Source: a virus
Reading direction: 5' to 3' (one strand)
IMG/VR virus record: IMGVR_UViG_3300042389_001027
Location: 62,001 to 126,000 of that record
DNA: 64,000 nt
The notes beneath the pieces were generated by a model, which did not search any database, was not told the origin of the DNA, and worked only from the letters and a program-made list of their open reading frames with translations. Position 1 is the first letter of the stretch; each line of letters begins with the position of its first letter. Below are positions 1 to 64,000 of this stretch, one piece after another. A program made the translations under genes and the position numbers.

Positions 1-1
1 A

Positions 2-1900
2 CCATCTCTGCAACTTGAGTCCCTAACATCAGTTGGCACGCTTGTGACTGTACAAACGAAAGAAAAGCACAACCTTCAGCCTGGTTCAACAATTGATGTG
101 TTTGGTGCAAACGAAAGCGCATATAACGGCGTATTCACTATCTACACGGTTACTGGTTACAACACGTTTACATATCAAGCACTTAGCACACCGTCTTCGT
201 CAACTGCTTCTGGTCTGTATTACGCCAACATTAGTCAATGGTATGGGTGCTCTAACCGTATCGGGATTTTTGACCAGCAGAACGGAATGTTCTTTGAACA
301 TGACGGTCAGGAACTTACTGCAGTAATTCGCGCTTCTACGTATCAAATTTCAGGACGTATAAGCGTTACTAATGGCTCTCCAAGTATCACTCAAACGAAT
401 TCTTCTTTCCCAACTCGTTTCTCCAAGCAACTTGATATTGACGACTACATCGTCATCCGTGGACAGTCATATCGCATCATTGACATTGCTAGTGATACCT
501 CCATGACAGTCAGCCCTGCCTACCGTGGCGCTACAGCAACCATGGTTATTGCCTCCAAGACGGTTGACAGACACTACCTTCAGTCTGAGTGGAATATTGA
601 CAAAATGGACGGCACTGGTCCATCTGGCTACAACGCCGACTTCACCAAGATGCAAATGTTTTTCATTGACTACTCATGGTATGGCGCTGGTTCTGTACGT
701 TTTGGATTACGTGGTACGGACGGAGAAATTAAGTACTGCCACAAAGTAGTTAACAACAACGTTAACTCTGAGGCGTATATGCGGTCGGGTAACTTGCCTG
801 CACGCTATGAGTCTTCAACGGAGCCCCCGTACACAAAATTGTCATCATCTTTAACAGACGTTGCAACAAGTATGTCGGTCGTTTCAACTTACGGTTTCCC
901 GCCAACAGGAACACTACTGGTGGCAAACAACCTGTATGGGTACGAATATGTTAACTACACGGGGAAAACGTCTACATCATTCACTGGTTTGACGCGAGCA
1001 CAAACTGGCGTTGCATCACTGGCAACAACCGTTGCTTCTGGACAGAACGTTTTGACAGTTTCTAGTACTGCACATTTGCAGGTTGGGCAGCGCGTATATG
1101 GTATCGCCAGTCCTGACGTTCCAGAAAACACTTTTATTTCTTCAATTGATTCGGGTACACAAATCTCTTTAAGTCAAGCAGTTACTGCAACTAACCCAAC
1201 ATTATTGTTTGCACCGATGAATGATGGAACAGCAAAGTCGTATACATATTCTTCAACTAACCCAGTTGCCGTAGAACTAGCGTGGCCGACCTATGCGCCT
1301 ACTATTTCCCACTGGGGCACATCGGCAATCATGGACGGTCGTTATGATGACGATAAATCTTTGTTGTTTACGTATGGTCAAACTACAACAACATCCATTC
1401 CATCTGGGCAAACATATTGTGTTCTTGCAATCCGCGTAGCACCGTCTGTTGACAACGGAACCTCAGGTTCATTTGGTAGTCGCGAATTAGTCAACCGCAT
1501 GCAGTTGATTCTTCGTGCTTTGGATATCACGACAACTACTTCTGGAGCAAACCTACTCATTACTGCAGTCTTGAATGGCACCCCAAGCGCTGGTGCAACA
1601 TGGATAAAACCAGCAACAGTCACATCAAGCCTTGCTGAGGTTGCAGATTATGCTGGAACTGCACGAACCATCTCTGGTGGAGAAACAACTGGTGGTTTCT
1701 TCGTAGGCACTGGCGCTAACTCAGTTGACTTAACAACAGTCCGAGACCTTGGAAACTCAATTCTTGGCGGTGGAAGTACAACGACTGCTGCCGCAATCTA
1801 TCCAGACGGTCCAGACACACTTCATATCATGGTGCGCAATCTAGGTGCTTTATCAGCAAACGTGTTCGCACGTCTTTCATGGACGGAAGCACAGGCGTAA
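2..1900 (+). CDS. Virion structural protein (tail fibre/baseplate type), 5' partial
   Basis: The reading frame is open from base 2, so the gene starts before the window; an internal GTG at 44 is not a convincing start. The visible part is about 633 residues, Ser/Thr/Gly-rich and beta-structured, with no signal peptide or catalytic motif. A segment around 600-800 nt (motifs DGTGPSGYN, IDYSWYGAG, MRSGNLPARYE) resembles virion structural proteins of T4-like cyanomyoviruses as I remember them. It heads a run of + strand late genes with 0-3 nt spacing. The structural role is fairly sure, the exact virion location is not. Confidence 0.8.
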   Translation, partial: PSLQLESLTSVGTLVTVQTKEKHNLQPGSTIDVFGANESAYNGVFTIYTVTGYNTFTYQALSTPSSSTASGLYYANISQWYGCSNRIGIFDQQNGMFFEHDGQELTAVIRASTYQISGRISVTNGSPSITQTNSSFPTRFSKQLDIDDYIVIRGQSYRIIDIASDTSMTVSPAYRGATATMVIASKTVDRHYLQSEWNIDKMDGTGPSGYNADFTKMQMFFIDYSWYGAGSVRFGLRGTDGEIKYCHKVVNNNVNSEAYMRSGNLPARYESSTEPPYTKLSSSLTDVATSMSVVSTYGFPPTGTLLVANNLYGYEYVNYTGKTSTSFTGLTRAQTGVASLATTVASGQNVLTVSSTAHLQVGQRVYGIASPDVPENTFISSIDSGTQISLSQAVTATNPTLLFAPMNDGTAKSYTYSSTNPVAVELAWPTYAPTISHWGTSAIMDGRYDDDKSLLFTYGQTTTTSIPSGQTYCVLAIRVAPSVDNGTSGSFGSRELVNRMQLILRALDITTTTSGANLLITAVLNGTPSAGATWIKPATVTSSLAEVADYAGTARTISGGETTGGFFVGTGANSVDLTTVRDLGNSILGGGSTTTAAAIYPDGPDTLHIMVRNLGALSANVFARLSWTEAQA

Positions 1901-1902
1901 TC

Positions 1903-2157
1903 ATGGCTATTGACTTTCCCGATACCCCCGCAACAAACGACACACACACTGATTCTGGTAAGACATGGAAGTACAACGGTTATGCGTGGGTACTACAAAC
2001 AATCCCAACCGCTCTTGCTAACGGGTCTATTGCTCTAACCCAACTTGCTCAGGGCGGAGCGACCACTGGACAGGCGCTTGTGTGGAGTGGCTCCGCATGG
2101 GAACCCCACAATCTGGTGCGAGATAATCTGATTAAGTTCTACATGGAGGTCATCTAA
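1903..2157 (+). CDS. Small structural-module protein
   Basis: An 84-residue protein starting at the ATG two bases after the preceding stop; an in-frame ATG at 1879 lies inside the previous gene and is less likely. The sequence has the pattern (short Asp/Thr-rich start, GKTWKYNGYAWV, WSGSAWEP) seen in small phage tail-fibre accessory or carbohydrate-binding-like modules. The next gene begins on its stop codon (TAATG). The function is not recognised; a virion role is inferred from context. Confidence 0.75.
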   Translation: MAIDFPDTPATNDTHTDSGKTWKYNGYAWVLQTIPTALANGSIALTQLAQGGATTGQALVWSGSAWEPHNLVRDNLIKFYMEVI

Positions 2158-2516
2158 TGGCTGTTACACAAAAACGGCTTGGCGGTCCGAGCCAGTTGAC
2201 GGCTTCAAGCGCCGTCTACTACACGACACCAATCAATACAACGACAATCGTCAAGCAAATCATTTTGACAAACACTACATCGTCATCCAAGACGGTAACC
2301 GTCCGCCTAAAGCCACTAAATGTGGCAGAAGAAGCAACACACGACATCATTAGTGGTATGACAATTAATGCTAACGAAACCATGGCATTTAACTGTTCGC
2401 TCGTTCTCAACAATAATGGTTCTACAGCAAACGCAACAAACAGTGACCAATTGACGGCACTGTGCAGTTCAGCAACTTCCGTCAACATTACGGTTGTAGG
2501 TATTGAAGAGGCATAA
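2157..2516 (+). CDS. Small beta-rich structural protein
   Basis: A 119-residue protein, Thr/Asn-rich with a predicted all-beta pattern (alternating hydrophobic residues, TTTIVKQIILTNTT). It is translationally coupled at both ends through TAATG overlaps. Proteins of this size and composition next to tail fibres are common in phages and are probably fibre or decoration components. No diagnostic motif was seen. Confidence 0.75.
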   Translation: MAVTQKRLGGPSQLTASSAVYYTTPINTTTIVKQIILTNTTSSSKTVTVRLKPLNVAEEATHDIISGMTINANETMAFNCSLVLNNNGSTANATNSDQLTALCSSATSVNITVVGIEEA

Positions 2517-3223
2517 TGGCTGGAATGGTTCGCTACCCGGCGTTGAACGCCATGGCGTCCTTCATTGACTCTCCCGATGCTGTTTATGGTACGGGCAATG
2601 ATGGAAGCGCAACAATGGATGGTTCATCCATTGTTATTGGAGTGACCCCGTCGTCAAATGTCTACACCATGGCACGAGACGTGTATTTTTACAATCTCAC
2701 CATAAATTCTGGAGTTCGCCTAAATCCAAACGGATATCGGGTATTTGTCAAGAATCAGTTAACACTCGGGAGTAGCGCAACAATCGGTTATACGACAGGT
2801 TTTGCTTCTGCTGGCTCTATTCAGCAAGGTGCCCCAGCAAACACTTCAGTTACGCATAGTCTTGGCGGGCAATCGCAAACAGCAACACGCACAACACCAA
2901 TTGCTTCGCTCGGTGGTTCCGAATACTTTCAACAACCATTACAAGCAATAGATGGATTCTCCATTACTGCTTCTGGCGGACCGACATTTTTGCGCGGTGG
3001 TGCTGGAGGCGTAGGTCAGGCAGGCGGAGGGGTAGTAATTCTTGCTGCACGCTATATCTCTGGACCAACATCTGGAAGCGCAACAATTTCTGCCAAAGCA
3101 ACATCGCCTGCTGGTGGAGGGGTAATCCTTATTGTTTCATCTGGGGCTGCACTTCCCGCAACTGTAACAACGGACGTAACTGGGTTCGCGGCTGGCACAG
3201 TTAACTACATGCAGTTGGTCTGA
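2516..3223 (+). CDS. Glycine-rich tail-fibre-like protein
   Basis: A 235-residue protein. Its first ~100 residues (VYGTG, LNPNGYRVFVKNQLTL) are clearly paralogous to the start of the next gene (VYGSG, NTNGFRVFVKNTLTL). A glycine-rich tail (GGAGGVGQAGGGVVILAA) follows. The shared N-terminal module looks like a beta-helical fibre or virion-attachment domain. This is the short version of the long collagen-like/histidine-rich paralogue that follows one base later. Confidence 0.75.
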   Translation: MAGMVRYPALNAMASFIDSPDAVYGTGNDGSATMDGSSIVIGVTPSSNVYTMARDVYFYNLTINSGVRLNPNGYRVFVKNQLTLGSSATIGYTTGFASAGSIQQGAPANTSVTHSLGGQSQTATRTTPIASLGGSEYFQQPLQAIDGFSITASGGPTFLRGGAGGVGQAGGGVVILAARYISGPTSGSATISAKATSPAGGGVILIVSSGAALPATVTTDVTGFAAGTVNYMQLV

Positions 3224-3224
3224 G

Positions 3225-5105
3225 ATGGCTGCTGTTGAGCGATACGGAACTCCAAGTCCAGTCCAGAGGGCTGGCAATGACTCGGTATATGGTAGTGGCG
3301 CATTAGGTAATGTCACCCTAAGTGCTGGGGAAACAGTCATGTCGCAAGATATGTACTACAACAATCTCACTGTCCCATTTGGCTCGTTTCTGAACACGAA
3401 TGGGTTTCGTGTTTTTGTTAAAAATACTTTGACATTAAATGGAATTATAGGCATTGCTACTAGTTCTGGTGTTCTTGCTCTTGAACCATCTCCTGTTGCT
3501 ACTGGGACAGTTGCTGGCACTACATCAAGTAACGCTATTACATACCGCATTGGCGGAAAAAGCGGTGGTGCGACAGCGGATGGTACCAGTCTTATCCCCA
3601 CAGGAATTTTATATTCGCTGGATGTGGCTACAAAAGGTTTGTTTATTGACCCAAACGACAACCAGCCCAAACGGCTAATTGGCGGTGCTGCTGGTACAAC
3701 TGGCAGTCAGGGAACAACCTTCCCTGCGCTGACCAATACCGATACATGGTCTGGTAAAACTGCTCCGACATCATGGCCGAGCCAATCAGGGAACCCTGGT
3801 TCTGCAGGGAACCCTGGTGGCGCTGGAGGAGCAGGTGGAGCAGGGAACCTAGGTGGTCTAGGAGGGCACCCCCCACATGCTCATACTGTTGGAGTGCCTG
3901 GTGGTAGAGGGAATGCAGGCAACTCTGGAAATCCTGGTGGCGCAGGAAATCCTGGTGGCGCAGGGAACCCGGGCAACCCCGGCACTGTTGGCAACCCCGG
4001 CACGGCGACTGGTGCCAATCCGAGTGTTGGTGGCGCTGGGGGTTCGGGCGGGCAAGGTGGCGGGGTAGTCCTAGTTGTAGCAAAAACTATTACTGGAACT
4101 GGAACTATTCTTTCATTAGGTATTTCTGGAACATCGGGTAGTTCTGGGACTACTGGTACTGGAGGTACGGCAGGGAACCCTGGTTCTGCTGGCAATACTG
4201 GCACCACTGGTACTACAGGCAATTTTGGTACTCTAGGCACTACAGGTAATCCTGGCAATACGATGCCTCATCGGTCAGACAATCCCACCCACGCCCATCA
4301 CCGAGTTTCATCTGGTCATACAAATTCACAGAACGGCGGCGGAGGGGGCGGTCATGATTCGGAACCAGGCAACGGTCCGCAAGTTCACCACGCTCACCTG
4401 AGTCAAGATAGGCACGAGCAGCATCGTGGTTCGCGACTTCATTTCCATATGCCTCACGGCGGGAACACTGTAGGTCATAACCCGCCTGTCGTTACAAGCA
4501 ACAAGCCATTAACGCACGGTCCTGGAACCGTTTTTCACAATCCTGCACACATTCACCATGCAGGACATACTCACAACCCTCACCATGATGCACCCCATGG
4601 GCATAACCACCATACGCATAACGACCATGGTGGCAGTTCTCACGGTCCTCACCATTTTGGTCCTCATCACGGTGCAGCAAACGGGCAAGGCAATGGCGGG
4701 TCGCACGCCTACTACTATTGGGCTGGACACCACGGAATTCAGCATGCGGGCGGTCCTCATTACCATGCCGCTGCAGGCAAACATATTGGCTCCCCGCACA
4801 CGCATACCCACTATGCGGGGGGTGCTGGAGGTACTGGAGGTGCTGCGGGTAATGCTGGCGCTCCGGGGACTGGCGGTTTGGGGGGAAATGCTGGAGTCGC
4901 TGGACCAGGTGGACTTGCAGCACCCGCACAACCGCAGGGCGGCACAGGTAAACGCGGTGGGGCGGGTGGAGGAGGCGGTATCATTGTGGTTACCGACAAC
5001 ACATCGCTAGGAAGTGTTAATACTAGTGTCGCTGCTGGTTTGACTGCTGACTCAGATTTCAATACAGCCTCATCAGGGTTTGTATACTTAATTCAGAACA
5101 CTTAG
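3225..5105 (+). CDS. Collagen-like, histidine-rich tail fibre
   Basis: A 626-residue protein. Residues 1-100 share the fibre module of the preceding gene. Residues about 190-290 and 300-345 are Gly-X-X repeats of collagen type (GNPGGAGNPG, GTTGTTGNFG). Residues about 346-532 form a low-complexity block with roughly 45 histidines (HTHNPHHDAPHGHNHH), mixed with Gly, Asn and Pro. A final Gly-rich part (530-590) and a short beta tail finish it. The histidine block could bind metal or be pH-responsive; this is inference. The neighbouring prolyl-hydroxylase-like enzymes make a modified fibre conceivable. Confidence 0.8.
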   Translation: MAAVERYGTPSPVQRAGNDSVYGSGALGNVTLSAGETVMSQDMYYNNLTVPFGSFLNTNGFRVFVKNTLTLNGIIGIATSSGVLALEPSPVATGTVAGTTSSNAITYRIGGKSGGATADGTSLIPTGILYSLDVATKGLFIDPNDNQPKRLIGGAAGTTGSQGTTFPALTNTDTWSGKTAPTSWPSQSGNPGSAGNPGGAGGAGGAGNLGGLGGHPPHAHTVGVPGGRGNAGNSGNPGGAGNPGGAGNPGNPGTVGNPGTATGANPSVGGAGGSGGQGGGVVLVVAKTITGTGTILSLGISGTSGSSGTTGTGGTAGNPGSAGNTGTTGTTGNFGTLGTTGNPGNTMPHRSDNPTHAHHRVSSGHTNSQNGGGGGGHDSEPGNGPQVHHAHLSQDRHEQHRGSRLHFHMPHGGNTVGHNPPVVTSNKPLTHGPGTVFHNPAHIHHAGHTHNPHHDAPHGHNHHTHNDHGGSSHGPHHFGPHHGAANGQGNGGSHAYYYWAGHHGIQHAGGPHYHAAAGKHIGSPHTHTHYAGGAGGTGGAAGNAGAPGTGGLGGNAGVAGPGGLAAPAQPQGGTGKRGGAGGGGGIIVVTDNTSLGSVNTSVAAGLTADSDFNTASSGFVYLIQNT

Positions 5106-5113
5106 GAGACAAA

Positions 5114-5356
5114 ATGCCTTTATTTGATGAAATTGACAAAAAACAGCGGTTGCAGATTCTTCGCGGAACGTATAAATCTTTGGAAATTGAACTTTTTGAA
5201 GTTTTAACGCGCCTTGGAGTTGACGCTGATGAATACGCATTTGGCGAAAATCCTGAATTTGCTGAATCTGTAGATAACTGGAACAAGCGTCGCGTTATTG
5301 AGTTAGAAACAACCTTGGCTACAATTAAGGCAAAAATTGACGCATTGGAAGCATAA
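5114..5356 (+). CDS. Small helical protein of the tail module
   Basis: An 80-residue protein preceded by GGAGAC eight bases before the ATG. It is strongly helical with a C-terminal coiled-coil-like stretch (IELETTLATIKAKIDALEA). It lies between the long fibre and the enzyme island. It may be a fibre chaperone or assembly factor by position; the sequence alone does not show this. Confidence 0.7.
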   Translation: MPLFDEIDKKQRLQILRGTYKSLEIELFEVLTRLGVDADEYAFGENPEFAESVDNWNKRRVIELETTLATIKAKIDALEA

Positions 5357-5359
5357 ATA

Positions 5360-5779
5360 ATGCAAAGAGTGTTTTACGTTCCTGCATCAATGACTATTAG
5401 TACTGAACTGAGCGAACAAGCAGAATCGCTCGGTCTTTCTGTGATGCATGGGGAAAGTGCTCTATCACGCTACGTTGAATTTGACCGCGATGTAGCGCAG
5501 GCTATTTCTTTGCCTTCAGAAAAAATATGTCTTTTCTTTAATGAAGTTTCAATCATGCTTCACCAAAGCATTGAAGTAACTAATGATTTTGTTGATATGC
5601 GCGACGGTGTAACTCTAGTTTTGAACGGCTCAAAAATTATTGACCCGCTGATACTAGAAAAACACTATGCACGCTATGCGATTGAATGCACTGGGTACGG
5701 TGTTCAAGTGTTTGACATATTTGATAAATCTATGCGAGTATTGGAGCACGGTGAGTACTATGTCGTTAACCCTGAGTAA
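5360..5779 (+). CDS. Hypothetical protein of the enzyme island
   Basis: A 139-residue protein starting three bases after the preceding stop. No motif was recognised. It is mixed alpha/beta and acidic, and its end overlaps the start of the following 2OG-dioxygenase gene by 20 bases, which implies co-translation. A role linked to the modification enzymes downstream is inferred from position only. Confidence 0.65.
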   Translation: MQRVFYVPASMTISTELSEQAESLGLSVMHGESALSRYVEFDRDVAQAISLPSEKICLFFNEVSIMLHQSIEVTNDFVDMRDGVTLVLNGSKIIDPLILEKHYARYAIECTGYGVQVFDIFDKSMRVLEHGEYYVVNPE

Positions 5780-6347
5780 GCCAGCCCCCTGCATTTTTGT
5801 TTATGAAAACGCTCTCAAAGATGGCGAAAAGTTTATTTCTATGCTTGAAGAGCAGACTAATGACGAGTGGTCGCCGTTGTCATGGGATTATTCAAAAACT
5901 GGAAGTGGCACTGTTAGTGAATATCGTTCATCGCGCATATGTTCACTAATAGACATTACGCAACCTTGCCCCAGTACGCCTATTTCTGATTTGTTGAACA
6001 AATCCATTCTCAAAGACATAGAAACATGTCTTACCGACTATACGACCTACCATGGGATTGCTGCGCTTGTTGGCAATGAAGGTTGGATTGTCCTGAAATA
6101 CGAAGGGCACGCTCAGTACCGTACGCACTGGGACCACGCACCAGACAACACCAGAACTCTATCAATAGTTGCATTCCCTTATTCAACAGCAGAAGTTGGT
6201 GGAGAATTGACATTCCCTCATTTTGGGACAACGATTAAACCAAAAACAGGTTCAGTGATTATATTTCCATCAAACTTCCCTTATACGCACACGGCACACC
6301 CTGTTGAAGATGGTATTAAATATTCATTGGTTACATGGTTGAGGTAG
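5760..6347 (+). CDS. 2-oxoglutarate/Fe(II) dioxygenase, prolyl-4-hydroxylase-like
   Basis: 195 residues from the ATG at 5760, which overlaps the preceding gene. The double-stranded beta-helix signature is visible: H123-W-D125 (HxD), a distal His in HTAHPV (about 177/180), and a basic residue for 2OG binding in GIKYSLVTW (K187). GGELTFPHF and GSVIIFPSNFPYTH match the P4H core. This family hydroxylates proline, lysine or other residues using O2 and 2OG. Similar genes occur in T4-like cyanophages. The substrate is unknown; the collagen-like fibre upstream is an attractive candidate (inference). Confidence 0.85.
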   Translation: MSLTLSKPAPCIFVYENALKDGEKFISMLEEQTNDEWSPLSWDYSKTGSGTVSEYRSSRICSLIDITQPCPSTPISDLLNKSILKDIETCLTDYTTYHGIAALVGNEGWIVLKYEGHAQYRTHWDHAPDNTRTLSIVAFPYSTAEVGGELTFPHFGTTIKPKTGSVIIFPSNFPYTHTAHPVEDGIKYSLVTWLR

Positions 6348-6349
6348 CG

Positions 6350-6610
6350 ATGACTGACCCAGATTTACCAACCGATAAATTCGCATGGCTTGGCACCCCG
6401 CTTCCGCCAGATGGTATTGCCGCCCCTGAGGACAATCCAGTACCAATAGTCAGAGAGATATTGCCACCCAACCAAGTAACAGGGGCGGACGAAGGTCTTG
6501 GCATATTCAGGTGGCTGATGGCAGACGAGAATGAACGCCAAGAAACATTGTCAGGGTGTAGATTGCTTGACAACTTCGTTTACATGGAAATACCAAAGGA
6601 AGACGACTGA
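6350..6610 (+). CDS. Hypothetical proline-rich small protein
   Basis: 86 residues from the ATG at 6350, two bases after the dioxygenase stop; an upstream in-frame ATG at 6335 overlaps that gene. Rich in Pro and Asp in the first half (TPLPPDGIAAPEDNPVPIV), more helical after that. No known motif. Its stop overlaps the next start (TGATG). Confidence 0.65.
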   Translation: MTDPDLPTDKFAWLGTPLPPDGIAAPEDNPVPIVREILPPNQVTGADEGLGIFRWLMADENERQETLSGCRLLDNFVYMEIPKEDD

Positions 6611-6837
6611 TGGCTATAGCATTTGACTACTCTGATAGTAATAATCATATTTTGGCTTTGACAGCGCAGGTTAAAACATTAATTGATGTTGACTATGATT
6701 CCGTTGATGCCACTAACGTTGAAGCATTCAGAGTTGCCGCAAAGGCACTGAATGAACCAGTGCGTAGCAAACTTCTCCATATGCTGAACTTCATTGTTTT
6801 TAATAGCCAAGTAAATAGCGTGTATGGAGATGAATGA
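6610..6837 (+). CDS. Hypothetical small helical protein
   Basis: 75 residues, helical, starting in a TGATG overlap with the preceding gene and ending in an overlap with the next. No motif recognised. Conserved coupling suggests it belongs to the enzyme island operon. Confidence 0.65.
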   Translation: MAIAFDYSDSNNHILALTAQVKTLIDVDYDSVDATNVEAFRVAAKALNEPVRSKLLHMLNFIVFNSQVNSVYGDE

Positions 6838-7580
6838 TGAGCGAAATTAATATTGTTACAGTCGGCAACGCGACACATCGCGTGAGTTCATTTTCTTGCC
6901 CTCCACAGTTGCCTTCTATTGTTGAGTTTAAAGATTTCAGCCGTTCTATCTATGCTCGCTTAACGGAATCAGATAAATTTGATTTACGTACTTCTTCGCG
7001 TTCTGAAGAGTTTCTTGCTTATGGCTTAGTCGGAGCCCCTGGTGGGGAAGATATTGCTCCAGTCGTTTGGAGTTCTCATGGGCAAGCAGAAATGTATGGA
7101 CGTTTATGTGGCGCAAAGAACGTTTTTATACATAGTGTTCCGTACGCTATTTATTTTGCGGCTCACAACTATGAGAATGTTTATGTTTTAAATTGTGCAT
7201 CAACACTCATTGCAGGTTCGCACGATACGGCAAGCGATGCCGAAATCACAAACGTGACCACGCTTTCATGGGATAATGCCTATAACAACATGCCCGAACT
7301 GGATATGGCTATCGTGATGTATTCACACATCTGTGCTGATGATTCGTTATTTGATGCAATCATGAACGCGATGAAGCCAAATGGCGTAGTTGTTATCCAT
7401 AACTCAAGCAACGGTGGCGCACTCTATGAGGTACTTGGGGACAAGAAGCCTTTAGACATGGCTGCAGAAGTTTCCCTTTCCGCCTTGCTACACAAAAAAA
7501 TTCTTGAAAGGGGCGATTTTTTGACGCAACATTTTCAGGGCTGGGTCTCCCACACTGTATGCGTTAAACTGCCATCATGA
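6837..7580 (+). CDS. Possible Rossmann-fold (methyltransferase-like) protein
   Basis: About 247 residues; the ATG at 6837 is favoured over that at 6834 because it sits 7 nt from a GGAG. The segment ELDMAIVMYSHI ... AMKPNGVVVIHNSS resembles strands 4-5 of class I methyltransferases (an acidic strand, then a PGG-like turn and a VVIH strand). The glycine-rich SAM loop is not obvious, so the assignment is weak. It is followed by the halogenase with a 4-nt overlap. Confidence 0.6.
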   Translation: MSEINIVTVGNATHRVSSFSCPPQLPSIVEFKDFSRSIYARLTESDKFDLRTSSRSEEFLAYGLVGAPGGEDIAPVVWSSHGQAEMYGRLCGAKNVFIHSVPYAIYFAAHNYENVYVLNCASTLIAGSHDTASDAEITNVTTLSWDNAYNNMPELDMAIVMYSHICADDSLFDAIMNAMKPNGVVVIHNSSNGGALYEVLGDKKPLDMAAEVSLSALLHKKILERGDFLTQHFQGWVSHTVCVKLPS

Positions 7581-9067
7581 ATAAGGAACATCAACCTATC
7601 AGTTTTGGGATTGTCGGCTCTGGAACAGCAGGGCTGATTTCCGCAATCATGCTACGACAGGCTTTTCCCCTGTCTAAAGTAACCATTGTTTCTTCAAGTA
7701 CCATTGGGATAGTTGGTGTTGGGGAGGGAAGCACTGAACATTGGCGCGAATTTATGAATTTGTGCGACATCCCACTTGAGCAAATGTTGGTCAAAACTGC
7801 TGCTACACACAAATATGGAATTCGTTTTGAGGGTTGGTCTGGCGCTTTCCCTAATTATTTTCATAGCGTTTCTGGCGATGAAGCAATTTATGGGTGGGGG
7901 CACTACCCAACATATGCTGGCATTTTTGAAAATGGGGACTCATTAACAAGCCAAACCAGCAGTATTGGTTTAGTGCAGAACAAAATTAAGCGCGAAAACC
8001 TACATTCAAACACTAACCAATACCATTTTGACACTTTCAAACTCAATAACTATTTTACTGAATTATGTTTCAGGCGCTCTGTAAAAATGATTGATGGGCA
8101 AGTCGCAGACATCACGCGAAATACTGAAACAGGAAATATCTCCAGCGTAATTCTTGATACTGGAAGTTCAGTAGAAGCAGATTTTTGGATTGACGCTAGT
8201 GGCTTCGCTCGTGTATTGATGAAAAAACTGGATGCTTCCAACTGGAACTCATTCTCCGACTATCTTCTTGTTGACTCAGCGATAGCCGCACCATCAGAAT
8301 CATGGGCAGAAGGAATACGTCCATACACAAGGGCTATTGCCAAAGATTCTGGCTGGATTTGGGAAATCCCAACACAAGAGCGGCGCGGTAACGGGTATGT
8401 GTACTCATCACAGTTTGTTTCCGATGATGAGGCTATTGCAACATTAGAGAAGCAAATCGGACCACTGTCTGTTTCGCCAAGAAGTTTCAAATTTGATGCA
8501 GGTCATGTCAAAGAGGTTTGGGTTAAAAATTGCATGGCTATCGGTTTGGCTGCTGCTTTTGTTGAGCCATTGGAAGCGACTTCAATCGGCAGCACTATTC
8601 AGCAGATGAAATATGCTATTCCGTATTTTGCATCTTTTGAACAAACCCACACAGCATCACAGAAGCATTACAACAAGTTATTCACAAGAATGATGGACAA
8701 TATCTTAACAATGATTCGTCTCCACTACATCTCGGATAGACGGGATACGCCATTCTGGGTTGCTTGTTCGGAAATGAAAATTAACGATTCACTTCAGGAA
8801 CTTCTTGACCTTTGGCAGGAAAGAGTTCCATGCCGAAATGACGTCGGGGGCATCAATGGGGAAATGTTCCATGCGCCTCATCTGTTTCACGTGGCTCAAG
8901 GGCAAGGCGTACTGAATGCAAAGTCCGCAACGTTGATGATTGACAATTTTAATCTTCGCAAGCAGGTTGAGTTAGATATCTCCAACCGTCGTCATGCTCG
9001 TTTCAATCATGAGTTGGTTGACCATCGTGAGTCACTAAATATGCAATTTGAGGATGAAATACTTTGA
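7577..9067 (+). CDS. Flavin-dependent (tryptophan-type) halogenase
   Basis: 496 residues, the usual length for the PrnA/RebH family. Seen: the FAD motif GIVGSGTAGL (residues 11-20), the catalytic lysine K79 in THKYGIRFEGW at the same number as in PrnA, the family signature WIWEIP at 260-265, and FVEPLEATSIG (328-338) equivalent to the EPLE-S/T segment around the catalytic Glu. These enzymes halogenate using FADH2, O2 and halide; a flavin reductase is not seen here and may come from the host. Viral relatives are known in cyanophages (VirX1). It lies in the middle of a late-operon enzyme island. Confidence 0.93.
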   Translation: MNKEHQPISFGIVGSGTAGLISAIMLRQAFPLSKVTIVSSSTIGIVGVGEGSTEHWREFMNLCDIPLEQMLVKTAATHKYGIRFEGWSGAFPNYFHSVSGDEAIYGWGHYPTYAGIFENGDSLTSQTSSIGLVQNKIKRENLHSNTNQYHFDTFKLNNYFTELCFRRSVKMIDGQVADITRNTETGNISSVILDTGSSVEADFWIDASGFARVLMKKLDASNWNSFSDYLLVDSAIAAPSESWAEGIRPYTRAIAKDSGWIWEIPTQERRGNGYVYSSQFVSDDEAIATLEKQIGPLSVSPRSFKFDAGHVKEVWVKNCMAIGLAAAFVEPLEATSIGSTIQQMKYAIPYFASFEQTHTASQKHYNKLFTRMMDNILTMIRLHYISDRRDTPFWVACSEMKINDSLQELLDLWQERVPCRNDVGGINGEMFHAPHLFHVAQGQGVLNAKSATLMIDNFNLRKQVELDISNRRHARFNHELVDHRESLNMQFEDEIL

Positions 9068-18260: not shown

Positions 18261-18503
18261 ATGTCGGAACTTGCAGAACGGCTGAATCGCTTACAAGCGC
18301 AACAAAATCAACCATGCCCAGTTACGAAACTTTTTAACTCCCTAGATAAAGAAACAGCGGATGTTCTTAAGCGCGTAATGGATGGTAAGGCGTCAACACG
18401 AGAAATACATAGCGAGTTAGCGTCTGCTGGATACCGAATCGGCAGGGACACAATAGCCGCACACCGCAACGGCTGGTGTCGTTGTCAAGGAGTAGAGCAA
18501 TGA
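18261..18503 (+). CDS. Small HTH-like DNA-binding protein
   Basis: 80 residues, GGGGGTAAC before the ATG. The C-terminal half (KASTREIHSELASAGYRIGR then DTIAAHRNGWCRCQ) matches a compact helix-turn-helix seen in small actinophage proteins, ending in a Cys-x-Cys. Overlaps the metallophosphoesterase start by 4 bases. Probably DNA binding, partner unknown. Confidence 0.65.
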   Translation: MSELAERLNRLQAQQNQPCPVTKLFNSLDKETADVLKRVMDGKASTREIHSELASAGYRIGRDTIAAHRNGWCRCQGVEQ

Positions 18504-19747
18504 GCAAGAAACCAACGAATCTGGCAGACCGTCTAGCCGCAGTGGAAAACAAAGCGGAACATCAGGACGATACTAAAACGCGCAAGGCACCACCCGGCTG
18601 GGAACCCGGAGTTATCTGGGATGGCAAAACTGGCACTATCACTACTGACACTATTTACGAAACCCCCGAAGATTGGTCAGACCTTCTGCGGGCGCGAGGG
18701 CTGGACCCCGAAAAGTACGAAGTTGTAGGCGACACAATCAAATGGTGCTCCTATGACGGCTGGAAAAGAGAGAATCCAGAAGATACTGCAACCAGTGCTA
18801 TCTGTTACTCCTTTAAAGCAGAGATTCGCCTCAAGTCAAAGAACCGTTATAGCGGTGATTTAGAGGCGTTATATCACGATGTTCGGAAGAAGAAAAAGGG
18901 CACTAAAGTCACCCCAACTGGTGACAGCACTTTTGTAGTTGCTCTAAGCGATTGGCAAGTCGGAAACAGAGACGGTGGCGGAGTAGAACGCCAAGCCGAA
19001 AAAATCGCCACACTCGTAGACGCAATACCCCAGCGCATAGCCGATTTACGCCGTGCAGGAAACAAAATCGGGCATATTGTCATTGCAGGATTAGGCGACC
19101 TAGCCGAAGGAACCTGCGGACACTACCCAGCACAGCAGTTCAGAATTGAACTAGACCGCCGTGAACAACACAAACTTGTTCGTCGCGGAATCCGAGACAT
19201 CATCATGGCATGTGCGCCATTGGCAGAGAAGGTAACAGTTACTGCAGTAGGCGGAAACCACGGTGAAAACCGAGGGCTCAACGGCAAAGCGTTTACCACC
19301 ACTGGTGATAACGACGATGTCGCTATCTTTGAGCAGATTGCCGAAATACTGTCAGTCAACCCTGAAGTTTACGGGCATGTCGGATTCAGACTCCCGCTAG
19401 AACGGCTCAGCGTTTCGTTAAATCTTTCTGGACATAATGTTGCGTTCACACACGGACACTTATCAAAAGCGAGCGGCAATGCTGCGCAGTCAGTGTGGAA
19501 CTGGTGGAAAGACCAAACTTTAGGTCGTGCCCACTCTGGCGTCGCCGATGCTGACATCCTCATTACAGGGCATTATCACCACTTGAACGTCAAGGAGCAA
19601 GAAGGACGCGCAGTATTCGTTTGTCCAAGTCTCACTTCCGTTGGTGAATACTTCCAAGATGCCTATGGGGTAAGAACCCGTGAAGGAACTTTGTCAATCC
19701 TTATTTCTGAAGACAACGGGTGGGGCGACCTCCACCTCATCAACTGA
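18500..19747 (+). CDS. Calcineurin-like metallophosphoesterase
   Basis: 415 residues from the ATG at 18500 (ATGA overlap). The metal-binding blocks are in order: SDWQVG, GLGDLAEG, GGNHGENR, THGHLSKA and TGHYHHLNV. The N-terminal 130 residues are a separate domain of unknown role. Phage proteins of this type are annotated as phosphatases, phosphodiesterases or nucleases; DNA processing is likely given the neighbourhood, but the substrate is not shown. Confidence 0.85.
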   Translation: MSKKPTNLADRLAAVENKAEHQDDTKTRKAPPGWEPGVIWDGKTGTITTDTIYETPEDWSDLLRARGLDPEKYEVVGDTIKWCSYDGWKRENPEDTATSAICYSFKAEIRLKSKNRYSGDLEALYHDVRKKKKGTKVTPTGDSTFVVALSDWQVGNRDGGGVERQAEKIATLVDAIPQRIADLRRAGNKIGHIVIAGLGDLAEGTCGHYPAQQFRIELDRREQHKLVRRGIRDIIMACAPLAEKVTVTAVGGNHGENRGLNGKAFTTTGDNDDVAIFEQIAEILSVNPEVYGHVGFRLPLERLSVSLNLSGHNVAFTHGHLSKASGNAAQSVWNWWKDQTLGRAHSGVADADILITGHYHHLNVKEQEGRAVFVCPSLTSVGEYFQDAYGVRTREGTLSILISEDNGWGDLHLIN

Positions 19748-19755
19748 GGTGACTC

Positions 19756-20289
19756 ATGTGGAATAAACACAATCCAGGCAGTAAGGGAGCACAAGAACTC
19801 GGTTGTGTCTGCCCTGTTGAAGATAACAACAGTGGACTTTGGTCTCCTTTTGGTAAGCGCGACACATGGATACTTAGCGCACTGTGTGAATACCATCAAA
19901 GAGGCAACGAGACCGAAATTGAGCGCAAGATTGCCCACATTGAATCCCTGATGGACAAAGAGATGAGAGGCTACATTGAGTGCGACCATGGCTGGGATGA
20001 ACTCATTATTAGATGCCATGAGGAACTGATAGCACTAGACCCCAACTATGTTCCTGTACAAATTAAACAGAAGTTTGGTGGTCTTCGCTACTACTTTGAC
20101 ACACAAACAGACGAACGGACACGCCTCAAAATGTACGAAACCACAGGAAGATACGAAGCGCTATCACTCAAAACCTGCGAAGTCACAGGAGAAGCAGGTG
20201 TCCTCATGAAACAAGGCGGAACCTACTTCACCGTCAACCCTGCATACGCCCCCGAAGGCTCAGTGGAAGTAGATAGCAATGGACTCTGA
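19756..20289 (+). CDS. Conserved phage protein of unknown function (fusion-like)
   Basis: 177 residues, GAGGTGA before the ATG. The N-terminus (GSKGAQELGCVCPVEDNN) matches a small Cys-containing phage protein type. The middle (CDHGWDELIIRCHEELIALD, QIKQKFGGLRYYF) is a widespread phage motif of unknown function (GW...L...DP.Y...QIK.K.G.LR.Y). The two appear fused here. The C-terminus has CEVTGE, a possible metal site. Confidence 0.75.
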   Translation: MWNKHNPGSKGAQELGCVCPVEDNNSGLWSPFGKRDTWILSALCEYHQRGNETEIERKIAHIESLMDKEMRGYIECDHGWDELIIRCHEELIALDPNYVPVQIKQKFGGLRYYFDTQTDERTRLKMYETTGRYEALSLKTCEVTGEAGVLMKQGGTYFTVNPAYAPEGSVEVDSNGL

Positions 20290-20443
20290 ACGCGAAGAAA
20301 GCGTAGAAAACACGCTCCGAATCATGGCAGTCATCCTACGACAAGAAGAAAAAACCATACAGGTTGACTTCACCCCAGAGTTCCTAGAAGAAGTAGCCGA
20401 CGAAATCTCCGCCCTCAAACAACGATTAGCGGAACAATCATGA
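20279..20443 (+). CDS. Small helical protein
   Basis: 54 residues, acidic and helical (FTPEFLEEVADEISALKQRL). It starts inside the end of the preceding gene and its TGA overlaps the next ATG, so it is translationally coupled on both sides. No family recognised. Confidence 0.6.
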   Translation: MDSEREESVENTLRIMAVILRQEEKTIQVDFTPEFLEEVADEISALKQRLAEQS

Positions 20444-20649
20444 ATGACTTGACGGAAATCCTCCATCGCGACCCCAGCCACAGATGGGCAGTCGTCATAC
20501 AAGAAGCAACTGAAGACTGGGGCGCCCCCGAATACTTCCTAGTCAAAGGCGACGGATTTAAATACACGATAGTAGCCAGAACCGACTTCCTAGAAGAAGC
20601 CGAAGAAATGGCAACCGCCCTCAACTACTGGGAAACACGCCCACTCTGA
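20440..20649 (+). CDS. Hypothetical small protein
   Basis: 69 residues starting in an ATGA overlap. Alpha/beta pattern (HRWAVVIQEATEDWG, EYFLVKGDGFKYTIVARTDF), similar in style to small phage ubiquitin-size proteins. Function unknown. Confidence 0.65.
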   Translation: MNDLTEILHRDPSHRWAVVIQEATEDWGAPEYFLVKGDGFKYTIVARTDFLEEAEEMATALNYWETRPL

Positions 20650-20721
20650 GACCATGAACAAAGCGCCGCATTCTCCCTCCACGTACCCAAATATGGGAAT
20701 GTCCTATATATGGAGAGACCT

Positions 20722-21339
20722 GTGACAACGATAGTGGGGATACAAGGAGACGGTTTCGCTTTACTGGCTACAGACAGCCGAATTTCCAGTTTTGATGAGA
20801 AAGGTAACGCCTACCAGTACACAACCCTAGGTGCTGGCTCCAGCAAACTTGCCACCAACGGCAAATACCTTGTAGGCGCAGCAGGAGACGTCCGAGCCAT
20901 CAACCTCCTCCATCACGCCTTCCACCCACCAGTATGCGCACCATCCCTCAGAGGGAAACGGTTAGACACCTTCATCACCACCAAATTCATCCCCGCATTA
21001 AACAAACTGTTTGACGAACACGGCTACACAACCTCAGAAGACAAACGCACCCACAAATCAGAACACGACTCCACAATCGTCGTCGCCATAAACGCCACCA
21101 TCTACATCATAGAAGGCGACTACTCATGGACATCCGACACCACAGGACTCTACTCCGCAGGCACAGGGTCAAGTTACGCCCTAGGAGCACTACAAGCCCT
21201 CACCCACAAAAACACCACCCCACAACAAGCCAAAACCATCGCCCTCAAAGCCCTCAACATCGCAGCCAAATACGACCCCTACACAGGGACACCATTCCAC
21301 ACATACCTACAAGAACACCAAAAACCCACCAGAAAATAA
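20722..21339 (+). CDS. Proteasome beta/HslV-like Ntn hydrolase
   Basis: 205 residues from the GTG at 20722, chosen because GGAGAG sits six bases before it and because Met removal then exposes the nucleophile Thr (M-TTIVGIQ), as in HslV. Counting from that Thr, Asp17 is conserved (ALLATD17) and the Lys33 equivalent is in SSKLAT. GKYLVGAAGD and YSAGTGSSYALGAL are family hallmarks. A self-compartmentalised threonine protease or amidase is expected. No ATPase partner is adjacent. An upstream ATG at 20710 would require propeptide cleavage. Confidence 0.85.
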   Translation: MTTIVGIQGDGFALLATDSRISSFDEKGNAYQYTTLGAGSSKLATNGKYLVGAAGDVRAINLLHHAFHPPVCAPSLRGKRLDTFITTKFIPALNKLFDEHGYTTSEDKRTHKSEHDSTIVVAINATIYIIEGDYSWTSDTTGLYSAGTGSSYALGALQALTHKNTTPQQAKTIALKALNIAAKYDPYTGTPFHTYLQEHQKPTRK

Positions 21340-21348
21340 CACCCCTGT

Positions 21349-21672
21349 ATGACAAACCAAAACCAAACAAACTTAACCGATATACAGGGAATAGACATAT
21401 CAGAAAACTGGATGGACAACGCCAACTGCAAAGGCAAAACCCACCTCATGTTCCCCAAAGAACACAAAGACATCACATACATCACACAAGCCCGCAACAT
21501 CTGCAAAGCCTGCACCGTCCGAGAACAATGCCTCAACTACGCCCTAGAATACCCACCCATAGACATGCACGGAGTCTGGGCAGGCATGACCAGCAGACAA
21601 CTAGCCGCAGAACAAAAAAACAGAGGCATCAAAGCAACCCGCCCCTCACTAGCCCAAATGTTCCCCCGCTAA
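21349..21672 (+). CDS. WhiB-family Fe-S transcription factor
   Basis: 107 residues. Four cysteines bind a 4Fe-4S cluster (C27, C52-x2-C55, C61) and GVWAG (75-79) is the family turn that contacts sigma-A. Known only from Actinobacteria and their phages. Phage WhiB proteins can modulate host division and superinfection. A TAACACCCC, like the phage operator core, overlaps the preceding stop codon four bases upstream. Confidence 0.93.
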   Translation: MTNQNQTNLTDIQGIDISENWMDNANCKGKTHLMFPKEHKDITYITQARNICKACTVREQCLNYALEYPPIDMHGVWAGMTSRQLAAEQKNRGIKATRPSLAQMFPR

Positions 21673-22010
21673 CCGCAACGCACCCCACACTCATCACAAA
21701 ACATCAAACCCCCCACATCCACAAGAGACGGCGAACAATCAGTCCGACCACACGGCTGCAACACCCTCTCGCCCGCAAGATACGCCCGCAACACAGAACC
21801 AGCATCAGGCAACGGCTGACCATCCGCAAGACGAGGCACACCCTGAGCCTCCCGCAAAGCCGACATCACACACACAGCCATCCATTGCTGTAAAGAAACC
21901 CCCTGTGTGTCGCAGAAGTCTATGACTGCGTTTTTGTCTTTGCCTGATAGTAGGAATTCCATTCTGTAGAGGGTTGTGGGGTTTTTGGCGCGTTCAGGTT
22001 TTCTCGGCAT
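21669..22010 (-). CDS. Hypothetical protein with C-terminal zinc-ribbon-like motif
   Basis: 113 residues, convergent with whiB (4-nt overlap). The first half is helical (KDKNAVIDFCDTQGVSLQQW, perhaps RHH-like). The end has CGRTDC and CDECGVRC, four paired cysteines likely to bind zinc. It is coupled to the RHH gene upstream, whose last codons it overlaps. Confidence 0.65.
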   Translation of the reverse strand: MPRKPERAKNPTTLYRMEFLLSGKDKNAVIDFCDTQGVSLQQWMAVCVMSALREAQGVPRLADGQPLPDAGSVLRAYLAGERVLQPCGRTDCSPSLVDVGGLMFCDECGVRCG

Positions 22011-22161
22011 CGCGTTGTATGAGTGTGGTGATGTATTCGGTGATTGTCATGTCGTATCCGTCGGCGAGTTGGATGATGAGGTTTTTGAGGTCGGGTTCTA
22101 GTTTGATTGTGAGGGTGGTTGGTTTGTCGGCGGGTTTGGGTGGGCGTCCGTTGCGTTTCAT
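21994..22161 (-). CDS. Ribbon-helix-helix DNA-binding protein
   Basis: 55 residues. After a basic AT-hook-like start (MKRNGRPPKP), TTLTIKLEPDLKNLIIQLAD is the strand and first helix of an RHH (MetJ/Arc) fold and YDMTITEYITTLIQR the second helix. Overlaps the genes on both sides by 4-17 bases. RHH proteins bind as dimers to short repeated operators, so it is one candidate reader of the repeated promoter motif (inference). Confidence 0.75.
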   Translation of the reverse strand: MKRNGRPPKPADKPTTLTIKLEPDLKNLIIQLADGYDMTITEYITTLIQRDAEKT

Positions 22162-22589
22162 TGGTATGTCTCATTCCATTGTTTCGTATAGATTTGTATG
22201 AAGTGTTCTCGGTCGGAGTTTGTGTGTAGTTGGTAGCCGCCTACTATTTTGATGGTGTTGGCGAGTACGGGGTGTAGGTCTTTGGGGGTGTAGTTGCCTG
22301 AGTCTAGTTGGGAGGCTAGGTCTCGGTATTGTGCCCATGCTTCGTGTGGTCCGGGGGCGAGGTCGGTGGTGTGCATGTCTTTGACGCGCCTGTAGACGGT
22401 TCCTGCTCTGGGCATGTAGGTGTCTTCTTTGGCGATGGCGTCTATGGCGGTGTGGCAATCTTCGGCGTCTAGGTCTGCGATGATTCTCCACCATGCGTTG
22501 TACGTCGCTTTAGGGGCGCCAGTGTTCGCTAACTGGTTCCAGTGTGCGAGGACACGGTCAACGATTTCTACACATTCTTCCTTAGTCAT
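22158..22589 (-). CDS. Helicase-loader-like replication protein (tentative)
   Basis: 143 residues, starting within the stop of the gene upstream. The helical pattern W..L....D..DC.TAI.AI.KEDTYMPRAGTVYRRV recalls the N-terminal domain of phage helicase loaders/inhibitors (G39P-like). No ATPase motif, as expected for that family. The pairing with the next gene supports a replication role. Confidence 0.65.
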   Translation of the reverse strand: MTKEECVEIVDRVLAHWNQLANTGAPKATYNAWWRIIADLDAEDCHTAIDAIAKEDTYMPRAGTVYRRVKDMHTTDLAPGPHEAWAQYRDLASQLDSGNYTPKDLHPVLANTIKIVGGYQLHTNSDREHFIQIYTKQWNETYQ

Positions 22590-22980
22590 CTAAGAACCCT
22601 TTCGCTCCGAGATTGCCGTCCGCTTCGGCGATGTCACAAAACTTCTCTATATGGTCTGCGTCTCTGAAGATGAGTTCCAGACTGTCATACCGTTTCTTGT
22701 TACGGTTCGCCCCCATATGGAACGGTGACATTGAGCAGCCTGTGATTGCTTTCAAGCAGTCATCTACACCGTAGTCGTGTATGGCGGCACCGATAAACAG
22801 TTTGCGTTTCTCATCCAACTTTGTTCGGCTGGATTTATTAGAACGCATTGTGGTGACCCAATGGTCAAACACCCCCTGAATGTCGGCATCATCAACAGAC
22901 CGACACTTAGCGGCTTGACCGACAGCACGCGGAGTACGCCCACGTTTCTTAACAGGTTCAGTAGAAGAAAGAGAGTCCAT
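22582..22980 (-). CDS. Phage replication/helicase-loader-type protein
   Basis: 132 residues from the ATG at 22980. The start is supported by a strong promoter whose -10 lies eight bases upstream, giving a leaderless mRNA; a GTG/ATG further upstream would lie inside that promoter. The conserved stretch IHDYGVDDCLKAITGCSMSP then FHMGANRNKKRYDSLELIF is common in phage replication-initiation proteins, and KKRGRTPRA gives a basic N-terminus. Confidence 0.75.
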   Translation of the reverse strand: MDSLSSTEPVKKRGRTPRAVGQAAKCRSVDDADIQGVFDHWVTTMRSNKSSRTKLDEKRKLFIGAAIHDYGVDDCLKAITGCSMSPFHMGANRNKKRYDSLELIFRDADHIEKFCDIAEADGNLGAKGFLDD

Positions 22981-22987
22981 AAGTTTC

Positions 22988-23016
22988 AGTATACCCAGTT
23001 GGTCCACATCAAGCAA
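22988..23016 (-). promoter_or_regulatory. Promoter TTGCTT-17-TATACT
   Basis: -35 TTGCTT at 23011-23016 and -10 TATACT at 22988-22993 with a 17-bp spacer. The start codon at 22980 is about where transcription should begin. It lacks the CACCCC operator core. Confidence 0.75.
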
Positions 23017-23025
23017 TAGGAACAT

Positions 23026-23464
23026 GAGACCTAATACGAGTAGTTCAATCCACGTCTTAAAGAACTTGGAAAGATGTTCTGCATCACTAACCCATTTGAA
23101 GGGGGTTCGGGGGAAACTTTACGAATTCCCAAACCGCAACAGGTCCATGCAGTGGCTGACCCTCGCAAAACCATATGGCTGAGAGTTCAGTCGGATTTCG
23201 GCGCCGAATGAATTTGTTTCCGCCACCGTCGCTCTTTGTGGAACGACAGCAACGTATGCGATAGAGACGATAGCAGCGTGAGCCCCGCCTTGCAAGCACC
23301 TTTGTGAGTCCCGCACAACAAAAATAGACAGGTTTGTAATATAGCCGCCGACTACTCGTGGTACTCTTGACAACAGGTCGCATGCCCCCCGTGCGGCTCA
23401 AGGCGTTGCAGGCGGGACGGGTATGTGAGAGTTCCCCGTCCCGTCTCCGCTTTTAGCGGGGCTG
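23026..23464. other. Gene-poor region with repeat copy and GC hairpins
   Basis: No gene can be supported with confidence. A minus-strand frame at 23087-23401 contains RSTKSDGGGNKFIRRRNP and several Cys but has no convincing start; it may be a decayed or unusual small gene. The region holds one copy of the 27-bp repeat (23216-23242) and CCCCGTCCCG / AGCGGGGCT hairpin elements at 23420-23460. Confidence 0.4.
23216..23242 (+). repeat. 27-bp interspersed repeat, copy 1
   Basis: Contains TTCCGCCACCGTCGCT then CTTTGTGG; diverged right half. Same orientation as all other copies. Confidence 0.7.
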
Positions 23465-23944
23465 TTACCCTGCAAGTGGTAGAAGGAACAAGCGGGACTC
23501 CCACATCATTCCGATGGCTGCGTATCCAACAACATCCATAAGATTGTCTTCAATGGATTCGTTGTGCGGCTTTCCGCCACCGTCATCACTTGAGAGAAGG
23601 TTTTCAAGGCGCGCCACCTTGTCATGCATGCGAACCATCAAGCCTTGCCGCCCGAAGCGACGGATGTTCTCATGCCCGTAGTCGCGCTGCTTCCTAACGA
23701 GGGTTGCGTGCACCTGCTCAATCGTCATTGGGGTGCCGCGCTTTGCCGCCAGTTCAATAGCATCGCCGCCAATGACTGCCCACATTGCTGCCGCTTTATG
23801 GAATCCTGCTGCCGCGTGGAACAAGTCATCAATAAACCCGTCTAAATCGCTGCGTATCTGAGTGAGGTCTGCTCTTGGCTGCCTACGGACTTGAACCCAA
23901 ATCCCGTCTAGTGCCCAACGCGCTGCTTCATCCCATGTGTCCAT
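23465..23944 (-). CDS. DUF1599/Nmad1-like nucleotide-modification-associated protein
   Basis: 159 residues. Residues about 80-145 (LVRKQRDYGHENI, GLMVRMHDKVARLENLL, ESIEDNLMDVVGYAAIGM) match the DUF1599 pattern linked to phage nucleotide metabolism. Between ARLENLL and the ESIED helix sits SSDDGGGKPHN, encoded by a copy of the 27-bp repeat: an in-frame insertion in a surface loop. A TAAAAA box six bases before the ATG suggests a leaderless start. Confidence 0.75.
   Translation of the reverse strand: MDTWDEAARWALDGIWVQVRRQPRADLTQIRSDLDGFIDDLFHAAAGFHKAAAMWAVIGGDAIELAAKRGTPMTIEQVHATLVRKQRDYGHENIRRFGRQGLMVRMHDKVARLENLLSSDDGGGKPHNESIEDNLMDVVGYAAIGMMWESRLFLLPLAG
23570..23596 (+). repeat. 27-bp interspersed repeat, copy 2 (inside CDS)
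   Basis: CTTTCCGCCACCGTC then ATCACTTGAGAG. On the minus strand it encodes SSDDGGGKP within the DUF1599-like gene. Confidence 0.9.
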
Positions 23945-23963
23945 AGCGCATTTTTAGCACACC

Positions 23964-23990
23964 GCTATACGCCACCGTCAGTACTTGAGA
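23964..23990 (+). repeat. 27-bp interspersed repeat, copy 3
   Basis: GCTATACGCCACCGTCAGT then ACTTGAGA, directly after the stop codon of the next minus-strand gene. Confidence 0.9.
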
Positions 23991-24299
23991 CTACTCTTCC
24001 TCAAACTTTTTTGATGCTGCGAGCAGTGCCATCTGCATAAGGTTTGACATCGCCATCGCTGCCGCTGTCGCTTCGCCGAACTCTTCCGCGTTGACTTCAA
24101 TAGCCCGCGAAAACTTTTCTTCCACAAACCGTTCGTTGTATAACACAACAATATTATCTTCGGTTAACTGGATGACGACTGGTCCGTCTTCATCCATGGT
24201 TTCGGGTGGTGCCGCGATGACTGCAACCTGCTGTCCAGTTTCGGGGTTTTCAAACCGAAACATTACCTCAGGGTCGTCGCTTCCAAAATTAATGTCCAT
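23991..24299 (-). CDS. Hypothetical acidic early protein
   Basis: 102 residues, GGAG nine bases before the ATG. Beta-rich first half (VMFRFENPETGQQVAVIA, GPVVIQLTEDNIVVLYNE) and a helical Ala/Met-rich second half. No family recognised. It shares a general layout with the neighbouring early gene at 24709. Confidence 0.65.
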   Translation of the reverse strand: MDINFGSDDPEVMFRFENPETGQQVAVIAAPPETMDEDGPVVIQLTEDNIVVLYNERFVEEKFSRAIEVNAEEFGEATAAAMAMSNLMQMALLAASKKFEEE

Positions 24300-24332
24300 T
24301 ACATATCTCCTAATAGTTAGTTTACAGCAGTG

Positions 24333-24360
24333 GCTTTACGCCACCGTCAATCATTGCGAG
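24333..24360 (+). repeat. 27-bp interspersed repeat, copy 4 (spans a stop codon)
   Basis: GGCTTTACGCCACCGTCAAT then CATTGCGAG. The TGA of the minus-strand gene at 24347 lies in the repeat. Confidence 0.85.
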
Positions 24361-24580
24361 CGACATTATGGGTGATGTTGTATGCGCGTGCCACTGGCCA
24401 CGCATCAGTCTTCTCGCAACCTCCGTCAAAGAAATCCTTCAATGCTTCGTCTTCTCCGCACGCGGAGCAGATTTCTGTTTTGTTGTCCGCCCGCGAGAGC
24501 GCGCCGGGATATTCGCCGGGTCGTTCATTACAGGGAATCCAGTTGTCTTTACAACGTGGACAGATGTTGGGGATGTTCAT
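24347..24580 (-). CDS. Small zinc-ribbon protein
   Basis: 77 residues from the ATG at 24580, GGAAGG 7 nt upstream and ATGA overlap with the preceding small gene. Two CxxC pairs (CPRC at the start, CSACGE in the middle) plus a later Cys suggest zinc binding. Early, function unknown. Confidence 0.65.
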   Translation of the reverse strand: MNIPNICPRCKDNWIPCNERPGEYPGALSRADNKTEICSACGEDEALKDFFDGGCEKTDAWPVARAYNITHNVARND

Positions 24581-24690
24581 GAGTTTGCCTTCCATTCGCA
24601 GTAGGAGTTGTAGTTTTCGTCGTTCTCTGGGTCAAGACCGTTCGCCTCGCACCAGTCTTCGTAGGTTGGTGTTGATTTAAAGATGTTCAT
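24577..24690 (-). CDS. Very small early protein
   Basis: 37 residues (MNIFKSTPTYEDWCEANGLD...), with a GGAAAG six bases before the ATG that is supplied by the end of repeat copy 5. Its TGA overlaps the next ATG. The coupling and amino-acid composition support translation; no known family. Confidence 0.5.
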   Translation of the reverse strand: MNIFKSTPTYEDWCEANGLDPENDENYNSYCEWKANS

Positions 24691-24694
24691 TGTC

Positions 24695-24720
24695 GCTTTC
24701 CGCCACCGTCACTTCTTGCG
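24695..24720 (+). repeat. 27-bp interspersed repeat, copy 5 (spans a stop, supplies an RBS)
   Basis: GCTTTCCGCCACCGTCACT then TCTTGCG. The stop of the gene at 24709 lies inside it and its GGAAAG end precedes the next start. Confidence 0.85.
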
Positions 24721-24999
24721 AGTGTTTGTTTGGAACGCTTTCCAAACATCTACATCACTGTTTGCTGGATGATTCGCGCGCGATGCGATGATGGCTTGTG
24801 CTTCTTCGTGCCATTCTTCGTATGTCCGCGCCATGGTTGATGTCAGTTCGCCATCAGTGTAGAAGTCAAATACAACACCCTCATTAGTTACAACAAGAAT
24901 CAGGATGTCCTGACCCATGTCGTCTACGCCGTGGGGTAGTTGGATGACGATTTCTTTGCGTGCATCAAACTGACAGTTGAAATCCATACTGTCTGTCAT
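24709..24999 (-). CDS. Hypothetical early protein
   Basis: 96 residues. Beta-strands (EIVIQLPHGVDD, DILILVVTNEGVVFDFYTDG) then a helix (TYEEWHEEAQAIIAS). ATGA overlap with the preceding gene. The last residues NTRKK are encoded by a 27-bp repeat copy. Confidence 0.65.
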   Translation of the reverse strand: MTDSMDFNCQFDARKEIVIQLPHGVDDMGQDILILVVTNEGVVFDFYTDGELTSTMARTYEEWHEEAQAIIASRANHPANSDVDVWKAFQTNTRKK

Positions 25000-25229
25000 G
25001 AGCGTTCCTCCGACTTTTCAATGACCGCATCCGCAATCCATTCACTGAGTTCGGTGCCTGCGTCTTCCCAGTCATCAAACTCTGCACAGATTTCTGCCCA
25101 TGCTTCCGCTGTGAGAACATTCTCGTCGTCATCGTCGTAGTCGTACGACGGTTTCTCCCAGTACAACACACAGATGTCGTCGTTTGGATTTAGTTCGCCG
25201 AGTTGCTTGAGTAGTTCTGAAACTTTCAC
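24996..25229 (-). CDS. Hypothetical acidic early protein
   Basis: 77 residues from the GTG at 25229, which overlaps the preceding stop (GTGA). The start KVSELLKQLGELNPNDDICV resembles a common phage module (SELI..L.....D.EV). A run of Asp (DYDDDDEN) follows. Function unknown. Confidence 0.65.
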   Translation of the reverse strand: MKVSELLKQLGELNPNDDICVLYWEKPSYDYDDDDENVLTAEAWAEICAEFDDWEDAGTELSEWIADAVIEKSEERS

Positions 25230-25492
25230 TTGTCTTCTGCTCCAATCAGGAAAAGGAATCCTGCTCCATTTCCTTCGGGGTCTTGTGAGGGGATAACGAC
25301 GGTGCCGTCGGTAAAGAAAATCGCCATGGCGTCTGCGTCGTAGTTGTAGTCCCATGCGAACTGTTCGCATTCCGCCTTGGTGAGCGGTCGCACGAGTGCG
25401 ATGGTTTTTCCTTTGAGGGAACCAAACTCACGCTCAATGTATTTGATGCGCTCGCCGTAGATTTCCTGCTCTGTCTTTAGTGCAGTGGGCAT
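25226..25492 (-). CDS. Hypothetical early protein
   Basis: 88 residues, AAGGAG before the ATG. The mid segment (KTIALVRPLTKAECEQFAWD, DAMAIFFTDGTVVIPSQDPE) has a compact alpha/beta look. No family recognised. Confidence 0.65.
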   Translation of the reverse strand: MPTALKTEQEIYGERIKYIEREFGSLKGKTIALVRPLTKAECEQFAWDYNYDADAMAIFFTDGTVVIPSQDPEGNGAGFLFLIGAEDK

Positions 25493-25516
25493 TACTCCTT
25501 CTTTCGTTTAGTAGAT

Positions 25517-25603
25517 TTACAGCAAGGATGGAACGGTTCCCCGACGGAACCTTTTCAGACTCTCGTATACCCACTTAGTAGCGAGCGTGTAAGTGTCTGC
25601 CAT
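25517..25603 (-). CDS. Possible 28-residue leader peptide ORF
   Basis: A short frame with basic end (SLKRFRRGTVPSLL) that begins just after the promoter at 25616 and ends before the next gene. It could be a leader peptide or simply non-coding leader. Weak support. Confidence 0.25.
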   Translation of the reverse strand: MADTYTLATKWVYESLKRFRRGTVPSLL

Positions 25604-25615
25604 CCAGCAACAGAG

Positions 25616-25644
25616 AGTATAACAACCCTCTGTGTATTTATCAA
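25616..25644 (-). promoter_or_regulatory. Promoter TTGATA-17-TATACT
   Basis: Minus-strand -35 at 25639-25644 overlaps the stop of the preceding gene; -10 at 25616-25621. Spacer 17 without a CACCCC core. Confidence 0.65.
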
Positions 25645-25841
25645 CTCATCTCAAAACAAAGATGTTCGTTGTTTACATCACGAGCGATGCCAGTGACCCA
25701 CGCAGGATTTTCTGTTGGGTTTACGCCACCGTCACCTCTTGCAATGAGTTCAACAACTTTGTCAACTGCTTCGCCGAGCGCGCCGTTGAAATCGGTTGCA
25801 TCAACATCGGTCGTGACCATCACTGTTACGCGATACTTCAT
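25641..25841 (-). CDS. Small early protein carrying a repeat-encoded segment
   Basis: 66 residues, ATGA overlap with the gene upstream. Ferredoxin-like strand start (MKYRVTVMVTTDVDATDF) and a helix (ALGEAVDKVVELIA). The next residues RGDGGVNP are encoded by a copy of the 27-bp repeat, in the same codon phase as the two other internal copies. Confidence 0.65.
   Translation of the reverse strand: MKYRVTVMVTTDVDATDFNGALGEAVDKVVELIARGDGGVNPTENPAWVTGIARDVNNEHLCFEMS
25719..25744 (+). repeat. 27-bp interspersed repeat, copy 6 (inside CDS)
   Basis: GTTTACGCCACCGTCACCT then CTTGCAA; encodes ARGDGGVNP on the minus strand. Confidence 0.85.
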
Positions 25842-26161
25842 ACCGCCACCTCCGCAAACTTGCTGTACTCGTTTACGAACTCTTGTGGAGTGTGAGCGAA
25901 CCCTTTCTCCCATGCGGATTCGTAGCACGCTTGAAGGAGTGCGAGTCTTGCGATTGCGAGAGAAACTGTCGGATAGTGCTCCAACCACTCGTTGGCAACG
26001 AAGTCTGTCCACCACAGGTAACCGCTGTCATCTGCGCCTTGAGAGACAACTGCTTTCATATCGTCGTTGATGATGACGCATACTTCCTTTGATATTTCAA
26101 AGTCTGTCATGTTTGGTTGATAATCGGTGTGTGCTGAGTCAATGATGTTTGTCATGTTCAT
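25838..26161 (-). CDS. Hypothetical early protein
   Basis: 107 residues; a second ATG six bases in is an equal candidate. Includes SQGADDSGYLWWTDFVANEW and a helical second half (SLAIARLALLQACYESAW). Conserved-looking but unassigned. Confidence 0.65.
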   Translation of the reverse strand: MNMTNIIDSAHTDYQPNMTDFEISKEVCVIINDDMKAVVSQGADDSGYLWWTDFVANEWLEHYPTVSLAIARLALLQACYESAWEKGFAHTPQEFVNEYSKFAEVAV

Positions 26162-26394
26162 CCCATTTCTTCTAGTAGTTCGTCTAATGCTTCGTAGTCA
26201 AGTGAGTCATCCAACCATGCAACGCCGTCAGGAGTTCCTGCCGATGTGTAGACAAGATAGTTGGTTGCGAAATCTCGGTAGTTCATTTCTTTGCCGTACG
26301 CCATAACCATTTGGTAGAGCCGTTCGTCATTGGCGAGCCACAGGTTTACATTCCATGTCTCTCGGTTTTTCCAACCGTTGTAAGTCGTTTCCAT
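26158..26394 (-). CDS. Conserved phage protein with NRETW motif
   Basis: 78 residues from the ATG at 26394, behind CTACTAGAAAGG. The start YNGWKNRETWNVNLWLANDE is a distinctive motif of a widespread small phage/plasmid family (annotated as a DUF; function unknown). Promoter of the CACCCC class at 26431-26459. Confidence 0.75.
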   Translation of the reverse strand: METTYNGWKNRETWNVNLWLANDERLYQMVMAYGKEMNYRDFATNYLVYTSAGTPDGVAWLDDSLDYEALDELLEEMG

Positions 26395-26430
26395 TTTTAC
26401 CTTTCTAGTAGATTTATCTATCAGCACCCA

Positions 26431-26459
26431 CTTTACAGTGGGGGTGTAACACGGTTTAT
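26431..26459 (-). promoter_or_regulatory. CACCCC-class promoter
   Basis: Spacer carries GTGTTACACCCCC; -10 TAAAGT (26431-26436); -35 weak (TAAACC). Confidence 0.65.
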
Positions 26460-26483
26460 GCCACCGTCAGATGTTGCGATTGT
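26456..26483 (+). repeat. 27-bp interspersed repeat, copy 7 (spans a stop codon)
   Basis: GTTTATGCCACCGTCAGAT then GTTGCGA; contains the TGA of the gene at 26467 and overlaps the promoter of the next gene. Confidence 0.8.
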
Positions 26484-26910
26484 TGTAGAGGTGGAGGAGC
26501 CACTCCATCATGTTGGACTTGTATCCCTCCCACACGCTGTCGCCACTCATAATCCAGTCCGACAAGTCTTCCAAGTCTTGCTGAGTTGCGTCGTTCTGAA
26601 TCCATTGGAGTGCTTTCCACTCTCGGTCTTCTTCTGTGTAGATTCCGCCGTCAATGAGTGAGCCGACTTCATCTTTGATGGAGAGGGGGGAGTACGAGAC
26701 TGCGTAGCGATACTTGTTGTCGCCCCACCCCGTGTCTTTGCCCATCTGCTCAATGGAGATTCCGTAACGCTTGCCGATGTCAGAGATTTCGCTGTCGCTG
26801 GCTTCGTCAAGGAGATGATTGTCGTGGTCATCTAGGTTGTCGGTTTCTACGATGACGCATCCCTCAAGGTTGAGTACTGTGCCAGTAGTTGTGTCAATGA
26901 TGAGTTTCAT
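26467..26910 (-). CDS. Hypothetical acidic early protein
   Basis: 147 residues behind CTTACTAGAAAGG. Acidic N-terminal half (ETDNLDDHDNHLLDEASDSE) and a helical C-terminal half ending in SNMMEWLLHLYNN. No family recognised. Confidence 0.7.
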   Translation of the reverse strand: MKLIIDTTTGTVLNLEGCVIVETDNLDDHDNHLLDEASDSEISDIGKRYGISIEQMGKDTGWGDNKYRYAVSYSPLSIKDEVGSLIDGGIYTEEDREWKALQWIQNDATQQDLEDLSDWIMSGDSVWEGYKSNMMEWLLHLYNNRNI

Positions 26911-26969
26911 CTGTTTACCTTTCTAGTAAGTAGGTGTTATGTAGAGTGTAATACACTCACAGCGTCCTG

Positions 26970-27272
26970 TCAACTCGCAACAGGATTTTTCGTATAAATA
27001 AACTCATACGGTTCGCAGAGGTCAATCGCCCACTCCTCGTGAGCAATGCCCCACACATCTCGGGATTCACTGATTGCCTTCATGAGACTCTCAAGTTCCT
27101 CACGGTTCATGTGGTAGTAGTACTCCTCAAAGAACTCGTTCTGGTCATCGGGGTTCCAAGTGTCGCCGTCAAACACGAGGGTGACTTCCTGAAGGGAGTC
27201 GCGCCCATCGTCGTGGTAGTAGATGGCGCACTCAAGTGTGAGTCCGTTTACTTCGGGGATTGTGATGGTCAT
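26970..27272 (-). CDS. Hypothetical early protein
   Basis: 100 residues from the ATG at 27272, behind CTACTAGAAAGG. Beta-strands at the start (LTLECAIYYHDDGRDSLQEV) and an acidic, Tyr-rich helix (EFFEEYYYHMNREELESLM). Function unknown. Confidence 0.7.
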   Translation of the reverse strand: MTITIPEVNGLTLECAIYYHDDGRDSLQEVTLVFDGDTWNPDDQNEFFEEYYYHMNREELESLMKAISESRDVWGIAHEEWAIDLCEPYEFIYTKNPVAS

Positions 27273-27300
27273 GTCGGTTACCTTTCTAGTAGTTGATGGA

Positions 27301-27329
27301 AGTATAACAGGTGGGTGTAACACACACAA
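27301..27329 (-). promoter_or_regulatory. CACCCC-class promoter TTGTGT-17-TATACT
   Basis: Spacer carries GTGTTACACCCACCTGT; drives the gene starting at 27272. Confidence 0.75.
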
Positions 27330-27333
27330 CTAT

Positions 27334-27489
27334 TTACTTCTCATTCTCTATAACGACGGGAGTCTCCTGAAGTGTGCGCATTTCTGCGAGCATTTCTAAA
27401 ATCTCTGCGCTCTGTCGTTGTATGTCTGCGATGAGGGCGAGAGCCTTTGCTCTCTCCTCGGATGTCATGAGGTCGGGGTTGAAGGTCAT
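27334..27489 (-). CDS. Small helical early protein
   Basis: 51 residues from the ATG at 27489, AAGGAG eight bases upstream and overlap with the preceding stop. Coiled-coil-like (ALALIADIQRQSAEILEMLA). No family recognised. Confidence 0.6.
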   Translation of the reverse strand: MTFNPDLMTSEERAKALALIADIQRQSAEILEMLAEMRTLQETPVVIENEK

Positions 27490-27758
27490 ACAGACTCCTT
27501 CTGTTCCACGACTGACCAACCGATGGGTTCGCACCGCCATGTCACTCCATCTACTTCTACTTCGTCACGCACGGACAGTGCGGTATGTGTGCGGTTCTCG
27601 GGGAGGTGCGGTTCTAGCGCATCCCACAGTGACCCGTTATATAGGTTGGTGTCACGGAACGCACGCTCAACGATGTCGTGACCTTCAGTGTTCTCCCACT
27701 CAAAAGTGGCTGAAGTCGGGTCGCCGAACGCTTTCCATGTGATGGTGATTGTTGCCAT
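27486..27758 (-). CDS. Hypothetical early protein
   Basis: 90 residues. Beta start (ATITITWKAFGD), a helix, then VRDEVEVDGVTWRCEPIGW. It is the first gene of its unit, downstream of a consensus CACCCC-class promoter at 27792. Confidence 0.65.
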   Translation of the reverse strand: MATITITWKAFGDPTSATFEWENTEGHDIVERAFRDTNLYNGSLWDALEPHLPENRTHTALSVRDEVEVDGVTWRCEPIGWSVVEQKESV

Positions 27759-27791
27759 GTTTTTTCCTTTCGTTTAGTACTTACGAATACA

Positions 27792-27820
27792 ACTATACAC
27801 GAGGGGTGTAACATTGTCAA
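27792..27820 (-). promoter_or_regulatory. CACCCC-class promoter TTGACA-17-TATAGT
   Basis: Near-perfect hexamers; spacer ATGTTACACCCCTCGTG. Drives the 27758 unit. Confidence 0.85.
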
Positions 27821-28046
27821 CCTTTATTCAGAAAAGTTTAAAAGAATCTTTGGCGGAGAAAACTCATACAGATTTATGTAAAGAGTTCTTCCCAGTTACG
27901 CAAAACCCCCAAACCATTTACGCCCCCGCAAGCCCCGCAGCAAAAGCGTGCGCATCAGCCCCGCAGCGCACATTCATGTGCGGGACTCCCAGAAAAAGTC
28001 AAGAAATGTTCCCAGAGTTACGACATGGCGGGGCTGTGGCGAACTA

Positions 28047-28454
28047 ATGTTCGGTTTCATGAAACCCAATCGCATTGACAATGCCACTCGCTGGCAACTC
28101 CACCTAACAGCACTACAACAGTTCGTTACCCGAACTGGCTCTGCCCGTGTTCCGTCCACACACACTGAGGTCGTGGAAGGTCGCAATGTTGCCCTTGGCG
28201 CATGGGTCGGGTACATGAGACAGCGCAATCGTGCTGGGTTGTTGTCCTCGGAGCGTAAGCAAACCCTTGAGGCAATCTCGGGCTGGGCTTGGGGACCGCT
28301 TCGCCCTGGCCCTGCGACCAATACGGAACGAGATGAAAACATTGTCGTCCTTCGCTCACAAGGTCTGAGCCTTGAGACAATCGCAAGCAAGTTCGGTATC
28401 TCTCGTCAGCGAGTTCATCAAATCGCTCGTTCACACACCAACGCCAATGCCTGA
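28047..28454 (+). CDS. Helicase-associated (HA) domain plus sigma-region-4-like HTH protein
   Basis: 135 residues; start uncertain between ATG 28047 and 28059. Residues about 13-85 match the HA domain (WQLHLTALQQFV, GRNVALGAWVGYMRQRNRAG, GWAWGPL). The end (SLETIASKFGISRQRVHQIA) is an HTH like sigma-70 region 4 or small phage regulators. DNA binding is very likely, so it is a candidate regulator of the repeated early promoters (inference). Overlaps the next gene by 8 bases. Confidence 0.78.
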   Translation: MFGFMKPNRIDNATRWQLHLTALQQFVTRTGSARVPSTHTEVVEGRNVALGAWVGYMRQRNRAGLLSSERKQTLEAISGWAWGPLRPGPATNTERDENIVVLRSQGLSLETIASKFGISRQRVHQIARSHTNANA

Positions 28455-28740
28455 ACACGACCCAAGTAAGTGGAGAATGGTTGACCCCAACTGGCGTATC
28501 CCAGTTGATGAGTCTGAAGTCTTTACTCCCTTGGAGCAGAACCGAGTTCCGATTAGCGGTCTTGTGCTCAAGATGTTGTGGGGGTTTATCACATTCGTTG
28601 GTCTTGTTGGTGCTGGGGTGTTTGGTATCGCTAATCTTGCTGGCGCAGAACAAATCGGTCTACTGGATTCTTATGGAATCTCACTGATTCTGATTCTGCT
28701 CCGCGCTTTGGATAAAACGACATTCGGGAAACAATCCTAA
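28447..28740 (+). CDS. Membrane protein with two TM segments
   Basis: 97 residues from the ATG at 28447. Soluble N-terminus of about 35 residues, then hydrophobic helices at about 40-68 and 73-90. No family recognised. Followed by a bidirectional terminator. Confidence 0.65.
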   Translation: MPEHDPSKWRMVDPNWRIPVDESEVFTPLEQNRVPISGLVLKMLWGFITFVGLVGAGVFGIANLAGAEQIGLLDSYGISLILILLRALDKTTFGKQS

Positions 28741-28747
28741 AAACAAA

Positions 28748-28785
28748 ACAACCCCTCAGGCTTTCGCCATTGGGGTTGCTTCGGA
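28748..28785. terminator. Hairpin between convergent genes
   Basis: CAACCCC and GGGGTTG arms around a 20-nt loop, A-rich on one side; placed after the + operon. Confidence 0.5.
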
Positions 28786-28862
28786 GCAGTTGAGGGTGAA
28801 AGGAGTAAAGTTCCTCACTTCTCTATTTGGTCGTACGCCGACTATTCGTCGTACCAGCAGGG

Positions 28863-30350
28863 TCAGAGGTTGCCCCCCTGAACCCGTCGCCATGTTTGCT
28901 TCCAACAGTTTGGATACCACATGGCTGGTTTGATTCCTGACTTCAGTTGCTCAAGAGCCTTGATTCCTTCTTGTACATTCACACGAACGATTACCTTTTC
29001 TTTGCGAACCTGCTTGATACAGTCCATTGCGAGAAAGTCCTCGTAACCGTGGTTGATTCCATGAACAAGTCCGTCCGTGATGAACACGACTGGTGCGTTC
29101 TTGTGTTGCTTCTGCTTGATTGCCCAACGCAGAGCCTCACCGTCAACACCGTTGCCACCGCTACGCTCGGGAACTGCGTCAACCATACGACCCTTTTCCG
29201 CAAGAATGAACAAGTTGTCCTTCTTGTTTTGTGAGTCTGTGGAATAAACCGCAACCGTTGCGCCGGGAGCCTGCTCCATGATTTTCACAAGGTCTGCCGT
29301 GGAGAGTCGCATAGAGCCTGAACCGTCAATGATGACGACTCCACCGTTGCCCTTCTTGCTTGCGTCAAAGATACGACGCTCAGGGTCAATCAACATTCGC
29401 CCGATACGACGAGGGTTGCGTCCCATGTCGGTTGCCCGACGCTTGCGACCCAATCCACCTTGTGCGTGACGAGTGAGTGGGAGTTTGCGAACCTTGAGTT
29501 CTGCCCAAGAGACCGCACGACCACCTTCGCTCGCAGGATTGATTTCCTTGAGTTTGGTTTTGTCAACCTTTGGCTTCGCAGGTTGCTTGTCTGCTTTGCC
29601 AATCTTGTTTGGTTGAGTTTCGCCGTTTGCTTCTGGCTTTCCGCCACCGTCATCACTTGACTGACCTTCTTGACCTTCCTCACCTTCGTCGTTCTCGTCC
29701 TCGGGTGGGTTGGCGATTCGGTCAATCATCTCTGCGATTACTTCGGTGTGGGTGAATCCCAACGGTGCGAGACCGCTTTTTGCGTCAACCGCCGTGCTTG
29801 CGAGAGTCCGACGCTTGTCTGCCTTCGCAATCAGTTTCTCAACCTTCTTGGCAATGTCTCGGAGTGCGTTCGCCCATTCGGGATTTTCCCTGCGGATTCC
29901 CGTGATGAATGGCTTGAGTCCTGCGGAGTTGGAGAATCCAACGACCGTGTAGACCGCACTTGTCCAATCGCCTTGCTTGGCGATTCGTACGCCTGCCTCA
30001 AGTTCAGACCCGTCGCTGAGGTGAGTGAGAACATCAAACCCTGCCTTCTGAGCAAGGAAGTTCACTCGGGATTCCTCAACTGCTCGCAGAGCGATTTCAC
30101 TCGCAATGTTTCGCTGAATCCATGCTGAGAAGTCGTGCGCTGGTGAGACCTTTGCGTGAACCATCTCGTGAGCCCGAATACAACGCTCAGTCTCTCCGTC
30201 ATTTACGGGGACGACCATCACCTTGTCAACAATGTTGGTGTGAGGGAGTCCTCGGACTGGAGCACATGGGTCAACGACCCACGCCCCAATCTCTGTGTCC
30301 CTGCGCCCCAACATCTCGGGCATGGGTTGGTTGTTCATTGTCGCAGTCAT
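28863..30350 (-). CDS. Metallopeptidase-like/VWA domain protein (DUF2201-type)
   Basis: 495 residues, coupled to the AAA+ gene upstream. The N-terminal domain has a zincin motif HEMVH near residue 61, followed by the W..N..E pattern of DUF2201-type proteins. A charged linker (215-275) includes SSDDGGGKP encoded by a 27-bp repeat copy. The C-terminal von Willebrand A domain shows an intact MIDAS (DGSGSM near 342-347, then FITDG). VWA proteins of this kind act with MoxR ATPases to remodel or activate targets. The substrate in this phage is unknown. Confidence 0.82.
   Translation of the reverse strand: MTATMNNQPMPEMLGRRDTEIGAWVVDPCAPVRGLPHTNIVDKVMVVPVNDGETERCIRAHEMVHAKVSPAHDFSAWIQRNIASEIALRAVEESRVNFLAQKAGFDVLTHLSDGSELEAGVRIAKQGDWTSAVYTVVGFSNSAGLKPFITGIRRENPEWANALRDIAKKVEKLIAKADKRRTLASTAVDAKSGLAPLGFTHTEVIAEMIDRIANPPEDENDEGEEGQEGQSSDDGGGKPEANGETQPNKIGKADKQPAKPKVDKTKLKEINPASEGGRAVSWAELKVRKLPLTRHAQGGLGRKRRATDMGRNPRRIGRMLIDPERRIFDASKKGNGGVVIIDGSGSMRLSTADLVKIMEQAPGATVAVYSTDSQNKKDNLFILAEKGRMVDAVPERSGGNGVDGEALRWAIKQKQHKNAPVVFITDGLVHGINHGYEDFLAMDCIKQVRKEKVIVRVNVQEGIKALEQLKSGIKPAMWYPNCWKQTWRRVQGGNL
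29637..29660 (+). repeat. 27-bp interspersed repeat, copy 8 (inside CDS)
   Basis: CTTTCCGCCACCGTC then ATCACTTGA; encodes SSDDGGGKP in the VWA gene, identical in peptide and codon phase to copy 2. Confidence 0.9.
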
Positions 30351-31069
30351 CACGCACCAACCTTGTCAAGTGCGATTGCGTCCATGAACGATTGTGCTCG
30401 GTCTCGGAACACCATCTTGCTTGCCTTCTCGTCGCCCAACTGCTTGCGGAGCGAGTCAAATGCGTAGAAGGTGCGGAGACTGATACGACGCTCGCCTGCG
30501 TCTGCCATACGGACTGCGTATCCACGCAAATCCTCTGACAGTTTGAGTAGAGCGTTCGGGTGAGGTTGGTTGATTCGGATTGCCACGGGGAATCTGTCTT
30601 TCAGAGCCTCGGGGAGTTCCCTCATGTCCTCAATGTTGGTGGTCATGACGACGCTGAATCCGTCAAGGGGACGAACCTTGCGACCGTTGTCGGGGTTTTC
30701 CCATGACGCTGATTCGGGAGAGTCGGTCATTGCGAGGAGAGTTGCGAACACATCTCCCCCTGCCTTGTCAATCTCGTCAATCACGAGACGACCGCCACGG
30801 AGACCGTCGCCCTGCCATGCCTTGATTGCCTGACCGTCATTCCAACGCCACTCGCCATTGGCAGAGGGCTTGTAGTGACCCTCAACTTGAGCGTTAGTCA
30901 TGTCGTCGGTACAGATGAGTCGCCACGCACCGCCTGCCACATCACCCATGTTCATGCCTGCGTAGGTCTTGCCAGTTCCTGGGGGACCGAACAGAATCAC
31001 ACGGTCAATGCCTGCGATAAGTGCGTCGTTGACTTCCTGCCAACAACTCGGGAGTTCTACTTGATTCAT
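30350..31069 (-). CDS. MoxR/CobS-like AAA+ ATPase
   Basis: 239 residues. Walker A GPPGTGKT (about 31-38), Walker B RLVIDEIDKAGG (about 95-106), sensor I VVMTTNIED, and an arginine in LKDRFPVAIRI. Compact, without extra domains. It ends in a 1-3 nt overlap with the VWA gene, the classic MoxR-VWA pairing. It probably energises conformational change in the VWA/metallopeptidase partner. Confidence 0.88.
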   Translation of the reverse strand: MNQVELPSCWQEVNDALIAGIDRVILFGPPGTGKTYAGMNMGDVAGGAWRLICTDDMTNAQVEGHYKPSANGEWRWNDGQAIKAWQGDGLRGGRLVIDEIDKAGGDVFATLLAMTDSPESASWENPDNGRKVRPLDGFSVVMTTNIEDMRELPEALKDRFPVAIRINQPHPNALLKLSEDLRGYAVRMADAGERRISLRTFYAFDSLRKQLGDEKASKMVFRDRAQSFMDAIALDKVGA

Positions 31070-31193
31070 TGTTCCTTCTTTCTAGGTTTAGTCGGTTTAT
31101 CTAACAAGGAGAAGTGTATCTACTTATTAGTGATTTGTCAACTCTTTTCTGAGGTTTTTTTTCGGGAGTTTTCTCTCTCCCTCAGCAACCCCC

Positions 31194-31249
31194 ATCTTAC
31201 AGAGGGGGTGTAACACAGTAACGAACAGAGTGACCGAAAGTGTGCGCTC
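31194..31249 (-). promoter_or_regulatory. Composite upstream element plus CACCCC-class promoter
   Basis: Minus strand reads GAGCGCACACTTT (31237-31249), ten bases, GTTCGTTACT, GTGTTACACCCCC, then -10 TAAGAT (31194-31199). Drives the AAA+/VWA pair. Confidence 0.75.
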
Positions 31250-31263
31250 TGTCCGAAACTTTG

Positions 31264-32034
31264 TTAGTTGCTCACGGTTGTTCGCACTCCCTGACGGATT
31301 GCCTCAAACATGGCAAGAATGTTCTTGTCGGGGTGAGCCAACGGTTCACCAACCTCACCCATGACTTCGGATTCACACTTGGACTTCAGGTCGTCAATCT
31401 TGTCTTGGTATGCCTGCCAGTCAAAGTCCTCGTCGTTCCAATCCAAGTCTGCGTATCCCTCAATGTCCTCAACATTCCCATCACAGGTTGCGACGAGACC
31501 GTTCTGAATACGCCCTGCCCCAACGAGACCGTTTCCAAGTTCCTCGTACTGAATGTGGAACTCCAATGTTGGGAACATTGTGGAAATGTGGTTGAGTGCG
31601 TCAATCGGGGGTGACCACGCCGTATCAAAGGAGAAGTCAAGGTGAGTGTCTGAGTGACCGTTGAGACGAGTCTCGCAGTCGCCCCACTTTGTTCCCCAAT
31701 GCGAGCAACACCAGTCGTACCAGTCTTTCGCACCATACTTGGCGAGATTTGCCTGATTTCGTGCGTAGCCTTCCGCATTGCGAGTGACCAGTTCGTTGTA
31801 CCATTCCTCGGTGATTTCGCCCTTCTCCATTGACACCTTCCAGTTGGGGTGTTCCTCGGGAGTGAAGAATCCTGCGGTGGATTCCTTGAGTTCGGTCGGA
31901 ATCGGATAGAGACGACTAATAATGTCGTATGTGTCGTGTCCTTCGTCGTTCACGGTGTGGACTCGCTGAAGGAAGTCCGTGATGGACTCAGGGTCTCCCT
32001 GAATCGTCATAGTGTTGTTACACCAGTTGGGCAT
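31264..32034 (-). CDS. Api92/DUF1281-like ferredoxin-fold protein
   Basis: 256 residues from the ATG at 32034. The start MPNWCNNTMTIQGD is the signature of the YubB/DUF1281 (Api92-like) family found in plasmids and phages; CCSHWGTKWGDCET and the FDTAWSPP motif fit too. Function unknown; often encoded with anti-defence or transfer genes. Expressed from a CACCCC-class promoter at 32132. Confidence 0.85.
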   Translation of the reverse strand: MPNWCNNTMTIQGDPESITDFLQRVHTVNDEGHDTYDIISRLYPIPTELKESTAGFFTPEEHPNWKVSMEKGEITEEWYNELVTRNAEGYARNQANLAKYGAKDWYDWCCSHWGTKWGDCETRLNGHSDTHLDFSFDTAWSPPIDALNHISTMFPTLEFHIQYEELGNGLVGAGRIQNGLVATCDGNVEDIEGYADLDWNDEDFDWQAYQDKIDDLKSKCESEVMGEVGEPLAHPDKNILAMFEAIRQGVRTTVSN

Positions 32035-32131
32035 TTGCTTACTCCTTATTTCTAGTAGGTATCGGAGAGTGTATCTCCTTTTTATTTCGCTGTCAACTTT
32101 ATCCGAAGATTTTTTTGACTGCTTGCCCCAC

Positions 32132-32190
32132 ACCTTACAGAAGGGGTGTGACACAGATAGAACGAACACAACCATCAGAAGTGTGCGCTC
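32132..32190 (-). promoter_or_regulatory. Composite element plus CACCCC-class promoter
   Basis: GAGCGCACACTT (32179-32190), then TGTTCGTT at the same distance as other copies, GTGTCACACCCC and -10 TAAGGT (32132-32137). Confidence 0.7.
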
Positions 32191-32201
32191 TTTCTAAACA
32201 A

Positions 32202-32230
32202 ACTTTACCAAAGGGGTGTAACACAGTTCC
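32202..32230 (-). promoter_or_regulatory. CACCCC-class promoter GGAACT-17-TAAAGT
   Basis: Spacer GTGTTACACCCCTTTGG. The -35 end abuts two DnaA-like boxes. Confidence 0.6.
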
Positions 32231-32232
32231 CC

Positions 32233-32253
32233 TGTGGATAAGCCTGTGGATAA
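32233..32253 (-). promoter_or_regulatory. Two DnaA-like boxes
   Basis: Two perfect TGTGGATAA (TTATCCACA on the other strand) spaced 12 bp start to start. Confidence 0.55.
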
Positions 32254-32294
32254 CTTGGACACCATAAATACATACGCATACACATGAACGCACG

Positions 32295-32320
32295 GCTATA
32301 CGCCACCGTCGCTACTTGTA
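32295..32320 (+). repeat. 27-bp interspersed repeat, copy 9
   Basis: GCTATACGCCACCGTCGCT then ACTTGTAAG; intergenic. Confidence 0.9.
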
Positions 32321-32427
32321 AGCACACACACAAGCACACGCTCGCGCGCGCGTAAGCCCCGTGGGCGCATCACCAGATGCGGGACTCCCCATGCCCGCTT
32401 CCGCAGCGGGGCTCGTGGGGAAGATGG

Positions 32428-32625
32428 TTAGTCAATGACCACCCATCTGTCGCCCGCTTCTGCGATAAGTCCGAGTTGTGAGCCATTGTCCCACTTCACG
32501 AAAACAGTTCCGAAGTCGTCAATGAAATCAACATTCCCTTCGTCGCCTTGTCGTAGAAGTGTGTATGCGTCATTCGTGTACTGGAGTCGCACACGCTTTC
32601 CGAGAAGATACGAAAGATGTTTCAT
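32428..32625 (-). CDS. DUF4314-like small protein
   Basis: 65 residues from the ATG at 32625 (ATGA overlap). KRVRLQYTNDAYTLLRQGDE, GTVFVKWDNGSQLGLI and GDRW match the DUF4314 beta-barrel pattern (RVRL...D....G..G.V......V.WDNG..L). Function unknown. Confidence 0.75.
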   Translation of the reverse strand: MKHLSYLLGKRVRLQYTNDAYTLLRQGDEGNVDFIDDFGTVFVKWDNGSQLGLIAEAGDRWVVID

Positions 32626-32876
32626 TTGTTTGCCCAATACTCCTCGTGAGATAACCACAGTTTGCCGTTGTCTTGCCAACGCTTCGTGAGCATGAAAACA
32701 ATCTCACGGAACTCTGAACGGGTAACTTCCCAATCCAATAGGTTCTCATCAAACTGATTGTTCTCAAACTCAAGAATGATTGTGGCAATCGCTTCATGCC
32801 CACTCAATGTTCCGAGTGAGTAGTAATGCTCGTCAATCACATTCATTATTTCTTCGTATTTGTTTGTTAGTGTCAT
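32622..32876 (-). CDS. Hypothetical helical early protein
   Basis: 84 residues from the ATG at 32876, GAGGAAG seven bases before it. Helical (KYEEIMNVIDEHYYSLGTLS, EFREIVFMLTKRWQDNGKLW). Coupled on both sides by ATGA overlaps. Confidence 0.65.
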   Translation of the reverse strand: MTLTNKYEEIMNVIDEHYYSLGTLSGHEAIATIILEFENNQFDENLLDWEVTRSEFREIVFMLTKRWQDNGKLWLSHEEYWANK

Positions 32877-33001
32877 GCCACTTCCTCGTCGTCGGGGGGC
32901 GCACAGTCGTAACAGACTCGCCCGAATGATGACCACACTTCTGAAGTGTCGTCGTGTGTGTTTTGACCGCATTGGTTACAGGTGAGAGTCTCAGTAGTCA
33001 T
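32873..33001 (-). CDS. Small zinc-finger protein
   Basis: 42 residues with CNQC at 8-11 and CYDC at 30-33, a minimal four-Cys zinc ribbon, and an acidic tail. Overlaps the gene upstream by 11 bases and the one downstream by 4. Confidence 0.6.
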   Translation of the reverse strand: MTTETLTCNQCGQNTHDDTSEVWSSFGRVCYDCAPPDDEEVA

Positions 33002-33230
33002 CTAGGGTGTCTCCGTTTTGGTCTTGGAAGATGAGGTCTCTTGCTCGTGCGTTACGCATCATGTCAAGTGTTTCGTTCTCTATGTAGAGAATGACATCAT
33101 CAAGTGTGAAGTTCATTTCTTCGCCGTTGAGAATACGGTTATCTTCTTTGAGTGTTTGGATAACTTCATCAACGCCGTATGTGGAAACCCACATCACATT
33201 TATGCGTTCGGGCATTACTTCTAGTTCCAT
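32991..33230 (-). CDS. Hypothetical early protein
   Basis: 79 residues behind CTACTAGAAAGGAAC. Mixed alpha/beta, acidic (LDDVILYIENETLDMM). No family recognised. Confidence 0.65.
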   Translation of the reverse strand: MELEVMPERINVMWVSTYGVDEVIQTLKEDNRILNGEEMNFTLDDVILYIENETLDMMRNARARDLIFQDQNGDTLDDY

Positions 33231-33258
33231 CTATGTGTTCCTTTCTAGTAGTTACAGC

Positions 33259-33287
33259 AACACCCCTCAGTATAAGTGAGGGGTGTT
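33259..33287. promoter_or_regulatory. Perfect 11-bp inverted repeat of the CACCCC operator with TATACT in the loop
   Basis: AACACCCCTCA and TGAGGGGTGTT flank a 7-base centre; minus-strand -10 TATACT lies at 33269-33274. It doubles the operator core around one promoter and could also form an RNA hairpin. Drives the gene at 33230. Confidence 0.7.
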
Positions 33288-33294
33288 ATAGGGA

Positions 33295-33537
33295 TTAGCC
33301 CTCGTCTGCGTAGAGAGTTGCTTCGTCGTAATACGAGTAGTCGTAGTCCTGAAGATGACCAATCGCTTCCTCAAGAGAGTTTGCCTCAATGAGGTTTGAG
33401 TAATCCAAGTGTGGAGATGCTGGAGTTCTTGTGGCAGAGACACGGAATAGAGTTCCGCCTAACTCTCGCACCTCTAGGTTGGGGAAGAAACTTCCCGTTC
33501 CTGTCCAGATTGCGTATTCTTGTAGTTCGTTTGTCAT
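33295..33537 (-). CDS. Hypothetical early protein
   Basis: 80 residues. Beta-rich (YAIWTGTGSFFPNLEVRELG) with an acidic, Tyr-rich end (LQDYDYSYYDEATLY). No family recognised. Confidence 0.65.
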   Translation of the reverse strand: MTNELQEYAIWTGTGSFFPNLEVRELGGTLFRVSATRTPASPHLDYSNLIEANSLEEAIGHLQDYDYSYYDEATLYADEG

Positions 33538-33634
33538 TAGTTTCTTTTTCCTTGCCCCTTTCCAGAGCGTAGTAGTTGTTCTTATCTTCAGTATAACAGG
33601 TTATGTTAGATAAAACAACCTGTCAGCGGAGAAA

Positions 33635-33655
33635 CCACTCCCCGTGAGGAGTGGT
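33635..33655. terminator. Strong hairpin before the next unit
   Basis: ACCACTCC and GGAGTGGT arms with a 6-base loop between two minus-strand genes; no long T run, so termination is probable but not certain. Confidence 0.45.
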
Positions 33656-33667
33656 CACCCTGAGTGG

Positions 33668-34183
33668 TCAGTACCAACAAATGAGCCCGTCTGCGTGTTC
33701 CGCCGCCCACTTGAGATACCACGACGCATACTTGAGGTCTGCCGTGATGTCCTCTCCGCCCATGCGGTAAACACCATCTTCCTCGTCGCACTCGTCAAAC
33801 GCCTCGTCAATGACTTGGGCAAGAGTGAGACAAGAGCCCTTTGACTTCTCTGTCCCATCTTCGCTATCGCCATAGAACGAGAAGTCATCACTATCGCCGT
33901 ATCCGATTGCTTCCAAGAGGTAGTTGCCGTACTTGCCTCTGTACCAACAGTCAGTACCGAACATTCCATAGACAGGACTGCCGAGTGCTTCCTTGTCTTG
34001 CTTATTCAGTTCATTGACATACGGGCAACCGCCACACGCTTGCGTAGCCTGACAGTCAATGACCATCATGGTTGAGCCGTCATCTTCCGTGAGTGCCACG
34101 CCGTCTTTGTTGAGTCGTGGAGTCATCACTACAGTTCCCTGAGCCTTACAGGGGTACTGCTTCGGAATGTTGTCTAGTCCCAT
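33668..34183 (-). CDS. Conserved phage protein, Cys-rich
   Basis: 171 residues from the ATG at 34183 (AAAGGAAAG upstream). Begins MGLDNIPKQYPC, a start seen in other phage proteins. CQATQACGGCPY and later single Cys could bind metal; the C-terminus is helical (ITADLKYASWYLKWAAEHAD). Unknown function. Consensus promoter at 34215. Confidence 0.7.
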   Translation of the reverse strand: MGLDNIPKQYPCKAQGTVVMTPRLNKDGVALTEDDGSTMMVIDCQATQACGGCPYVNELNKQDKEALGSPVYGMFGTDCWYRGKYGNYLLEAIGYGDSDDFSFYGDSEDGTEKSKGSCLTLAQVIDEAFDECDEEDGVYRMGGEDITADLKYASWYLKWAAEHADGLICWY

Positions 34184-34214
34184 CACTTTCCTTTCGTTTA
34201 GGTTTATACAGCAC

Positions 34215-34243
34215 AGTATAACAAGGGGGTGTCATACTGTCAA
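34215..34243 (-). promoter_or_regulatory. CACCCC-class promoter TTGACA-17-TATACT
   Basis: Both hexamers perfect; spacer GTATGACACCCCCTTGT. Confidence 0.88.
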
Positions 34244-34250
34244 ACTCTGC

Positions 34251-34562
34251 TCAGATTGCGAACAGAGCCCTCAGGTAGTCAGGTGCGTCGTGGTTCTCGC
34301 CGTCATACACGCCCTCAGGGGAGAACGCACCAACGACGACGACATTCCCGACAAGGTGACGCTGAAACAAGATGCTCGCCGTGAGGTTCGCCTCAAGTCC
34401 CCAAATCAAACCCTCGTCATTGACATAGCCAACGAAGTCGTCTGCCCGAACGCAGTCAATGTAGCCACCGACTGACTCTTGGAGAAACCTGAGCGAGTCT
34501 TGCTCAGGAATGTCCACAACCTTCGGGCGGTCATCTGTCGGGATAAGGATTGCCTTTGTCAT
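34251..34562 (-). CDS. DUF3846-like phage protein
   Basis: 103 residues behind CTACTAGAAAGG. Pattern KAILIPTDDRPKVVD, LQESVGGYIDCVR, VNDEGLIWGLEANLTAS, LVGNVVVVG matches DUF3846. Small phage protein, function unknown. Confidence 0.85.
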   Translation of the reverse strand: MTKAILIPTDDRPKVVDIPEQDSLRFLQESVGGYIDCVRADDFVGYVNDEGLIWGLEANLTASILFQRHLVGNVVVVGAFSPEGVYDGENHDAPDYLRALFAI

Positions 34563-34597
34563 GTTTGTACCTTTCTAGTAGTTACAGCGTGAGTAGG

Positions 34598-34996
34598 TCA
34601 CGCCACCTTTGCGGTAGCGTCACCTTCCTCAACATTGTCATTCAGGTCATACACACGGAACTGCGTGTATGGGGTGGACTTGGTGACCGCTTCTGCGACA
34701 TCTGCCTTGATGAGTCCAAGTTCTACTGCCGACTGAAACTTCTTACCGTCAATCTCGGTCTTAGTGACCTTCTTGAGCGTCGCACCGTTCACCAACTCGG
34801 TGAGGGTCTTGAGGTTGTATGAGCGACGGTTAGCCGTGATGAGCATGACCTTTTCGTTGCCCACAATGACGGACTCCGTGCCGTTCTTGGCAAGGGCTTC
34901 CTTCAGGATTTCCTCTGCCTGCGCCTTTGCCTGCTTTGCGACTTCCAATGCTCGCTCTGCCTCAAGGAACATCTGACCTGCTTGTAATGTATTCAT
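34598..34996 (-). CDS. Early protein with N-terminal coiled coil
   Basis: 132 residues. A long helix (AERALEVAKQAKAQAEEILK) then a beta segment (TESVIVGNEKVMLITAN) and KKVTKTEIDGKKFQ. The layout is like a family found in many actinophages next to recombination genes; function not assigned. Confidence 0.7.
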   Translation of the reverse strand: MNTLQAGQMFLEAERALEVAKQAKAQAEEILKEALAKNGTESVIVGNEKVMLITANRRSYNLKTLTELVNGATLKKVTKTEIDGKKFQSAVELGLIKADVAEAVTKSTPYTQFRVYDLNDNVEEGDATAKVA

Positions 34997-35033
34997 TTCG
35001 CTACTCCTTTTAGTAGTTAGGTTTATGTGATTG

Positions 35034-35062
35034 AGTTTATCAGAGGGGTGTTACTTTCGCAA
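35034..35062 (-). promoter_or_regulatory. CACCCC-class promoter TTGCGA-17-TAAACT
   Basis: Spacer AAGTAACACCCCTCTGA; nearest to the gene at 34996. Confidence 0.75.
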
Positions 35063-35099
35063 CCTTTATTTCTGACTCACTCGGTATTTCTTATTTCCC

Positions 35100-35128
35100 A
35101 CTTTATCAGAGGGGTGTAACACAGTTCC
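35100..35128 (-). promoter_or_regulatory. CACCCC-class promoter GGAACT-17-TAAAGT
   Basis: Spacer GTGTTACACCCCTCTGA; upstream composite element at 35166-35178. Confidence 0.65.
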
Positions 35129-35178
35129 CTGTAGCCCTCACCATCTATAACGAATGGCGAACCTCAAAGTGTGCGCTC

Positions 35179-35251
35179 ATCTTATCTAGGGGGTGTGACA
35201 CGGTTATCCGTACACACATAGAACGAACAGAGCCAGCCAAAGTGTGCGCTC
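35179..35251 (-). promoter_or_regulatory. Composite element plus CACCCC-class site
   Basis: GAGCGCACACTTT (35239-35251), N10, GTTCGTT, then GTGTCACACCCCC and TAAGAT (35179-35184). Confidence 0.65.
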
Positions 35252-35285
35252 AATCCTAAATAAATCTTTCCAGCATCTCAACCCC

Positions 35286-35314
35286 CGCTTTCGGCTACCG
35301 TCGCTACTTGTAGC
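35286..35314 (+). repeat. 27-bp interspersed repeat, copy 10
   Basis: GCTTTCGGCTACCGTCGCT then ACTTGTAG; CGGCTACC variant shared with copy 11. Confidence 0.85.
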
Positions 35315-35448
35315 GCATCTGGCATAACGCTGTGCGTTATACACGCACCAGCCCCGCATAACGCGTCGCGTTATACGCACGAGCCCCGCATCAGAAGATG
35401 CGCAGCGGGGCTTCTGGCAACTTTGTGGGAAAGTGGGAAAGTGGGCAA

Positions 35449-35486
35449 AAGAAAAACCCCCGCCCGTTTCTGAGCGAGGGTTCTTC
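35449..35486 (-). terminator. Rho-independent terminator
   Basis: Arms ACCCTCGC and GCGGGGGT followed by TTTTCTTTT on the minus strand, after the gene at 35507. Confidence 0.8.
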
Positions 35487-35506
35487 GGTTGGATTTGTCG
35501 GGAATG

Positions 35507-35875
35507 TCACGACGGGGTGACGGTCATGCTTCCGCCAGTTGGTGCGTCGTGGTGATAAAGAACGCACTTGAGTGAGTCGCCCTCAACTGTGTATCGGAGT
35601 CGCCACTCGGTTCTGTCGGGAGTGATTGCCCGCAAAAGTTCTTCGGGAGTCCGTGCGGAGAATGTTCCGTCAATCGTTCCGTACCACACGGGGAAACCCG
35701 TAATGCGGAAACCCTGATTGTGTTCCACGAACAATGCTTCGGTATCAAAACCGAACTGCTCTACTTGGTCACTCCAACAATCTCCCCAACATTCGGGGGC
35801 TTCATTCCACTCGCCCGCATCTTCGTCAAAAGTTACACACGCACAAGTGTTTTGTATCTCGGTCATTGTTTCCAT
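35507..35875 (-). CDS. Hypothetical early protein
   Basis: 122 residues from the ATG at 35875, AGAAAGG seven bases upstream. N-terminal Cys/Trp/Glu-rich stretch (TCACVTFDEDAGEWNEAPEC), then WYGTIDGTFSARTPEELLRA and a beta end. Unknown function. Confidence 0.7.
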   Translation of the reverse strand: METMTEIQNTCACVTFDEDAGEWNEAPECWGDCWSDQVEQFGFDTEALFVEHNQGFRITGFPVWYGTIDGTFSARTPEELLRAITPDRTEWRLRYTVEGDSLKCVLYHHDAPTGGSMTVTPS

Positions 35876-35910
35876 GATTGTCCTTTCTAGTAATGACAGC
35901 GGGGGAGTCG

Positions 35911-36363
35911 TCAGACTCCGATACCCGCATGACGCTTCGCTTCTTCCCATGTGTGACACGCAAGGTGCTTCAGGGTCTCTGTGTTGTTCTCGCCACTCTC
36001 AACCGTGTACACGCTCACGCCGTTCCTGCGCATGACATAGACGAACTGCGCCCATGAGTATGCGCCAGTTTCTTCCGTGTACCACGCTTCGTCGGAGTCC
36101 TTGTCAATGTCGTCGTGAACAATGCCGTAGCCGACACGAATGTTCTTCTCATCTCTGAACTCGTCGGTGTCGCCTTGCTCGTGGTCAATAACTGACCATG
36201 ACGCATTGTCGTTGATGAGTGTCGTGACTACTTGTGTAATCCCGTCACGCTCTACAAGTGCGCCGAGTACGCCAACCATTCGTTCAGGGTAGTTATCCCA
36301 ATGAGCGTAACGCCCACGCCAACCCTGCGCCCGTTCTACTGCGATGATTGCTCTAGTTGCCAT
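35911..36363 (-). CDS. Conserved phage protein (WRGRYAHWDNYPE type)
   Basis: 150 residues. Starts MATRAIIAVERAQGWRGRYA, then HWDNYPERMVGVLGALVERD, a motif I recognise from several phage and actinobacterial small proteins of unknown function. Leader contains CTACTAGAGAAAAGG. Confidence 0.75.
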   Translation of the reverse strand: MATRAIIAVERAQGWRGRYAHWDNYPERMVGVLGALVERDGITQVVTTLINDNASWSVIDHEQGDTDEFRDEKNIRVGYGIVHDDIDKDSDEAWYTEETGAYSWAQFVYVMRRNGVSVYTVESGENNTETLKHLACHTWEEAKRHAGIGV

Positions 36364-36397
36364 TGTGTTTATTCCTTTTCTCTAGTAGGTATTGCCC

Positions 36398-36426
36398 ATG
36401 ATACACACGGGGTGTGACACGGTACA
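36398..36426 (-). promoter_or_regulatory. CACCCC-class promoter
   Basis: Spacer GTGTCACACCCCGTGTG, -10 TATCAT, poor -35. Confidence 0.55.
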
Positions 36427-36437
36427 GCGACGCAAGG

Positions 36438-36590
36438 TCATGGGTTCCAACGAAACCCACGACACTCACGCTTGTTGCTGACACGCTTCTTGTTCGGTAT
36501 GCGTTGCGCTTTCAGAATGTTCCTGTCTGCGAACGCCTGTCGGTCTTGGTCACTCCAACCACGACTAGGGCTAGGTCTATTAGTTGCCAT
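36438..36590 (-). CDS. Small basic protein
   Basis: 50 residues starting 2 bases after the preceding stop. Very basic (QRIPNKKRVSNKRECRGFRW). Possibly nucleic-acid binding; nothing more is visible. Confidence 0.6.
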   Translation of the reverse strand: MATNRPSPSRGWSDQDRQAFADRNILKAQRIPNKKRVSNKRECRGFRWNP

Positions 36591-36592
36591 GT

Positions 36593-37039
36593 TCAGTTTC
36601 CTTCCGTATCCATGATGTGGCGAGTCTCGCCGTGACATTTGTGGGTTGTCTTGCGAACACACTCCGCCATGCTCTGCGAGTCAATGACGAACTTCTTGTT
36701 ACACTCGTGGCACTTCGCCGTGTATGAACGCTGACCCTTTGCCCATTGGTATGGGTGGATTGGCGTGTAGCCCTTGAGTCGCTCGTCAGGGAAACAAGTG
36801 ATTGCTTCGTCACACTTCACACACACGACAACCTTGACCATGTAGGTGACTCCGCCGAACACGATGGGCTCAATGTTGGAGTAACCCTTTTTGTTGTATC
36901 CGCACTTGGTACAGATACGGTCATGGTTGGTCATGTCTGCCGAAAGTGTGGACACTTCCTTGTTGGCGATTTTCTGAACTACAGCAACTGGAATGTTTTT
37001 GTTGTTCGCTTGCTTTACGATGTGGGCGGTGAGTTTCAT
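36593..37039 (-). CDS. Multi-CxxC zinc-binding protein, paralogue 1
   Basis: 148 residues behind CTTACTAGAAAGG. Three CxxC pairs (CTKCG, CVKCDEA, CHECNKKF) and a final C..H.C. It is about half identical with the protein at 39001-39447 (shared VKVVVCVKCDEAIT, SY[TS]AKCH, HIM), so a duplication within this genome. Probably binds zinc and perhaps nucleic acid. Confidence 0.75.
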   Translation of the reverse strand: MKLTAHIVKQANNKNIPVAVVQKIANKEVSTLSADMTNHDRICTKCGYNKKGYSNIEPIVFGGVTYMVKVVVCVKCDEAITCFPDERLKGYTPIHPYQWAKGQRSYTAKCHECNKKFVIDSQSMAECVRKTTHKCHGETRHIMDTEGN

Positions 37040-37069
37040 TTCTTTTTACCTTTCTAGTAAGTTGTAATC

Positions 37070-37098
37070 ACTCTATCACTACGGTGTAACACTAGCAA
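37070..37098 (-). promoter_or_regulatory. Operator-class promoter TTGCTA-17-TAGAGT
   Basis: Spacer GTGTTACACCGTAGTGA, a variant with two C after ACA. A composite element lies at 37143-37174. Confidence 0.65.
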
Positions 37099-37142
37099 CC
37101 TTATCGGATAGATTTATTTATTTATTTTGTCTTGTACTTTCT

Positions 37143-37174
37143 ATAACGAACGGTGACATGAAAAGTGTGCGCCA
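37143..37174 (-). promoter_or_regulatory. Composite element with ECF-like CGTT and TATAGA
   Basis: GGCGCACACTTT, N10, GTTCGTTATAGA on the minus strand. Confidence 0.6.
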
Positions 37175-37203
37175 CTACTGAAAGTTTTTCAGAAAGATTT
37201 TTC

Positions 37204-37231
37204 CGAACAAATGTTCCCGAACAAGTGTTCG
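37204..37231. repeat. Two LexA/SOS-like boxes
   Basis: CGAACAAATGTTCC and CGAACAAGTGTTCG in direct tandem (14 bp apart). They match the Gram-positive SOS box CGAAC-N4-GTTCG. Confidence 0.7.
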
Positions 37232-37235
37232 CACG

Positions 37236-37265
37236 GGCTTTCGGCTACCGTCGCTACTTGTAGAG
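37236..37265 (+). repeat. 27-bp interspersed repeat, copy 11
   Basis: GCTTTCGGCTACCGTCGCT then ACTTGTAGAG; directly before the + gene at 37286. Confidence 0.85.
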
Positions 37266-37285
37266 ACTTCCGATAAACTCGTCGC

Positions 37286-37492
37286 ATGATTGTTACTTGT
37301 GAGTTCTGCGGATTTCAGATTGACACGGGCAGACACGCCCACTCGGTGAAAGTAACGGGCTGGGTAAAGACGAAACAAGGCAAACCTGGCACCACCATTA
37401 CACGGGCATCAGCCCCGATGGGTTATGCGTGCCAGACCTGTCTGGAGTCCCGCGACGGGCGCGGCGATGCGGGGCTCGCGACGCTCTTCTGA
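37286..37492 (+). CDS. Small zinc-ribbon protein
   Basis: 68 residues. CEFCGF at the start and CQTC at about 50 form a four-Cys zinc ribbon. TAAACT six bases before the ATG suggests a leaderless start. The gene's second half contains AGCCCCG, AGTCCCG and GCGGGGCT motifs, so it overlaps hairpin elements. Confidence 0.6.
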   Translation: MIVTCEFCGFQIDTGRHAHSVKVTGWVKTKQGKPGTTITRASAPMGYACQTCLESRDGRGDAGLATLF

Positions 37493-37514
37493 TGCGGGCA
37501 TAAACGCGGGCATC

Positions 37515-37544
37515 AAAAAACCCGCCCCCAACGCGGAGGGCGGG
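37515..37544 (-). terminator. Rho-independent terminator
   Basis: CCCGCCCTCC / GGGGGCGGG arms with a TTTTTT run on the minus strand, after the gene at 37566. Confidence 0.85.
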
Positions 37545-37565
37545 CTGATTGAGTTCTTCGCGGAA

Positions 37566-37766
37566 TCAGAGTTGTTCGGAAACTGTACGAATCTGAATGA
37601 ATCTGAAGTGCTTACGGAACTTATTGGCTTTGGCTTCTGCTTGAGCCTTGCCGTGAACTCCGTCAAAGATGACCCACTCGCATGGGAGGAGTCCGAACTC
37701 TCCCGAGAACTCGGGGTCATCTCTCGTGATGGCTGTATGAGCCAAGACTATGTATGTCGGGTACAT
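37566..37766 (-). CDS. Hypothetical small early protein
   Basis: 66 residues behind CTACTAGAAAGG, with a CACCCC-class promoter and a terminator on either side, so it is a complete one-gene unit. Basic helical end (AQAEAKANKFRKHFRF). The frame overlaps other frames but only this one has expression signals. Confidence 0.7.
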   Translation of the reverse strand: MYPTYIVLAHTAITRDDPEFSGEFGLLPCEWVIFDGVHGKAQAEAKANKFRKHFRFIQIRTVSEQL

Positions 37767-37793
37767 ATCTATCCTTTCTAGTAGTTGCTTATC

Positions 37794-37822
37794 ACTATAA
37801 CGAAAGGGTGTTACATAGTTGT
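37794..37822 (-). promoter_or_regulatory. CACCCC-class promoter ACAACT-17-TATAGT
   Basis: Spacer ATGTAACACCCTTTCGT; AGCGCACA directly upstream resembles a partial composite element. Confidence 0.65.
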
Positions 37823-37853
37823 GCGCTAACCGCCAAACTTTTTCTTTTCTTTT

Positions 37854-37909
37854 GAGCGCACACTTTTGACCACTCTTATCGTTACTGTATTACACCCCTT
37901 AGTTATAGT
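37854..37909 (+). promoter_or_regulatory. Composite element plus CACCCC-class promoter
   Basis: GAGCGCACACTTT (37854-37866), N10, TATCGTTACT, GTATTACACCCC, -10 TATAGT (37904-37909). The only composite unit on the + strand; same internal distances. Confidence 0.8.
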
Positions 37910-37951
37910 GGTGAGTATTCCAGTAACTACTAGAAAGAAAGGAAAAACCAA

Positions 37952-38122
37952 ATGAGTCAGAAAGTCACCTCAATCCGAGTCTCGGAACAAAAGAGTGAAA
38001 CCAACGGCGGAGTTGTTTACTTCGTCACTTGGAACAACGGAACGACAATCCGTATGGAACTCGCACCTGACATGGCAGAACATCTGTCATGGCACTACGG
38101 CGTAGCAATCACCGCCCGCTAA
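37952..38122 (+). CDS. Small early protein
   Basis: 56 residues behind ACTACTAGAAAGAAAGG. Beta-rich (GGVVYFVTWNNGTTIRMELA). It has its own composite promoter and terminator. Resembles small phage regulatory proteins in style only; function unknown. Confidence 0.7.
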   Translation: MSQKVTSIRVSEQKSETNGGVVYFVTWNNGTTIRMELAPDMAEHLSWHYGVAITAR

Positions 38123-38151
38123 TCCAGCCAAATCTCAACCGACTAGCAGAG

Positions 38152-38185
38152 AGCCCTCTCCCCAGAAATGGGGCGGGGGCTTTTT
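38152..38185 (+). terminator. Rho-independent terminator
   Basis: AGCCCTCTCCCC / GGGGCGGGGGCT arms followed by TTTTTG. Confidence 0.8.
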
Positions 38186-38194
38186 GTTTTCCCC

Positions 38195-38220
38195 GCTATA
38201 CGCCACCGTCGCTACTTGCT
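38195..38220 (+). repeat. 27-bp interspersed repeat, copy 12
   Basis: GCTATACGCCACCGTCGCT then ACTTGCTG. Confidence 0.9.
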
Positions 38221-38371
38221 GTTAGCGAAAACGCTAACACTTTCCCAGAAGATGAGCGCACGAGTCCCGTGGGTCGGCGGCGCGGCGGGGCTACTGGGTT
38301 GATGTCGCTGGTTCTGGGCGGATTCATTTCTGGTTTCGGGCAAAAAAAAATCCACAACCCGCATCTTGGGC

Positions 38372-38493
38372 TGTGGATAATGTTGTGGATAAAGTTATTC
38401 ACAGGCTGTGGATTTCGTTGTGGAAATCGCTTGCTTGCCTGTGGATACCCGTACAGCACTTATCCACAGGAGACACCTGCCCCCTGTGGATAA
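38372..38493. promoter_or_regulatory. DnaA-box-like cluster
   Basis: Perfect TGTGGATAA/TTATCCACA at 38372, 38384, 38460 and 38485, TTATTCACA at 38395, plus weaker TGTGGATTT, TGTGGAAAT and TGTGGATAC. Clustered boxes of this sort mark DnaA-dependent origins or DnaA-titrating sites. Confidence 0.6.
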
Positions 38494-38511
38494 AACCAAA
38501 CTCCCGAGAGT

Positions 38512-38790
38512 TCAGTCCTCGCACTCGCAATCTTCGTGAGCCTCGTAGCACCAACCGCACTCGTCGCTGTAGTCGCTGTCCTCGTCGCTTCCGAAGTCAA
38601 TCCTGACCCACTTGGCGATGGTGGCGAGAACATTGTCGTAGTCGCCTGAGGTGGCTTCCTGACGGAACTCGCTGATGATGTCACGGGCAACGCCCGACCG
38701 CCTGAGAGCGTCGCTCACAGAGCCGATGAGAGAAAACGCATTCCCATCTACCCCAATGAGGTTCACTCCGATGTTCGGATACTTGACCAT
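38512..38790 (-). CDS. Conserved phage protein with Cys-rich tail
   Basis: 92 residues. The start (YPNIGVNLIGVDGNAFSLIG, VSDALRRSGV, SGDYDNVLATIAKWV) is a well-known small phage protein type of unknown function. The extra tail ECGWCYEAHEDCECED may bind zinc. Confidence 0.78.
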   Translation of the reverse strand: MVKYPNIGVNLIGVDGNAFSLIGSVSDALRRSGVARDIISEFRQEATSGDYDNVLATIAKWVRIDFGSDEDSDYSDECGWCYEAHEDCECED

Positions 38791-38826
38791 TACCTATCTC
38801 CTTTTCTATTTCTAGTAGTTGCCTTC

Positions 38827-38855
38827 ATTGTACTGAAGGGGTGTGGCAGAGTTAT
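38827..38855 (-). promoter_or_regulatory. CACCCC-class promoter
   Basis: Spacer holds CTGCCACACCCCTTCAG; -10 TACAAT; -35 ATAACT. Confidence 0.6.
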
Positions 38856-39000
38856 TTCACCCTCCCGAGAGTTCGCTTCTCCATTGCCGATTCTCACGCC
38901 GACGCAAGAGACCGTTGTGGGTCTTTCGCCCGTGACGCTTCAGGGTGCGACAACACCCGTACGGGCATTGCCTCTCTGCTCGCTTGTTGTGGAGCATTGC

Positions 39001-39447
39001 TCACTTCTCCTTCATGATGTGTCGGGTCTTGCCCTTACAGGTGTGCGTAGTGTCTCGCTTACATTGTGCCAAGTCCATTGACTGAATCATGAACCTACGA
39101 CCGCAATCGTGACACTTAGCCGAGTACGACCGCATGCCCTTATCCCATTGGTCTCTACGAATGGGTGTATTGCCCTCTAGGGCTTCGTCTGCGTAGACCG
39201 TGATGGCTTCGTCGCACTTGACGCATACAACGACCTTCACGCCGTATTCCTTGCCCTGAAACACAATGGGCGAGTAGGTGCGCCACTCTTGCTTGATAGC
39301 ACCGCACCAACGGCAACGGCAGTCTCGCTTCGTGATGTCCTGCTGTGCCTTGTGAATGCCGACCTGCTGGAGAACGACCTTCTCCACTACGGGAATCGGG
39401 ATTCGCTTCTGTTCGGCTTGGTTCTTGATGTGCTGTGTCATTCGCAT
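39001..39447 (-). CDS. Multi-CxxC zinc-binding protein, paralogue 2
   Basis: 148 residues from the ATG at 39447, GGAG nine bases upstream. CRCRWCG, CVKCDEA, CHDCGRRF pairs. Paralogue of the protein at 36593. The SOS-like box array lies just upstream of its promoter, so it could be SOS-linked (inference). Confidence 0.75.
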   Translation of the reverse strand: MRMTQHIKNQAEQKRIPIPVVEKVVLQQVGIHKAQQDITKRDCRCRWCGAIKQEWRTYSPIVFQGKEYGVKVVVCVKCDEAITVYADEALEGNTPIRRDQWDKGMRSYSAKCHDCGRRFMIQSMDLAQCKRDTTHTCKGKTRHIMKEK

Positions 39448-39477
39448 TTGCTTACTCCTTCTAGTAGGTATGCCCTC

Positions 39478-39533
39478 ACTATAACGGAGGGGTGTAATAC
39501 ATAAACGTATCGGAGGCACAAAAGTGTGCGTGT
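39478..39533 (-). promoter_or_regulatory. Composite element plus CACCCC-class promoter
   Basis: GACACGCACACTTT (39521-39534), ATACGTT, GTATTACACCCC, -10 TATAGT (39478-39483). One-base variants of the consensus. Confidence 0.65.
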
Positions 39534-39553
39534 CATTCGTCACATCTCTTGAC

Positions 39554-39638
39554 AGAACAAGTGTTCGCCTCCCCGACCGAACGAGTGTTCGCCGAACGAG
39601 TGTTCCCCGAACAGGTGTTCGTACCGAACAAGTGTTCG
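39554..39638. repeat. Array of five LexA/SOS-like boxes
   Basis: Near-palindromes CGAAC-N4-GTTCG at 39554, 39578, 39593, 39608 and 39625 (AGAACAAGTGTTCG, CGAACGAGTGTTCG, CGAACGAGTGTTCC, CGAACAGGTGTTCG, CGAACAAGTGTTCG). Spacing 24, 15, 15, 17 bp. Confidence 0.8.
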
Positions 39639-39679
39639 CCCGTGAGACAAAGAGACCCAAAGTGTCTCACCGTCTCGCC

Positions 39680-39803
39680 TGTGGATAAACCTGTGGAAAA
39701 CTATGTTGCTGACTACAAGTAAGTTATCCACACCCTGTGGAAAACCTTATCCCCACCCTGTGGACAAACTTATCCACACGCTGTGAATAAACCTGTGGAA
39801 AAC
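39680..39803. promoter_or_regulatory. DnaA-box-like cluster
   Basis: TGTGGATAA at 39680, TTATCCACA at 39724 and 39770, TGTGAATAA at 39782, plus TGTGGAAAA, TTATCCCCA and TGTGGACAA; at least eight related boxes in 125 bp beside the SOS-like array. Confidence 0.65.
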
Positions 39804-40035
39804 TTTTCCGCCAAAAAACTTGACAAACCAAAAACTTTATGCGAATCCGAAACTAGAAACCAGATGCCCGCCCCGTAGCCCCGTGTGCTACGCGCTGGCA
39901 TAGCAGTCCCGTGGGTGTAAACCCCGTGCGGGGCTCGTGAGGTGAGTGGTCGCCCAACTCGTGGATTCGGGGAATAAAAAATGGGTCGCCACCCCGTATG
40001 TAGGGAAACGACCCATGAAGGTAACCCGAAGAATC

Positions 40036-40257
40036 TCAGTCAATCAGGAACTCAGGGCGAGCGAGGGCAAGGGCTTCGCCAATCTCAATCGCCGTAAATG
40101 CCTGAGGGTTATCCAAGTCTCTGACCGTCACGAAGTTAGCCCCAACTGTCGGGTCATTGGCTATCTCCGCAAGGTTGCCGTACGCCTGACAGACCGCATC
40201 TAAGTGGGATTCGCAATCCTCGTAGACCATCTCCCAAGTCACTATGTACCTAGCCAT
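40036..40257 (-). CDS. Hypothetical early protein
   Basis: 73 residues, GGAGACAAC before the ATG. Alpha/beta (RYIVTWEMVYEDCESHLDAV, NFVTVRDLD). Similar small proteins occur in phages; function unknown. Confidence 0.65.
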   Translation of the reverse strand: MARYIVTWEMVYEDCESHLDAVCQAYGNLAEIANDPTVGANFVTVRDLDNPQAFTAIEIGEALALARPEFLID

Positions 40258-40368
40258 TTGTGTTGTCTCCTATCTGCCCCTGAGGGCGGTTGTAAGGGGC
40301 TGGAAAGCCCAAAGCCCCCGTGTCACCCAATGAGGCAACACGGAGGCGTATGTGAGGCGTGGAAGGGC

Positions 40369-40884
40369 TTACGCCAACTTCCTCGCACACACTGGTCCGA
40401 TACCCCGTGCGACTGATTCGGGGTCGTTCAGGAATCGCCCGCAGATGACGCAGTGACCGCACTCGTGTCCGAGCGCACCTGCCTGCTCAACGGTGAGCGC
40501 AACAATCGCACCCGTGCTGATTCGGTTGGCGAGGGTGACCATACCGCCACGCTCAAATGTCCACGAAGTGGCGAGAGCCTGCTTGGTCATTGCGTAGGTG
40601 TGTCCACCGCCGTTACGGGCAGGGCGCACGAACCATACGGTTGAGTGAGCCGATTCCCAGTAGAACCCAACGGGGGGAACTGGCAACGCCTGAGCACCAT
40701 TGCGTTGGACTTGGCGAGCCTGAGCCTTGTTGCGCATGGAAACCGCAGAGCGAATCTGAGCCTCCGTGAGCGTACGGTGACGACGGTAATACTTGGCGAG
40801 ATTCTGAGCGAAGTCAGACCAAGTCTGATTGCCGAGCCAAACTGCGAGGTCTGCTACCTCGGAAGCGTCTAGTTGAGTGGACAT
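40369..40884 (-). CDS. DUF6011-like zinc-binding protein
   Basis: 171 residues from the ATG at 40884 (AAAGGGG upstream). C-terminal CGHCVICGRFLNDPESVARG then IGPVC is the treble-clef-like motif of the DUF6011 type. The N-terminal helices (DFAQNLAKYYRRHRTLTEAQ) are probably DNA or protein contacting. Unknown role. Confidence 0.78.
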   Translation of the reverse strand: MSTQLDASEVADLAVWLGNQTWSDFAQNLAKYYRRHRTLTEAQIRSAVSMRNKAQARQVQRNGAQALPVPPVGFYWESAHSTVWFVRPARNGGGHTYAMTKQALATSWTFERGGMVTLANRISTGAIVALTVEQAGALGHECGHCVICGRFLNDPESVARGIGPVCARKLA

Positions 40885-40923
40885 TGCAACCCCTTTCATG
40901 GGTCTAGTAGGTTTACGAAATCA

Positions 40924-40952
40924 ACTATACAACGGGGGTGTTACATAGTCAA
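40924..40952 (-). promoter_or_regulatory. CACCCC-class promoter TTGACT-17-TATAGT
   Basis: Spacer ATGTAACACCCCCGTTG; drives the gene at 40884. Confidence 0.85.
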
Positions 40953-41049
40953 GGATTATCTGAAAAAAGTGTAAATAAACTTCGCCAGACATTTGCCAGC
41001 CCAACCCAACCGCTGTCCCAAACCGAACTCACCAAACCCCCACAGCCCC

Positions 41050-41078
41050 CGCTTTCCGCCACCGTCGCCCTTGTAGCG
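41050..41078 (+). repeat. 27-bp interspersed repeat, copy 13
   Basis: GCTTTCCGCCACCGTCGCC then CTTGTAG. Confidence 0.88.
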
Positions 41079-41230
41079 CAATCCCACACGCACCACCCGC
41101 AGGGGCGCACGCACCCCCATAGCCCCGCAGCGGCGCATAACGCGACACGTTACGTCACAGCCCCGCTTGACAGAGTCGGCGGCGGGACTCGCGGGGTCGG
41201 GCGAGCAGAATCTTGGTCAAAATCTTGGGT

Positions 41231-41261
41231 AAAGAAAAACCCCGCCATTTCTGACGGGGTG
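41231..41261 (-). terminator. Rho-independent terminator
   Basis: ACCCCGTCA / TGGCGGGGT arms followed by TTTTCTTT on the minus strand. Confidence 0.8.
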
Positions 41262-41279
41262 ATTCTGTGGTTGTGAGGT

Positions 41280-41447
41280 TCAGGAGTTGGCGTTTGTTTT
41301 TTCGTTGCTGTGTGATTGCTCAACGATTCTGTTTAGCCAGAACCGACTAGCACCGAATGCGTACGGGTAACCGTGCTGTTCCACCATCTCGGGGAGTTGG
41401 TCTAGTAAATCCTTGATTGCCTTTATGTCTGCCTTGGTGAGTTCCAT
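41280..41447 (-). CDS. Small helical early protein
   Basis: 55 residues behind CTACTAGAAAGG. Helical (LTKADIKAIKDLLDQLPEMV). Own promoter and terminator. No family recognised. Confidence 0.68.
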   Translation of the reverse strand: MELTKADIKAIKDLLDQLPEMVEQHGYPYAFGASRFWLNRIVEQSHSNEKTNANS

Positions 41448-41472
41448 GTTTACCTTTCTAGTAGTTGCCCCT

Positions 41473-41501
41473 ACCTTAGCGGAGGGGTGTTGTATAGATA
41501 A
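41473..41501 (-). promoter_or_regulatory. CACCCC-class promoter
   Basis: Spacer ATACAACACCCCTCCGC, -10 TAAGGT; -35 TTATCT. Confidence 0.55.
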
Positions 41502-41562
41502 CGGATAGACCGAGGGGATTAGTGCGCTATCTCAATGTGACGCACGCCACACCCAACAATGC

Positions 41563-41591
41563 GAGACTATGTTACACCCATCTGTTAGATT
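41563..41591 (+). promoter_or_regulatory. CACCC-class promoter GAGACT-17-TAGATT
   Basis: Spacer ATGTTACACCCATCTGT links the CACCCC family and the TAACACATCTGTTA palindrome family. Confidence 0.7.
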
Positions 41592-41631
41592 TATCTCATA
41601 GAAGTACTAGACCCATGAAAGGGGGGAAATA

Positions 41632-41958
41632 ATGAATACACGAATCCGTGAAGGTCGCCAATGTGACCCGAAGGTACTCCGTGACCAAATCGGAATGATG
41701 ACGGTCTTGGCAGTATCGGGTGGGCGATGGGGTGCTATCCGTGACAACGAAGGCGAACCCATCGGTGTCATCTTTCCGTGCGGAACAAATCGCACGGTAG
41801 AGGTCACCCTGTCCTTTTGGGACACCTACACCGTACGGCGCTACCGCCAAGTGGTGAGAGGCGAGCGCAGAGGCGAGGACATTCTTGAGCACGAAGCAAC
41901 GAATGTCTACTGCGACGAAATCAGCGAAGCGGTCTACACCGCTAGTTGTTGGAAATAA
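41632..41958 (+). CDS. Conserved phage protein of unknown function
   Basis: 108 residues, AAAGGGGGG nine bases before the ATG. QIGMMTVLAVSGGRWGAIRD, SFWDTYTVRRYRQV and NVYCDEISEAVYTASCWK are strongly conserved in a phage family I recognise by pattern but not by function. Own promoter and terminator. Confidence 0.82.
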   Translation: MNTRIREGRQCDPKVLRDQIGMMTVLAVSGGRWGAIRDNEGEPIGVIFPCGTNRTVEVTLSFWDTYTVRRYRQVVRGERRGEDILEHEATNVYCDEISEAVYTASCWK

Positions 41959-41983
41959 TCCCACCAGCGCACAGAACCAAGAG

Positions 41984-42011
41984 ACCCGCCCCCACAAAGG
42001 GCGGGTTTTTT
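41984..42011 (+). terminator. Rho-independent terminator
   Basis: ACCCGCCC / GGGCGGGT arms then TTTTTT. Confidence 0.87.
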
Positions 42012-42237
42012 GATGCCCCAACACAAACGAACCCGAACAACCCCCAGAAGAACACCCCCGCAGCCCCGCCGCACCTTGCTGGCAACGGGACTTCTGGACG
42101 AATAAATCAACCCCAGAACCAGGTCATCCGCCAGGTCAACCAGAACAATCAAAAAAAGTCAAGTTTTTTCTGACAAAAAGACACCCAAGGGTACTTGCCC
42201 CCAAAATCAACAAAAAAAACAAGAAATCTAGTAACAT

Positions 42238-44166
42238 TTGCCTGTGCCTGAGACGCAACTATTACTTGCCGACGACCATCTTGTCCTCATCTTCCCGTAC
42301 GACAAAGACCAGGTTGATGAAATCAAACGCATCAAGAACTCCAAATGGGACAAGATAGCGAAAGTCTGGAGAGTCCCGATGACAAGTCTTAATGAGGCGC
42401 GGGACTTCGCAGCCAAGCACGGCTTCTGGGTGGAACCAGATGTACTTCGCTTTGACCTCCCAGAACCAGACAACCAGGTGTTCGGGGTCCTCCTAGAAAA
42501 AGATTGGATTTACCTCTCTTTTGCCTTTGACCCAGTAAAAGTCAAGGCGGTCAAACAAATACCGAGCATAACTTGGCACGCAAAGACCAAATCATGGCGT
42601 GCGCCCCTCGCTTCCATCCACGAATGTATTGATTGGGCGAAGAAGTTTCGTGAAGTTTTACCGCAGGACCTAGAAGACCTGGCTGCGGGAATCCTCCAGA
42701 AGCATCAAGAATCCGTGAAAGAGTCCCGTGCTACCGATGCAGACATCTCTGTTGCGGGGCTGCCGCTGCTCCCGTACCAGAGAGCGGGCGTAAAGTACGC
42801 CGCAGCCGCACGCAGGACCTTTATCGCCGACGATATGGGGTTAGGGAAAACCATTCAGGCGATTGCGACCGTGGAATATGTGTACGACTCGTACCCAGCG
42901 GTTGTGGTCTGCCCACCGAACTTGGTGCTGAACTGGGTAAATGAGTACCAAAAGTGGTTACCTAGCAGGAAAGTTGTTGCCGTAACCGACCGAAAGTCCT
43001 TCCCCGAGGAAGAGTTTGATGTTCTTGTTGTCGGATACTCCAACATCACCCATTGGGAAAAGCGTCTGACGGGGATGCGTTCGTACGTGTTTGACGAATC
43101 CCATTACATCAAGACCCCAACCTCCCAAAGAACTAAATCTGCCATCAAGATGTCCAAATCAGCCCCGCCAGAAGGAATCGTTCTGGCTTTGACGGGAACC
43201 CCAGTCACGAATCGTCCAGCCGAGTACGCATCCCAACTGGACGCAATCGGTCGTTTGGATAAGTTTGGAGGACTTTGGGGGTTTTACCGACGGTATTGCG
43301 GTGCTTTCCGAGACAGATTTGGTCAATGGAACATCTCTGGACACAGCAACCTGGACGAACTCAACGAAAAACTCCGAGGAAACTGCTACATACGCAGAAC
43401 CAAAGACCAGGTTCTGGAGGACCTGCCGCCAGTCCGCCATGCTCCGCTCGTGGTCAGCGGGACTTCAGCGGCGATGAAGGAATACCGAAAGGCGGAGGAG
43501 GACATCGTTGAGTACCTGGTTGCCCGAGCGAAGGAACTCGCCGAGGAACTGGGTGTTTCACCAAAGTCAGCCGCTGTTCTCGCAAAAATCAAAGCCGAAT
43601 CCAACGAACACATGGTGAAGTTGAGTGTTTTGCGCCGTCTAGCCGCCAAAGCCAAGATGGAAGCAGCGAAAGAAATCATAGAAGCACACATTGAGGCTGG
43701 TCAGAAAGTTGTTGTTGCTGCCCACCACAGGGACATCGTTGATGAACTCGCAGCCAGGTTCGGGGACATGAAAATCCAGGGCGGGATGAAGGTGGAAGAT
43801 GTTGAGGCTGGGAAGTCCCGTTTTCAGAATGAACCCGTCGGGACTGCTCCCGTGATGGTGCTCAGTATCCAAGCCGCGAAGACTGGGCATACTTTGACCG
43901 CAGCGCAAGATGTTTTGTTTATGGAGTTGCCATGGACGCCAGCCGACGTTGACCAAACTTATTCAAGATGCCACCGACTTGGGCAGAAAGGTTCAGTCAC
44001 GGCGACTTATCTTTTGTGTGAGGGAACGGTGGACCAGCAAATCTATGACCTCATTGAGGCGAAGCGAAGCATTGTGAATGTCGCTACCGATGGGGGCGAA
44101 GTTGATAAAGCGGAGTCCGTTGGCTCTGCGCTCGTCGGGTTGTTCACCGAACGAGGCTTGACTTGA
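42238..44166 (+). CDS. HARP/SMARCAL1-like SNF2 helicase
   Basis: 642 residues from a TTG; a GTG at 42244, six bases after TAACAT, may be a leaderless start. Two HARP-like modules (about 15-67 and 88-136: W...W.VP...) precede a SNF2 motor: Q-motif LPYQRAGVKY, Walker A DDMGLGKT (199-206), DESH (286-289), LTGTP, and motif VI QTYSRCHRLGQ. This architecture is that of annealing helicases that rewind or remodel forked DNA. It probably acts in phage replication restart or recombination. Confidence 0.92.
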   Translation: MPVPETQLLLADDHLVLIFPYDKDQVDEIKRIKNSKWDKIAKVWRVPMTSLNEARDFAAKHGFWVEPDVLRFDLPEPDNQVFGVLLEKDWIYLSFAFDPVKVKAVKQIPSITWHAKTKSWRAPLASIHECIDWAKKFREVLPQDLEDLAAGILQKHQESVKESRATDADISVAGLPLLPYQRAGVKYAAAARRTFIADDMGLGKTIQAIATVEYVYDSYPAVVVCPPNLVLNWVNEYQKWLPSRKVVAVTDRKSFPEEEFDVLVVGYSNITHWEKRLTGMRSYVFDESHYIKTPTSQRTKSAIKMSKSAPPEGIVLALTGTPVTNRPAEYASQLDAIGRLDKFGGLWGFYRRYCGAFRDRFGQWNISGHSNLDELNEKLRGNCYIRRTKDQVLEDLPPVRHAPLVVSGTSAAMKEYRKAEEDIVEYLVARAKELAEELGVSPKSAAVLAKIKAESNEHMVKLSVLRRLAAKAKMEAAKEIIEAHIEAGQKVVVAAHHRDIVDELAARFGDMKIQGGMKVEDVEAGKSRFQNEPVGTAPVMVLSIQAAKTGHTLTAAQDVLFMELPWTPADVDQTYSRCHRLGQKGSVTATYLLCEGTVDQQIYDLIEAKRSIVNVATDGGEVDKAESVGSALVGLFTERGLT

Positions 44167-44191
44167 CAATATAACACCCCCATGATATACT
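44163..44191 (+). promoter_or_regulatory. CACCCC-class promoter TTGACA-17-TATACT
   Basis: Both hexamers perfect; spacer ATATAACACCCCCATGA. It begins over the helicase stop codon. Confidence 0.9.
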
Positions 44192-44222
44192 TACTTTATA
44201 CCTACTAGAAAGGACTAGAAGT

Positions 44223-44450
44223 ATGGAATCAGGATATCTAAACGGGAGTCGTTGGTGGGTCACCCTCAACTACAACTCCACACGCAAGTTCAGTATCAGT
44301 TACTTGGCTAAAGGGGCAAGCAGAATGTCTAAACACGACATTGTGACTTACCGTGAAGGTGCGCCACACTACGAGGCGTATACGACAGAAACGGGCAAAA
44401 CCATACCGCAGTTTGTGGCGAAAGCACTTTGGGAGTTCATAAACCAATAA
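44223..44450 (+). CDS. Hypothetical early protein
   Basis: 75 residues behind CTACTAGAAAGGACTAG. Beta-rich (RWWVTLNYNSTRKFSISYLA). One-gene unit with its own promoter and terminator. Unknown function. Confidence 0.7.
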   Translation: MESGYLNGSRWWVTLNYNSTRKFSISYLAKGASRMSKHDIVTYREGAPHYEAYTTETGKTIPQFVAKALWEFINQ

Positions 44451-44468
44451 CTAAAAACCAAACCAAGG

Positions 44469-44496
44469 AGCCCACCCGTCAAAAGGTGGGCTTTTT
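44469..44496 (+). terminator. Rho-independent terminator
   Basis: AGCCCACC / GGTGGGCT arms followed by TTTTCTTT. Confidence 0.85.
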
Positions 44497-44570
44497 CTTT
44501 GCCCCTTCCCGTTAGCCCCGCACGACCAGTTGCGCGGCGGGGCTGCGGGGTCTATTCTGCCGACGGTTAG

Positions 44571-44644
44571 CCTCCGTGATGCGTCTGGTTGACGCAGGGT
44601 GTCTTATACACACCTGTAGCAGGGTTCAATCCCCTGACGGAGGA
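44571..44644 (+). tRNA. tRNA-Ile(UAU)
   Basis: A 74-nt cloverleaf: acceptor CCTCCGT/ACGGAGG (7/7 pairs), D-stem TGCG/CGCA, anticodon stem GGTGT/ACACC with loop CTTATAC (anticodon TAT), variable TGTAG, T-arm CAGGG-TTCAATC-CCCTG, discriminator A. No encoded CCA. It reads AUA, a codon usually rare in actinobacterial hosts. Confidence 0.85.
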
Positions 44645-44670
44645 CTCCTGAATAAATCTCAACAAAAGCC

Positions 44671-44699
44671 TTGACATTCATACACCCACTGAGTAACAT
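44671..44699 (+). promoter_or_regulatory. Promoter TTGACA-17-TAACAT with CACCCA core
   Basis: Spacer TTCATACACCCACTGAG; -10 six bases before the ATG of the next gene, so leaderless. Confidence 0.8.
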
Positions 44700-44705
44700 G
44701 AAGGC

Positions 44706-44870
44706 ATGAACTTTGATGAACTACTAGACGAGTTGTTCCGACCCCTCACTGAGTGTTGCGGAAAGATACCAAGCGACCGAGGTGATGTCGGCTACTGCCA
44801 CTACTGCGAGATGAGCATGGAGTGGTGTCAATGCGACGCAGATGATTTCTGTAAGTGTGTACCCAAGTAA
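44706..44870 (+). CDS. Small Cys-rich protein
   Basis: 54 residues, leaderless by promoter position. Nine cysteines (CC, CHYC, CQC, CKC), probably a zinc-binding fold with one or two metals. Unknown function. Confidence 0.7.
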   Translation: MNFDELLDELFRPLTECCGKIPSDRGDVGYCHYCEMSMEWCQCDADDFCKCVPK

Positions 44871-44895
44871 CTCTGTCACACCCCCGCTGTATAGT
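44867..44895 (+). promoter_or_regulatory. CACCCC-class promoter GTAACT-17-TATAGT
   Basis: Spacer CTGTCACACCCCCGCTG; overlaps the previous stop codon. Confidence 0.75.
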
Positions 44896-44924
44896 GATGT
44901 TGTAACTACTAGAAAGGTAAAGCA

Positions 44925-45182
44925 ATGGGCATTGATTACGACGCATGGCTAGAACAGCCATACCAAGATGCTTGCGATGCGCAAGACGCATACGACGAAG
45001 CAGAAGAGTCCTACCGAGAGTCTGACTATTACTGGGAAGACTACGAAGAGTGGCTAAAGACCAACGAAGGTAAGTCTGAAGCAGATTGGGGAGAGACCAG
45101 CGACTACGTAAAGTCCGTTGAGTCCTACCAAGCAATGAAGAACGAACCACCAACCGAGGAGGATTACTATGGTCGGTACTGA
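44925..45182 (+). CDS. Acidic early protein
   Basis: 85 residues behind ACTACTAGAAAGG. Very acidic and Tyr-rich (DAYDEAEESYRESDYYWEDY). Such composition can mimic DNA in anti-restriction or inhibitor proteins, but that is only a possibility here. Confidence 0.7.
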   Translation: MGIDYDAWLEQPYQDACDAQDAYDEAEESYRESDYYWEDYEEWLKTNEGKSEADWGETSDYVKSVESYQAMKNEPPTEEDYYGRY

Positions 45183-45459
45183 AACTAAATACGACGGCGC
45201 AATCAACGAGCCCGTACCATTCGTAGGCACACCCGAAGAAGCGGAAGCCAACTTCGCCACACACCACTTCGGTTACGACGGCGAAGATTATGACGCTCGT
45301 TGTATCTCATGTGACTCAAAAGTGTGGCACAAATCAGCCAACTACCCATGCGGAACAGAAGTACCGAGGCAAGTTCGTGTGTTCTTTACCGACGGCACGG
45401 AAGTCGTCATGACCGAGCAAGAACACGACATTTTGCTCAAATCAGCAGAAAAAATCTAA
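45169..45459 (+). CDS. Hypothetical early protein
   Basis: 96 residues, GGAGG within the end of the preceding gene (14-nt overlap). Contains CISC ... H...C (CISCDSKVWHKSANYPC), a probable zinc site, and a beta segment (VRVFFTDGTEVVMTEQEHD). Confidence 0.7.
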   Translation: MVGTETKYDGAINEPVPFVGTPEEAEANFATHHFGYDGEDYDARCISCDSKVWHKSANYPCGTEVPRQVRVFFTDGTEVVMTEQEHDILLKSAEKI

Positions 45460-45599
45460 CAAATAACACAACTCGCAAATCTGTGTATTTACTGGGGAAA
45501 CTTGGTTTATACACGGATTTATTGCGGGGCTGATGCGTCTTCGGGGCGAACTTCTGGAGGCATCAAGGTAAACTATAAGTCGTGACATATTGACATAGA

Positions 45600-45635
45600 A
45601 ACATCGGCGAACCTTCCTCGTTCCACGCCGATGCC
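45600..45635. other. Hairpin upstream of the SLT gene
   Basis: ACATCGGCG and CGCCGATGC arms around a pyrimidine-rich 17-nt loop, about 30 bases before the start codon; might control translation or be a terminator. Confidence 0.4.
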
Positions 45636-45662
45636 TTATCCACCTAGTGAAAGAGAAAACCA

Positions 45663-46229
45663 TTGCGACAACACATCTTCGCACCTCTTATTGTCCTATT
45701 CATCGGATTGTTCGGAATAGAAGTTCTCGCTTCCGACTCCACGAGCATTACTACTAGCACTAGTCCCGCGACCATCGCACCTATCCCGACCAACCCGCCT
45801 CCGCCGAGAACCGTGGTCATCACTCCGCCCCCGACTACAACAACTGTGGTTCTGACTGAAGAGCAAATCGCTGGTCTTCGTCAACTCCAAGTAGAAAAAG
45901 ACAGAGAAACTTGGGGTAAATGTGGGGAATGGCACGACCTTGCTATTCAGGTTGGCTGGCCCGAAGCGCAGTGGAAGTACCTCCAACAAGTCATTTACCG
46001 TGAAAGCCGCTGCCAAGTAGATGCTTGGAACGGTGCCGATGCGGGGCTCCTACAAATCAACCAAATCCATCGGTCGTACATCGGTGAACTTGGCATGGGC
46101 GAGCATCCTGACGCAATGTTTGATGCAGAAAACAATCTGTGGTTCGGATTGTTGTTGTGGGAAGGAAGCGGAAAGAACTGTTGGAAGCATTGGCGTTTCA
46201 GCGGACAAACATTCGGGTGTGAGAAATGA
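45663..46229 (+). CDS. Secreted lysozyme-like transglycosylase (SLT)
   Basis: 188 residues from a TTG at 45663. Signal peptide (about 1-22), Thr/Pro linker (about 25-65), then an SLT-like domain with YRESRC (catalytic Glu) and DAGLLQINQIH. The export signal means it acts outside the membrane, either at entry or exit of the phage, or on the infected cell wall. Confidence 0.82.
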   Translation: MRQHIFAPLIVLFIGLFGIEVLASDSTSITTSTSPATIAPIPTNPPPPRTVVITPPPTTTTVVLTEEQIAGLRQLQVEKDRETWGKCGEWHDLAIQVGWPEAQWKYLQQVIYRESRCQVDAWNGADAGLLQINQIHRSYIGELGMGEHPDAMFDAENNLWFGLLLWEGSGKNCWKHWRFSGQTFGCEK

Positions 46230-47362
46230 ACCCAATGTTTCTGTTCCGAGGAGTTATTGCAGTTTGGTTTACCACTTGGGGGCTCTTTGCGTTTGCGCCA
46301 AGCAAGAAAGAACCCGAAGCCGTCGTACGTGATTCTGTACGTGCGCCGATAACTGCGCCCGCACCAACAGTCCCGCCGACTACTCAGCCCGCTCCTGTGC
46401 AGCCAGATGCGCCATCAACGCCATCTGCAACACCAATCCCTCTCGTTTCGTACTGGGAAAAGATTGCCAAATGTGAAACCAACAGCAACTGGCAACACAA
46501 AGGTGGTAACGGCGCAGGTCATTACTATGAGGGCGGTCTTGGTATTTATGATGGGACTTGGCTCGCATGGGGTGGCGATGAGTTTGCTCAACACGCATAT
46601 GAAGCAACTAAGGAAGAGCAAATCATTGTTGCTAACCGAATCGCTTTGTTTGGTTACGAACAAGTTCGGACACGAGATGCCGAGTGGGCAAAAGTCAAGG
46701 GCGTACCAGCCACTTATCTGTACAAGAAGAGCCCCGTGGGTTTTAATGGGTGGGGATGCAACCGTCGCAACGGGGCTCCCGCGTTGTTTTACTATCCAGA
46801 CCCAGAACGGTTCTTGACGACGGCGTTCGCGTTCAGCCAACGCGGAGTTGAGGTTCATGATTTACAGCAACTTCTTGGTGTGAAAGCCGACGGCTGGTAC
46901 GGAAAAGCAACCCGAAACGCTCACTACAAGTATTTGGTTGAGGAAAATCTTCCAACTGATGTTGTCCCATCTATTCCAGCAAGCAGTCGTGCACCGAGAA
47001 GCGGTTACAAGTTTGTTGAGTGGAACGGAGATGTCGCAGAGATTCCTGTTGATGCGACTAAGCGATGCCCGCAGTACGAAGCAAAGTTTGCTCAGCACGG
47101 TCTTCCTGTGGAGATTTTCTCGTTCATTGCTTGGCGGGAGTCCCGTTGTAATCCGAAGTCGGAGAACTGGACTCTGAATGCGAATGGAACGAGCGACCAC
47201 GGATTGGTGCAAATAAACTCGTCGTGGAAAACGGTGACATCGCAAACTTGCGGTAGCAAGATGGGTGACCTAAGTGTGTTGCTTGATGTGAACTGCAACC
47301 TCAAGGTAGCCAAGAGGTTGTTAGAGATTTCTAGTAATCCGTTAGGTAACTGGAACCTTTAG
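46226..47362 (+). CDS. Rpf-like plus SLT double muralytic protein
   Basis: 378 residues (ATGA overlap). N-terminal membrane/signal segment (about 5-25), Pro/Thr linker, a resuscitation-promoting-factor-type transglycosylase domain (about 72-145: YWEKIAKCETNSNWQ, YYEGGLGIYDGTWLAWGG, ATKEEQIIVANRIAL), a peptidoglycan-binding-like stretch (VHDLQQLLGVKADGWYGKAT), then a second lysozyme-like domain (about 285-345: IAWRESRCNP, DHGLVQINSSW). Rpf enzymes loosen walls and wake dormant actinobacteria. Confidence 0.85.
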   Translation: MNPMFLFRGVIAVWFTTWGLFAFAPSKKEPEAVVRDSVRAPITAPAPTVPPTTQPAPVQPDAPSTPSATPIPLVSYWEKIAKCETNSNWQHKGGNGAGHYYEGGLGIYDGTWLAWGGDEFAQHAYEATKEEQIIVANRIALFGYEQVRTRDAEWAKVKGVPATYLYKKSPVGFNGWGCNRRNGAPALFYYPDPERFLTTAFAFSQRGVEVHDLQQLLGVKADGWYGKATRNAHYKYLVEENLPTDVVPSIPASSRAPRSGYKFVEWNGDVAEIPVDATKRCPQYEAKFAQHGLPVEIFSFIAWRESRCNPKSENWTLNANGTSDHGLVQINSSWKTVTSQTCGSKMGDLSVLLDVNCNLKVAKRLLEISSNPLGNWNL

Positions 47363-47364
47363 GT

Positions 47365-47571
47365 TTACCAATGTCGCCAAGTGCGACCCCATCTCGGGGA
47401 AGTTGTTCTGAGGTATGTTGCCAAGATTGGCATACGGTTCTCAATAAGTTTCGGGAACAGAACATGGACTGCGAGGTCTATGGTGCGAACATACTTACAG
47501 GGGCTTCCAAAGAAGTATCTGCTTCGTGGTTCTGACTCATGGAGTCTTGCTAGTTCTAGTACTTGATTCAT
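47365..47571 (-). CDS. Small basic protein, leaderless
   Basis: 68 residues. The ATG lies seven bases downstream of a consensus promoter (47578-47606), giving a leaderless message; that promoter makes this frame more likely than the overlapping + frame. Basic and helical; no family recognised. Confidence 0.6.
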   Translation of the reverse strand: MNQVLELARLHESEPRSRYFFGSPCKYVRTIDLAVHVLFPKLIENRMPILATYLRTTSPRWGRTWRHW

Positions 47572-47577
47572 AATGTG

Positions 47578-47606
47578 AGTATAACAGCGGGGTGTCGTAT
47601 TGTCAA
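47578..47606 (-). promoter_or_regulatory. CACCCC-class promoter TTGACA-17-TATACT
   Basis: Both hexamers perfect; spacer ATACGACACCCCGCTGT. Confidence 0.88.
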
Positions 47607-47610
47607 GTAT

Positions 47611-48015
47611 TTAGATTTTACTGGCTACCCACTTCACGCCATTCCACCACACAACCCGACGAACGCCTGCGTACTCTAACTCGGGTACACACCTGCGACA
47701 CGGGTGCGAAGGCAATAGCCGACCCGATGCCCCAAGCCGAGCCACATAGATGGTTCCGCCACGAGCCTTTCTCCCCATCAGCCGAAGGGCATTCATTTCT
47801 GCGTGCGTGCTCTGGTGAAGGAAGGACACAGACTTCTGGTTCCTGAGTCGGTTCAGTCCAGATGCCACACGTCCCGCTTTGACGATGACGGCACCAACGC
47901 GAGTGCGGTGACGGGACTTCTCTGCGGCTTTGATGGCTTTGGCGACATGGCGAAAGTCGGCTCCAGACAGGTCGGATGTGAACTTTTCTGGTTGATTTAC
48001 ATTTCGGGTTGTCAT
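47611..48015 (-). CDS. Cytidine/deoxycytidylate deaminase-fold protein
   Basis: 134 residues. Zinc and catalytic motifs HAE (71-73, STHAEMNAL) and PCRRC (105-109). N-terminal RTRVGAVIVKAGRVASGLNR is the usual beta-hairpin. Could be a dCMP deaminase for nucleotide supply or a base/nucleic-acid editor; the short length and the lack of allosteric insert leave both open. Confidence 0.82.
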   Translation of the reverse strand: MTTRNVNQPEKFTSDLSGADFRHVAKAIKAAEKSRHRTRVGAVIVKAGRVASGLNRLRNQKSVSFLHQSTHAEMNALRLMGRKARGGTIYVARLGASGRLLPSHPCRRCVPELEYAGVRRVVWWNGVKWVASKI

Positions 48016-48064
48016 CCCCGTATCTTTCTGCTAAAGTTATCTAAACAGGTTCTCATCAGAGCAC

Positions 48065-48093
48065 TTGACAAACCAATACGGTTCCACTAAACT
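48065..48093 (+). promoter_or_regulatory. Promoter TTGACA-17-TAAACT
   Basis: No CACCCC core in the spacer; followed by the shared leader CTACTAGAAGAAAGAAAGG. Confidence 0.75.
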
Positions 48094-48127
48094 TCAGGGA
48101 ATCTACTAGAAGAAAGAAAGGACAGCA

Positions 48128-49153
48128 ATGTCTCACGACTTAGAAATCAAAGCAAATGGGGAGGCGAAGTTTGCGTACGCAGACCGAGAAGCCCCTTGGC
48201 ACAGACTCGGCAAGCCCATGAAGGGTCTCCAAACAATGGATGCCATGTTGGAGGCAGCGGAAGCGGACTACCAAGTGATTCTCACAAAGGTCGCAGCGGT
48301 AAACGAAGATGGCGAGTTCATCTTGGATGTGAACGGTAAGCCCGTCATCATTGACGACAGTCGGGCAACAGTCCGTGCGAATACCGATGGCACCTACGAT
48401 TCGTTGGCAACCGTAGGCAACCGTTACGAAGTGCGTCAGAACCGTGAGGTTCTAGAGCGTGCGTTGGCAGTTGTCGGAGCGAGCAAGGGCGACGCAGTGA
48501 TTGACACTTGCGGAGTTCTCCGTGGCGGTGCGAGATTCTTCTCCACTATTGACCTCGGCTCTCTCGTCATTGACCCAATGGGCGTGAATGACCGTATCGC
48601 ACGGTTCCTTGTCGTATCCACGGGTCACGACGGCGTGTGGCCAATCCGTTATGCGAATACCGACATTCGTGCGGTGTGTCAGAACACTGTGATTATGGGT
48701 CTCCGTTCAGCGGAGCGCACATTCACGGCACGACACACTCGTAATGTGGATACCGCACTTGACGACGCTCAGACCGTTCTCCGAATGAACACCGAATGGG
48801 CGAGAGAGTTCAAGGCAACCGCAGAGCGAATGCTCACAATCCCAGTCCCCCAAGCATCATTTGCGATTGACAAGGTTCTCAATACCGTATTCCCTAAGAA
48901 GTCGGATGAGACAGACCGTCAGCGCAAGAACCGTGACGAGAATCTTTCACTCGTGCGTTCGCTCTATGCGAATGAGCGCAATGCGGGAGGATTCGGTTAC
49001 AACGGTTGGTCTATCTACAACACTGTTGTGGAATACCTTGACCACTGGCGTGACGACGACAAGATTGCGATGGCAACAGCATCCATGGATGACAACTCGT
49101 GGGTCACACGCAAGAAGTTGGAAACACAGAACGCAGTGCTCGCACTCGTCTAA
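48128..49153 (+). CDS. DUF932 (phage/plasmid-like TIGR03299) protein
   Basis: 341 residues. Motifs PWHRLGKPM, VGNRYEVRQN, GGARFFSTIDLG, VVSTGHDGVWPIRYANTDIR and VCQNT are diagnostic of the DUF932/LGT family common in phages and plasmids; function is unknown. Its codon use is strongly biased, typical of a highly expressed early gene. Confidence 0.9.
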   Translation: MSHDLEIKANGEAKFAYADREAPWHRLGKPMKGLQTMDAMLEAAEADYQVILTKVAAVNEDGEFILDVNGKPVIIDDSRATVRANTDGTYDSLATVGNRYEVRQNREVLERALAVVGASKGDAVIDTCGVLRGGARFFSTIDLGSLVIDPMGVNDRIARFLVVSTGHDGVWPIRYANTDIRAVCQNTVIMGLRSAERTFTARHTRNVDTALDDAQTVLRMNTEWAREFKATAERMLTIPVPQASFAIDKVLNTVFPKKSDETDRQRKNRDENLSLVRSLYANERNAGGFGYNGWSIYNTVVEYLDHWRDDDKIAMATASMDDNSWVTRKKLETQNAVLALV

Positions 49154-49188
49154 CCAGCACCAATCGCCCAGCCCCCCAAAAGGCGAAG

Positions 49189-49222
49189 CAAGAGCGTCAT
49201 TCCCTAGCGGAGTGGCGCTCTT
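49189..49222 (+). terminator. Hairpin terminator
   Basis: AGAGCGTCATTCC and GGAGTGGCGCTCT arms (with G-T pairs), loop CTAGC, then TTTG. Confidence 0.65.
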
Positions 49223-49254
49223 TGCTATGTCGGCGACTGTAACATTACTCAATC

Positions 49255-49719
49255 ATGTCGGATGAAAAACCTTACGACCAAGACGACGAACACAAAGAAC
49301 TCATACCAATCGTCTTGCCATACCCGCCGACCGAAAACAACATTTATGAACTAGTGCGTTACATGACCGATGCCGACAGGAGAGACGAAGTGATAAACCA
49401 GACGGTGCGGGACTACCTTGATGAACTGTTTGATGAGTTCGGGGAAGACTGCGTCGTGCCAATCTTGTCGTACGTTCAGTTGGAAATGGGGTGGGACTTG
49501 GAAATCCTGATGGACAAACGGGATACCGAGGATGCGCTGATGAAAAACCACAGCATCTTTGATGATGAAATCTGGCGAAAAGTTCTAAATACCCGTGCGG
49601 TGAACGAGTTTCATCACGCCGTCTATCGGCTTAGTCAAACCTATCTGAATGATGCGATTGCGGAGGTGTTGATGAAGGAAGAACTTCGCACCCCTCCAGA
49701 GGGTGACCTTCCAAACTGA
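49255..49719 (+). CDS. Hypothetical acidic protein
   Basis: 154 residues, helical, acidic (DDEHKELIPIVLPYPPTENN). No shared leader; ATG just after CTCAATC. No family recognised. Confidence 0.65.
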   Translation: MSDEKPYDQDDEHKELIPIVLPYPPTENNIYELVRYMTDADRRDEVINQTVRDYLDELFDEFGEDCVVPILSYVQLEMGWDLEILMDKRDTEDALMKNHSIFDDEIWRKVLNTRAVNEFHHAVYRLSQTYLNDAIAEVLMKEELRTPPEGDLPN

Positions 49720-49798
49720 TGTGCTCAACGACATCTGGGTCGTAGAGAGTCCCGCACGCATCACACTTTACGAGATGCTCACGACGCCGATTCGCCAT
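49631..49798 (-). CDS. Possible C2H2-type zinc-finger protein
   Basis: 55 residues: KCDACGTLYDPDVVEHISLE then GH, i.e. C-x2-C-x12-H-x5-H. It overlaps the convergent + gene by 89 bases and the gene upstream by 20, which weakens it, but the finger spacing is convincing. Confidence 0.4.
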   Translation of the reverse strand: MANRRREHLVKCDACGTLYDPDVVEHISLEGHPLEGCEVLPSSTPPQSHHSDRFD

Positions 49799-50021
49799 CT
49801 TCACCCTCGTACAGACGCAGCGTCACTTTGATTGAGCCGTCGGCTTCTACGGAGTTGACCTCCAAGCCGAGGGTTTCCAACAGAATGTCGGTTAGTTCTG
49901 ACATTTCTTCTGCTAGTTCCTCAACATCATCATCGCTCATCTCGTCATCTGCTCCGATGCTGACAAGCACATCAACGATTGTCTCGTAAATCTTTATTTT
50001 GGCTTCAGGTCCTGTAGTCAC
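49779..50021 (-). CDS. Hypothetical acidic protein
   Basis: 80 residues. Acidic helix (DDEMSDDDVEELAEEMSELT) followed by a beta hairpin (EADGSIKVTLRLYEGEDG). The gene is divergent from ssb. No family recognised. Confidence 0.65.
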   Translation of the reverse strand: MTTGPEAKIKIYETIVDVLVSIGADDEMSDDDVEELAEEMSELTDILLETLGLEVNSVEADGSIKVTLRLYEGEDGESAS

Positions 50022-50105
50022 TTGTTTTTTCTATCACACAATGCTAGGCTGGCGTCGCACCTTCGGGACTTCCGAGGGTCAACTCACACAAGGAGAATCC
50101 GTACT

Positions 50106-50570
50106 ATGGCGACAGCCCCAGTAACATTGGTCGGGCGTTTGACCCAAGACCCCGAACTCAAGTTCCTCGGTAATGGAACACCCAAACTGAGTTTTTCACT
50201 CGCAGTCAACCATTTTTGGAAAGACGCAAGTGGCGAAACACAGGAAAAGACCCACTTCTTCAATGTCATCGCATGGCGAAACATGGCGGAAGACGCAGCG
50301 GCAATCTTGGAAAAAGGACTTCAGGTCATTGTCCAAGGTCGTCTTGAGCAGGAATCATGGGATGACAAGGACACAGGCAAGAAGCAGTCCCGTGTCGTGA
50401 TTCTCGCAGACGAGATTGGCGCAACTGTGCGTGGCATCTCGGCGGTTTCCCGCAAGGCGAGCGGCGAAGGCGGCGCATCTTCAGGCGGGGCTCGTGCGGG
50501 CTCAGCAGTTGCGAAGGCGCAAGCAAAGGTCGCACCAAAGGTCGTTGAGGAAGAAGACGAACCATTCTGA
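50106..50570 (+). CDS. ssb: Single-stranded DNA-binding protein
   Basis: 154 residues, AAGGAG before the ATG. OB-fold motifs TLVGRLTQDPELKFLGNGTP, FSLAVNHFW, THFFNVIAWRNMAEDAA, VIVQGRLEQESW and an acidic EEEDEPF tail for partner binding. It should protect ssDNA in replication and recombination. Confidence 0.95.
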   Translation: MATAPVTLVGRLTQDPELKFLGNGTPKLSFSLAVNHFWKDASGETQEKTHFFNVIAWRNMAEDAAAILEKGLQVIVQGRLEQESWDDKDTGKKQSRVVILADEIGATVRGISAVSRKASGEGGASSGGARAGSAVAKAQAKVAPKVVEEEDEPF

Positions 50571-50614
50571 TAACCGTCAAACCGCATCTGTGAGTGCGGT
50601 ACGGTAACAATAAG

Positions 50615-50650
50615 AAAACCCCACCCGTCTGATGGCGAGTGGGGTTTCTT
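50615..50650. terminator. Bidirectional terminator
   Basis: AAACCCCAC and GTGGGGTTT arms between convergent genes. Confidence 0.7.
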
Positions 50651-50671
50651 GCTGTTTAGGGTTGGCGTTGA

Positions 50672-51373
50672 TTAGCGTGCTGGGAAGTCTCGGATTAGTA
50701 CCGACTCCTTGTCCATCGTGTCCCTGCCAAGAACATGGATTTCTGTGTTGTTGTAGTTCCAAGTCTCACGAACATGATGGTGACCGCAGACATGAAGGTC
50801 AGGGTTGACCTTTTGCTGTAGTTCCAACACGAGTTCACGCTGAGCAACCGATACGGGAATGTCATCTTTGTATGTGAGTTGCTTTCCGTATGGTGCTTCG
50901 TGGGTGATGAGGACATCTACTTTGTCGTTGCTCACTTCGTCTAAGTGATACGGGTTGATGAGTTCTTGCTTCCAGAATGAATGACCCAACTCTCGCTGTT
51001 TCCAGTCCACGCTGTACGCACCGCCGTAGCCCATGAATGTGTACCCGTTGATGTCAAAACGACACCCTCGTGGTATCCACTTGACCCACTTGTCAGGGGT
51101 AGGGATAGGGGTATGGTCGCCGTGTTCCTCTCGGAGTTTGTCCAAAAGGTCGTGGTTCTCATGGTTGCCGTCTATCCACAAGATAGGAATGTTGTTGTGT
51201 TCTGCGAGCAGACTCGCCCGTGCGATGAACTTACGCCCAAACGCTAGGTGAACCCAGTAGCCGAAGTCGCCACACGCAATGATGGTGTCAACATCGTTCT
51301 TCTTTGCATGGCGGAATAGCCAGTTCAGATGGCTCATGTTTCCATGAATGTCACCTGCGAACATGATTCTCAT
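50672..51373 (-). CDS. Calcineurin-like metallophosphoesterase
   Basis: 233 residues. Metal ligands: AGDIHGNM (D-x-H), ACGDFG, WIDGNHENH, THEAPYG, CGHHHV. Different from the protein at 18500. Similar phage enzymes include nucleotide or RNA phosphodiesterases; the substrate is not visible. Expressed from a CACCCC-class promoter. Confidence 0.88.
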   Translation of the reverse strand: MRIMFAGDIHGNMSHLNWLFRHAKKNDVDTIIACGDFGYWVHLAFGRKFIARASLLAEHNNIPILWIDGNHENHDLLDKLREEHGDHTPIPTPDKWVKWIPRGCRFDINGYTFMGYGGAYSVDWKQRELGHSFWKQELINPYHLDEVSNDKVDVLITHEAPYGKQLTYKDDIPVSVAQRELVLELQQKVNPDLHVCGHHHVRETWNYNNTEIHVLGRDTMDKESVLIRDFPAR

Positions 51374-51415
51374 TTATTGTCACCTCCTCGGTGCTCTAGT
51401 AGTTCTATAACCATA

Positions 51416-51444
51416 AGTATAGCAAGGGGGTGTAACATTTGCAA
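51416..51444 (-). promoter_or_regulatory. CACCCC-class promoter TTGCAA-17-TATACT
   Basis: Spacer ATGTTACACCCCCTTGC; an SOS-like box lies 13 bases upstream. Confidence 0.83.
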
Positions 51445-51456
51445 CTCCTAGATTTC

Positions 51457-51470
51457 AGAACATTTGTTCG
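51457..51470. promoter_or_regulatory. LexA/SOS-like box
   Basis: AGAACATTTGTTCG between two divergent genes, directly before TATAAC and the GTG start at 51485. Confidence 0.65.
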
Positions 51471-51484
51471 TATAACATCATCAT

Positions 51485-51889
51485 GTGACACGGATTTCAG
51501 ACCAACTACCTGACGACATTATTTACCTGATTCGGAACATCAGTGAGGGAAACATCACAGATGCCGAAATGGAAGGTATTCTCCCAGATTTCTATGTGCG
51601 GGTAGCCGTCGTAGATGAGGGCAAAAACCTCCCCGTAAGCCCAGAAACGCACGACAAGGCTGCGGCTTGGATTGAGAAGCAGCGGGGCTTCCAGAAGCGT
51701 GCATCGGAGGCTTGGGCTGTCCTGCAGCGGGCGGAACCCATAGATGCGGTCGCCGTCGGCAAGGGAGGGAATCTTCCCGAATGGTTTGGCTACACATGGA
51801 CATCAAACTTGATGTTTGATTGGGCAACAAACCTGCATCTTGCTGTTTTTGATGCGGAAAAATACATTTCCGAACGAGGATTGCGTTAA
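51485..51889 (+). CDS. Hypothetical protein under a possible SOS box
   Basis: 134 residues starting at a GTG, about ten bases after a TATAAC box, so possibly leaderless. Helical (DDIIYLIRNISEGNITDAEM) with a Trp-rich second half. No family recognised. Confidence 0.65.
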   Translation: MTRISDQLPDDIIYLIRNISEGNITDAEMEGILPDFYVRVAVVDEGKNLPVSPETHDKAAAWIEKQRGFQKRASEAWAVLQRAEPIDAVAVGKGGNLPEWFGYTWTSNLMFDWATNLHLAVFDAEKYISERGLR

Positions 51890-51890
51890 G

Positions 51891-53048
51891 TCAGAACAGT
51901 TGAGGCTGATGGTCGGGTATTTCTGCGATTCGCTTCTCCGCCAACTTCGCATACTCGGGATTTAACTCAAACCCGATGCCATCCCTGCCCAACCGCTTTG
52001 CGACCGCCAGCGTTGTCCCAGAGCCCGCAAACGGGTCAAGTACGACACACGGGGCTACTGGGGCATCGCATGAGCACGTTGCCTCCCAGCCGACGGTGAA
52101 CGTTGGGACTGTGTGTTTGAGGGTTGAGCCATCTTCCAGACCAGTTCGTCGCATCCCTTGTTCGTTGATGTCGTACTGCCCAGCCCCCTGTGCTGACCAT
52201 GCCTGAAGGATTGGTTCGCCCTTCTCTGTCAGTCGGACATACGGATTCCCGCACTTGGAACAGCAACCTTTCTCAGATGTGCCTGCAAGAATGCACGGCT
52301 CAACGAGGTCGTGAGGGAAAGTTGCGAAATGCGCCCCTTTGTACGGCTTCGTGTTGATTGTCCAGACGGACCTGCGGTTCTTCATCGCTCCAACGGTGTA
52401 GTTCGCTGAAGACGAGTTCGCCTCTGTCCCTCGCCGCGAGTCCCGTCGTGCGCCACGGTTGTCGCCCGCCCAGATGGCTGGCTCCTTGATGGCTTCCGCA
52501 TCGTAGAAGTACCTGGGTTTCTTTGCGAGGAGGAAGATGTATTCGTGTGATGTGGTGCAACGGTCAGTCACGCTTGACGGCATCGCATTCGGTTTGTTCC
52601 AAATGATGTCTTGTCGCAAATACCAGCCAGCATCTTGGAGCGCAAATGCTACTCGCCATGGGATGCCCATGAGGTCTTTTGGTTTTAAACCGTCGGGTGT
52701 GGACTTATGGAGTGTCCCAATGATTGTTCCAAGTGAAGTTGCCTGTTTGGAGTTCGGGTCAACGTTCGCTGAGCCGTCTGCGTTCCGCCCTTTGCCTGAG
52801 CCCGCATAACTGTCTCCGAGATTCAGCCAGAGAGTCCCGTCGTCACGAAGTACACGATGTATCTCTTTGAATACCTCAAGCATCGCAGCGACGAACTCTT
52901 GAGGTGATGGCTCCTGTCCGATTTGTCCTTCGTGTCCGTAATCACGCAACCCGAAGTACGGGGGTGATGTGACGACGCAGTGTACGGATTTGTCAGGTAG
53001 ATGCGAAAGTCCTGTTCGGCAATCGCTAACAATCAGTTGTGTGGTCAA
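51891..53048 (-). CDS. N4/N6 DNA methyltransferase, orphan
   Basis: 385 residues. Catalytic motif [12 protein letters not shown] (about 28-39) comes before the SAM motif DPFAGSGTT (about 346-354), the beta-class order. The middle, variable part has a zinc-like CCSKCG ... CSCD. No restriction gene nearby, so it likely protects phage DNA or acts in regulation. Recognition sequence unknown. Confidence 0.92.
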
Positions 53049-53054
53049 GTTTCT

Positions 53055-53393
53055 CTATTTTCTAGTGAACCACTTCAGTACTCGTGCCCGAAGCGAAGGA
53101 TTAACAATGTCGTTTGCCTTCACCACATTAGCGGTTTTTTCAATGATTTCCTTGATTCCTTCAGGCACGCTTGCGGTGACTTCAACTTTGATGTCGGCTT
53201 TCGCAGTGGATGTCTTCGGCGACTGTGTTTTCACGACTGTCTTCGCTGCGGGACGCTTACGCGGCTCAGCACTCTTCTGCGGCACAACTTTCTTCGCGGA
53301 TGCCTTCTTCGCACCCGCTTTCTTCGCAGCGGTTTTCTTCGCAACTGCTTTCTTCGCGGCTGGTTTCTTTTTGGGTTGCTTGCTTTCGTTCAT
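53055..53393 (-). CDS. Histone H1/HU-tail-like basic protein
   Basis: 112 residues from the ATG at 53393 (a GTG at 53444 is an alternative). Residues 5-65 are a Lys/Ala/Pro-rich tail (KKKPAAKKAVAKKTAAKKAG) like the C-terminal tails of actinobacterial HupB and histone H1; the rest is a short helical domain. It should bind DNA without specificity and may compact phage or host DNA. Confidence 0.75.
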   Translation of the reverse strand: MNESKQPKKKPAAKKAVAKKTAAKKAGAKKASAKKVVPQKSAEPRKRPAAKTVVKTQSPKTSTAKADIKVEVTASVPEGIKEIIEKTANVVKANDIVNPSLRARVLKWFTRK

Positions 53394-53468
53394 AACACGC
53401 AACAGTAGTACGAACTTCGTTTTCGTAAGAGCACTTTCGGTCACATTTTATGAGATAGGGTTACATTC

Positions 53469-54086
53469 ATGGATGCGTATCCAACAACTCTTGACAAAGT
53501 CGCCCTGGTAGTAGAAGCAGCGAAAGTCGCAAAATCAGATGCGGTAAAACTGAACGGAATCGGGGAGGACATCAACCTTAACTTGTTCGGGTGGCGGGAC
53601 TCCTCGCTGGTCGTCATCGCTCAGATGCTTGACAGCAGTCAGATTCCAAAAGACGAACGGTTCGCCAAAGTCGTGAATGCGCTTTGTATTATCAGACAAG
53701 GTTGGCAAGTTGATGGATTTACGATGGTTGCGGAAGCGTTTTGCTCACTTTTGCCGTCGGACACGAGGGGCAAAGACCTTGCGGCGCAGTTCGCCGAGAA
53801 GGATTCGCCTGTGATGGAGTGCCTCTCGTTCACGCACGTATCGCACAAAGATGCGCTCTTCGTAACAGTCCCGTACACGTGCGTTCCGCCTCGCACGGTC
53901 ATATACAAGACCCCGCTGAAGTACTCTGGTTACGAGGGTGTGCTCCGTGATAGAAAGTATCCCGCTGCGATGGGGAAGGCTCTTGACCTCCCGATTAGCG
54001 AGTCGGTGGTTGAGGATGGCGATGTGTTTCATGCCGTTCTCGCTGAGGGGTTGGCTGACGAAGGGTTTGATGTTCATTATCTTTAG
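53469..54086 (+). CDS. Hypothetical protein
   Basis: 205 residues, probably leaderless (TTACAT just before the ATG). Alpha/beta, includes SHKDALFVTVPYTCVPPRTV. No family recognised. Many small phages carry a similar-sized protein at this place, but I cannot assign it. Confidence 0.68.
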   Translation: MDAYPTTLDKVALVVEAAKVAKSDAVKLNGIGEDINLNLFGWRDSSLVVIAQMLDSSQIPKDERFAKVVNALCIIRQGWQVDGFTMVAEAFCSLLPSDTRGKDLAAQFAEKDSPVMECLSFTHVSHKDALFVTVPYTCVPPRTVIYKTPLKYSGYEGVLRDRKYPAAMGKALDLPISESVVEDGDVFHAVLAEGLADEGFDVHYL

Positions 54087-54090
54087 TTTC

Positions 54091-54120
54091 TTGACATAAC
54101 ACATCTGTTATGTGTATAAT
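54091..54120 (+). promoter_or_regulatory. Strong promoter TTGACA-18-TATAAT with palindromic operator
   Basis: ACATAACA-CATC-TGTTATGT, a perfect 8-bp inverted repeat (54094-54113), overlaps the -35 and spacer. The same core TAACACATCTGTTA is at 56518-56546. Confidence 0.88.
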
Positions 54121-54126
54121 GTAAAA

Positions 54127-54197
54127 AGCAGGCGTCTCCTTTCCGCCTGTGCCAAGACCCCCTCCGACTTCATGTGGTGGGGGTTTTTGGTTTTTTG
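54127..54197 (+). ncRNA. Short hairpin RNA with anti-Shine-Dalgarno-like loop
   Basis: Between a consensus promoter and a terminator lies about 70 nt without an ORF. The first hairpin is GCAGGCG / CGCCTGT with the nine-base loop TCTCCTTTC, which is complementary to GAAAGG(A/AGA) in the shared leader and close to the 16S rRNA anti-SD tail. The second hairpin is the terminator. A trans-acting RNA is the simplest reading; it has not been tested. Confidence 0.6.
54156..54197 (+). terminator. Rho-independent terminator
   Basis: ACCCCCTCC / GGTGGGGGT arms, then TTTTTGGTTTTTT. Confidence 0.9.
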
Positions 54198-54240
54198 ACA
54201 ATGCTTGACTTCATGAACTAGATTGGGTAAGTTTAGATAC

Positions 54241-54537
54241 ATGAACTACTACACCAATAAACAGCACCCAAACTACTACTACAGCATTCGCACTTTCGTA
54301 AGGGTCACCTTTTGGGGAGGTGTGGCAGTCGGTCTCTTCGTGGGGGCAGGCGTACTCGGAGAAAAACTGGCAGACGACCCACGACCCAAATGTGATGTGA
54401 CAGTCAATGTGGATTTCACATGGGTCAATAACGGCACAACATGGGTTGACCTCACAATGTGCCAAAACCCGAACAACGGGATTTTCCTTGAGCCCGACGG
54501 AACATGGCGTTGGTACGACCCAGAGTTGGATAACTGA
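54241..54537 (+). CDS. Small membrane protein
   Basis: 98 residues from the ATG at 54241, perhaps leaderless (TTGACT-17-TAAGTT upstream). One TM helix (about 22-42), then a Cys-containing extracytoplasmic domain (CDVTVNVDFTWVNNGTTWVD). Function unknown. Confidence 0.65.
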   Translation: MNYYTNKQHPNYYYSIRTFVRVTFWGGVAVGLFVGAGVLGEKLADDPRPKCDVTVNVDFTWVNNGTTWVDLTMCQNPNNGIFLEPDGTWRWYDPELDN

Positions 54538-54551
54538 GTAGACTGCGAGAC

Positions 54552-54884
54552 ATGACAATGGACATGGACACATACCAGCAACAAGCATCCACCACAGCGA
54601 AGTACCCCGAAAGCACAGGCTTGATTTACTGCGTGCTCGGGCTCGCATCCGAAGCAGGTGAAGTCGCTGGCAAACTGAAGAAAGCCATCCGTGACGAGAA
54701 CGGCGTCCTGTCGGAGTCCCGCAAGGAAGACTTGCTCGCGGAACTCGGCGATGTGCTCTGGTACTGCGCGATGACCGCGATGGAACTTGATGCGACGCTC
54801 TCCTCGGTCGCTGAGGCAAATCTCAACAAACTGTTTGACCGCAAAGACCGTGGTGTCATCGGGGGCGATGGGGACAAGCGGTGA
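54552..54884 (+). CDS. MazG-like nucleotide pyrophosphohydrolase
   Basis: 110 residues. The Mg-binding EExxE/ExxD layout is seen: GLASEAGEVAGKLKKAIRD and LLAELGDVLWYCA. MazG-type enzymes hydrolyse dNTPs or (p)ppGpp-like nucleotides; phage copies can tune the nucleotide pool or the stringent response. Confidence 0.88.
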   Translation: MTMDMDTYQQQASTTAKYPESTGLIYCVLGLASEAGEVAGKLKKAIRDENGVLSESRKEDLLAELGDVLWYCAMTAMELDATLSSVAEANLNKLFDRKDRGVIGGDGDKR

Positions 54885-54949
54885 AAGCCTTCATTTCCGT
54901 CATTGCCGTGCTTGGCATGGTTTTGCTGATTGGAATGCGAAATGACTGA
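54881..54949 (+). CDS. 22-residue hydrophobic peptide
   Basis: GTG overlapping the mazG stop (GTGA) and ending across the next start. The sequence is a single hydrophobic helix (FISVIAVLGMVLLIGM). Coupled start and stop favour translation. Confidence 0.4.
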   Translation: MKAFISVIAVLGMVLLIGMRND

Positions 54950-55202
54950 CACAACTTGGACTTGGTTGCTGTTCGGAATGGAAATCATTGGTGTCACAGG
55001 AATGTGGTACGCAGGGAAAAAGATGTGGTGGGGCTGGCTCATCGTCATCCTCCACACCATCCCGTGGTTCATTTACGCCGTCACCCACAACAAGCCCGGA
55101 TTCGTCGCAATGTCATTGATGTGGTGGGCTGTTCACTGGCGGAACATGATTCGCTGGCGCAGGGAAGAGCGTTGGAGCAAGGCGGGGCTTGTGAGGGGAT
55201 GA
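54942..55202 (+). CDS. Small integral membrane protein (PnuC-like size)
   Basis: 86 residues. Three hydrophobic, Trp-rich helices (WTWLLFGMEIIGVTGMWYAG, WWGWLIVILHTIPWFIYA, GFVAMSLMWWAVHW) and a basic C-terminus. Such small phage membrane proteins resemble one repeat of PnuC-type transporters; unproven. Confidence 0.7.
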   Translation: MTDTTWTWLLFGMEIIGVTGMWYAGKKMWWGWLIVILHTIPWFIYAVTHNKPGFVAMSLMWWAVHWRNMIRWRREERWSKAGLVRG

Positions 55203-55206
55203 ACCC

Positions 55207-55716
55207 TCAGTCGCCCTCCTTCCACAACTTCTCCAACTCGTCGCGCTCCTCCGACTCCCGCTGGACGCGCTCCATGATTGCGTCAAACACACCACCCAAC
55301 CCGTCGGGGTTATCCAACTCCTCGCCCATGAGCCGCTGGATTTCCATGTGTGCGTCAAGTTCCTCGTCGGTCATAGCGTTCAGTTCACGCTCGTATGCGA
55401 CTTGCTGACCTGCGAACAGGAACATCTCCAACTGTAGGTCGTCAATCAACTTGAACTCCGAAATCATGTTGTTCAGATAAACCGCTGACGGAATGCGTTC
55501 TCCCGTACGAATGCTCTGTGCGATGTTGTGCCAAAACAGTTCCGTCTTGTACTCGTACAGTCTCACTAGGTCATCGGGGATGAAGTCATCCTGCCAATCC
55601 CATCCGTCAAGGTCAAAGTCCTTAGCCGATGGCACTCGGTCAGGGAAACGCTTCATGGATTCTGCCCGTAGAGCCCCATGACCGTCGTCGCCTTCATTAC
55701 TATCTATGTCAAACAT
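55207..55716 (-). CDS. Hypothetical acidic helical protein
   Basis: 169 residues, AAGGAAGG before the ATG. Acidic, helical (TELFWHNIAQSIRTGERIPS, TDEELDAHMEIQRLMGEELD). Its promoter is a composite element without any CACCCC site, which shows that the element can act alone. Confidence 0.68.
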   Translation of the reverse strand: MFDIDSNEGDDGHGALRAESMKRFPDRVPSAKDFDLDGWDWQDDFIPDDLVRLYEYKTELFWHNIAQSIRTGERIPSAVYLNNMISEFKLIDDLQLEMFLFAGQQVAYERELNAMTDEELDAHMEIQRLMGEELDNPDGLGGVFDAIMERVQRESEERDELEKLWKEGD

Positions 55717-55760
55717 TGTCTATACCTTCCTTGTTTATGCCCCCTCCGTGGGGGTCTATG

Positions 55761-55795
55761 TCTATAACGAACAAAGGTGGGGAAAGTGTGCGCTC
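55761..55795 (-). promoter_or_regulatory. Composite element acting as sole promoter
   Basis: GAGCGCACACTTT, N10, GTTCGTTATAGA on the minus strand; no CACCCC core nearby. Confidence 0.7.
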
Positions 55796-55824
55796 CCCAT
55801 CGGCTTGTAATACTAAAATGTTGT

Positions 55825-56007
55825 ATGGGAAAGAAAAAGAAATCATCAGGTTCGCAATCCACAGGTCGCACCCGTGTGAACCCCTTGACTGGTCAAGTGG
55901 AAACTGTGAGTGGGACAAAGGCTGGCAAACGACGGTCGTACCTCCCTGCTGGACACCCCCTCAGGACACACGACATTCAGGGCGCATCAAAGAAGAAAGA
56001 CAAGTAG
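55825..56007 (+). CDS. Small basic protein
   Basis: 60 residues from the ATG at 55825, five bases after TAAAAT, so leaderless. Very basic at both ends (MGKKKKSSGSQ, GASKKKDK). Possibly nucleic-acid binding. Confidence 0.65.
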   Translation: MGKKKKSSGSQSTGRTRVNPLTGQVETVSGTKAGKRRSYLPAGHPLRTHDIQGASKKKDK

Positions 56008-56017
56008 TCCCGCTCTC

Positions 56018-56179
56018 ATGATGCCCTCCTCATGGCGACCATCACCAGATAGCCGTATCGCTGTGCGCTTCGCACTCACGGGGCTTCTGGCGTTCTTCTC
56101 GTGGTTGTGCGGGGTTGTCTCGTTCGCACTTCTCTGTTGGGGTTCGTGGGTGTATTCACGCCGTCGGTCAGGTACATAG
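56018..56179 (+). CDS. Small membrane protein
   Basis: 53 residues; one long hydrophobic segment (about 19-44) and a basic tail RRRSGT. Ends overlapping a convergent gene by 12 bases. Weak translation signals. Confidence 0.5.
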   Translation: MMPSSWRPSPDSRIAVRFALTGLLAFFSWLCGVVSFALLCWGSWVYSRRRSGT

Positions 56180-56332
56180 TTCACAGTATTCATGGGGGTC
56201 GTGGTCGCATACTTCGTACCACACTTCCCATTCGTAATAGTCGTGGCTGTCAAGGTACTCTCGTACTTCCCTCTTAGCCTGTCGCCTGTGTTGCTTGACC
56301 TTGTGACGGTAATACAACAGTCCTAGTATCAC
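56168..56332 (-). CDS. Small protein with Cys/His-rich end
   Basis: 54 residues from a GTG. Basic helix (RHKVKQHRRQAKREVREYLD) then acidic, aromatic part ending CDHDPHEYCELC, a possible zinc site. Promoter about 190 bases upstream at 56518. Confidence 0.5.
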   Translation of the reverse strand: MILGLLYYRHKVKQHRRQAKREVREYLDSHDYYEWEVWYEVCDHDPHEYCELCT

Positions 56333-56410
56333 TTTGATACCCGTGAACTACCCGTGAGCATCTTGACGATGCGCCTGAGCGTCACTCTCCTTATCCAAGT
56401 CAAGTAGAGA

Positions 56411-56460
56411 TGTATCACTTCGTATCTCTTTGTATCACTTTGTATCCCTTTGTATTGCTG
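56411..56460 (+). repeat. Five tandem 10-bp repeats
   Basis: Consensus TGTATCNCTT: TGTATCACTT, CGTATCTCTT, TGTATCACTT, TGTATCCCTT, TGTATTGCTG. In register with one DNA turn, located in the leader of the 56332 gene. Confidence 0.8.
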
Positions 56461-56517
56461 ATTCCATTTATACAAACTCTTTCCTGTATTAGCAGAGGGG
56501 TCTCCTCCACTATAGAC

Positions 56518-56546
56518 AACATAACAGATGTGTTAGATGTTGTCAA
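56518..56546 (-). promoter_or_regulatory. Promoter TTGACA-17-TATGTT with palindromic operator
   Basis: Spacer holds TAACACATCTGT, completed to TAACACATCTGTTA by the -10; same operator core as the ncRNA promoter. Confidence 0.75.
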
Positions 56547-56592
56547 GTGTTACGAATAAATATTTACCCGTGAGCACCCGTAAGCACTAAAG

Positions 56593-56625
56593 CAAAAAGA
56601 GGGGAGAGGTGTTACCTCCTCCCCT
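56593..56625 (-). terminator. Rho-independent terminator
   Basis: AGGGGAGGAGGT / ACCTCTCCCCT arms followed by CTTTTTGC on the minus strand. Confidence 0.85.
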
Positions 56626-56630
56626 TGCTT

Positions 56631-56909
56631 TCAGAACTTGTAGTCGGTGTAGAAGATTGGGGTCTCTGTCTCCCTCAAGGGGCGCATACCTTGACCTGTG
56701 CGGTATGTGCCGTCTTTGCGGAGTCGCACTGTCATTGTGTATCCCTCAGGGCAAGTGATTGCGATGTGTCCAACTACTGGCAACTCTGCGCCATCGTTGT
56801 AAACCTGCTCGCCTTGACTCATCTGACGAATCGTAATCGTCTTAGCCGTCTGACGAATCACTTCCCAACATCTTGTGTCTGTCACAAGCGTTTCTGTCAT
56901 GAACTTCAT
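56631..56909 (-). CDS. Hypothetical early protein
   Basis: 92 residues behind CTACTAGAAAGG. Beta-rich (TVRLRKDGTYRTGQG). Complete unit with consensus promoter and terminator. Unknown function. Confidence 0.7.
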   Translation of the reverse strand: MKFMTETLVTDTRCWEVIRQTAKTITIRQMSQGEQVYNDGAELPVVGHIAITCPEGYTMTVRLRKDGTYRTGQGMRPLRETETPIFYTDYKF

Positions 56910-56952
56910 TGCTCTACCTTTCTAGTAGTTCAGGTACTTCCTGATAAATCTA

Positions 56953-56981
56953 ACTATAACAGGGGGGTGTAACATTGTCAA
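56953..56981 (-). promoter_or_regulatory. CACCCC-class promoter TTGACA-17-TATAGT
   Basis: Spacer ATGTTACACCCCCCTGT; close to perfect in every part. Confidence 0.9.
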
Positions 56982-57179
56982 CCCCAAAACAAAAGAAATC
57001 CAAAAAACTTCCGAAACCCTCAAGCCCCTCCAACAATCCACAACCTGTGGAAAAACCTGTGGACAACACACAACAACAACAAACAGCAATACACACGGGA
57101 CTACTGACCTTTTAGACGCGAGCAAAAGGCGCGGGCGTACCTACACCAAATTTTTAGAGTCCCACAACTTGATTTAGAT

Positions 57180-57359
57180 TTATCTGACTAGCGACTGTTG
57201 TGGTGGTTTGCCGTTGCGTGACGTTTTGAGTCCGTTGACGCATTTGTGGTTGTTGTACCACTGTTGTACGTGTTTCCATTCTTGCCATCGGAATGATTTG
57301 CGGTTGCAGAGGGTGCATTGTCCTCTGTGGTTTTTTCCGATTGTGATGTTTTCTAGCAT
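57180..57359 (-). CDS. Small C2HC-type zinc-finger protein
   Basis: 59 residues. CTLCNRKSFRWQEWKHVQQW then YNNHKC gives a C-x2-C ... H-x-C finger; basic tail. Upstream are TGTGGAAAA/TGTGGACAA (57045-57065) DnaA-like boxes. Possibly nucleic-acid binding, HNH-like remnants cannot be excluded. Confidence 0.65.
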   Translation of the reverse strand: MLENITIGKNHRGQCTLCNRKSFRWQEWKHVQQWYNNHKCVNGLKTSRNGKPPQQSLVR

Positions 57360-57366
57360 GTTGTTT

Positions 57367-57720
57367 TTACTTGGTTGTGTAGGGGCAGAGGTTGGTTGTT
57401 GCTGCTTTGACGACTGCTTCGTTGAGTTCTGCGTCTTGTTGGTCTTCTGCGCCTTCGTTGATGCGTTCTTGTACGTCGTTTGGTTGCATTCCCATTTGGA
57501 TTGCTTGACACCAGAGTCCTGCGATTTCTAGGAGTGTGTCGGGGTCTTGTGGGGTGTTGTCACCGTAGTGGTAGTAGAAGTCGTCTAGGTATGCCATTTG
57601 TGCAGGGTCGTATTCTGCTTGTTGTGTGGGGGGCGTGTCTAGGGGTTGGAGTGTGGTGGGGTCGCTTGTTGCGACTGTGCATCCTGTGAGGAGTGCTGCG
57701 AGTGTCAGGGTACGTAGCAT
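57367..57720 (-). CDS. Lipoprotein with DUF732-like domain
   Basis: 117 residues from the ATG at 57720. Signal peptide with lipobox LLTGC (Cys14). The mature part (DTLLEIAGLWCQAIQMGM, AVVKAATTNLCP) has the two Cys and helices of mycobacterial DUF732 secreted proteins. Membrane-attached outside the cell; a role in superinfection exclusion is possible. Confidence 0.75.
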   Translation of the reverse strand: MLRTLTLAALLTGCTVATSDPTTLQPLDTPPTQQAEYDPAQMAYLDDFYYHYGDNTPQDPDTLLEIAGLWCQAIQMGMQPNDVQERINEGAEDQQDAELNEAVVKAATTNLCPYTTK

Positions 57721-57893
57721 TCTTCTACCATATCTGTCCACTGGGTGGGGTCTGCGTCGTAGTAGGTGCAGATTTCGTTGGGGTTGTAGGGGCGCGGTTC
57801 GGGCGGGTTGGTGACGCTGTCGTAGATTGACCATGCGATGAGTGCGATGAATCCCCAGAAGAAGATTCGTCCCCAGTTGATGTCTGTGTCCAT
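57705..57893 (-). CDS. Small membrane protein
   Basis: 62 residues. One TM helix (about 10-26), then an extracytoplasmic tail with two Cys. Overlaps the lipoprotein gene by 16 bases, suggesting that the two products act together at the membrane. Confidence 0.65.
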   Translation of the reverse strand: MDTDINWGRIFFWGFIALIAWSIYDSVTNPPEPRPYNPNEICTYYDADPTQWTDMVEECYVP

Positions 57894-57902
57894 TGGGTGT
57901 CC

Positions 57903-59042
57903 TTAGTTTGTGATGTTGATGACGCGGGTTGATTCGCGAAATTCTTTGTTTGCTGTTTTGCCTTTTATGTAGTCGCTGACATACACATATCTGTATGCGT
58001 TGGGGTCTCCGACTGGGAGTCCTGTTGAACGCAAATATGCACGTTTCCAGTGACCTCTTACCCTGAATGCATACTTGGGTGAGGAGTGTGTGCCGCCGCC
58101 GTTTTCGTATTCTGCTCGTCGGAGTCTGAGTACGGTGAGGTAGCCGTTTTCTAAAATTTTTCTGTTGGCTCGCTTCGCTCGCTTGATGACGTGGCGGGGT
58201 GCTTCTTCGTGTGTTTGTGCTAGGTAGGAGTATGTGAGTCGGAAGAGTGCGATGAGGAACTTTTTCATTCCTCCGATTGTTTTGTCGTATTCTTCTGTTG
58301 AGTGGTTGAATCTGAAGAATGTGGCGTCAAACATTGATGTTGGTGCGCCTTTTGCTTTTTTTAGTAGCATTTCCAGTGTTGCAATACTTGTGTTTGCGTT
58401 GAGGGTTTGGAGCAGTTCTTTTGTTGCGTTTTTGTATGTGATGCCTAGTTGAGTGATTTCTGCACAATCCGTTTCTGGGTTGTATTCCATCATCTCGTTG
58501 GTTTCAAGATTGCTCACGGATTTCCAATGTCCGAAGAATCTTACTTCTATGCCGTCGTAGTGGTTGAGGTCATCAGTTGTGTAGTCAACGCTGTTGATAA
58601 CGTTGAACTGCACTGCTTTGAGGTTCCATTCCTCTCGTGCGTTGAATGTTTTCATATCGCCTGCGCCAGTGTCGTCTTTGTAGCCGTCGGTCACCGTAAG
58701 AAAATAGGAAAATGGTTTTTCAAAGACGAGCATGCCGTTTGGGACGAACACGTCTTGTGGGAGTAGCACGTTGTCTGGCATAGTGTCTCGCGCTTCGCAC
58801 ACTTCTTTCATTATTTCTTCGGACACGTAGATTGTTTGAGCGGTGCTGTGTCGTAGGTGTTCGTTTTTGAGTGTTTCTTCTGCGATGAGTTTTTTTACTG
58901 ACGGGGTGGCTTTCATGAACAAATCCATTGTTCCCGCCAACCATGTCATACGGTCTAGCAATACATCATTGGAACACGGGTATTGCGTAGACGCACATAT
59001 TTGACTATGTATGTCCATTGCAAGGTGCGCTTCGCTGTTCAC
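57903..59042 (-). CDS. Large hypothetical protein with RGHW-type C-terminus
   Basis: 379 residues, ATGA overlap with the gene upstream. The C-terminal segment (KYAFRVRGHWKRAY ... YVYVSDYIKG) matches a motif found at the end of several actinobacterial phage/plasmid proteins (VRGHWR....I.PF.KG). The rest, helical with a long acidic middle, is not recognised. Confidence 0.7.
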   Translation of the reverse strand: MNSEAHLAMDIHSQICASTQYPCSNDVLLDRMTWLAGTMDLFMKATPSVKKLIAEETLKNEHLRHSTAQTIYVSEEIMKEVCEARDTMPDNVLLPQDVFVPNGMLVFEKPFSYFLTVTDGYKDDTGAGDMKTFNAREEWNLKAVQFNVINSVDYTTDDLNHYDGIEVRFFGHWKSVSNLETNEMMEYNPETDCAEITQLGITYKNATKELLQTLNANTSIATLEMLLKKAKGAPTSMFDATFFRFNHSTEEYDKTIGGMKKFLIALFRLTYSYLAQTHEEAPRHVIKRAKRANRKILENGYLTVLRLRRAEYENGGGTHSSPKYAFRVRGHWKRAYLRSTGLPVGDPNAYRYVYVSDYIKGKTANKEFRESTRVINITN

Positions 59043-59221
59043 GTGTTTTCTAGCCCTTTGACGATGATTTGCATGAGTTCTTCTTCGCTGAGTTTTGTGC
59101 TGGCTTCGGTCGCCTTGTAGCGAGTTTCTCCGTCTTTTCCGATGCTTACTTCCACGAGTCCGTTGACGATGAGGAAGTTGAGGTCGTCTTCTAGGTTTTC
59201 TTTGTTGTACTGGTTTGACAT
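59039..59221 (-). CDS. Small protein, winged-helix-like
   Basis: 60 residues from the ATG at 59221, leaderless (seven bases after TAATCT). DDLNFLIVNGLVEVSIGKDG then ETRYKAT looks like the second half of a winged helix (helix, turn, beta wing). Probable regulator. Confidence 0.6.
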   Translation of the reverse strand: MSNQYNKENLEDDLNFLIVNGLVEVSIGKDGETRYKATEASTKLSEEELMQIIVKGLENT

Positions 59222-59228
59222 GGCACTG

Positions 59229-59257
59229 AGATTACAGAGCCCCAATGGCTTTGTCAA
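59229..59257 (-). promoter_or_regulatory. Promoter TTGACA-17-TAATCT, leaderless
   Basis: Perfect -35; start codon seven bases after the -10. Confidence 0.8.
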
Positions 59258-59315
59258 GGGTTTTCATGAGGCTACCTAAAAATAATATACAGGACACTAT
59301 TCCCAGTTAAATTTA

Positions 59316-59344
59316 TTGGAATAGGGACTTCTATAGGCTATACT
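59316..59344 (+). promoter_or_regulatory. tRNA promoter TTGGAA-17-TATACT
   Basis: Transcription would start about four bases before the mature tRNA 5' end. Confidence 0.75.
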
Positions 59345-59354
59345 GGGGCAAAAT

Positions 59355-59428
59355 CCGAGTGTGGCGCAGTTTGGTAGCGCAGGGCGTTTGGGACGCCAAG
59401 GTCGGGAGTTCAAATCTCTCCACTCGGA
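59355..59428 (+). tRNA. tRNA-Pro(UGG)
   Basis: 74-nt cloverleaf: acceptor CCGAGTG/CACTCGG, D-stem GCGC/GCGC with loop AGTTTGGTA, anticodon loop TTTGGGA (anticodon TGG), variable AGGTC, T-arm GGGAG-TTCAAAT-CTCTC. The first anticodon-stem pair is G-A. No encoded CCA. Own promoter; isolated on the + strand. Confidence 0.93.
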
Positions 59429-59436
59429 CGGGATTC

Positions 59437-59934
59437 TTAGAGAATCCGAGACTGCCGCTGGAGAAGGTATTCCACAAGGTCGTCCATATGGCGTAGGTCG
59501 GCTTTATTGACGAGATAGAAGTCGTCGGTCAACTGTTGTTGCCTATCAAAGAATGTGCGTTTTGACCAGCGTTCGTACGACGAGACGCCGATAGCGAGCA
59601 TCGCGCCAGTTACTTTGCTGACAAGGATGTAGGCGCAGGGTTTAAGAATCTTGTCTTCATAACTGCTTACTGTGTCAACAATCGTGTCTGCGAATGGGAA
59701 ATCGGCTGGGTTGTCGGTGAATTCACGACTGCTGGACTTGACTTCCAGAATGTGGGGCAACCCTTCAAGAACAATGTCTTTTTCTGTCAGCGTTAAATGG
59801 CGACGCTCAGCGGAGTTTTGTGCAATCTGTAATTCTGGTGCGTGACATTTGATTTCACGGCTTTGCAAATATTCTGCTACTCGTTTGTTGTACGAATGTC
59901 CGTCTGTGAATGCTTTTATGTAGTCGTACGGCAT
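59437..59934 (-). CDS. PD-(D/E)xK nuclease-like protein
   Basis: 165 residues. The core EKDIVLEGLPHILEVKSSSR has the D ... ExK arrangement of this superfamily, with a preceding helix bearing Glu. Length fits a minimal single-domain nuclease. Probably cuts or processes DNA; specificity unknown. Confidence 0.78.
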   Translation of the reverse strand: MPYDYIKAFTDGHSYNKRVAEYLQSREIKCHAPELQIAQNSAERRHLTLTEKDIVLEGLPHILEVKSSSREFTDNPADFPFADTIVDTVSSYEDKILKPCAYILVSKVTGAMLAIGVSSYERWSKRTFFDRQQQLTDDFYLVNKADLRHMDDLVEYLLQRQSRIL

Positions 59935-59935
59935 T

Positions 59936-60304
59936 TCACCAACCAGCGAAGTGTTTAATTATTGCTGTTGTAGCGAGCAAGACCCATACAACGTTGAAGA
60001 TGATGATGGTTGGCAATGTTTTGCGTGTTGATGTCCATATGAGGGCGATGCTTGAAGCAATCGCAAAAATGTACAGCCACCACCACTGCTTTTCAAAAAT
60101 AAGACCAGGGATAATGATTGCTAGTTTTGTTCCGAAGCCCCATGCTTCTACTGCGTTTACGCGAGTCCAGTATTCTTTCGTGGAGAGTTTTTGTACGGCA
60201 TCAACAATTTTCCCGAAGAAGATTACGAATTTATTTCGGTTGTCGTGCGTTTCTGGCGCAACTGTTGCTGATGTCGTTCCGTAACGTTTGATTGATTGGC
60301 TCAT
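59936..60304 (-). CDS. Membrane protein with three TM segments
   Basis: 122 residues from the ATG at 60304 (ATGA overlap). Soluble N-terminus of about 60 residues, then hydrophobic helices at about 63-80, 82-98 and 102-120. No family recognised. Confidence 0.68.
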   Translation of the reverse strand: MSQSIKRYGTTSATVAPETHDNRNKFVIFFGKIVDAVQKLSTKEYWTRVNAVEAWGFGTKLAIIIPGLIFEKQWWWLYIFAIASSIALIWTSTRKTLPTIIIFNVVWVLLATTAIIKHFAGW

Positions 60305-61488
60305 GATACAACCTTGGGGAATAGGGATTTCAGGTAGCCGATTTCTTTGAGGATTTCGTCGCTGTGTTGTCCGTGTGTTGGTGCTTCTCGCGAGATTATC
60401 AGAGGGGTGTGCGATAGTCGTGGAGCCTGTCGTGCCTCTTTGATTGTCAGTCCATTGGTGTATGTGCGTGTGGAGAAAACACCGCATGCTTCTACTTGCA
60501 TGTTTTGTGGAAGTTCTTCTACTGATTCAAAAATTGCGGCGGGTAAGCCACGGTTATTAATTGCATCCGTGATTTCCGCAACTGTCACATTTTCTGCCGC
60601 TTTGTCGGTGAGTGCTATAAGTGTTTCGGCGTTGTTGAATCGTGCGCCGATTGAAGAAAAGCGTTCGTCGCTAAGAAGAGACGTTAAACCTATGACATCT
60701 AGCCACACAGCGAATTCTTCGTCGGATGCGGGAGTTACGGCACAGTACCCGTCTTTAAGTTTTATTGTTCTGTAGTACTTGTCAATTGTGGCTGCACGTG
60801 TTGCGTCTTCGTTTTGTACTGCTGCGTTCATGCCAAGGTCTTGCCACATGAATTGTGTTGCTACATCAAGCATTGAGACGGATACTTTTTGTCCGACTCC
60901 CGTGTTGGTGCGAGCAAACAACGCAGCCATTACTGCTTGAGCGACGACGTGTGCGGTTACTTTGTCGCATACTAGTTGGTGTACCACTTCTGGCGGGTCG
61001 CTTTGTGCAACACCCATGCCAGTTATTGCTTGGAGCATGTTGTCATAACCTTTGTGGTCACGCTTCAGTCCTACGTCACCGAATCCTGTGATGTGCGCAT
61101 AAATCAAGTTGGGCATTTCGTCTTTTACGTTGTCATAGGAAAGACCGAAGTTTTCCATTACCCCATGCCGAAAGTTGTGTATTACAACGTCTGCCGTTGA
61201 CATTAGGCGACGAATAATTTCGGCACCTTTGGCTTGTTTCATGTCAATGGCTAGCGCCCGCTTACCGCGATTGTTTAAGGCAAAGATTCCTGTCATTCCT
61301 TTTGCAGATGTTCCAACAAACCGCATGAGGTCGCAAGAGTTGTTGGGTTCTACTTTGATGACGTCTGCACCGTAGTCAGCGAGGATGCTCGCAGCAAAAG
61401 GACCAGCAATCATGGTTGAGAAATCAACAATTCGTATCCCCATAAGCGGTGGTGCGATTACATTTGGGATGGTTGGCAAATTTGTCAC
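60301..61488 (-). CDS. Type III CoA-transferase (CaiB/BaiF/Frc family)
   Basis: 395 residues, full family length. N-terminal VDFSTMIAGPFAASILADYG and ADVIKVEP, NNRGKRALAIDMK, and the catalytic Asp in KGYDNMLQAITGMG (D149) are all in place. The family moves CoA between carboxylic acids or racemises acyl-CoA. Very unusual as a phage gene; possibly an auxiliary metabolic gene or one repurposed for small-molecule modification. It is coupled by 4-nt overlaps to phage genes on both sides, so it is not an assembly artefact. Confidence 0.92.
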   Translation of the reverse strand: MTNLPTIPNVIAPPLMGIRIVDFSTMIAGPFAASILADYGADVIKVEPNNSCDLMRFVGTSAKGMTGIFALNNRGKRALAIDMKQAKGAEIIRRLMSTADVVIHNFRHGVMENFGLSYDNVKDEMPNLIYAHITGFGDVGLKRDHKGYDNMLQAITGMGVAQSDPPEVVHQLVCDKVTAHVVAQAVMAALFARTNTGVGQKVSVSMLDVATQFMWQDLGMNAAVQNEDATRAATIDKYYRTIKLKDGYCAVTPASDEEFAVWLDVIGLTSLLSDERFSSIGARFNNAETLIALTDKAAENVTVAEITDAINNRGLPAAIFESVEELPQNMQVEACGVFSTRTYTNGLTIKEARQAPRLSHTPLIISREAPTHGQHSDEILKEIGYLKSLFPKVVS

Positions 61489-61766
61489 GAAAAGTGGTCT
61501 CCGTTGAAGTCACGGACGATAATTGGCGTTTGTTCACCAACCCATGCGCCGATGCAGTTGAACTCAATGTATTCCTCTGCTTCGTCGTAGGTCATTCCAT
61601 CTCTGAATACCAGTACTTTGACCATCTTGTCTTTGGAATAGACAGCAAGCATTGGTTCGTTGATGCGTTGACTAAACCCAATAAATGCGTCTTCAAAACC
61701 GTCCATCAACAGGACGGATTCATCCATTTCTTCAAATAGGTTGCTGATTGTGTCTCGTAAGGTCAT
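61485..61766 (-). CDS. Conserved phage protein
   Basis: 93 residues from the ATG at 61766. The DGMTYDEAEEYIEFNCIGAW then VGEQTPI pattern is common in small phage proteins of unknown function. ATGA overlap with the CoA-transferase. Confidence 0.75.
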   Translation of the reverse strand: MTLRDTISNLFEEMDESVLLMDGFEDAFIGFSQRINEPMLAVYSKDKMVKVLVFRDGMTYDEAEEYIEFNCIGAWVGEQTPIIVRDFNGDHFS

Positions 61767-61773
61767 GGCGTTC

Positions 61774-62592
61774 CTATGGGGTGTGTTGTTCAATAAAGTC
61801 AATAAGTTTTGCGGCTGTTGTTTCGCCAGCGGCGGCTGGGTCGCTGCGGAGCCAGCGAAGGAAGTCGTACCATTTGCGCTGTTGTGCCGCATCGTCAAAT
61901 ACGAGTGTGTATTGAACGACGGATTTAGTTCCGCCGCCAGCGCCTACTGCCCCTGAGCCTTGTGTGACCGCAGTGTGAATGTCGGTTCCTTTGGGGGCAG
62001 AGAGTGTGATGTCACCATTGTCTTCTCGTGTTGTGACAATGTTTTGCCGTTGTGGTTCTTGTTCCTGTGTGGTATTTGGTAGCGATGTGGTTGACGAAAT
62101 AATGTCATCAAGGTCACGCAAAATTGGTTGCTCGTATACGCCGGGTGTTGCTAGTTCCCCGCGCTCTGTTCCGAGGTCTAGCATTGCGAGTTCAAACTCA
62201 TCCCAGCCGAGGTCTTCAAGTAGGTCGCCGAAATCATCAATGATGTATTCCATTGCGGCATGCAGCAGTGAATCGTCGGTATGTCCAAGTTCATTAGTTC
62301 GGTTGTCGGCAATTGCGAAAGCCATGGCTCGCGAATCGTCGGCGTCCATTTCAACTACGGCGATGTGCGTCCATCCCAGTCGGCGTGCTGCTTCCAGTTG
62401 ATGATTTCCCGCAATCACGGTTGATGTTCCGTCATTGTTTGGGCGAACGACGATTGGACGAACTTGTCCGAACTCTTCGTAGGACGCGGCGATGGCATCA
62501 ATGTTTCCGACTCGGGGGTTTCCTTGTAGGTGCACCAGATTTTCTACTGGACAAGCAAGTGAGGCGATTGATTCGTGGATGTTGTGGTTCAT
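61774..62592 (-). CDS. ParB-like nuclease/DNA-modification-associated protein
   Basis: 272 residues. ParB box PIVVRPNNDGTSTVIAGNHQ then LEAARRLGW (the GNHRLEAA motif), a helical middle, and a C-terminal domain (YTLVFDDAAQQRKWYDFLRW) seen in phage ParB-like proteins next to terminase or modification genes. Could be an NTP/CTP-dependent DNA-binding or nickase protein. Confidence 0.87.
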   Translation of the reverse strand: MNHNIHESIASLACPVENLVHLQGNPRVGNIDAIAASYEEFGQVRPIVVRPNNDGTSTVIAGNHQLEAARRLGWTHIAVVEMDADDSRAMAFAIADNRTNELGHTDDSLLHAAMEYIIDDFGDLLEDLGWDEFELAMLDLGTERGELATPGVYEQPILRDLDDIISSTTSLPNTTQEQEPQRQNIVTTREDNGDITLSAPKGTDIHTAVTQGSGAVGAGGGTKSVVQYTLVFDDAAQQRKWYDFLRWLRSDPAAAGETTAAKLIDFIEQHTP

Positions 62593-62777
62593 TTGCTCTT
62601 CCGTTTTTTCACTTTGTAACCTTGCTGCTTGAGTTCGCTAAGTATGTGTTCGGGTAGTCCGTACCAAATGACGACACCTTTTGAGACGAGAGCAAGGGCG
62701 ATGGCACGTTCTTTGGGGTTGTCTGGGAGTGGGTGTAGGTTTACATTTGTACTTGTGTTCGGACGTTGGCGTTCAAT
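62589..62777 (-). CDS. Small protein with unresolved start
   Basis: The frame ending KVKKRKSK is coupled to parB-like by ATGA and contains a clear folded stretch (ERAIALALVSKGVVIWYGLP then EHILSELKQQG). No ATG/GTG/TTG lies near the end of the preceding gene; the first conventional starts are 150 bases inside it. The given coordinate is an ATT codon; a -1 shift from the preceding gene is an alternative. Confidence 0.5.
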   Translation of the reverse strand: MERQRPNTSTNVNLHPLPDNPKERAIALALVSKGVVIWYGLPEHILSELKQQGYKVKKRKSK

Positions 62778-63082
62778 GTCCGCAGAGCGTCTATTGATGT
62801 CCGTAACGAAATCAACTTCTCGCGTTTGGCTTTCACTAACGCTTCTGCGATTTTGTAGTCGTAGGAGTCGTCTGAGAGTTTGTAGTCCGACCATGCTTCC
62901 CTTTCTCTGATGGAACCTTTTGCTGAAAGGTATTCCTTTGCCCAATTAGATTTATACAGTGCTTCTTTTTTTGCACAGTCTTCGGCTAGCGTTTCAAAAG
63001 TTTCTGTTTCTTCTTCAAGAATATCCATTAGGCGAATGAGTTCATTTTCAATATCAACTTGGCTAATAGGTTTAGAGCGCAC
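62741..63082 (-). CDS. Helical (coiled-coil) protein next to RuvC
   Basis: 113 residues. Almost all helical (ENELIRLMDILEEETETFET, EALVKAKREKLISLRTSIDA). This type is commonly found beside phage RuvC-like genes and may be a structural or recombination partner. Confidence 0.75.
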   Translation of the reverse strand: MRSKPISQVDIENELIRLMDILEEETETFETLAEDCAKKEALYKSNWAKEYLSAKGSIREREAWSDYKLSDDSYDYKIAEALVKAKREKLISLRTSIDALRTLNANVRTQVQM

Positions 63083-63614
63083 GGTTCTCCTTCGTGGTTT
63101 GAATGGATGTTAACGCGCCCCAATCTACCTTGTCAAGGGCTGATAATTGTGCGGCAGACCATGTGTAATCCGAAATACCGATACGAGTTCTGCACATTTC
63201 TTCAAGAATCCATGCGTCGCACATGTCGTCGGCTCCCTTGCCAGAAAAGACGAGCCCTGTTTTAGCAGATATTGATGACATCACCTCGGTTTTTGCAGCG
63301 TTACCCCGTCCTGTTGCGAACTTGGCGCGACATGTTGGTGGTATGTCAACGTACGGGATGTTTCTTTCCCAGAGGCGAGTTCTGACAACACCACCTAGTT
63401 CACCAATGCTGTGGGCTTGGCTATTACGTGAGGCAAACGAATAGCCCTCAATTGCTACAAGTTGGATGCTGTTATCAATAACTGCGTCTAGTACGGCTAG
63501 CGAAATAATGGACAGTCGTTCTGGTCCTTTAGCGGATGTTGTGATAGTTCCAGTTTTCCCGTTGGCGGATATGCCAGTAGATGTTAAAGACAGGTCAACT
63601 CCAAGAATGTTCAT
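63072..63614 (-). CDS. RuvC-like Holliday-junction resolvase
   Basis: 180 residues. RNase-H-fold acidic residues: D7 in GVDLSLTSTG, E56 in VAIEGYSFA, and D129/D130...D133 in GADDMCDAW. It should cut branched DNA before packaging. First gene of the minus-strand operon, divergent from the structural gene. Confidence 0.9.
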   Translation of the reverse strand: MNILGVDLSLTSTGISANGKTGTITTSAKGPERLSIISLAVLDAVIDNSIQLVAIEGYSFASRNSQAHSIGELGGVVRTRLWERNIPYVDIPPTCRAKFATGRGNAAKTEVMSSISAKTGLVFSGKGADDMCDAWILEEMCRTRIGISDYTWSAAQLSALDKVDWGALTSIQTTKENRAL

Positions 63615-63669
63615 CGTAGCAACCTATCATTAGTGGTGTAGAATATGTAGGAACCACCTTGGGAGAGAT

Positions 63670-64000: not shown

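Follow-up and report, generated by a model that had tools for sequence, protein, structure and literature searches.

A conserved small RNA gene in a phage genome, with a loop that copies the anti-Shine–Dalgarno sequence and may act on ribosome-binding sites

We describe a small RNA (sRNA) gene in a phage genome that is very likely real, conserved, and probably functional. The loop of its first hairpin, UCUCCUUUC, copies the anti-Shine–Dalgarno (anti-SD) sequence of 16S rRNA. The explanation that we prefer, with a probability of about 0.5, is that of an sRNA that would act in trans on Shine–Dalgarno (SD) sequences, resembling NfeR1 or 6C/B11 in its action. The window, i.e., the whole stretch of DNA that was analyzed (64 kb), covers bases 62001–126000 of a 128.6-kb virus record. 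The relatives of this phage include L001, which is identical, L255 at 97% identity, with a contig that ends before the sRNA locus, and L258 at ~72% identity. The locus itself is composed of the following genes and signals.

53469–54086 (+): upstream gene of 205 aa, function unassigned, syntenic in L258
54091–54096 (+): −35 hexamer TTGACA of the sRNA promoter, 18-nt spacer to the −10 (12/12 match)
54094–54113 (+): putative operator, a dyad ACATAACA-CATC-TGTTATGT with perfect 8-bp arms, in the promoter spacer
54115–54120 (+): −10 hexamer TATAAT of the sRNA promoter; going by the spacing only, transcription would start near 54127
54128–54150 (+): 5′ hairpin with stem GCAGGCG/CGCCTGT
54135–54143 (+): loop TCTCCTTTC, anti-SD sequence, 9 nt, unpaired in the predicted fold
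54151–54196 (+): intrinsic terminator GCCAAGACCCCC...GGGGGTTTTTGGTTTTTT, with a counterpart in L258
54241–54537 (+): downstream small gene (MNYY...) of 98 aa, likely with its own promoter 3′ of the terminator, syntenic in L258 (62% identity) and in L017/G018 (36%)

The initial annotation had described a TTGACA-18-TATAAT promoter with a perfect 8-bp palindrome, followed by about 70 nt devoid of an open reading frame (ORF) and a strong terminator, and all of these can be read directly from the DNA (54091–54196). The promoter, matching at 12/12 positions, is unique to the sRNA within the 8 kb scanned, and no other site in the 64-kb window combines perfect hexamers with an 18-nt spacer. On the plus strand, no credible ORF was found between the stop codon at 54086 and the MNYY gene. 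The locus thus combines the properties of a stand-alone sRNA gene (own promoter, no ORF, and intrinsic terminator), and so does its counterpart in L258, with a weaker promoter (an extended −10, TGATATACT). The same layout may also be read as a cis element: hairpin and terminator would end the mRNA of the 205-aa gene or serve as an attenuator for the MNYY gene, with the promoter doing no more than feeding it. A terminator lying between two co-oriented genes and retained in L258 would suit this role, yet we consider it quite unlikely, as the 12/12 promoter lies after the stop codon of the 205-aa gene and before the hairpin, L258 retains its extended −10 there, and the MNYY gene has a likely TTGACA-like promoter of its own downstream of the sRNA terminator. 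Moreover, conservation of an anti-SD loop would not be expected from attenuation.

The predicted RNA (~65 nt) consists of one hairpin, with UCUCCUUUC enclosed by GCAGGCG and CGCCUGU, and a G+C-rich terminator with U tracts. Its fold reaches −33 kcal/mol (z = −4.45), and none of 200 shuffled sequences folded as well. An occluded loop, which the initial annotation had named as an argument against its idea, was not seen; the loop bases have a predicted unpaired probability of 0.98–1.0.

To compare this loop with a ribosomal sequence, a host is needed. It is probably an actinobacterium, because of the affinities of the neighboring genes and the SD AGAAAGGAGGTG read from the called gene starts. A SNF2-type helicase in the neighborhood has its nearest match in Arthrobacter phages, and the DNA nearest to the nearby MazG homologue is found in Streptomyces phages. 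An SSB gene (50106–50570, +) and DNA methyltransferases are encoded nearby as well, and cyanophage proteins are ~46% identical to one virion protein. A search of named phages returned just the short MazG match (Streptomyces phages) and no relatives of the flanking genes, and a search of genome contigs returned no relatives. We take the actinobacterial 16S tail, ...CACCUCCUUUCU, to be that of this presumed host. Elsewhere in the window, the structural region carries a tryptophan-halogenase-like gene (7577–9067, +; PHROG 2928, E 2.5e-107), and 53055–53444 (−) encodes a Lys/Ala-rich histone H1-like protein with a weak Pfam HC2 match below the cut-off.

Among 126 strong hairpins on both strands of the window, this loop alone has 8 nt (CUCCUUUC) in common with the actinobacterial-type 16S tail, the next best having 5, which upholds the earlier proposal of a 16S anti-SD mimic. 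The match is only moderately unlikely by chance, because 17 of 500 shuffled 16S tails (3.4%) match some hairpin loop as well. Stronger evidence comes from conservation. L258 has the hairpin and terminator in the same place, between the same two genes, and there GUCUCCUUUCC, which comprises the loop with its closing pair, is identical at 11/11 nt (aligned block GTCTCCTTTCC, 11/11). The stem, on the other hand, has changed from GCAGGCG/CGCCTGT to ATAGC(G)AGGG/CCCTGCTAT with pairing kept, so that the L258 hairpin reads ATAGC(G)AGGG, loop TCTCCTTTC(C), CCCTGCTAT, followed by the terminator GAACCCCCC...GGGGGGTTC-TTCTTTT. The RNAalifold consensus of both sequences contains 18 pairs, of which three have both sides changed and none is broken. 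A sequence-specific role of the loop is likely, because both loop and pairing are conserved; an invariant loop on a rebuilt stem is probably the mark of a functional loop, judged here from the only two independent sequences that carry the RNA, which is few.

A coincidental anti-SD match, in the pyrimidine loop of an ordinary terminator hairpin or non-functional short transcript, is very improbable in our view. The 3.4% of shuffled tails would be in line with it, as would the frequency of long stems outside T4-like phages (2/25 for a reversed control loop vs ~4/50 for this loop), but the 11-nt identity on a compensated stem and the consensus promoter argue against it.

The RNA does not extend to the whole phage group. 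The more distant G018 keeps the order of a 205-aa-like gene end, an MNYY-like gene, and MazG; its sRNA position is taken by a plain hairpin together with a gene inserted in reverse, and TCTCCTTTC was not found anywhere in its 69.9-kb record. As the loop is absent from this syntenic relative, the RNA is restricted to part of the group. G015 and G016 (~80% identical, 20–35 kb) have no copy of the loop either and are not counted, their records not covering the surrounding region.

Possible partners were sought at the gene starts of the phage. Matches of 6–8 nt to the loop occur at 31 called gene starts; the SD score was among the criteria by which starts were called, which inflates the complementarity counts. 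At 11 genes that share a leader (see below), the longest complement averages 6.55 nt; the average is 4.19 nt for the other ATG genes (n = 68) and 2.91 nt for positions inside genes. The loop is not equaled at gene starts by any of 1000 random 9-mers, and at the non-leader genes only CTCCTTTCT, the true anti-SD, beats it among 125 permuted loops. At two AAGGAGA sites, the loop is predicted to bind more strongly than the 16S tail itself: −10.3 vs −9.5 for the gene at 38512–38790 (−) and −9.5 vs −8.3 for the SSB gene. The loop therefore reads, by its complementarity, as a general anti-SD whose best predicted partners are sites of the AAGGAGA type (GGAGA), that of SSB included; a search for a conserved single target found none.

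In the mechanism that we propose, the ~65-nt RNA would be made from its own sigma-70-type promoter and ended by its own terminator, and the open loop would mimic the 3′ end of 16S rRNA. It would pair in trans with SD sequences on mRNAs of the phage, and perhaps also of the host, competing there with the 30S subunit, and we infer a repressive sign of regulation, with translation of the best-matching genes lowered. The main targets would be genes with AAGGAGA/AAAGGAGA sites. Repression of this kind has precedents, as the loops of NfeR1 (PMC10746234) and of mycobacterial B11/6C (PMC10470900) repress mRNAs by pairing with ribosome-binding sites. As an antisense, however, a 9-nt loop with 6–8 possible pairs, several of them A–U, is weak.

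The initial annotation had put forward another target, namely the leader CTACTAGAAAGG found before many genes. This repeated leader is genuine: 17 matches with at most two mismatches were counted vs 2.9 expected, and it forms a short 5′ UTR, usually behind a TTGACA...ACACCCC...TATAnT promoter. The claimed pairing with GAAAGG(A) holds for the GAAAGG core (6 nt) and extends to 7–8 nt at a few leader genes; at most of them it stops at GAAAGG because a T comes after GG, so there is no leader-wide match. Any other anti-SD would match this core equally well. A coordinated shut-off of leader genes by an RNA that specifically recognizes this leader is possible but not favored over general anti-SD pairing, and we hold it to be distinctly improbable. 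It can draw on the complementary core and on the 6-nt pairing threshold that was applied to B11 targets (PMC10470900). However, complementarity ends past GG at most leader genes, CTACTA is wholly unmatched, the 16S tail pairs better with the leader (−8.0 vs −6.4 kcal/mol), and 8 of 125 permuted loops match the leader genes as well or better, with sequences such as CTCCTTTCT or TCCTTTCTC suiting the leader better than the actual loop. The promoter class TTGACA-n-ACACCC-n-TATAnT, with its conserved spacer box, occurs at 27792(−), 34215(−), 40924(−), 44163(+), 44671(+), 47578(−), and 56953(−), in several cases with the CTACTAGAAAGG leader downstream of it, and is also present in the distant relative L017/G018.

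The general anti-SD sRNA that we prefer would itself be under control of a regulator binding the promoter dyad. The 17-bp core of this putative operator, TAACACATCTGTTATGT, has exactly two copies in the 128.6-kb record, one in the sRNA promoter and the other as follows.

56519–56535 (−): second operator core TAACACATCTGTTATGT, 17/17 identical, in a leftward promoter region (TATAGT, 56514–56509); also in L255

An operator dedicated to the RNA, as first suggested, is thus not what we find, with the core also at one other promoter of the phage and the dyad absent from the L258 locus. That one putative regulator is common to the sRNA unit and the leftward unit is a fair inference from the shared core. 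The transcript predicted from the second promoter starts UAGUGGAGGAGACCCC, and an 8-bp pairing with the sRNA loop is possible (−10.0, two G–U pairs). Within the region 56400–56535 (−), this core is followed by a putative transcript start, rich in GGAGGAGA, and by ~4 imperfect 10-bp repeats (GATACAAAGn) within a possible 48-aa, TTG-start ORF (56329–56475). In other viral contigs, the operator 16-mer lies mostly inside unrelated sequence and outside promoters; the exceptions, L255 and L001, belong to the same phage type.

Hairpins with a similar loop exist in other phages too. In T4-like marine phage contigs, two tandem hairpins lie upstream of the gp44 clamp loader gene (15 distinct sequences), with unlike stems and with both loops being TCTCCTTTC or near variants (TTTCCTTTC, TTCTCCTTTC, and TCCTCCTTTC).

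L012:1258–1307 (−), L004:1282–1331 (−), L154, L163, L172, and others: gp44-upstream tandem hairpins with UCUCCUUUC-type loops

The second of these hairpins forms a perfect terminator. A TTGACA promoter comes after it, in some cases with a spacer dyad; no Rfam match was found for the tandem pair. In two related phage contigs (L008:7683–7697 and L014:3184–3198), the same loop hairpin stands directly 3′ of a tRNA-like sequence. A recurrence in many unrelated phages, as suggested by exact 17-mer/15-mer scans of IMG/VR, was rejected since a reversed-loop control gave a similar long-stem rate outside the T4-like group, and among the 80 loci of MazG neighbors no loop enrichment was found. We do not claim a universal loop motif. 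It is doubtful, though conceivable, that phages of different kinds share a class of sRNAs with anti-SD-copy loops, single here and in tandem, on two unlike stems of one RNA, before gp44, as ribosome mimics that would reset mRNA choice during infection.

The tandem hairpins also bear on another reading of the conserved loop, namely as a site for a host or phage protein (e.g., a ribonuclease or ribosomal protein that normally recognizes the 3′ end of 16S rRNA). The RNA would then be no antisense but a decoy or a stable, protected RNA. Protein recognition would account equally well for a loop that stays invariant while its stem changes, and the T4-like phages have the loop with no perfect complement in the gp44 start region. 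Nonetheless, the loop is an exact SD complement and beats nearly all permuted loops at gene starts, which a protein site would not need, and we regard this reading as unlikely. Under the preferred one, pairing with SD sequences, a ~65-nt mimic of the ribosome's SD-reading tail would, if true, be a very economical means to bias translation toward or away from classes of genes. It also offers a search pattern for other phages: an anti-SD loop, unlike stems, and a terminator.

Few phage sRNAs have been described, and the portion of a 2025 review drawn on here gives mostly Hfq-dependent or cis-antisense examples (PMC12197685). An Rfam search of the phage RNA gave no hit at the gathering score, with just unrelated chance matches at E up to 10. 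Non-coding RNAs of actinobacterial phages, made from an early promoter, are known from Cluster A mycobacteriophages (L5, D29, and StarStuff); their transcribed region spans ~500 nt, experiments showed them to be abundant and toxic, and an anti-SD loop is not described in the part of that report used here (PMC5712189). The Start-Associated Sequences of Cluster K (GGGATAGGAGCCC; PMC3203893) are, like CTACTAGAAAGG, a repeated conserved sequence at the ribosome-binding position before many non-structural genes; no partner RNA is known for them, and they bear on the leader, not on the sRNA. Closer to the proposed action are two groups of bacterial sRNAs. The alpha-r14 'cuckoo' sRNAs of alphaproteobacteria, with NfeR1, have hairpins with an ultraconserved, unpaired anti-SD loop on differing stems, which block translation by pairing with the ribosome-binding site (PMC10746234); the phage RNA likewise keeps its anti-SD loop while the stems vary (11/11 loop block in two sequences). 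Theirs, however, are chromosomal, tested experimentally, and built of three hairpins each with an unpaired CCUCCUCCC, whereas the predicted phage RNA has one, UCUCCUUUC, plus a terminator. Similarly, 6C/B11 of Actinobacteria are short RNAs whose open loops pair with the SD over at least 6 nt and compete with ribosomes (PMC10470900), and the phage RNA shares the open loop with a complement of at least 6 nt to ribosome-binding sites (the 31 called gene starts). In contrast to their two loops with runs of at least 6 C, the phage loop is single and mixed U/C (UCUCCUUUC), and the phage sRNA stands outside both the NfeR1 and the 6C/B11 families.
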